Shown one piece after another: positions 1 through 26,222 of a stretch of DNA of 26,222 nt. The position numbers and the translations under genes are program-made. Every line of letters starts with the position of its first letter. Within the stretch, counting starts at the first letter, position 1. Source of the stretch: Deltaproteobacteria bacterium (lineage in GTDB: Bacteria; Bdellovibrionota; JACOXK01); the NCBI GenBank assembly GCA_016186995.1, contig JACPKQ010000013.1, positions 1-26,222 on the forward strand. Direction: 5' to 3'. The notes under the pieces are model-generated. The model saw nothing but the letters and a program-made list of their open reading frames with translations, was not told the origin of the DNA and ran no database searches.

Positions 1-26
1 ATTTTTTTTAAAAATATATTCATCAT
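1..26 (-). CDS. 5' end of a third gene of the cytochrome operon, cut by the window edge
   Basis: On the minus strand an ATG overlaps the TGA stop of the haptahaem cytochrome gene in an ATGA arrangement, and a second in-frame ATG follows at once. The visible codons read MMNIFLKK and stay open to the edge. A short basic, hydrophobic start like this fits the beginning of a signal peptide, so a further exported protein of the same operon is likely. Only eight codons are seen and no function can be given. Confidence 0.4.
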
Positions 27-631
27 GGCCTCTTTCCAAAATGACAGTCCTGACAAAAAGATCCTTTTTTATGACATACAACACAGGATTGAGGGCCCAA
101 TCGCGCCTGAACCGAATGAAAAAATCGAAAATTAGCTGGATGAACTTTGGGTCTCATCAAATCTACTTTTAAATGACATTGATCACAAGTTTGAGAAGTA
201 CTGTGACAACGCTGACACGAGTTACTATCCATTTGTGCCATTCTTCCATGGCGCTCTTTCCAGTTTAAAAAATGATCTTGAGGTTTTAGCCTTTCAGAGT
301 TCTCATGACACATTCTGCATTGATTAGGCCGTGGTAATGATACTTTTCCGAAGTGGCACTGATGACAGATATGTTTTGGCGCTTTCAAAAAATTTTCATT
401 TACGGGACGCGCTAAAGGACCTTTTGTAGCACTCTTTATCGAAAAATTATGACATTCTGAACATTGAATATTAAGCGTTTTCAAAATTTGATTGTGACGA
501 GGATGGGAAAATAAACCTTTTGTGGGTAAAAGCAAATGAGGTTTAATATCATCTTGAGCATAAACTGCCTGTATGAGCACCAAAAAAATAAAGAACTTCT
601 TAATACAATTAATATAAATAGTGCGATACAT
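23..631 (-). CDS. Periplasmic seven-haem cytochrome c
   Basis: A 202-residue exported multihaem cytochrome c. Residues 1-25 form a signal peptide (basic start, hydrophobic core, VYA-Q cleavage region). Seven CxxCH haem-binding motifs are present at C57, C89, C105, C139, C149, C183 and C193. Further histidines (H43, H46, H87, H120, H128, H164, H172) could be distal ligands for bis-His haems. No catalytic domain is visible beyond the haem motifs, so it is probably an electron carrier in the periplasm. Its start overlaps the end of the upstream β-barrel gene by 23 bp, which implies translational coupling and a shared job. The redox partner and exact cytochrome family cannot be read from the sequence. 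Haem attachment is inferred from the motifs, which are unambiguous. Confidence 0.88.
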   Translation of the reverse strand: MYRTIYINCIKKFFIFLVLIQAVYAQDDIKPHLLLPTKGLFSHPRHNQILKTLNIQCSECHNFSIKSATKGPLARPVNENFLKAPKHICHQCHFGKVSLPRPNQCRMCHENSERLKPQDHFLNWKERHGRMAQMDSNSCQRCHSTSQTCDQCHLKVDLMRPKVHPANFRFFHSVQARLGPQSCVVCHKKGSFCQDCHFGKRP

Positions 632-1805
632 AAATCATGCCTCGTGAATCCACCTCGAAACGATGGTTTCTTTCCACCTCTAGTAAAGCTGACAAAACAA
701 ATTTTGTAGCAAGTTTAAAGGTTAAGCCGCTACGAACGTGATAGGCCCAGGTTTTAATACTATTGATCTTTTCAATATATGCCACATTAGCTTCAACCCG
801 AAAATCAGCCCACTCACTCAAGGCTTTTTTAACACCCCCTCCTCCATGCCATACTTTTCCCCCATAAGAATGAACTCTCCCTAGAAAAAAGTTCAAATCA
901 TAAAGATTGATTTGCCATGATGTCGAAAGTTGTATGCGGTTTGATGATTCTTCTCCCTTGGATGAATCATATTTCATATACCAACCGCCCAGTTCAATTT
1001 GAAGAGTCGTAAGAGGTAACCATGTAAGAGAAGTATGAAAGGTTTTCTGAGAGGAGGAAATAAGAATTCCATATAGAAAATCACCATCATTGGGCACGAG
1101 ATGATTTCTCTTTTGAGATAAAAAATCAAAACTAAAAATAGTTTTTTGAGTTGGATGAAGACGAAACTCAGAACTCGCTTGTTCAAGTGAGTTTTCTTCC
1201 ACATTAAACTGTCCCTTCATAAGAACCCAAGGTTTTAGAAACCATTGATCCCATTCCTTCATCATAGAACTATGTACAAAATGAAGATCTTTATTTTTAT
1301 CACGCACATTTAAAAAATATCCTAATTTAAAAAGGGCCGATAAAAACTTCTCGTGTGCTGTGAATCCATAAAGTTGCGTATTAAAATCCATGTTAGTTTT
1401 CTCAAGGTTGTGAAGCCCCCCACCTGCCATCCATATCCCCCCTTGAGAAGACCAGTCATAATGCGCCTGAACTCCATCTAGCATTCCTACCTCAAAGCCT
1501 TCTGAGAAAAACTGTCTTCCTAAAATCATTTGAGATGTTTTATAGGGAAGAGTGACTGTGGCATGATAAAGAAAAAACCTCCACGTCTCAAATACAACAT
1601 CATTATTGACCCCCATATGAATAGAAGTTTCAACTCCAGCTCTATTTGTTTGGTTAAAATTCCAATAAAAATAAGACGGCCAATGGGGGTCTTTATCACT
1701 ATCTCTGTAATAGCCTCCTGAAAAAGTACTTTCTAAATGTGCATAGGCCTGAAGCTGTACGGGTAAAAAAAGAAGAAAAAATAAAAAAAGGCGGAAAAAT
1801 AACAT
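609..1805 (-). CDS. Outer-membrane β-barrel protein
   Basis: A 398-residue protein with a clear signal peptide (about residues 1-22, very hydrophobic, ending QLQAYA). The rest is rich in alternating polar and aromatic residues typical of amphipathic β-strands, with many Gly, Tyr and Trp, and it ends in an aromatic residue (SHYLY), as expected for the C-terminal strand of an outer-membrane barrel. No conserved domain was recognised. It is the first visible gene of an operon with the seven-haem cytochrome immediately downstream. That pairing resembles porin-cytochrome modules that carry electrons across the outer membrane, but the barrel is smaller than MtrB-type porins and no sequence match to them was seen. 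The barrel call is fairly secure; the electron-conduit role is inference. Confidence 0.72.
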   Translation of the reverse strand: MLFFRLFLFFLLFLPVQLQAYAHLESTFSGGYYRDSDKDPHWPSYFYWNFNQTNRAGVETSIHMGVNNDVVFETWRFFLYHATVTLPYKTSQMILGRQFFSEGFEVGMLDGVQAHYDWSSQGGIWMAGGGLHNLEKTNMDFNTQLYGFTAHEKFLSALFKLGYFLNVRDKNKDLHFVHSSMMKEWDQWFLKPWVLMKGQFNVEENSLEQASSEFRLHPTQKTIFSFDFLSQKRNHLVPNDGDFLYGILISSSQKTFHTSLTWLPLTTLQIELGGWYMKYDSSKGEESSNRIQLSTSWQINLYDLNFFLGRVHSYGGKVWHGGGGVKKALSEWADFRVEANVAYIEKINSIKTWAYHVRSGLTFKLATKFVLSALLEVERNHRFEVDSRGMIYVSHYLY

Positions 1806-1835
1806 AAATATGTGTTAACACTACAAAAAGTCAGG

Positions 1836-1865
1836 AAGATATGAGTTAAGTCACTTTTTCCTCAA
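1836..1865 (-). promoter_or_regulatory. Possible sigma-70 promoter of the barrel/cytochrome operon
   Basis: On the minus strand, TTGAGG (1860-1865) is followed after 18 bp by TATCTT (1836-1841), about 30 bp upstream of the barrel start codon. Both boxes are imperfect, so this is only a candidate. Confidence 0.3.
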
Positions 1866-1906
1866 AATATATACACCCCGTCAGCTTAGGTTCTTGAAGT
1901 GGCCAC

Positions 1907-2060
1907 AAAAGATAGGGGTAGTACTTCCCTCGGGTACGGCGTCACTTTTTTCCTGCGAAAAAGTGCGCCTCGCGTCTCAGGTAATCTGCCGCATATACTA
2001 TGCGGACCAAGCCAGATTACCTTCCGACACGACCCTCTGTAAGCACTATCCCTATCTTTT
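1907..2060 (+). repeat. Hairpin repeat family A, copy 1
   Basis: A non-coding element of 154 bp bounded by 20-bp inverted arms (1907-1926 and 2041-2060, 2 mismatches). Inside is a nested hairpin: AGGTAATCTG (1979-1988) pairs with CAGATTACCT (2013-2022), enclosing CCGCATA-TAC-TATGCGG (1989-2005). A second copy in the opposite orientation lies at 9466-9619. Together with the C-family copy next door it is bounded by inverted GGTTCTT motifs (1889 and 2257). No coding sequence is evident, although short open frames cross it. Confidence 0.8.
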
Positions 2061-2085
2061 GCCCTATAGGTTTATTTCGAAGCTA

Positions 2086-2262
2086 TGTGAAAAAATGGTT
2101 GCTATCTGAAGCGGAAATAAAGCGCAGCCCATCTTTGCAAATATTCAGAACTCTCTCATCCCGGACAGTGCTTTAGCACTTACGGGATTAATGAAGAATC
2201 CGGTATGACGAGTGTAGCGAGCCATGAAGCGAAAGATAGCAACCATTTTAAGAACCAAGGTT
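2086..2262 (-). repeat. Composite hairpin element family C, copy 1
   Basis: On the minus strand the order is: GGTTCTT flank, arm, TTCATGGCTCGCT core, hairpin ATCCCG...CGGGAT, GGCTGCGCTTTA core, complementary arm, then TTCACATAG flank. The arms (2092-2107 and 2234-2249) are perfect 16-bp inverted repeats of AAAATGGTTGCTATCT. The flanks and core match the copies at 25708-25882 and 25961-26137, but the arm sequence is unique to this copy. Confidence 0.85.
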
Positions 2263-2275
2263 GTAGAAATAGAAA

Positions 2276-2307
2276 TACTGGATCCCGGGTCTTCGCCCGG
2301 GATGACA
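2276..2307. repeat. Dispersed ATCCCGGG hairpin repeat
   Basis: A 32-bp palindromic unit of the pattern TACTGGATCCCGGG-loop-CCCGGGATGACA. Its exact reverse complement, all 32 bases, occurs at 25589-25620. The type resembles the dRS3-like hairpins spread through many bacterial genomes (GTCAT-stem-ATCCAG). Confidence 0.8.
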
Positions 2308-2340
2308 GAGGGGCATCAAAGTATATAATTCAAGCCTTAA

Positions 2341-3009
2341 ATGGAAAATTTATCTGTAAAAAATAATTTAGAAAAAATTCAAAAAAACATAGAAAAAATA
2401 TGTCTTAAAAAAAATCTACAGAAACAAAAAGTGACTCTTGTAGGAATTAGCAAGCAACAAGCAATAGAAAAAATAAAAGAAGCTTACGACGTAGGTCTTA
2501 GACACTTTGGCGAAAATAAAGCCCAAGAGTTTCTACAAAAATATGAACTGCTCCCAAAAAATATTATCTGGCATTTTGTAGGACATCTTCAAAAAAATAA
2601 AGTGAAATCTATTATAGATAAAGTTTCATTTATTCACTCTTTAGATTCTCTTCCTTTAGCACTAGAAATAGAAAAAAGAGCCTCTTCCATTCATAAAAAA
2701 ATAAAGTGTTTTATACAAATAAATATGGGTGGAGAAACAACAAAATCAGGTATTGATGAAAAAGATTTACCTAAGATGGTTTCTGAAATAAAAAAACTTT
2801 CTCATGTTGATTTAATAGGGCTTATGTGTTTACCACCCTATTGTGAAAACAAAGAAGAGGTAAGACCTTATTTTCGTAACTTAAAAAAACTGGGAAAACA
2901 GTTTCATCTTGAACATTTTTCGGGTGGCATGTCTCATGATTATGAAATTGCCATTGAAGAGGGTGCTACTTTTATCCGTGTTGGGAGTCATCTTTTTGGA
3001 AAACGATAA
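2341..3009 (+). CDS. yggS: PLP homeostasis protein, YggS/PROSC family
   Basis: A 222-residue pyridoxal-phosphate-binding protein of the YggS/PLPBP family, a single-domain TIM barrel that handles PLP and affects amino- and keto-acid balance; no enzyme activity is established for the family. Family signatures are clear: VGISK with the likely PLP-binding Lys38, FGENKAQE, WHFVGHLQKNK, the NMGGETTKSG loop and the C-terminal SGGMSHDYEIAIEEGATFIR phosphate-binding region. Length is normal for the family. No good Shine-Dalgarno sequence precedes the ATG, and the upstream DNA is repeat-filled, so the promoter is not evident. The next plus-strand gene has its own sigma-54 promoter, so this gene is probably transcribed alone. 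Confidence 0.95.
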   Translation: MENLSVKNNLEKIQKNIEKICLKKNLQKQKVTLVGISKQQAIEKIKEAYDVGLRHFGENKAQEFLQKYELLPKNIIWHFVGHLQKNKVKSIIDKVSFIHSLDSLPLALEIEKRASSIHKKIKCFIQINMGGETTKSGIDEKDLPKMVSEIKKLSHVDLIGLMCLPPYCENKEEVRPYFRNLKKLGKQFHLEHFSGGMSHDYEIAIEEGATFIRVGSHLFGKR

Positions 3010-3140
3010 GGGGTGGTCAAAAGCTCAATTATTACAGCTGCTTAAAATGGATAAATACTAAGCACACCTCCCTTTTTTGTTAAAACTATAAACACAGACT
3101 TAACCTCTTTATTTTATTAAGATTTTTTGAAACACCTTCA

Positions 3141-3164
3141 ATTTTGTCACAGAGTGACGAAAAT
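3141..3164. promoter_or_regulatory. Dyad upstream of the sigma-54 promoter, possible activator site
   Basis: ATTTTGTCAC (3141-3150), a 3-bp spacer, then GTGACGAAAAT form an inverted repeat with a single-base bulge. It lies about 125-150 bp before the expected start of transcription, the usual place for binding sites of sigma-54 enhancer-binding proteins. The assignment depends on the promoter call at 3264-3279. Confidence 0.4.
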
Positions 3165-3263
3165 ATGGCAGAAGAGAACTGTATTAAAAGGTTAGTATTT
3201 TGTACTAAAATGAAAAGCCTTATGATATCAATAAGATATAAATATCCTTTTAAACCTAAAAAC

Positions 3264-3279
3264 TGGCACAGGGGTTGCT
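3264..3279 (+). promoter_or_regulatory. Sigma-54 (RpoN) promoter
   Basis: TGGCACAGGGGTTGCT matches the -24/-12 consensus TGGCACG-N4-TTGCW at all key bases except one G, and the GG-to-GC spacing is exactly right. The expected start of transcription is near 3290, in front of the ATG at 3317. This rules out the upstream start at 3275, which would fall inside the -12 element. Confidence 0.75.
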
Positions 3280-3316
3280 TATTTATATTGTTGAGAAGAA
3301 AAAACGGGGAAAAAGC

Positions 3317-3976
3317 ATGAAAAAGGCCAAAAAAATAAAATTAGATGTTTTTTTAGGGATTCTCTTCCTATCTCTTTTTGGAATCCATTGTGCTTATTCT
3401 GAAGAGGTGAGGTTTGTACAAAAACCTCAAAAAACTCCTCAATCTGTCTTTACTCACATGAATAAAAAACTTATTCCTGTAAAAGACTACACTCAAGATC
3501 TTATTAAAAACTCTCTTAAAACAACTTCGTTCAGTATGCTTGATTGTTGGAACGATGAAAAAACAAAAGAAACATCTTCAAATGGCTATGGTATGATTCA
3601 AGATAAATTTATAAAGCTTTTAAGAAAAAACTTTGAAGATAACATAAAACTGAGTGTAACTTCTTTCTTTTTTGGAAAAAATCACAATATTGTATCAACA
3701 AACAAAAATAAAAAACCCAATAATGATGCTTCACCATTGATTTCAAGTTTTAAACCTAAACTCCATCTTTCTAAAGATTCTTTTAAAATAGGTGCTGAAA
3801 AGATTTTTTTAAATGGAACACAATCTTTGACTTCTTTTAATTCCGATGCCATGAAGCTTGAAACAAGCTTCACAAAACCAGTTGATAAAGATACCTATCT
3901 TAACCTCAAAGCTTCTAAAGAGTTTAGCAACACCAAAGCAACAGAAATCCAAATAGGTATTAATTTTAAATTTTAA
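3317..3976 (+). CDS. Unknown exported protein under sigma-54 control, possibly outer-membrane
   Basis: A 219-residue protein that I do not recognise. The start at 3317 is chosen because GGGGA lies 6 nt upstream (3306-3310) and the longer frame from 3275 overlaps the sigma-54 promoter. Residues 1-28 are a signal peptide with a strongly basic start, a hydrophobic core and an AYS-EE cleavage site. The mature protein is rich in Lys, Ser, Thr and Asn. Its C-terminal third alternates polar and hydrophobic residues and ends QIGINFKF, resembling the last strand of a β-barrel. A Cys in the signal region (GIHC) does not make a good lipobox. The stop codon shares TTAA with the convergent glutathione synthetase gene. 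Sigma-54 control suggests regulated expression, for example with nutrient state, motility or envelope stress; the sequence does not say which. Confidence 0.7.
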   Translation: MKKAKKIKLDVFLGILFLSLFGIHCAYSEEVRFVQKPQKTPQSVFTHMNKKLIPVKDYTQDLIKNSLKTTSFSMLDCWNDEKTKETSSNGYGMIQDKFIKLLRKNFEDNIKLSVTSFFFGKNHNIVSTNKNKKPNNDASPLISSFKPKLHLSKDSFKIGAEKIFLNGTQSLTSFNSDAMKLETSFTKPVDKDTYLNLKASKEFSNTKATEIQIGINFKF

Positions 3977-4908
3977 GTTGTTTGAGATTCTACAAAATCA
4001 ATAAAGTTCTTTTCTGAAGTGATTCCATTCATTCGATTGAGTTCCTGAAGACATGTAGGGCTTGTTATATTCACCTCAATAAGATACCCCCCAATGACAT
4101 CAATACCCACAAAATAAAGACCGTTTGATTTTAAAAAGGGGCTTAATTTTTGACATATTTCAAGATCTCTTGAATTGAGTTGAGTTTTCATACAACGACC
4201 CCCTACATGCAGATTCGCTCTGATATCCTCTTTTTGAGGAACTCTTAAAATAGCCCCCAATGGTTCTCCATTGCATAGAACAATTCTTTTATCCCCCTGG
4301 CGACTTTCCGGTAAAAATTTTTGTACAATAATAGATTCTCTTCCTTGAAAAGTGAGCATTTCATAAAGAGACTTTAAATTAATATCTTCTTTTCCAGAAT
4401 AAAACACACCTCTCCCCCCATGACCATAAACAGGTTTTAAAATAACTTCTCCTCCAACCTCTTTTTTAAAGCGGTGAATCTCTTCTAGAGAAGATGTTAC
4501 AAGAGTTGGAGGAATAAGATCTGGAAAATAATGAATAGAGAGTTTTTCATTAAACTTTCTTAAAGAAGAGGGGTGATTGATCATGAAAACATCTTTTGAA
4601 ACGAGTTCTAAAACATAAGTTGCATAAATATAATGATGATCAACGGGTGGATCTTTTCTCATAAAAATGGCGTCAAAATCCTTAAGAAGCATTTTTTTAC
4701 CCTCGAGCACTTCATAAAAATCTTTTGTTTTTTGAACTTTTACTTTATGAGCAAAAGAAAAAGCATCTTTTCCTTGAATACCTAAATCTGAAATATAAGA
4801 ATAATAAATAGGATACCCTCTTTTTTGTGACTCAAGCATCAAAACAAAAGTACTATCTGTTTCAATATTAAAACTTTGTATGGAATCAATAATAAATAAA
4901 AACTTCAT
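3973..4908 (-). CDS. gshB: Glutathione synthetase
   Basis: A 311-residue ATP-grasp enzyme that joins γ-glutamylcysteine and glycine, with ATP, to make glutathione (EC 6.3.2.3) in the cytoplasm. GshB signatures are visible: MRKDPPVDHHYIYATYVLE, NHPSSLRKFNEKL, the ATP-grasp glycine loop PVYGHGGRG (PLDGMGG in the E. coli enzyme), RANLHVGGR, and the C-terminal GLYFVGIDVIGGYLIEVN followed by TSPT, which carries metal and ATP ligands. Length matches the usual 310-320 residues. The ATG overlaps the gshA stop by 4 bp (ATGA), so the two steps of the pathway are translationally coupled. It is the last gene of a six-gene minus-strand operon, and its stop codon overlaps that of the convergent gene at 3317-3976. 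Confidence 0.95.
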   Translation of the reverse strand: MKFLFIIDSIQSFNIETDSTFVLMLESQKRGYPIYYSYISDLGIQGKDAFSFAHKVKVQKTKDFYEVLEGKKMLLKDFDAIFMRKDPPVDHHYIYATYVLELVSKDVFMINHPSSLRKFNEKLSIHYFPDLIPPTLVTSSLEEIHRFKKEVGGEVILKPVYGHGGRGVFYSGKEDINLKSLYEMLTFQGRESIIVQKFLPESRQGDKRIVLCNGEPLGAILRVPQKEDIRANLHVGGRCMKTQLNSRDLEICQKLSPFLKSNGLYFVGIDVIGGYLIEVNITSPTCLQELNRMNGITSEKNFIDFVESQTT

Positions 4909-6098
4909 GGATATTGTTTTACCTCATAACCTACTGCAAGTGAACTGAGAACAGAGATAAGCCCATAAACACTTCCAATAGGATCTTCGTCACAATCAAA
5001 AGGTTTAAATGTCATACCCCGAACGTTGAGATTTTCGATATCTGTTTTATCACAATGAACCCTTACAAAACCACCTACAGCGCAACCATTAACAACATAC
5101 ATAACAGGCTCTCCTATACAATCTCCAATAATTTTTGAAGTGGGAACCCCTTCTTGGATTATGATATCTGTAATAGGTTTTTTTGATTTTCCATAAGACA
5201 TTTCTTGTCTTTGTCCTCTGTTTAAAGCGTATACGTCATCAGGCGAATAAAGTGCTAAAACTCCCATACCGTAGGTACCTGAATTGTTTTTTAAAAAAAC
5301 ATAGGGTTGCCGTTTAATATGATGCTTTTCAAATTTTTTTCTGATTTTTCCTAATACCTTTTCTACACTTTTTGAAATCAAATCCATTCCCTTTTGTTCT
5401 TTAAAACTCACCTCTTCTACTCGCTCATGAATTGTTGATAAAAACCAAGGATCGACATCTATGAGTTCAGAAAATTCATAGGCTAACTTATGGTAGGCCT
5501 CCAGATAAGAAGATTTTTTCCTTTGATACCATCCCAAGCTTTGAGGGGGAAGAAGAGGTATGTCTAAACTTTTAAACATCTCAATAGGTCCATTTGAAAG
5601 ATCATTATTTAAAATAATCATGTCTAAAAAGATATTCTCAACTGTCGCCTTATTATTTTGTATGAAAACCTGGTGAAGTTTCATCACCCCTTTTGAAAAA
5701 GAAGGAAATTCTTGGGCCCCATGTGGTAAATCAATAGTAGTAATAATATAAACCTCACATTGAGCCGCTTCCAAAATGCTTTTTAAAGTAAGAACATTAT
5801 CGAGATAGAATTTATTGGAGGTATGGGTCTCTGGAAAGATTCCGATTTTTTGAATACCCGGTTGAAGAGAATGGAGTGCCTCTTTAAAATATTGTGAGGC
5901 CTGAACTTTAGATTTTTCTGTTAAATTATTAAATCCACCAGAAAAAACATTGTGATCAACGGGGGCTATTTTATAACCTGCATCTCGTAAATCGACCGAA
6001 GAATAAAGTGGATGCTTGACCTTTTTAAGATGCTTTTTCATCCATTCTTCAACTTTTGATAGGTTCTTCTCAATATGGTGTTGTAATTCTATTTTCAT
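4905..6098 (-). CDS. gshA: Glutamate-cysteine ligase, ATP-grasp (Acidithiobacillus ferrooxidans) type
   Basis: A 397-residue ligase for the first step of glutathione synthesis, glutamate plus cysteine to γ-glutamylcysteine. It is not the E. coli GshA fold but matches the T. ferrooxidans-type family as I remember it: YSSVDLRDAGYKIAPVDHNV and GGFNNL near the N-terminus, FPETHTSNKFYLDN, then NNSGTYGMG (residues 274-279 hold the GTYGMG glycine loop) and DIIIQEGVPTS, ending with a conserved GGFVRVHCDKTDIENLNVRG stretch. The adjacent gshB strongly supports the call. The start overlaps the EI24 gene by 29 bp and the stop overlaps gshB by 4 bp. No independent promoter is evident. Confidence 0.9.
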   Translation of the reverse strand: MKIELQHHIEKNLSKVEEWMKKHLKKVKHPLYSSVDLRDAGYKIAPVDHNVFSGGFNNLTEKSKVQASQYFKEALHSLQPGIQKIGIFPETHTSNKFYLDNVLTLKSILEAAQCEVYIITTIDLPHGAQEFPSFSKGVMKLHQVFIQNNKATVENIFLDMIILNNDLSNGPIEMFKSLDIPLLPPQSLGWYQRKKSSYLEAYHKLAYEFSELIDVDPWFLSTIHERVEEVSFKEQKGMDLISKSVEKVLGKIRKKFEKHHIKRQPYVFLKNNSGTYGMGVLALYSPDDVYALNRGQRQEMSYGKSKKPITDIIIQEGVPTSKIIGDCIGEPVMYVVNGCAVGGFVRVHCDKTDIENLNVRGMTFKPFDCDEDPIGSVYGLISVLSSLAVGYEVKQYP

Positions 6099-6873
6099 TT
6101 TTATCTAAATTGTCACAATATAAAAGGGTGCCTCCTACAACACCTACAGGAATAAGAAAAAAGTTAACGAAGGGGACGAGCAATACAATAAAAAGGCTTG
6201 CTCCAAAACCAAGAAAAAGACAAAAATTTCTGAACACAACAGATTTTTTTTCTTTAAACAAAAATCTTTTTCGAGCAAAAGAATAATCAGTAAACTCAAA
6301 AGCTAAAAATAAGAATGCAATGAACAAGCTTAAAATGCTATAAAGGGTTGTTCCTAAAACAGGCAAAAAATTGAGAACAATAAGAATAAGTTGAAGAACT
6401 ATAAGTAAAATAAATTTCTTAATTTCGTTACTCACAGAAAGCCACATATCACCAAACCCTCTTTTCACCCTCTCCTCTAATCCTCTCCCATCAAGGGAGA
6501 GGAGGTCTGAATTCTCTCCCTCCTTTATCAATTCTTCTGTCTTTGAAGAAAGAAGATCATTAAAAGGAGAGGAAATAATAATACCTAAAAACAAAGTTAT
6601 AAAAAAAGAAAGAAAAAATCCTAAAATAAAGAAAAATATCCAGAAAAAATAATAAAAAAAAGAAGATTCTGGCAGAGTTTCTCTTAAAAAATGGTTTTGT
6701 AAAAACTGAATTCCTGTGGGCAGATAATAAATAAGCCCTATTATCAACAAAATAAAAATAATCATATTAATCATAAAAGGAATAAGAGCCACTCTTTTAA
6801 GCTTTTTGTGTCTCATTAAAAAATGAAACCCTTTAAACAAATATGAAAATCCACTTATAAAATGAAGTATCAT
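6070..6873 (-). CDS. EI24/CysZ-family membrane protein with an in-frame repeat insertion
   Basis: A 267-residue integral membrane protein with the EI24 (PF07264, CysZ-like) pattern: an amphipathic start, long hydrophobic segments (about residues 34-56, 74-104, 150-190, 210-250) and the conserved ISSPFNDLLSSKTEELI motif. CysZ is a sulfate channel feeding cysteine synthesis in E. coli, which would fit next to glutathione genes, but many family members have no known role. Residues about 118-139 (EGENSDLLSLDGRGLEERVK) are encoded by a palindromic repeat that looks inserted into the loop after the conserved motif. The gene overlaps yjbQ by 4 bp and gshA by 29 bp. The family call is good; sulfate transport is only a possibility. 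Confidence 0.8.
   Translation of the reverse strand: MILHFISGFSYLFKGFHFLMRHKKLKRVALIPFMINMIIFILLIIGLIYYLPTGIQFLQNHFLRETLPESSFFYYFFWIFFFILGFFLSFFITLFLGIIISSPFNDLLSSKTEELIKEGENSDLLSLDGRGLEERVKRGFGDMWLSVSNEIKKFILLIVLQLILIVLNFLPVLGTTLYSILSLFIAFLFLAFEFTDYSFARKRFLFKEKKSVVFRNFCLFLGFGASLFIVLLVPFVNFFLIPVGVVGGTLLYCDNLDKNENRITTPY
6466..6523 (-). repeat. Palindromic repeat inside the EI24-family gene
   Basis: The minus strand reads CCTCTCCCTTGATGGGAGAG followed by GATTAGAGGAGAGGGTG, a short stem-loop plus a GAGAGGGTG tail. This closely resembles an intergenic hairpin repeat widespread in proteobacterial genomes. Here it lies inside an open frame and is read through without a stop. Confidence 0.7.
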
Positions 6874-7274
6874 ACTTGAACTCTCACTATGACTACTCTT
6901 TCGCGAGGTCCACTAAATTCACAAAAATAGAGTGCCTCCCACCTTCCTAGTAATAGTTTGTTATCTTTAATGAGAAGAGTTTTTGAGTTTCCTAAAAGAC
7001 TCGCCTTAATATGGGCGGCGGCATGAGAAGAATGCTTATATTTTTCTCCTTTTGGAATAAGTCTTTCAATATGATCTAAAATATCATCCCTGAGTTGAGG
7101 GTCGGTATTTTCATTAATAACAATACTTGCTGTTGTATGGGGAACATAAATAAAGCACATTCCATCACGAACATGGCTTTCTTTCACAAAATCTCGAACC
7201 ATAGAAGTAATATCAATCATTTGATTCTGTTCGCTTGTTTTAAGCGAAATTTCTTTTGTTTTGTACATTGTCAT
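6870..7274 (-). CDS. yjbQ: YjbQ/UPF0047 family protein
   Basis: A 134-residue single-domain protein of the UPF0047/YjbQ family. Characteristic motifs are VPHTTASIVINEN-DPQLRDDIL, the HSSHAAAHIKASLLG segment and the C-terminal LGRWEALYFCEFSGPRER; normal members read GTWQ and FDGPR here. Some members have weak thiamine-phosphate synthase activity in vitro, but the physiological role is unsettled. The start is the ATG that overlaps the upstream stop as ATGA (7271-7274); a second in-frame ATG two codons later would also be usable. It sits in the middle of the operon between an ArsA-like ATPase and an EI24 membrane protein, overlapping both by 4 bp. Confidence 0.92.
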   Translation of the reverse strand: MTMYKTKEISLKTSEQNQMIDITSMVRDFVKESHVRDGMCFIYVPHTTASIVINENTDPQLRDDILDHIERLIPKGEKYKHSSHAAAHIKASLLGNSKTLLIKDNKLLLGRWEALYFCEFSGPRERVVIVRVQV

Positions 7275-8383
7275 TCAAAATAGGGGTGAAACGCCTTTAA
7301 ACCCTGTATATTATGTATCTCCTCGGAGAACCGGGGAATATATAGGCTTGAGGGTTCAATATCAAGCTCTTCAAGTAATAATTGTGTATTCGTGCGTTCT
7401 CTTAGAGCTAAAGCTTCAAAATCGTCTAAATAATCTATTATTTTGGAAAAAACCCGAATATATTTCTCTTCTTTAAAAAAACTTAAATTCTTCTCTGCCA
7501 CAATTTTCGGAAGTGAAATATCTTTTCTTTTATACAGGGGCAAAACTTGATTAAAAATAATTCCCTCAAAAGAAAGCGATTTTTTTTTCATAACATTACA
7601 AAAAACTTTAATCTCGGAAAAACGACTTTGACCTGAGGAAGAAATCAGTAAAAATCCACACTGTGGGCTTTTTAAAAGTTTATGAATAGAAAGAGCCCTT
7701 TGATGAAAGCTTTCATACATACCTTCAAAATTGAGGAAAAAACCATGCATGGACTCTAAAACCTCCATGCCTGAAAAACGTTCTATAATCTTTAAAACAA
7801 AAGCACTGCTACTCACTAAAAACTTAAACCCGGCTTTCCCAACATGAAAATAGGGTTTTAAAAACCAGTGAAAAATTTTAGCATCGAAAAAATCTGCAAT
7901 TTTTTGAGGTGCTTCTAAAAAATCAAAAGCTTTTTTCATAGGTGGTGTATCAAGAATGATCACATCAAACTTTTTTTCTTGATAACATTCATAAAGCTTT
8001 GAAGTTGCCATATATTCATGAACACCTGAAAGCCCATGAGAAACATTCTGATAAATAGGATTTTTAATAATTTTTTCTACCACATCTTGGGATGGAGAAA
8101 GGGATGTGATGAGATCATCAAATGCTTGTTTCGTATCAAGCATTTGAACATAAAGCTCACCATGACCACCTATTTCTACCCTTTTTCTTTGATGACCCAC
8201 ATTTTTAATTCCTAAAGCCTCTGTGAGGCGTTTTGCAGGATCGATTGTAAGAACAAGAACTTTTTTTCCTTGAAGAGCTGCATAAAGAGCCAAAGAAGAA
8301 GAAAGAGTTGTTTTACCTACACCCCCACTTCCACAACAAATCAGTATTTTTTTTCTTTGAATCAGTTCTTGAATCATTGTCAT
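7271..8383 (-). CDS. ArsA/Get3-like ATPase, second of a tandem pair
   Basis: A 370-residue SIMIBI-class ATPase. The deviant Walker A GSGGVGKTT (residues 18-26), the LVLTIDPAKRLTEALG switch region and DTPPMKKAFDFLEAP (switch II) are those of the ArsA/Get3 family as found in bacteria that carry two adjacent ArsA-like genes. Each is a single ATPase domain, unlike the fused arsenite pump ATPase ArsA. No arsB, arsR or arsC is present, so arsenite export is unlikely; targeting or insertion of membrane proteins or another chaperone role is possible but unproven. The gene overlaps its upstream partner and yjbQ by 4 bp each (ATGA). Like yjbQ it starts ATGACAATG, giving two possible starts. Confidence 0.85.
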   Translation of the reverse strand: MTMIQELIQRKKILICCGSGGVGKTTLSSSLALYAALQGKKVLVLTIDPAKRLTEALGIKNVGHQRKRVEIGGHGELYVQMLDTKQAFDDLITSLSPSQDVVEKIIKNPIYQNVSHGLSGVHEYMATSKLYECYQEKKFDVIILDTPPMKKAFDFLEAPQKIADFFDAKIFHWFLKPYFHVGKAGFKFLVSSSAFVLKIIERFSGMEVLESMHGFFLNFEGMYESFHQRALSIHKLLKSPQCGFLLISSSGQSRFSEIKVFCNVMKKKSLSFEGIIFNQVLPLYKRKDISLPKIVAEKNLSFFKEEKYIRVFSKIIDYLDDFEALALRERTNTQLLLEELDIEPSSLYIPRFSEEIHNIQGLKAFHPYFE

Positions 8384-9288
8384 TTTAAATAAGTTGAAAC
8401 TTCCTCTAAGGCCTTATGCTCCCACCTCTCAGAAAACAAAAAAGGAATTCTAACAAGCTTGTTTCCAAATTTATTTTCTAATTGGGTATTGTAATAAGCT
8501 GATTTTCCAAAATAAGTTTCTAAAAATTTAATAGAAACTTTAAAAGTTTCAAACTCGGGGTATTTATAGAGTTTATGTTTTATGTCTTCAAAAATCTTGC
8601 ACTCTTCTTCACTTTCAAAACGCCACGAAAAAAACTGGTTTAAAATAATAAAATCTGGAACCTTACCAAGTTTGGTTTTCAATTTCTCACAAAAATCAAA
8701 TGTTTCTGATAGAGAAAGCTCTTCTGGAAGAGAAACATAAAGAAGGGCGCTTTTTTGAAGGGTTGCCTGAACTGTTTGAGCAATTTTAAAAAGAGGCCCC
8801 GAACTCATAAATTTTGCAATGATTTTAGGCACTTCTAAGTATTCCAGCGCATGTCCACTGGCAGGCATATCAACCACTATTCTATCATAAGAACTATTCT
8901 CAAGAAGATAATGAATGTGCCCCAATAAAATAAGTTCTTTAATTCCTGGCGAAGCATTTAAGAAAATCTGAAAAACCTTGTTTTCAAAAGCAACTTTATA
9001 GAGAACACCCAGTTTAATAATTTTTAAAACATACTCCTTTAATGACTCTTCTGAATCCATAACCTTAAGATCTAAATGGTGAAGAAGACGATTGGGGTGA
9101 GATTGCGGAAAAAACGTTCTTATTGTTGAGGGTTTTTCAAGCTCTATTAAAAGCACTTTCTCACCCTGTTTGATAAAGTTTAAGGAAAGGGCTCCCGCCA
9201 CACTACTTTTACCCACACCTCCTTTACCCGTTACAAAAATAAGCTTTTTTTCAATATTGGCAGTGTTCAAAAGCCTGATTTGCTCCAC
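8380..9288 (-). CDS. ArsA/Get3-like ATPase, first of a tandem pair
   Basis: A 302-residue ATPase with Walker A GKGGVGKSS (residues 21-29), VLLIELEKPS in place of the DPA switch of its partner, and VVDMPASGHALEYLEVP as switch II. The two tandem proteins differ clearly, so this is an old, specialised pair that may act as a heterodimer. The start is a GTG at 9288; no ATG is available nearby. A TATATAAA box ends only a few bases before this GTG, so the mRNA may be nearly leaderless, or translation may start at a later TTG. It is the first gene of the six-gene operon and overlaps the next ATPase by 4 bp. Confidence 0.82.
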   Translation of the reverse strand: MEQIRLLNTANIEKKLIFVTGKGGVGKSSVAGALSLNFIKQGEKVLLIELEKPSTIRTFFPQSHPNRLLHHLDLKVMDSEESLKEYVLKIIKLGVLYKVAFENKVFQIFLNASPGIKELILLGHIHYLLENSSYDRIVVDMPASGHALEYLEVPKIIAKFMSSGPLFKIAQTVQATLQKSALLYVSLPEELSLSETFDFCEKLKTKLGKVPDFIILNQFFSWRFESEEECKIFEDIKHKLYKYPEFETFKVSIKFLETYFGKSAYYNTQLENKFGNKLVRIPFLFSERWEHKALEEVSTYLK

Positions 9289-9289
9289 A

Positions 9290-9324
9290 ATTTATATACC
9301 TTAGGTGGGACTCTATTTCTCAAA
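9290..9324 (-). promoter_or_regulatory. Possible promoter of the ArsA-glutathione operon
   Basis: The minus strand has TATATAAA just before the GTG of the first ArsA-like gene, with TTGAGA about 19 bp upstream inside the arm of a repeat element. If it is used, transcription would begin at or very near the start codon. The spacing is not ideal, so confidence is low. Confidence 0.3.
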
Positions 9325-9447
9325 AACACGCTATCAAAATTCCCTGCGAGAATTTTGCGCTCTCTCTCGACCTCGCTCTTTTTTGCTGTGCAAAAAAGCC
9401 ATGCCCGCTCCAGTCTGCGAGAAGGTTTTTTTGAAACAGAGCCCCAC
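9305..9447 (-). repeat. Hairpin repeat family B, copy 2
   Basis: A conserved B core on the minus strand (AGCGGGCATGG, a TTTTTTGC-ACA-GCAAAAAA hairpin, GAGCGAGG, then TTCTCGCAGGGAA) is enclosed by imperfect inverted arms. The arms are 9305-9319 (GTGGGACTCTATTTC) and 9433-9447, with two mismatches that are G·U on the minus strand. The core matches 14505-14591 and 26193-26222, while the arm sequence is unlike those of the other copies. It lies directly next to family A copy 2. Confidence 0.8.
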
Positions 9448-9465
9448 TTATCGTTATTATTTTTC

Positions 9466-9619
9466 CAGAGATAGGGAGAGTGCTTACAGAGGGTCGTGTC
9501 GGAAGGTAATCTGGCTTGGTCTGCATAGCATATGCAGCAGATTGCCTGAGACGCGAGCCGCACTTTTTCGCAGGAAAAAAGTGATGGCGTACCCGAAGGA
9601 AGTACTCTCCCTATCTCTG
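9466..9619 (-). repeat. Hairpin repeat family A, copy 2
   Basis: A reverse-oriented homologue of 1907-2060, also 154 bp. The outer arms (9466-9485 and 9600-9619) are 20 bp with one mismatch. The nested hairpin has CTGCATA/TATGCAG (9521-9537) where copy 1 has CCGCATA/TATGCGG, a paired change that keeps the stem. Open frames across it are by-products of the repeat. Confidence 0.8.
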
Positions 9620-9678
9620 TAATTAAAAACCTAAGTTGTAGCCCAGGCTTTTTGAACACAATCCTAATATTCATACTG

Positions 9679-9707
9679 CTGACAACGTACCATTTCTTTG
9701 TTACAAA
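9679..9707 (+). promoter_or_regulatory. Possible prs promoter
   Basis: CTGACA (9679-9684), a 17-bp spacer and TACAAA (9702-9707) sit just before the prs ATG at 9717. Transcription from this site would give an almost leaderless mRNA. No Shine-Dalgarno sequence is visible, which agrees with that. Confidence 0.35.
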
Positions 9708-9716
9708 TTAAATACA

Positions 9717-10649
9717 ATGAAACCCATTAAAATAATCTCTGGCACAAGCCACCCGCACCTTTCCCAAGAAATTGCAAAAATTCTTAAAATCAAGCAAACA
9801 AAAATTTCTCATATTCGATTCAACAACGACAATCTTTTTTGTCGCATTGAAGAAAACATTCGAGATCATGATATTTTCATCATCCAAACATCAACAAAAC
9901 CAGTCAATGATTATCTTATGGAACTTTATATTATGTTAGATGCTGCAAAATATTCCTCGGCAGGAAGGATCACAGCAGTATTACCTTACTTTCCTTATGT
10001 AAGAAGTGATCAAAAAGATCAACCACGCATTCCTGTTACAGCGCGCCTTGTTGCAGACCACCTCGCTCTTGCAGGTGCCGATCGTATTCTTTCCATCGAT
10101 TTTCACTCACCACAAATTTTAGGTTTTTTTAGAATTCCTGCAGATCAACTTTTTGCTTCTGCAGTGCTTTTGGAATATCTTAAAAAATCAAAGCAGAAGT
10201 TTGATGTGATTGTTTCTCCTGATGCAGGGGGGGTCAAACGTGCTCGTTTTTATGCCCAAAAGTTAGGGGCTTCTTTAGCTGTGATGGATAAAAGAAGAAG
10301 TAAAAACGACGATCAAGTTCATATGGGTTTTATTATTGGGGATGTCAAAGGAAAAAAAGCTCTTATTATCGATGATGAAATTTCAACTGGGGGTACCATC
10401 TTTAATACAGCAGCAGCCCTTGTTAAAAATGGAGCTACTTCTATTTCAGCTTTTTGTACCCATGCTATTTTAGCAGGAGATGCCATCCACAATCTTCAAA
10501 AATCTCATTTGGAAAATTTAATTGTAACAAATTCCATTCCACTTAAAAAAACACACCCTAAAATCAAAGTACTTTCCGTTGCTCCCCTTTTAGCCGAAGT
10601 CATCTCTCGCATCCACAGTGGTGAATCCTTGAGCTCTCTTTTTATTTAA
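9717..10649 (+). CDS. prs: Ribose-phosphate pyrophosphokinase (PRPP synthetase)
   Basis: A 310-residue enzyme that makes PRPP from ribose-5-phosphate and ATP (EC 2.7.6.1), feeding purine, pyrimidine, histidine, tryptophan and NAD synthesis. Family elements are in order: the PYFPYVRSDQK loop (residues 90-100), RIPVTARLVADHL, DFHSPQILGFF with the metal-binding DFH at 128-130, VSPDAGGVKRAR, and the PRPP-binding loop IIDDEISTGGT (217-227). Several motifs differ from the classical bacterial enzyme, which has PYFGYARQDRK, DLHAGQIQGFF and DDxIDTGGT, so this is a divergent branch. The Mg-binding and acidic PRPP-loop residues are kept, so activity is expected. It stands alone on its strand and is followed 35 bp later by a protease gene. 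Confidence 0.92.
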   Translation: MKPIKIISGTSHPHLSQEIAKILKIKQTKISHIRFNNDNLFCRIEENIRDHDIFIIQTSTKPVNDYLMELYIMLDAAKYSSAGRITAVLPYFPYVRSDQKDQPRIPVTARLVADHLALAGADRILSIDFHSPQILGFFRIPADQLFASAVLLEYLKKSKQKFDVIVSPDAGGVKRARFYAQKLGASLAVMDKRRSKNDDQVHMGFIIGDVKGKKALIIDDEISTGGTIFNTAAALVKNGATSISAFCTHAILAGDAIHNLQKSHLENLIVTNSIPLKKTHPKIKVLSVAPLLAEVISRIHSGESLSSLFI

Positions 10650-10683
10650 GATTTTTCAAAAGTAATCCGATCTATTTTATACT

Positions 10684-12132
10684 GTGACAAAAAGATGGAT
10701 CGTTTCCATTATTATCTTGTCAGTTCTCATTCAAGCCTGGATCCACCTTCCAAAAGAAAACAAAGCTTTTTCCCCCATTAAAGTAAAATCTGTTCACAAC
10801 ACCAAAACTCAAAGCATTATCGTCACCTATAAAAACGTTTTTAATACATTTCAAAATGGACAAGTCTTAAGCCACATGAATGCAGAAATGAGCACACTTC
10901 AACAACACATCATTCATAAAAAAGAACTTCTTCCTCATATGGAAGTGTGGGAATTGAGTGACAGCACATACATGTGGGATCTTATTGAGGCACTTAATCG
11001 CCATCCCACAGTTTCTTTTGCAGAACCTGATTATGAACTCACACTTTTCTGGGGCTCAAAAAAGAAGAAAAAAATTGATAACCCGCCTCTTCCAGCGCCT
11101 ATTGATAGCACACCTTTTTTATCTGACCCACGCCTCTCAGAAGCTTATGGACTTTATAAAATACAAGCTCCTCAATCATGGAATATTTATCGTGGTAATC
11201 CAGAAATAGTGGTTGCTGTCATTGATTCAGGAATGGATTATCTTCACGAAGATTTGAGTGCCAACGTGTGGCACAACCCCGGAGAGATGGGAACTTACCA
11301 AAACGAAAATGGAGAAGTCAAAAATAAAGAAATTGACGGCATTGATAATGACGGAAATGGTTTTATTGATGACATCATAGGTTGGGATTTCAGAAATAAT
11401 GATGCCTTTCCTTACGATGATAACCACCATGGAACACATGTTGCAGGCATCATTGGCGCTGTGGGGGAAAATGGAAAAGGTTCAAGTGGTGTTATTCAAA
11501 ACGTAAGTATTATGCCTCTTAAATTTACTAGTGATAAGGGCTCTGGAAAAACAAGTGACGCTATTAAAGCCATTCACTACGCCGTTCAAAATGGCGCCAA
11601 AATTATAAGCAATAGTTGGGGTGGAGAAAACTTTTCAGTGAATCTGTACCAAGCTGTGCAATATGCACAAGAACACGGTGTTCTTTTTATAGCAGCCGCT
11701 GGTAACGGAGGAGATGATAGTCGAGGTGATAATCTGGATAAAAAGCCTATTTATCCGGCAGCTTTTGATTTGAATAATGTCATTTCTGTTGCCGCTACAA
11801 ACTCAAAAGATAAATTAGAATTATTTTCAAATTACGGGCCACAATCTGTTGATATAGGAGCTCCAGGGGCTTTTATTTTGAGCACCTCGCCTCAAAACAA
11901 ATATGAGGTATTAAGCGGAACTTCTATGGCAACCCCTTACGTTGCAGGAGGAGCCGCTCTTCTTTTAAGTTATCAACCCAAGCTCACTTACCAAGAACTT
12001 AAAAATCTTCTTATGGTTTCTGTAGATCCACTTTCTACACTTTCAGGTAAAGTTGCCTCTCAAGGAAGACTTAATGTTTTCAAAGCACTCCAGAGTTTAT
12101 CGAGCCCTGAATTTATTTTGACGCGGTATTAA
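10684..12132 (+). CDS. Subtilisin-family (S8) serine protease, exported
   Basis: A 482-residue S8 peptidase. Residues 1-20 are a signal peptide or membrane anchor. Residues about 35-120 resemble an inhibitor-I9-type propeptide ending FAEPDYELT, followed by a KKKKK linker. The catalytic triad is D181 (VIDSG), H249 (HGTHVAG) and S414 (GTSMATP), with the oxyanion N341 (AAAGN). An insertion at residues 217-231 (DGIDNDGNGFIDD) looks like a calcium-binding loop, as in many secreted subtilases. The start is GTG at 10684; the only near ATG is out of frame. There is no C-terminal extension, so it is probably released after maturation. The stop shares TTAA with the convergent PhaR-like gene. Confidence 0.93.
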   Translation: MTKRWIVSIIILSVLIQAWIHLPKENKAFSPIKVKSVHNTKTQSIIVTYKNVFNTFQNGQVLSHMNAEMSTLQQHIIHKKELLPHMEVWELSDSTYMWDLIEALNRHPTVSFAEPDYELTLFWGSKKKKKIDNPPLPAPIDSTPFLSDPRLSEAYGLYKIQAPQSWNIYRGNPEIVVAVIDSGMDYLHEDLSANVWHNPGEMGTYQNENGEVKNKEIDGIDNDGNGFIDDIIGWDFRNNDAFPYDDNHHGTHVAGIIGAVGENGKGSSGVIQNVSIMPLKFTSDKGSGKTSDAIKAIHYAVQNGAKIISNSWGGENFSVNLYQAVQYAQEHGVLFIAAAGNGGDDSRGDNLDKKPIYPAAFDLNNVISVAATNSKDKLELFSNYGPQSVDIGAPGAFILSTSPQNKYEVLSGTSMATPYVAGGAALLLSYQPKLTYQELKNLLMVSVDPLSTLSGKVASQGRLNVFKALQSLSSPEFILTRY

Positions 12133-12638
12133 TTCGGATGACGCTCGTATTCTTCAACCTTCTTTTCTAAATAACGAAGCTTTTTATTAAGAAGCCCAAT
12201 CTTTTTTCGAAGTTGACGAATACCCGTTACTTCTTGAACAGTAGCACGAATATGTTTATCAATCTTCCTCTGCCAGTCTTCAATGCCGTAAGCCACATCT
12301 TTAATAACATGTCCTGCTTCAGTTCCAACTTGGGTTACAGGATCAATCAGTGTCTTTTGTAAAAAGGCGGTAATGGAACCCCCTTTTGTTTGAATAACAT
12401 CTTTCAAAATAGTGGTCGGAATAGTTTTTTTTGATTTTTTCTCATTTTCGAAAATAATCTGCGTCAAAGTTTGAGAGGTAATATCCTTACCACTTTGGTT
12501 GTCAATAACGGTAATATCTTCACCCTCTTGTACAAACTGGGCAATGTCATCCAGCGTAATATAAGAGCTTTGGGATGTGTCATAAAGCTTACGGTTTGAA
12601 TAACGCTTGATAATCTTTGGGGTTTTTACTGTTTCCAT
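12129..12638 (-). CDS. phaR: PhaR-type polyhydroxyalkanoate synthesis regulator
   Basis: A 169-residue protein with the PHB/PHA accumulation regulator DNA-binding domain at the N-terminus: IIKRYSNRKLYDTSQSSYITLDDIAQFVQEGEDITVID followed by DITSQTLTQII (residues 8-62). In the known family this represses phasin and PHA granule genes and senses polymer. The C-terminal part (about 80-169) is helical, ending in a charged coiled-coil-like stretch. It is longer and different from the classical second PHB domain, so polymer binding is uncertain. No pha synthesis gene lies in the window. It is transcribed alone from the minus strand with a good promoter just upstream. Confidence 0.85.
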   Translation of the reverse strand: METVKTPKIIKRYSNRKLYDTSQSSYITLDDIAQFVQEGEDITVIDNQSGKDITSQTLTQIIFENEKKSKKTIPTTILKDVIQTKGGSITAFLQKTLIDPVTQVGTEAGHVIKDVAYGIEDWQRKIDKHIRATVQEVTGIRQLRKKIGLLNKKLRYLEKKVEEYERHPN

Positions 12639-12649
12639 AATAGGTCACG

Positions 12650-12678
12650 AGTCTAATCAGCATGTCTCAGTGCGTCAA
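12650..12678 (-). promoter_or_regulatory. Sigma-70 promoter of the phaR-like gene
   Basis: On the minus strand TTGACG (12673-12678), a 17-bp spacer and TAGACT (12650-12655) precede the phaR ATG at 12638, giving a leader of only a few bases. Confidence 0.5.
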
Positions 12679-12712
12679 GAATTGTTTACCTCCCTACTCT
12701 CTCATGGATACG

Positions 12713-12821
12713 TGTCATTGCGAGCGCAGCGAAGCAATCTCCTAGAATTGCTTTAGCAATTCTAGGACAACACTTGCGTGTTGAGATCGCCACGGGTTCT
12801 TTAAGAACCCTCGCGATGACA
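12713..12821. repeat. Cloverleaf-like hairpin repeat (CATTGCGAG type)
   Basis: Outer arms TGTCATTGCGAG (12713-12724) and CTCGCGATGACA (12810-12821) enclose three perfect hairpins: CTAGAATTGC-TTTA-GCAATTCTAG, CAACAC-TTGC-GTGTTG and GGGTTC-TTTAA-GAACCC. The start CATTGCGAGCGCAGCGAAGC recurs at 14337-14356 with a different inner hairpin. The rest of 12639-13019 holds repeat fragments (CCTCCCTACTCTCTCATGGA near 12690, TTCACATAGACTCGAATTCT near 12832) and no supported gene. Confidence 0.75.
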
Positions 12822-13019
12822 GCCTGGCCATCTTCACATAGACTCGAATTCTGTCATCGAATGAGTTGACCTTTACAATTCTGAACACCCACTTTCGTGA
12901 GTGCAGGCTCCGTGAAGAATATAATTCGGCGCGGCTTCCTGTCATCCTAAATTAATGGAAATCTTTTCATAAACTGTATTTGCTTATGCTAATCATTTAA
13001 TGTTATTTTATTTTTAATT

Positions 13020-13781
13020 ATGACAAAGTCCAAAAATAAAAAAGAAACTAAATCAAAAATCCTTTTTAATTCAGGTGATAACGCCTCTTATCTTGCGTCG
13101 TGGGTAAAGAAAACGCTCTACTCTGAAAAACAAATATCAACACATGAAAGTCATCTTGATATTTGTTGGTCTGAATATTGGAAGAAAAAACAATATTGGG
13201 GGGATCATATCTCAGGAATTTGCGGTATAGATGATTATGCTATGGCTCAAAACCGAAAACCCTTAACTATAGATGACATTACGAAAGCCAAAGCTCTTTT
13301 AAAAAAATTAAAACCTCAGAAGAAACTGAGCAAAATTCAAAAAATGAAGCAGAAGTTTATTGATCTTATGTTACCAGCAGCGCGAGAATCTAAAAAAAAA
13401 TATGGAGTACCCATTTCTGTTACCTTAGCTCAAGCAGCTGAAGAGACAGGTTGGGGAAGATCAGTAAAAAATAATAACTATTTTGGTATTAAGGGAAAAG
13501 GAAAACCATTTACGACACACGAAGTTATGAAAGGCAAAAGGATTAAAGTTAAACCAAACTTTAGATTATATAAATCTGTTGAAGAATCTGTATTAGATCA
13601 CGGAAAGTTATTAAGTTCAAACCCTAGGTATCAAAAACTATTTAAACATAAAGACGATCCTTTCAGGTTTTGTGATGAGTTGAAAAAAGCAGGTTATGCT
13701 TCAGAACCTGGCTATGCTAACCATTTAAAAGGTATAATAAAGGGCAATAAATTATATGAATACGATGATTTTAAGTTTTAA
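13020..13781 (+). CDS. Glucosaminidase-domain protein (peptidoglycan hydrolase)
   Basis: A 253-residue protein with a mannosyl-glycoprotein endo-β-N-acetylglucosaminidase-like domain (PF01832) at residues 112-250. The signature AQAAEETGWGRS has the likely catalytic E142, followed by NNNYFGIKG, YKSVEESVLDHGKLL and the AGYASEPGYANHLKGII motif. Such domains cut the glycan chain of peptidoglycan. Residues 1-100 are Lys-rich and contain no recognised domain. There is no signal peptide, unlike most autolysins, so it must leave the cell by another route (phage-type lysis or a secretion system) or act after lysis. It overlaps a lipoprotein gene by 26 bp. The pair is bordered by repeats on both sides and may be an acquired cassette. 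Confidence 0.85.
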   Translation: MTKSKNKKETKSKILFNSGDNASYLASWVKKTLYSEKQISTHESHLDICWSEYWKKKQYWGDHISGICGIDDYAMAQNRKPLTIDDITKAKALLKKLKPQKKLSKIQKMKQKFIDLMLPAARESKKKYGVPISVTLAQAAEETGWGRSVKNNNYFGIKGKGKPFTTHEVMKGKRIKVKPNFRLYKSVEESVLDHGKLLSSNPRYQKLFKHKDDPFRFCDELKKAGYASEPGYANHLKGIIKGNKLYEYDDFKF

Positions 13782-14268
13782 ACTTTTCTGTTTCATTCTT
13801 TTCACTTTTACATTGTCGTGTACAACTATAGATAAAGTTAAGCCATTTAATTGGGAGATGGAAGCTTATCACAATGAACGATTTGAATTTACTTTGAATA
13901 TTCCTAAAGAATTCAAAACAAAATATCCAGATAATGGTGATGGAATTACTCTCATTCATCCTCAAAATAATAAAATAAAAATTCTTGCTTGGGGTAATCA
14001 TAATGCTTTATTTCAAACATTCGAGCAACGTATACAAGAAATTAACAAAGGACAGCGAATAGTTGATATGAAAGATATAAACCTCAAACATATAAAAGGA
14101 AAAAGAATTATTTCAGAAGTGAATGATTCACGTTCTTTAAGAATACTTTTTTATGATTATGATAATGATATATTTTACTCTATTCTATGTGAGTCCCCCA
14201 AAAGTGACTTTAACCAATATCAAAAATTGTTTGAGAAGATACTTGAGAGTATTCATATTGAAAGTTAA
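13756..14268 (+). CDS. Small lipoprotein coupled to the glucosaminidase gene
   Basis: A 170-residue protein I cannot assign. A hydrophobic start ends in TLSC (Cys22), an approximate lipobox, so it is probably a lipoprotein facing the periplasm. The remainder (YHNERFEFTLNIPKEF, then alternating strands and a final helix) looks like the PsbP/DcrB-like fold seen in many small bacterial lipoproteins. The start could be 13756 or the ATG at 13765. It overlaps the glucosaminidase gene, which implies co-translation; protection from, or placement of, the hydrolase is a plausible but unproven role. Confidence 0.7.
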   Translation: MNTMILSFKLFCFILFTFTLSCTTIDKVKPFNWEMEAYHNERFEFTLNIPKEFKTKYPDNGDGITLIHPQNNKIKILAWGNHNALFQTFEQRIQEINKGQRIVDMKDINLKHIKGKRIISEVNDSRSLRILFYDYDNDIFYSILCESPKSDFNQYQKLFEKILESIHIES

Positions 14269-14336
14269 TAGTTTCCTGACTTCTCTTCGTTGTTACTCCT
14301 GCACTTCTTTTTGTCATCCCGAGCGTCCCCTCTGTC

Positions 14337-14373
14337 ATTGCGAGCGCAGCGAAGCAATCCCATCACCAAAGGT
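14337..14373. repeat. CATTGCGAG repeat, shorter copy
   Basis: This shares CATTGCGAGCGCAGCGAAGC with 12715-12734 but carries a different inner palindrome, CATCACC-AAA-GGTGATG. It is followed by repeat-like sequence and no gene. The whole interval 14269-14997 contains repeats, one family B element, a dRS3-like hairpin and a selC fragment, with no supported coding sequence. Confidence 0.6.
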
Positions 14374-14475
14374 GATGAGATAGCCCCCTCGGCTGCGCTT
14401 GACTTGAGCACCTTAGCCTAACCATTTTTTCACATGACTACGAATAAATGGATTAAAGCTTAATGAATATCTGAA

Positions 14476-14605
14476 ACTGGTGTCTTTATGTAAGTCATTC
14501 GGAAGCCGAGCGGGCATGGTTTTTGCGAAGCAAAAGAGCGAGGCTGAGGTTAAGCGCGAATTTCTCGCAGGGAAATTCGACGCGGGCTGGAATAAAGACA
14601 CCAGT
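14476..14605 (+). repeat. Hairpin repeat family B, copy 1
   Basis: Perfect 14-bp inverted arms ACTGGTGTCTTTAT (14476-14489) and its complement (14592-14605) enclose the B core: AGCGGGCATGG, a TTTTGC-GAA-GCAAAA hairpin (14521-14535), GAGCGAGG and TTTCTCGCAGGGAAATTC. The arms extend imperfectly outward through ATATC. The core is shared with 9305-9447 and 26193-26222, but the arm sequence is not. Confidence 0.85.
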
Positions 14606-14645
14606 GAAGATATGAGTTAGTTTGTGACCATTTTATGAACTTAAG

Positions 14646-14690
14646 TCTGGATTCCCGCTTGTGCGCTTTGCGCTATCGGCGGGAATGACA
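14646..14690. repeat. dRS3-like hairpin repeat
   Basis: CTGGATTCCCGC at the left and GCGGGAATGACA at the right flank a hairpin-rich centre (GTGCGC-TTT-GCGCTA). It has the same GTCAT-stem-CCAG pattern as at 2276, 17823, 25589 and 25659. Confidence 0.65.
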
Positions 14691-14783
14691 ATGGGAAGTG
14701 AAAAAACATTTTCTTTAAGAAAAACCTAAGGATAGCCGAAAAGATGCTTAGAGGAGTTTTCCCAAAAGGGATGAATCTTTTGG

Positions 14784-14810
14784 TGGTGGAAGTGTAAGGG
14801 AATCGAACCC
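14784..14810 (-). repeat. Duplicate of the selC 3' end (attachment-site-like)
   Basis: These 27 bp are identical to 14994-15020, which cover the CCA tail, the 3' half of the acceptor stem and most of the T-arm of tRNA-Sec. The direct repeats lie 210 bp apart. The DNA between them holds short direct repeats (GAAGCTAAGAGCTC at 14814 and GAAGCTTAGAGCTC at 14858) and small hairpins but no gene. Duplicated tRNA 3' ends are the usual scar of site-specific integration. Confidence 0.75.
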
Positions 14811-14997
14811 ACGGAAGCTAAGAGCTCTTGCTAAGATTGCGAGAGAACGCAGCAATCGAAGCTTAGAGCTCAAGCTGGAGACCTTCTCTTTGTGAGAACG
14901 AGCCTGAAAGGCGAAGATCGAACCTAGAGAAGGCGGTATGGTGAATAACTTATGGAGATGAGGGGGTTCTGGGTGAATCTGGAACGAGGAAGTTGGT

Positions 14998-15095
14998 GGA
15001 AGTGTAAGGGAATCGAACCCTCCATAGTTTTTCTTTAAGAAAAACTATCACTGGATTTGAAGTCCAGGAAGCGCACCAGCCACTTATCCACTTCC
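14998..15095 (-). tRNA. selC: tRNA-Sec (UCA anticodon)
   Basis: A 98-nt selenocysteine tRNA on the minus strand. The anticodon arm CTGGA-CTTCAAA-TCCAG carries UCA and matches E. coli selC as I recall it. The acceptor begins GGAAGTG and pairs with CACTTCC; the eighth pair, expected in bacterial tRNA-Sec, is a G-A mismatch. The T-arm is GAGGG-TTCGATT-CCCTT. The variable arm is long, an 11-bp stem (ATAGTTTTTCT with its complement and a 3-nt loop). An A and an encoded CCA follow. It reads UGA as selenocysteine, so SelA, SelB and selenoproteins should be encoded elsewhere in the genome; none was recognised in this window. Confidence 0.93.
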
Positions 15096-15109
15096 AATCT
15101 CTTTTGGGA

Positions 15110-15138
15110 ACTTTATTGAAAATGAAATCTCATGTCAA
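15110..15138 (-). promoter_or_regulatory. selC: selC promoter
   Basis: On the minus strand a consensus TTGACA (15133-15138), a 17-bp spacer and TAAAGT (15110-15115) place the transcription start near 15103, just ahead of the tRNA 5' end at 15095. It lies across the start of the divergent TPR gene. Confidence 0.65.
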
Positions 15139-16945
15139 ATTCATAGTGGCTTTCTCTCTTGTTTTCATTGTTTTTATTTTTTTAGGTATTCAAGATTATA
15201 TTCCTTTGAACGGACAAAAAACACAGAAAAAAGATACACTGCTCATTCCTCAAGAAAGCTTTCCTAAAAGTTTTTATAAAGAATACTCTTATCAATTTAA
15301 AAATATCTTTGAGATTGATAAAACACAAGATCAGGATGCACAATATTATTTTTACTATCTATCAGGACTGCAACTCCTTGATAACGAGAAATTAGAAGAA
15401 GCCGTTCAAAAACTAGAACAAGCTTTAGAATATAATAAAAAAAGTATTCCTTTAAGCATCACCCTAGCACAAGCCTATGTTCGAATGGGAAATTACGACA
15501 AAGCTGAAAAACTGTGCCAAAAAGTTCTTAAAGAAGACCCACAAAATACAGATGCTCATTCCATATTGGCACTCATCCACAGTGCAACTCAAAAATACCA
15601 CAATGCCATAAGTGATCTTAAAAAACTTCTAGAAATCGATGCTGAAAATGAAGAAGCCCTTTCACAACTGATCAATCTCACAAATAAAACAGGTGATTGG
15701 AAAGAAACAATTAAACTTTTGGAAAAATATGTTCACAAAAACCCTGATTCTTCAAGAGGGTATTACCTTTTAGGTCGTGCGTACATACAAGAAAATAATC
15801 TCTCTCAAGCCCTTAAAAACCTTGAAAAAGCTTTAAAAAAAGATTCTGATTTTACAGAAGCAGCTTATCTCATAGGGCTTATCTATGAACAACAAGGCAA
15901 AAAAGAACAAGCTCTTAGCTTTTTTATGAATTATGTTCACAAAAATCCAGATAATATTTTTATTCACAAACATATCGTAAGACTTCTTACAGATTCGGAA
16001 GATTACCAGAAAGCCATTCGATATCTTAAAGAAAGGGCTCAAGCTTACCCAGAGAAAATTGTTTTCAAACTTCAACTAGCAAGATTGTATGTCGAAATGA
16101 AAAAGATTAAAGACGCTATTAAAGAATTAAACGCTCTCTTGGAAGTAGAACCCAGCTCTGATGAAGCACGCTACACACTTGCCCTTCTTCATCTACAACA
16201 GAAAAACTACGACTCATCTATGAAAGAGCTTGAAAAAATTTCACCCACTTCAAAATATTATAGAGAGGCTGTTATCCAACAAATTTTTTATTATCACCGT
16301 GATAAAAAAGACACTGAAAAAGCGATTCAAATACTTGAAACGGCCATGAAAAAGAAAGATGATGAACTTCACTTTTATAATACCCTAGCAAGTCTTTATG
16401 AATCTCAAGAAAAACAGGTAGAAGCTCTCACAATATTAGAAAAAGGACTTCAAAAATTTCCTAAAGATGAATCACTTCTCTATTACATAGGCACTCTTTA
16501 CGACAAAACAAAAAATACCAAAAAAAGTATAGAAACCATGGAGAAGCTCATTGAAATCAATCCAAATCATGCTGATGCCCTTAATTTTGTGAGTTATACT
16601 TATGCACTTCAGAAAGAAAAACTGGAACAGGCTCAAGAAATGGCACTTAAGGCTTTTAAATTAAAACCCAAAAGTGGCCACATTGCAGATACACTAGGGT
16701 GGATCTATTACCAATTAGGAAACTATCCACAATCGCTGAAATATCTTCTTAAAGCAGAAAAGCTAGAACCCAAAGAACCCGTCATAAAATTCCACCTAGG
16801 AGAAACTTATCTTAAACTTGGAAAAATAAAAAATGCTTTACAACTTTACGAACAAGCCCTTGAATTAAAACCTGAACACAATGACCTGGTCCAAATCAAA
16901 GAAAGAATTGAAGATCTTAAAAAACGACATCCCGCCTCTCCTTGA
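15122..16945 (+). CDS. Membrane-anchored tetratricopeptide-repeat protein
   Basis: A 607-residue TPR protein. The ATG at 15122 is preferred over a TTG at 15104 because it opens a clean N-terminal anchor (MKSHVKFIVAFSLVFIVFIF, then a charged linker). From about residue 75 to the end there is a nearly continuous array of 34-residue TPR units with the usual W/L-G-Y-A-F-A-P spacing, for example KLEEAVQKLEQALEYNKK, PDNIFIHKHIVRLL and GHIADTLGWIYYQLGNY. Such arrays are protein-binding scaffolds; most of this one should lie in the periplasm. Its last codons overlap the next gene, a LolB-like lipoprotein, by 65 bp, so the two likely work together at the envelope. In deltaproteobacteria a TPR protein is often found beside a DUF4292-type lipoprotein. 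The partner is unknown. Confidence 0.88.
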   Translation: MKSHVKFIVAFSLVFIVFIFLGIQDYIPLNGQKTQKKDTLLIPQESFPKSFYKEYSYQFKNIFEIDKTQDQDAQYYFYYLSGLQLLDNEKLEEAVQKLEQALEYNKKSIPLSITLAQAYVRMGNYDKAEKLCQKVLKEDPQNTDAHSILALIHSATQKYHNAISDLKKLLEIDAENEEALSQLINLTNKTGDWKETIKLLEKYVHKNPDSSRGYYLLGRAYIQENNLSQALKNLEKALKKDSDFTEAAYLIGLIYEQQGKKEQALSFFMNYVHKNPDNIFIHKHIVRLLTDSEDYQKAIRYLKERAQAYPEKIVFKLQLARLYVEMKKIKDAIKELNALLEVEPSSDEARYTLALLHLQQKNYDSSMKELEKISPTSKYYREAVIQQIFYYHRDKKDTEKAIQILETAMKKKDDELHFYNTLASLYESQEKQVEALTILEKGLQKFPKDESLLYYIGTLYDKTKNTKKSIETMEKLIEINPNHADALNFVSYTYALQKEKLEQAQEMALKAFKLKPKSGHIADTLGWIYYQLGNYPQSLKYLLKAEKLEPKEPVIKFHLGETYLKLGKIKNALQLYEQALELKPEHNDLVQIKERIEDLKKRHPASP

Positions 16946-17735
16946 AAACAAGAATGTTATTTTTCTTTTTTCTTTCTTTCTCTGTCTTTTTCTATCCCAT
17001 TGTTCTACTCTCAAAAGAGCGCCTCGAGAAAAACCTCAACATATTCTTTCTGACTCTAAGAAAGTTTTAGATCAATATTATTATCTCTCTAAACAAAAAC
17101 AAAGTATCAAAGCTCAAGGTAAAATAAGGATTCAAGATGGCAGAAGAAAGTATGCTTTTGATTTTTTGATGGCGGCAAACCACCCCTCTTCTTTGAGACT
17201 TGAAGCAGAACACTCTTTAGGGGGAACCCTTGCTATTATTGTAACTAACCCATCTCAATTTATTTATTACGATCTTACAAAAAACACCCTTTACAGGGGA
17301 ACCAATACACTTCCTATTCTTCCTTATTATTTTCCTTATCATTTCACAAAAGAAGAACTCGTGGGGTGTTTAACACTTCAATTTCCACTACCTCGGAAAA
17401 TTAAAGATGCGCATCTCGAGTTTAACAATCAAGATAACACCTATCTTCTTACCTTTTCGAACAAAAACAAATTCTGGAAAGTCTCTTTAGATCCTCACCA
17501 CTTTTTTACTCTTGATCTTGAGATTCGAAATTCACAAAATAAAGCAGAATTAGAAATCAGTTATTATCAATTTAAAAAAATAGGTAAAAACAAATTTCTC
17601 CCTCAACTGATTAAACTTCACTCTCCTTTAGAAGGTACCCAAGCAGAAATCTCTTTTTCCGAAATAGAAACACCCCCCCATCTTTCCCCCAACTTTTTTA
17701 AGCTATCCGTCCCCACACCCGCACCTTTATTTTGA
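16881..17735 (+). CDS. LolB/DUF4292-like outer-membrane lipoprotein
   Basis: A protein of up to 284 residues. The hydrophobic segment VIFLFSFFLCLFLSHC ends in Cys41, a lipobox-like LSHC with an unusual His at -1. The start is uncertain: ATG at 16881 gives a long N-terminal extension inside the TPR gene, and TTG at 16908 is an alternative. The mature part (SIKAQGKIRIQDGRRKYAFDFLMAANHPSSLRLEAE, LGGTLAIIVTNPSQFIYYD, EISYYQFKKI) matches the half-barrel pattern of LolB-like and DUF4292 lipoproteins, which bind lipid or lipoprotein chains. It is coupled to the TPR gene. The fold call is moderate; a role in lipoprotein or glycan export is inferred. Confidence 0.72.
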   Translation: MTWSKSKKELKILKNDIPPLLENKNVIFLFSFFLCLFLSHCSTLKRAPREKPQHILSDSKKVLDQYYYLSKQKQSIKAQGKIRIQDGRRKYAFDFLMAANHPSSLRLEAEHSLGGTLAIIVTNPSQFIYYDLTKNTLYRGTNTLPILPYYFPYHFTKEELVGCLTLQFPLPRKIKDAHLEFNNQDNTYLLTFSNKNKFWKVSLDPHHFFTLDLEIRNSQNKAELEISYYQFKKIGKNKFLPQLIKLHSPLEGTQAEISFSEIETPPHLSPNFFKLSVPTPAPLF

Positions 17736-17876
17736 ATTCGTGTTTATGTGAGGAAATGGTCTGACGTATCCATGAGAGAATTGGGGCGCTGCCCCCAATT
17801 CAGAACCAAAGTTGAATAAATCCTAGATTCCAGCTTTCGCTGGAATGACAGGAAAGCCATTTCAAGAACCAAAGTA
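17736..17876 (-). repeat. Composite hairpin element, family C-like frame with a different core (copy 4)
   Basis: On the minus strand the frame GGTTCTT, GAAATGG, core, CCATTTC, TCACATAAACACGAATTC is kept (arms 17753-17759 and 17857-17863). The core is different: a dRS3-like hairpin ATTCCAGC-GAAA-GCTGGAAT at 17825-17844 and a perfect GAATTGGGG/CCCCAATTC hairpin (17778-17801). The edge touches the stop codon of the lipoprotein gene. No gene lies here. Confidence 0.6.
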
Positions 17877-17925
17877 TTTAAGAATAAAATTAGCCGTTGC
17901 CTAAAGGGGTGAGGTTTATTATAGA

Positions 17926-18936
17926 ATGAGATTCATGGCAGAAACTCTTTTGAGTGTTGAAAATCTAAGAACCTGCTTCCACACAGAAGCAGGTGCACTC
18001 TATGCTGTTGATGATGTCAGTTTCCACATTGAAAAGGGAAAAACATTGGGCCTTGTTGGAGAAAGTGGATGCGGAAAATCTGTGACTTCTCTTTCTATCA
18101 TGAAACTGTTACCCACCCCACCTAGCGAAATTACCTCTGGAAAAATTCTTTTTAAAGGAAGAGATTTACTGAAGCTCGACCCCGAAGAAATGCGTTCTAT
18201 TCGAGGTAATGAAATTGCCATGATTTTTCAAGAACCCATGACTTCTCTCAATCCCGTTTTTACAATTGGAAACCAAATTTCTGAAGCTATCGAAGTCCAC
18301 CAAGATCTTTCAAGAAGTGAAATTAGAAAACGCACTATAGACATGATTCGTGTTGTAGGTATTCCAGATCCAGAAAAAAGACTTCAAGAATACCCTCATC
18401 AATTAAGTGGTGGAATGCGTCAAAGGGTTATGATTGCGATGGCACTTTCCTGCAATCCAGAGCTTCTCATTGCTGATGAGCCTTCAACAGCACTTGATGT
18501 CACTATTCAAGCTCAAATACTCGATCTTCTGAAAGATCTTCAGAAAAAATTTCACATGTCTATTCTCATGATCACTCATGATCTGGGTGTTATTGCTGAA
18601 ACAGCCGATCACGTTGCAGTGATGTATGCAGGGAAAATTGTAGAGTATTCAGATGTAAGAACCATTTTTAAAAATCCTCTTCATCCATACACTATTGGGC
18701 TTTTAGAAAGCTTACCCACAATTAAAGACGCAGAACACCACAGAAAAGAATTAAAAACAATTCCAGGTATTGTTCCTGATCTTATTAATATTCCAGAAGG
18801 ATGTCGATTTAACGATCGCTGCAGTCGTGCTACACCAGAATGCCGGCAAGCAGAACCTGTTTTAGAGGAAGTAGAACCAGGACACTGGGTGCGCTGCATT
18901 CATTGGGATCAAAAAAACGGGGTTAAAACTACATGA
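17926..18936 (+). CDS. dppD: Oligopeptide/dipeptide ABC transporter ATPase, DppD/OppD type
   Basis: A 336-residue ABC ATPase energising peptide (or nickel/sugar-type) uptake at the inner membrane. Walker A is GESGCGKS (45-52), the Q-loop [10 protein letters not shown], the signature LSGGMRQR, Walker [13 protein letters not shown] and the H-loop ITHD. The C-terminal oligopeptide-type domain has [10 protein letters not shown] and four cysteines C293, C299, C306 and C324, which in this family can hold an iron-sulfur cluster. The start may be 17926 or the ATG at 17935; GAGG near 17908 favours the first. It overlaps the DppF gene by 4 bp (ATGA). No substrate-binding protein or permease lies beside it, so the substrate is open. 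Confidence 0.93.
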
Positions 18937-19913
18937 CGCAACCACCCATTCTTCTTAAAGTCCAAAATCTTGTTAAGCACTTTCCTTTAAAAGGTGGCAT
19001 CTTTTCCCGCCAAGTTGGGTCTGTAAAAGCTGTGAATGGAGTTTCTCTTGAAATTAAAAAAGGAGAAACACTCGGCCTTGTTGGAGAAAGTGGATGCGGA
19101 AAATCAACCTTGGGTAGAATGATTTTAAGACTTTTAGAGCCTACTTCCGGCGAAGTGTTTCTTGATGGAGAAAATATTCTTGAATACGGGCGGAAAAAAA
19201 TGCTTCGTGTTCGAAGACGCATGCAAATTATTTTTCAAGACCCCTATGCCTCTTTAAATCCACGCATGACAATTAAAAGCATTCTCTCAGAACCTGTTAA
19301 GGTTCATAAACTTGTTAAAAACAAACGGGAACTCAAAGAACGTTTAGAAGAACTCTTAAATATTGTAGGTCTAAGACCGAGCGCCTTAAACCGCTACCCC
19401 CATGAGTTTAGTGGTGGCCAACGTCAAAGAATAGGTATTGCACGAGCTCTTGCTGTAAAGCCAGAATTTATTGTTGCAGATGAACCTGTTTCAGCACTGG
19501 ACGTTTCGATTCAAGCCCAAATTATTAATTTAATGAAAGATCTTCAAAATAAATTTAACCTTGCTTACCTGTTTGTAGCTCACGATCTTAATGTTGTTGA
19601 ATATGTGAGTGATCGAGTGGCTGTTATGTATTTAGGGTATATTGTTGAGCTTGCACCCAGTGATAGAATTTACAAAAATCCACTTCATCCTTATACACAA
19701 GCACTTCTCTCTGCCATTCCACAACCCGATCCGGAAAAAAAATCAAATCGAATCTTACTGAAAGGAGACATTCCAAGCCCTATTAATCTGCCTTCGGGCT
19801 GTGTTTTTCACACGCGCTGCCACTTTGCTATTGTAGGTGAGTGTAAAAGAACCATGCCAGAGCTTGTTGAAAAAGAACCCGGTCATTTTGTCGCCTGCCA
19901 CTTAGTAGAATAA
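18933..19913 (+). CDS. dppF: Oligopeptide/dipeptide ABC transporter ATPase, DppF/OppF type
   Basis: A 326-residue partner ATPase of the preceding gene. Walker A is GESGCGKST (51-59), the Q-loop [13 protein letters not shown], the signature [15 protein letters not shown], Walker [13 protein letters not shown] and the H-loop [10 protein letters not shown]. The oligopeptide C-terminal domain follows, with [12 protein letters not shown] and cysteines C290, C296, C304 and C322. The protein forms the ATPase heterodimer with DppD. It is translationally coupled to that gene. The permease and binding-protein genes expected next to this pair are missing on both sides. Confidence 0.93.
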
Positions 19914-19956
19914 AAAGCTCGTGTTCAAAAAGCACTCTGTCAGGTTTATACACTCG

Positions 19957-19985
19957 TTGAAAAAGCCTAAAATCTAAGCTAGAAT
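19957..19985 (+). promoter_or_regulatory. Sigma-70 promoter of the response regulator gene
   Basis: TTGAAA (19957-19962), a 17-bp spacer and TAGAAT (19980-19985) place transcription near 19992. An AGAGGAAAGG Shine-Dalgarno region precedes the ATG at 20030. Confidence 0.55.
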
Positions 19986-20029
19986 GAAATAAGTTAGTTG
20001 TGTAAAGTCCCCTAAGAGGAAAGGTGTTC

Positions 20030-20524
20030 ATGAAAGGAAAAAATCCACAAAATATTTCTACAAAAGAGCTTGAAAAAAAAATTGAAGAAATCAAAAAGCA
20101 AAAGATTCTAAAAAATAAAATCGTTTCACTCACCGATTATAGAAAAGCAACAAATCCCCATTACATTTTAGTTGTGGATGACGATCAATCCACCCGTCAT
20201 GCCGTTAAAAGAATTTTTGAAAAAGATGGTTTTGAAGTTCTTGAAGCAACAGACGGCACTGAACTTGTAAGAATTTTAGAAGCTCACCCTTTGGATGCTA
20301 TTCTTCTCGATATTAAACTCCCCTGGGTTGATGGTTATGATCTTTGTAAACTCATCAAACAACATGACGAATTTAAAAATGTTCCCCTTGTTTTTCTTTC
20401 TGGCAAAACAAGTGAAATTGAAATTAAAAAAGGTTTTGAAGCTGGATGCGATGAGTATGTAACAAAACCTTTCGAGGTTGCTGATATCACAACTAAGGTC
20501 AAAAACCTGATCAATAAGTCTTAA
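20030..20524 (+). CDS. Single-domain response regulator
   Basis: A 164-residue two-component receiver. ATG at 20030 is chosen over GTG at 20024 for its better ribosome-site spacing. Residues 10-35 are a charged, Lys/Glu-rich helix, likely a coiled coil. The REC domain spans about 44-160, with acidic pocket D50-D52, phospho-acceptor D94 (LLDIKLPW), S124 and K146 (TKPF). There is no output domain, so it would act through protein contacts, as in CheY or SpdR-like phosphorelays. No histidine kinase is nearby. It has its own promoter and is followed by comM after 112 bp. Confidence 0.92.
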   Translation: MKGKNPQNISTKELEKKIEEIKKQKILKNKIVSLTDYRKATNPHYILVVDDDQSTRHAVKRIFEKDGFEVLEATDGTELVRILEAHPLDAILLDIKLPWVDGYDLCKLIKQHDEFKNVPLVFLSGKTSEIEIKKGFEAGCDEYVTKPFEVADITTKVKNLINKS

Positions 20525-20570
20525 AAGGATTTAAAAAATAGTGTGTCACTTGAAATACACTGTCCTATTT

Positions 20571-20599
20571 TGACACAGTTTTAATCCCATTTTAAGTTC
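20571..20599 (+). promoter_or_regulatory. Possible comM promoter
   Basis: TTGACA (20571-20576), a spacer of about 17 bp and TAAGTT near 20594 precede the ComM start at 20637. The -35 is consensus and the -10 is weak. Confidence 0.35.
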
Positions 20600-20636
20600 A
20601 ACATAGCTGGCATGTGTTTTGCTTTACAAACAAAAC

Positions 20637-22154
20637 ATGATTGCAAAAACTTTTACAGGCTCTCTTTTAGGACTTACCTCACACCTTATTTCTGTTGAAA
20701 CCCATCTTCAATCAAATCTTCCATGTTTTAAAACAGTAGGACTTCCGGATGGAGTCATTAAAGAAAGTACAGAAAGAATCAAAGCTGCTATTCAAAACTC
20801 AAACTTTCAATTTCCTCAAAGAAAAGTGGTGGTGAATCTTGCCCCGGCCAATTTTAAAAAAGAAGGCAGTGGTTTTGATTTACCCATTGCTGTTTCTCTT
20901 TTAGTGGCTTCTCAAAAAGTTCCTGAAGAAAAAATAAAAAATACTTTGTTTTTAGGAGAGCTCTCTTTAAATGGAGAGGTAAAACCTATTCGAGGTGCTT
21001 TGGCACACCTTCTTATGGCAAAAAAATATGGACTTCAAGAAGTGATCTTGCCTTACGAAAATCTTAAAGAAGCTTCTCTTTTTACAGGAATTAAAATTAA
21101 AGGTACCCGTTCACTTCTTGAAACCATGAATTATCTTTTTGAAAAGGGTGATCTCTCTTCCCCACAAAATCAAAACTTCCCCATTTCTACACATAAAAAA
21201 ATTCGTCTAGAAGATATCGAGGGGCAAACAACAGGCAAAAGAGCTCTTCAAATTGCTGTTGCAGGTGGGCACCACATTCTTTTTATGGGCCCTCCTGGAA
21301 GTGGGAAAACACTACTTGCAAAATCTATTCCCTCAATTTTACCACTCTTAAGTCAAGAAGAAGCTCTCGAGGTTTCGAAAATTGAATCTATTCTTCAGGG
21401 TCATTTTTCTTTTTCTATGGAACCTCCATATGTTGCACCCCATCACACCATTTCTCATACAGCTCTCGTCGGTGGAGGAAGCATTCCTAAACCTGGGCTT
21501 GTTACCCAAGCTCACCACGGTGTTTTGTTTTTAGATGAGGTTGGAGAATTTGAAAAAAGATCTTTAGAGGTTTTAAGACAAGTTCTTGAAGAAAAAAAGA
21601 TTACAATTAACAGAGCTCAAGCAAGTGAGACTTTTCCTGCTCACTTTTCTTTAATACTTGCTACAAACCCATGCCCCTGTGGTTATTTTACCCATCCTGA
21701 AATTGCATGTACGTGTACGCCCCACATGATTCATCGTTACCGCTCAAAACTCTCAGGCCCTATTCTAGATAGAATTGATCTTCATCTTGAAATACAACCT
21801 ATTAAAAACTTTTTTATAAAAACAAAAACAGAACTCACCTCAGAAAAAGTAAAACAAAATATTATTCAAGCTCACACCTTACAAAAACATCGATTTAAGA
21901 ATTTAAATATTTCAAAAAATTCAGAAATTCCACCCACCCATATTTTTGAAATATGCAAACTGGATGATGAATCTAAAAAAGTACTTGAAAAAGCTATCAA
22001 CACATTTCATCTTTCTCACCGTGCTTTTCACAGTATTTTAAAGCTTGCTAGAACCATTGCCGATCTCGATCATAATCATAATATCCAGAAAAAACATATA
22101 CTTGAGGCACTTCAATTTAGAAGCACCATCGATAAAAACAGAGTGTTTTCATGA
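20637..22154 (+). CDS. comM: ComM/YifB-family AAA+ ATPase (Mg-chelatase-like)
   Basis: A 505-residue ATPase. The ATG at 20637 gives MIAKTFTGSLLGL, the normal start of the family; a TTG at 20619 would add six residues. The N-terminal domain carries FKTVGLPDGVIKESTERIKAAI and NLAPANFKKEGSGFDLPIA. The AAA+ core has Walker A GPPGSGKT (218-225), Walker B VLFLDEVGEF and arginine-rich downstream motifs. A Cys-rich patch CPCGYFTHPEIACTC and the C-terminal SHRAFHSILKLARTIADL follow. ComM is a hexameric helicase that extends branch migration during integration of DNA taken up by natural transformation, though it also occurs in species not known to be competent. No competence operon is present here. Confidence 0.95.
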   Translation: MIAKTFTGSLLGLTSHLISVETHLQSNLPCFKTVGLPDGVIKESTERIKAAIQNSNFQFPQRKVVVNLAPANFKKEGSGFDLPIAVSLLVASQKVPEEKIKNTLFLGELSLNGEVKPIRGALAHLLMAKKYGLQEVILPYENLKEASLFTGIKIKGTRSLLETMNYLFEKGDLSSPQNQNFPISTHKKIRLEDIEGQTTGKRALQIAVAGGHHILFMGPPGSGKTLLAKSIPSILPLLSQEEALEVSKIESILQGHFSFSMEPPYVAPHHTISHTALVGGGSIPKPGLVTQAHHGVLFLDEVGEFEKRSLEVLRQVLEEKKITINRAQASETFPAHFSLILATNPCPCGYFTHPEIACTCTPHMIHRYRSKLSGPILDRIDLHLEIQPIKNFFIKTKTELTSEKVKQNIIQAHTLQKHRFKNLNISKNSEIPPTHIFEICKLDDESKKVLEKAINTFHLSHRAFHSILKLARTIADLDHNHNIQKKHILEALQFRSTIDKNRVFS

Positions 22155-22227
22155 AGTTACCACCTCCATTTTCATACCTCTTTTCATAGAGTTACAAAGG
22201 CCTCTCTCAATCTACAACCTACTTTCC

Positions 22228-22236
22228 TGATATAAT
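22228..22236 (+). promoter_or_regulatory. Extended -10 promoter of the ncRNA
   Basis: TGATATAAT is a perfect extended -10 element (TGN-TATAAT). No good -35 lies upstream, as usual for extended -10 promoters. The expected start of transcription is near 22243. Confidence 0.6.
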
Positions 22237-22242
22237 GAAGGT

Positions 22243-22464
22243 AGAGAAGACAAACATAATATTTCTTCTCTAAGGGGTTTTGAGCTTTGCTAAGCGTGGG
22301 CAGCACACGGAAGTCGTGCGAAGACAAAGTGCCCTAAGCAAGCCTAACTAGATGGCGCAAAGCGAGACAAGAAGGTCTATGGATTAGGACGAAAAATTGT
22401 CGCTCTTTAGAGAGGATGAAGAACGAAGGAAGTGCATTGCCACTCCCTTCGTCCATTTTTTTTT
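22243..22464 (+). ncRNA. Unidentified structured small RNA
   Basis: The interval 22155-22479 has no convincing protein gene but has the marks of an RNA gene about 220 nt long. A perfect extended -10 lies just upstream and a strong intrinsic terminator at the end. In between, TAGAGAAGA (22242-22250) pairs with TCTTCTCTA (22264-22272). CTTCTCTAAGG (22265-22275) can instead pair with CTTTAGAGAGG (22405-22415) to close the whole molecule. Inside lie GGGCA/TGCCC, CACG-GAAGT-CGTG, CCTAA/TTAGG around TAGA/TCTA, and GAC/GTC stems. Signature sequences of RNase P RNA, tmRNA and SRP RNA are absent, and the branching is unlike the 6S RNA rod. Family unknown. Confidence 0.65.
22421..22464 (+). terminator. 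Intrinsic terminator of the ncRNA
   Basis: GAACGAAGGAAGTG and CACTCCCTTCGTCC form a stem with 12 of 14 pairs around CATTGC, followed by A and nine T (22456-22464). It is directional for the plus strand. Confidence 0.9.
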
Positions 22465-22479
22465 ACGATTTAACTTCGG

Positions 22480-23136
22480 TTATTTGCGAAATCTTATAAA
22501 TTCTTCGAGTGATTTAAATTGAAGATAGGGGTTTTTTTGAAATTCATTTTGTAAAGTGGAATGGGGATGAGGGCCATAGTGATGCCCTGGATATACTTTT
22601 AAACTGGGTAAAAAACTTTTAATTTTTTCGTACAGAGATTGATAAAGAAGTGTTGCATCGCTTTCCGGAAGATCACACCTTCCCACATTTTCAACTTGCA
22701 AGGTATCTCCTGTAAAAAGTTTATCCTCCAGTTCAAAACACAAACTATCAAGCGTGTGCCCAGGAGTATGATGAACTTGAAAGGTTAAATGCCCAACTTC
22801 AACATGATCTTTATCTTTAACACCTTTTACTTTATGGCTTAAATGCTGCCACTCTGATACTTGAGATTCGTACAAATAGATAAAAGGATCATTCTCTAAA
22901 ATAAAATCAAGAACTGCTTGTGTTTGATCGGGGTGATGATGAGTAAGAAGAATTGAGTGAAGTTTTAACTTTGCCCTTTTTAAAATACTTTGAAATGTGT
23001 GGGGCTCCCAACCAGGGTCGATCAAGCACGCCTTTTTGGTATTTTGACACCCTATAATATAGCTAAAACTATGAAAAGGCCCTACCTCACATTGTTCAAA
23101 AAAGTAAATGTTTTTAAAGAGTTGGCGAAATTCCAC
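22480..23136 (-). CDS. MBL-fold hydrolase, glyoxalase II/persulfide dioxygenase group
   Basis: A 218-residue metallo-β-lactamase-fold protein. Metal-ligand motifs are THHHPDQ (H66, H68, D70), H127 (TPGHT), D144 (FTGDTL) and H185 (YPGHHYG). GRCDLPESDATLLYQSL and the C-terminal PHSTLQNEFQKNPYL resemble hydroxyacylglutathione hydrolases and ETHE1-type persulfide dioxygenases. The canonical HxHxDH motif ends in Gln71 instead of His, which removes a ligand of the second zinc and would suit a mononuclear metal site as in ETHE1. A glutathione-linked substrate would fit the gshA/gshB genes elsewhere in the window. The reaction cannot be fixed from sequence. It is transcribed away from lon across a 58-bp gap. 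Confidence 0.85.
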   Translation of the reverse strand: MEFRQLFKNIYFFEQCEVGPFHSFSYIIGCQNTKKACLIDPGWEPHTFQSILKRAKLKLHSILLTHHHPDQTQAVLDFILENDPFIYLYESQVSEWQHLSHKVKGVKDKDHVEVGHLTFQVHHTPGHTLDSLCFELEDKLFTGDTLQVENVGRCDLPESDATLLYQSLYEKIKSFLPSLKVYPGHHYGPHPHSTLQNEFQKNPYLQFKSLEEFIRFRK

Positions 23137-23146
23137 AATAAAAACC

Positions 23147-23176
23147 CCTTGAAATTAAAGAATGTATGCCTATATT
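23147..23176 (+). promoter_or_regulatory. lon: Heat-shock-type promoter of lon
   Basis: CCCCTTGAAA ending at 23154 matches the -35 of sigma-32 promoters (CCCTTGAA) and is followed after about 14 bp by GCCTATAT. The last part could also be read as a sigma-70 box TATATT (23171-23176) with a 16-bp spacer. It lies in the short gap before lon, a classical heat-shock gene. Confidence 0.5.
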
Positions 23177-23194
23177 CAAAGGCATCATTGAACC

Positions 23195-25573
23195 ATGAGT
23201 GAAAAACTTAATCAAGATAGAGATATTCCTTTCTTTTCAGAAGGGCCGTATTCCGTTATTAAAGTCCCTAGTGATCTACCCAATAACGTCTTTATTCTTC
23301 CTTTAAGCCATATTCTTATCTTTCCAGGGATGATGTTTCCTGTTCTTGTTCAAAAAAAAGAATATATAGAAACAGTTGGGCAAGCCTTTTCACAAAACCA
23401 ATATATTGGACTTTTAGCAAAAAAAGATAAAAATATTAAAAACCCACTTGCCGATGATCTTTACAATATTGGGGTGGTTGCCAAAATTCACAAAATTATC
23501 AATCTTCCAGATGGCGGTATGAGTATGGTTGTTCAAAGTTTTCGCCGTATGAAGGTTGAACGCTTTATTAAAACAACTCCTCACTTTATTGCTCGTGTCG
23601 CTTATTTAGAGGATGTCGTTCACGATGACGAAGAAACAGGAGCCCTTTTCAGAAATGTTCAAAGACATCTTAAAAATATTATTTCTCTCAACAAAGAAAT
23701 TTCTGAAGAGATCAATATCATTATTGCTAATATGGCAAACCCGGCTACACTTTCTGATTTTGTTGCCTCTCACTTTAGAATGTCCATGGAAGAACGTCAA
23801 AAACTTTTAGAAACTTTAAGCGTTAAAGAAAGACTTAAGAAAATAAATATACTTCTTACAAAAGAAATTAATATCTTAAAGTTGGGTAATAAAATCCAAG
23901 ACGAAATTAATAAAAAAATACAAAAACAGCAGAAAGATTTTTTCCTAAGAGAAGAGTTAAAAGCCATTAAAAAAGAATTAGGTGAGGTTAAAGACGAAAA
24001 AACCATTGAAAAAGAACGCTTTGAAAAAGAACTTAAAAACTTACCCCAACATGCACACACTGCCGTCAAAGATGAGATGAAACGTCTTGAACTTATTATA
24101 CCTGAATCTCCAGAATACAATGTTATTCGAACTCATCTTGATTGGGTGTTTAAATTACCCTGGAAAAAATCAAGCGAAGATAATCTTAACCTTACACATG
24201 CAGAAAAAATATTAAATCGCGATCACTATGGGCTTGAAAAAATTAAAGCCCGCATTATTGAATACCTAGCCGTAAAAAAATTAAACCCTAAAAAGCAAGG
24301 TTCTATCCTTTGTTTTGTAGGCCCTCCGGGGGTTGGAAAAACATCTCTCGGTAAATCTATTGCAGAAAGCTTGGGAAGAAAATTTTATCGTTTTTCACTG
24401 GGTGGCATGCGAGATGAAGCTGAAATTAATGGCCACAGACGCACTTATATTGGTGCTATGCCTGGAAAAATAATCCAAGGTATAAAAACAGTAGAAACAA
24501 ATAATCCTGTTTTTATGTTAGACGAAATTGACAAAGTAGGCGCTGATTTTAGAGGAGATCCAGCCTCTGCACTTCTTGAAGTTTTAGATCCTGAACAAAA
24601 TAATGCTTATTTAGATCATTACATTGATATTCCCTTTGATCTTTCAAATGTTACTTTTATTTGTACGGCAAATATTTTAGATACTATTCCACAAGCACTT
24701 ATGGATAGAATGGAAGTTCTCGAATTATCAGGTTATATTCCTGAAGAAAAAGTTCAAATTGCTAAAAAGCATCTTTTCCCAAAACAACTTAAGGAACATG
24801 GTCTTAAAACTCAGCAACTTAAAATAGGCCCCAAAACATTTAACACCATTATTACAAGATATACACAAGAAGCAGGGGTAAGAAACTTAAACAGAGAACT
24901 TGCAACTGTGTGTCGCAAAGTAGCCACGACGATCGCAAAAGGAAAGAAAGATTACACGATAGAAATCACAGAAAAAAAGCTTGAAAAGTTTTTAGGAGCA
25001 CCTCGTGTTTTTGATGAAGTTGTTGATCGTACTCAACTTCCCGGAGTTTCCGTCGGGCTTGCCTGGACACGCTATGGGGGAGAGATCTTATTCATTGAAT
25101 CAACACAAATGAAAGGCTCTAAATCTCTTGAAACAACAGGGCAATTGGGTGAAGTGATGGATGAATCAACCAAAATCGCATTAAATTATGTAAGATCTCA
25201 TTCAAAAAAGTTTGGGCTCGGAGATCTCATACTTAAAGACTCTGATATCCACATCCATTTTCCGGCAGGAGCAACGCCTAAAGATGGCCCTTCAGCAGGC
25301 ATTGCAATTGCAACCTCTCTTATCTCAATGTTTAAAAACCAACCCATGAAACCTCGAGTTGCCATGACGGGGGAACTTACCCTTACCGGAAAAGTACTTC
25401 CCATTGGGGGTGTGAAAGAAAAAATTGTAGCTGCTAAAAGAAGTGGTATTAAAATAATTATACTTCCTCACAAGAATAAAAAAGATTTAAATGAAGTACC
25501 CAACCATGTAAAAAAAGGCCTCCACTTTCATTTTGTTGATAATTACGAACAGGTTTATCGAAAAGTTTTTTAA
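23195..25573 (+). CDS. lon: ATP-dependent Lon protease
   Basis: A 792-residue LonA protease that degrades misfolded and regulatory proteins in the cytoplasm. The N-terminal substrate-binding domain (about 30-230) begins VFILPLSHILIFPGMMFPVLV. A long coiled-coil (about 215-290) follows. The AAA+ module has Walker A GPPGVGKT (376-383), Walker B VFMLDEIDK, and sensor/arginine motifs LMDRMEVLEL. The protease domain has the catalytic dyad Ser700 (KDGPSAG) and Lys743 (GGVKEK). Length and order match E. coli Lon. The DNA after the stop holds hairpin repeats but no T-tract terminator that I can identify. Confidence 0.97.
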   Translation: MSEKLNQDRDIPFFSEGPYSVIKVPSDLPNNVFILPLSHILIFPGMMFPVLVQKKEYIETVGQAFSQNQYIGLLAKKDKNIKNPLADDLYNIGVVAKIHKIINLPDGGMSMVVQSFRRMKVERFIKTTPHFIARVAYLEDVVHDDEETGALFRNVQRHLKNIISLNKEISEEINIIIANMANPATLSDFVASHFRMSMEERQKLLETLSVKERLKKINILLTKEINILKLGNKIQDEINKKIQKQQKDFFLREELKAIKKELGEVKDEKTIEKERFEKELKNLPQHAHTAVKDEMKRLELIIPESPEYNVIRTHLDWVFKLPWKKSSEDNLNLTHAEKILNRDHYGLEKIKARIIEYLAVKKLNPKKQGSILCFVGPPGVGKTSLGKSIAESLGRKFYRFSLGGMRDEAEINGHRRTYIGAMPGKIIQGIKTVETNNPVFMLDEIDKVGADFRGDPASALLEVLDPEQNNAYLDHYIDIPFDLSNVTFICTANILDTIPQALMDRMEVLELSGYIPEEKVQIAKKHLFPKQLKEHGLKTQQLKIGPKTFNTIITRYTQEAGVRNLNRELATVCRKVATTIAKGKKDYTIEITEKKLEKFLGAPRVFDEVVDRTQLPGVSVGLAWTRYGGEILFIESTQMKGSKSLETTGQLGEVMDESTKIALNYVRSHSKKFGLGDLILKDSDIHIHFPAGATPKDGPSAGIAIATSLISMFKNQPMKPRVAMTGELTLTGKVLPIGGVKEKIVAAKRSGIKIIILPHKNKKDLNEVPNHVKKGLHFHFVDNYEQVYRKVF

Positions 25574-25588
25574 AGTAGCAACACCCCC

Positions 25589-25620
25589 TGTCATCCCGGG
25601 CGAAGACCCGGGATCCAGTA
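25589..25620. repeat. Dispersed ATCCCGGG hairpin repeat
   Basis: The exact reverse complement of 2276-2307 over 32 bp, with stem CCCGGG around CGAAGA. It lies 15 bp after the lon stop codon. Confidence 0.8.
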
Positions 25621-25658
25621 TTCAGAATACAATCTTAGTTCTGAGTAGGGAAATCCTC

Positions 25659-25687
25659 CTGTCATTCCCGCGGAGGCGGGAATCTAG
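25659..25687. repeat. dRS3-like hairpin repeat
   Basis: TGTCATTCCCGC-GGAG-GCGGGAATCTAG repeats the GTCAT-stem-AT-CTAG pattern with a different stem sequence. The interval 25574-26222 contains only repeats; no coding sequence is supported. Confidence 0.7.
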
Positions 25688-25707
25688 TATTCTTCTTTCT
25701 CAAATTA

Positions 25708-25882
25708 AGTTCTTGAAATGATCTCAAGTCTTCCGTTTCATGGCTCGCTGTAGTTTGTTATATCAATTTTTTGTCATCCCGGAAGCACGCAAGCGCTCTC
25801 CGGGATCCAGTCTTCTGAGTCTTTACGAACCGTGTGCTGCGCTTTACTTACACTTCAGACTTAAGACCATTTCTTCACATAG
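25708..25882 (+). repeat. Composite hairpin element family C, copy 3
   Basis: The order is: AGTTCTT flank, arm GAAATGATCTCAAGTCT (25715-25731), TTCATGGCTCGCTGTAG core (25737-25753), hairpin ATCCCGG...CCGGGAT (25775-25806), GAACCGTGTGCTGCGCTTTA, complementary arm (25857-25873, two mismatches), then TTCACATAG flank. Flanks and core match copies 1 and 2; the arms are unrelated to theirs. Confidence 0.85.
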
Positions 25883-25960
25883 TTGTGAATGATTCTTCCG
25901 CAAGGACAGAAATTTCGAGTCCATGAGAGAGTAGGGAGGGTATTTTGTTTCCGATACTTA

Positions 25961-26137
25961 GGTTCTTGCTAACCTTCCTAAATTTTGCTTCATGGCTCGC
26001 TGTAGTTATCCAACATGAACTCTTCTTGATCCCGTAAGTGCTAAAGCACTGTCCGGGATACACAGTTTTGAATACTTACGAACCGTAGGCTGCGCTTTAC
26101 TTCCGCAAAATTTGAAAGGTTAGCTTTACATAAACTC
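25961..26137 (+). repeat. Composite hairpin element family C, copy 2
   Basis: The GGTTCTT flank (25961-25967) is followed by arm 25968-25988 (GCTAACCTT...AAATTTTGC), CATGGCTCGCTGTAG, a hairpin ATCCCGTAAGTGC...GTCCGGGAT identical to that of copy 1, GGCTGCGCTTTACTTCC, the complementary arm 26105-26124, and the flank TTTACATAAACTC. The left arm is 21 nt in both this copy and copy 1, yet the two sequences are unrelated. Confidence 0.85.
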
Positions 26138-26192
26138 AAATTCTGTCACATAAAGTTACCTAGTATGTTTTGAAGGCCGTCTCGGAGGCCTA

Positions 26193-26222
26193 AGCGGGCA
26201 TGGATTTTTTACGAAGTAAAAA
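26193..26222 (+). repeat. Hairpin repeat family B, copy 3, cut by the window edge
   Basis: AGCGGGCATGG followed by TTTTTAC-GAA-GTAAAAA (26206-26222). Copy 1 has TTTTGC-GAA-GCAAAA at the same place, so the closing base pair has changed on both sides of the stem. Confidence 0.7.

Follow-up and report, generated by a model that had tools for sequence, protein, structure and literature searches.

Families of REP/REPIN and MITE-type repeats are defined by the sequence of the palindrome itself. The elements described here resemble them in being small palindromic repeats present in many copies (PMC3116915, PMC3733652), but here a family is defined by its core only and, in the genome designated G000, also by its outer ends. 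The stems of integron attC sites likewise vary in sequence, although attC has conserved outer boxes, whereas in our elements the conserved boxes are located inward of the arms. According to the available part of PMC6649704, which cites Ogata et al. (2000, 2002), Rickettsia palindromic elements (RPE) are short palindromic repeats, dispersed and in-frame within protein-coding genes, whose repeat identity declines with time. Our elements are also dispersed short palindromes that lie in-frame within the protein-coding genes of a bacterial genome; by description they are set apart from RPE by stems that are copy-specific and matched at orthologous sites, and by a core that inverts. The same part of PMC6649704 describes perfect inverted repeats actively maintained in coding genes of Nematomorpha mitochondria, for which template switching is proposed; those repeats are mitochondrial, and that part of the paper makes no mention of a dispersed core shared between genes. 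Hairpin stems can arise and be repaired through template switching (PMC8604942, PMC8794818), which can also maintain them (PMC8794818). Such template-switch mutation, or quasipalindrome correction, is similar to what we observe in its arm homogenization and spacer inversion (PMC8604942, PMC8794818), but the known cases are scattered events at short repeats, whereas here the events are apparently recurrent, in elements that are dispersed, keep a conserved core, and have longer spacers. A limited search of the open-access literature returned no element of this design, in agreement with the initial annotation of this DNA, which knew of none. In kind, these are a variant of palindromic repeats already described, probably shaped by an established mutational mechanism; their scale is unusual, and the orthologous test set is clean.

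The window, a stretch of 26,222 nucleotides that is contig 30 of its own genome, G000 (1.68 Mb, 93% complete), contains three full copies, each roughly 177 nt, of an element with the core that we call core 1. All three have the order of parts reported from the window before: an outer left end, an arm, the box CATGGCTCGCT, a spacer with a central hairpin, the box GCTGCGCTTTA, the second arm, and an outer right end. Copy 1 (positions 2086–2262, minus strand) has perfect 16-bp arms at 2092–2107 and 2234–2249 (16/16 paired), copy 2 (25708–25882, plus strand) pairs 25715–25731 with 25857–25873 at 15/17 positions, the exceptions being two A.C mismatches, and copy 3 (25961–26137, plus strand) pairs 25968–25988 with 26105–26124 with one mismatch and one bulge, so the complementarity claimed within each copy holds. 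At 16–21 nt, the measured arms are somewhat shorter than the 21–22 nt given earlier for the left arm, and the claim that arms are unrelated between copies stands for copy 3 only. The arms of copy 3 ('type C') are unrelated to the others and recur in other G000 copies, whereas those of copies 1 and 2 (AAAATGGTTGCTATCT and GAAATGATCTCAAGTCT) have AAATG...TCT in common and are connected by intermediates among the G000 copies. In an alignment of 38 copies the two boxes, which in copy 3 occupy 25991–26001 and 26089–26099 (both plus strand), are nearly invariant, and there are several versions of the central hairpin; one strand of the element carries GCGGAAGTAAAGCGCAG. A truncated right end lies at 14391–14444 (plus strand; inverted repeat I3). 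The observation made from the window is thus partly confirmed, and it is more general than the window alone could show.

Other repeats surround these copies. A family E palindrome, with a different core and co-varying arms, adjoins copy 1 (1910–2057, minus strand), and a second copy at 9469–9616 (plus strand) has GGGAGAG in both arms where most copies have GGGATAG; changes in the arms of this family are mirrored. Core 4, relatives of which supply the orthologous comparison below, is represented by a copy with approximate bounds at 9334–9440 (plus strand) and by a fragment cut by the contig end at 26177–26222 (minus strand; inverted repeat I6). Short palindromic repeats also occur near the elements, at 2274–2312 and 25584–25622 (GTCATCCCGG...CCGGGAT) and at 12713–12739 and 14333–14359 (GTCATTGCGAGCGCAGCGAAGCAATC), and the intergenic regions form a mosaic of different repeat families. 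Copy 1 is 98% identical to another core-1 copy of the genome (L050, G000:C27:44147-44323), with which it also has the neighboring family E element in common; the pair looks like a recent segmental duplication. Rfam places a tRNA-Sec gene at 14998–15095 (minus strand) that ARAGORN did not report; 27 nt from its end recur at a distance of 210 nt (14784–14810 and 14994–15020), as if there were a partial duplicate, and G000 also encodes a SelB-like protein (L225).

A covariance model built from the 38 core-1 copies and run on G000 gave about 57 convincing matches. Collecting the copies genome-wide and testing the pairing of their arms had been proposed in the initial annotation, and the pairing proved to be far above both controls. 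Arms paired with their own partners scored 27.9 on average, as against 17.6 with permuted arms (maximum 22.2 over 20,000 permutations), and 94.4% of pair cells were kept, as against 80.9% when shuffled and 33–51% when the partner was slid. In the core-1 alignment, double changes were present in 11/12 outer-stem pairs and the whole structure had 82 compensated cells (24.1 in shuffles); most of the covariation signal was lost once the partner was shifted one to three columns. Kinship among copies inflates such covariation counts, and the orthologous comparison therefore weighs more.

The commonest core-1 arm in G000 is AAAATGGTTACTATC, to which the variants GAAATGGTCTCAAGTC, GAAATGGTCTATGTC and GAAATGG(T)CAGTGTC are related; the type GCTAACCTTCCTAAATTTTGC, found in copy 3 of the window and in several other copies, is unrelated to this group. 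All three main arm types occur with both short and long spacers, which indicates that spacers and arms shuffle. A few copies (e.g., L044 and L010) have mismatched, apparently chimeric arms, and at L034 the place of the outer left end is taken by a right end copied in inverted orientation, giving a palindrome with 32-nt arms. The core-1 copies of G000 also have imperfect outer ends in common, and inspection of their flanks by eye revealed no clear target-site duplication. At six loci (L012, L014, L021, L026, L038, and L042) a solo left-end piece (TTAGGTTCTTGAAATGG...) lies as a direct repeat about 35 nt upstream of the full element, and at four others in G000 (L070:13808, L075:19882, L073, and L023:145) core-1 outer ends enclose a different core (CCCCTCCGCCCGGTGTGGATCCTCC) and different arms.

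The design is not peculiar to core 1. We surveyed G004 (307 kb covered), G002 (386 kb), and G000 (417 kb) for long inverted repeats. Most were such elements, and they included at least three further unrelated cores of the same design. Perfect hairpins of 18 bp or more without a core, by comparison, were rare, with 2 in the 307 kb of G004 and few in the 386 kb of G002. This result bears on an option raised from the window, that cores insert into already existing hairpins. Such insertion would account for arms differing between copies, but it calls for core-less hairpins of a size that is rare in these genomes, orthologous comEC genes occur without the insertion and lack most of its length, and concerted change at orthologous elements is left unexplained. 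We regard it as extremely improbable.

Searches with the model and with core patterns placed core 1 in two other genera of the class, with 5 copies in G002 and at least 14 copies with arms in G004. Among 368 genomes of the phylum, the exact core-1 pattern occurred in none outside G002 and G004, a pattern that misses G000 itself because its spacer is longer; in a public genome collection it returned unrelated matches only, mostly in Pseudomonas. The core-1 copies of G002 and G004 have nothing in common beyond the core and the innermost arm bases. The arms of G004 are different in each copy, mostly 19–36 bp long, and near perfect. Two G004 copies, L199 and L201, have identical cores (60/60 nt) and arms that agree at 7/20 positions, the level of shuffled sequence; for other pairs with 94–100% core identity, arm identity is 0.38–0.71 against 0.37–0.47 when shuffled, so distant relatedness is still traceable in some arms. 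In G002, four core-1 copies have a common purine-rich arm whose differences, including an indel, are mirrored on both sides.

Identical or near-identical cores beside unrelated arms, as in G004, are what would be expected if the arms were made at insertion, with a mobile core inserting and one flank being copied in inverse complement to the other side (e.g., by snap-back synthesis). Identical cores might also be maintained by gene conversion between copies without recent insertion, and core identity alone therefore cannot date an insertion. Moreover, inner arm ends are common to some copies, as if inherited.

The comparison that weighs most comes from core 4, whose pattern has 5 to 7 matches in each of G002, G005, G006, and G007, the majority being elements whose matched arms are unique. 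Four of the sites have orthologs in other species, giving comparisons across as many as three species, and three of these sites lie in-frame within conserved genes (gene names were assigned from translations). Over the four sites, the two arms of an element are 82–100% identical to each other, whereas arms compared between species are 46–79% identical. At site O1 (L312, L319, and L324) the arms agree at 23/23, 23/24, and 22/24 positions within elements and at 11–19/24 between species; at O2 (L311, L316, and L321), lying in-frame between an LpxB-like and an LpxK-like part of a single long frame, identity is 0.86–0.96 within and 0.59–0.73 between; and at O3, in purL (L301 and L304), it is 24/28 and 32/35 within (0.86 and 0.91) and 17/35 and 18/36 between (0.49–0.50). 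The weakest case is O4, in-frame in a pabB-like gene (L310 and L322), with 0.82 and 0.93 within and 0.75–0.79 between. Under independent arm drift at the flank rate, these patterns have probabilities of about 7e-5 (O1), 0.002 (O2), and 0.02 (O3), which are rough values because flank divergence was taken from BLAST; independent drift of the arms since the species split is unlikely.

Every one of the four orthologous sites includes at least one species whose core is inverted with respect to the surrounding sequence. Between inverted repeats, the documented outcomes of template switching are arm homogenization and spacer inversion (PMC8604942), and both are found here, the first at orthologous sites and the second in 4/4 groups. 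Core inversion between species would also be produced by a site-specific invertible element (inverton), with a recombinase acting on the arms. That reading leaves arm homogenization unexplained, and the copy-specific arms hold no common recombinase site; we consider it highly improbable.

Many copies lie inside unrelated coding genes, and the frames of purL, lpxB-lpxK, the pabB-like gene, selB, and comEC are open through the element. In every species, the downstream arm at the purL site consists of host coding sequence (IDESLSLEE in G005, for example). G007 and G002 have the full element, with the coding stretches CKSNESLSFEE and LRVDESSSLED as downstream arm and its inverse complement as upstream arm, which tracks each host's own codons. 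In G005 and G006 only half of the core is left; the upstream half is lost and RKIDESLSLEE or REIDKSLSLEE follows. The outermost part of the G007 upstream arm (inverse complement GTCACTAGA) resembles the coding stretch of G005 (TCACTAGAA) more closely than it resembles its own partner, as expected from earlier copying. At the place in the purL linker where relatives have the core-4 element, G003 (L242) has a different insertion, in which the direct repeat RHCNSSxRDxxSGxISDNF occurs twice.

Sites without the element, which had been proposed as a way to tell whether the arms belong to the element or to the target, gave a divided answer. The ComEC insertion adds 18–21 aa relative to relatives, less than the 31 aa that the core plus both arms would give, and in several genes one arm codes for the start of the host protein, including likely signal peptides; both observations favor arms made at insertion. 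At the empty site of L302/L310 (G005 compared with G002), however, both arms are extra by a by-eye reading (the automatic alignment was poor), so arms are not always host-derived. The SelB insertion is about 25 aa relative to G007, a length that is only rough, and at the PurF empty-site comparison the purL-purF junction differs between the genomes compared. With these points set against one another, we think it unlikely, if not negligibly so, that the arms are made at insertion. The same modest probability attaches to a fuller version, in which mobile cores of several unrelated kinds in one class would build the stem at insertion from the inverse complement of host sequence, later keep it matched, and flip the core. 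As for a mover, a Y1 (RAYT-type) transposase was considered; PF01797 has matches in G001, G002, G004, and G006 and none in G000 (93% complete), and on this absence it was rejected.

Strong covariation would also be expected if the arms drifted by point mutation with compensatory changes under selection for a stem in RNA or single-stranded DNA. Core-1 mismatches are in fact skewed to A.C on the plus strand, which is G.U on the other, with 13 versus 4 distinct cases in G000 and 12 versus 2 in G002/G004, and this suggests that a single-stranded form is under some selection or that mutation is biased by strand. The bias was rejected as a general sign of RNA, being confined to core 1 and without significance for core 4 (17 versus 12) or family E (3 versus 6). 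Against stem selection are the replacement of arms in blocks beside conserved cores, the mirrored indels, the persistence of half-elements in purL of G005 and G006, the many copies within unrelated coding genes, and the lack of any Rfam match to the element, for which the window and eight further loci were searched. Selection for the stem, another option raised in the initial annotation, fails on its own to explain identical cores with unrelated arms, and we judge it distinctly unlikely; the core-1 bias nevertheless leaves room for some stem selection.

Copying of one arm from the other, the remaining option raised there, is best supported, by orthologous copies with concerted arms and inverted cores, and the earlier interpretation is partly supported as a whole. 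We consider it probable that, in these dispersed palindromic elements, one arm keeps being overwritten as a copy of the other, and that this copying sometimes captures host codons. Several families of short elements, with cores of about 25–110 nt between inverted-repeat arms of about 16–36 bp, are dispersed in genomes of one bacterial class. During replication one arm would repeatedly template the other, by template switching or quasipalindrome correction, such that a change in one arm would be copied onto its partner; copying tracts could reach beyond the element into adjoining host sequence, and the process would at times invert the core. Events of this kind are reported to be suppressed by exonucleases I and VII. 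Such copying would leave arms copy-specific yet complementary and the core intact. If recurrent, it would account, with no need for selection on the stem, for arms peculiar to each copy, for indels mirrored between arms, for the capture of host codons, and for inversion of the core. The cores are conserved, the arms are copy-specific and matched, and at orthologous sites the arms change in concert and the core inverts; from these observations we infer template switching, rather than another arm-to-arm conversion, as the agent, the capture of host codons by copying tracts, and the way in which the cores spread. The length of the spacers counts against the mechanism, since the published spacer inversions, in yeast, involve spacers of a few bases (PMC8604942) and those here are about 45–110 nt.

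Compensated stems are usually taken as proof of RNA structure. Here, dozens of natural elements have co-varying stems for which mutation, in the form of arm-to-arm copying, is the likelier cause, a caution that covariation alone is insufficient grounds for inferring a functional RNA. Three species of one genus have orthologous copies, and the set would allow template switching in bacteria to be measured in its rate, direction, and tract length; in these elements arm-to-arm copying would also rewrite and invert segments of proteins.
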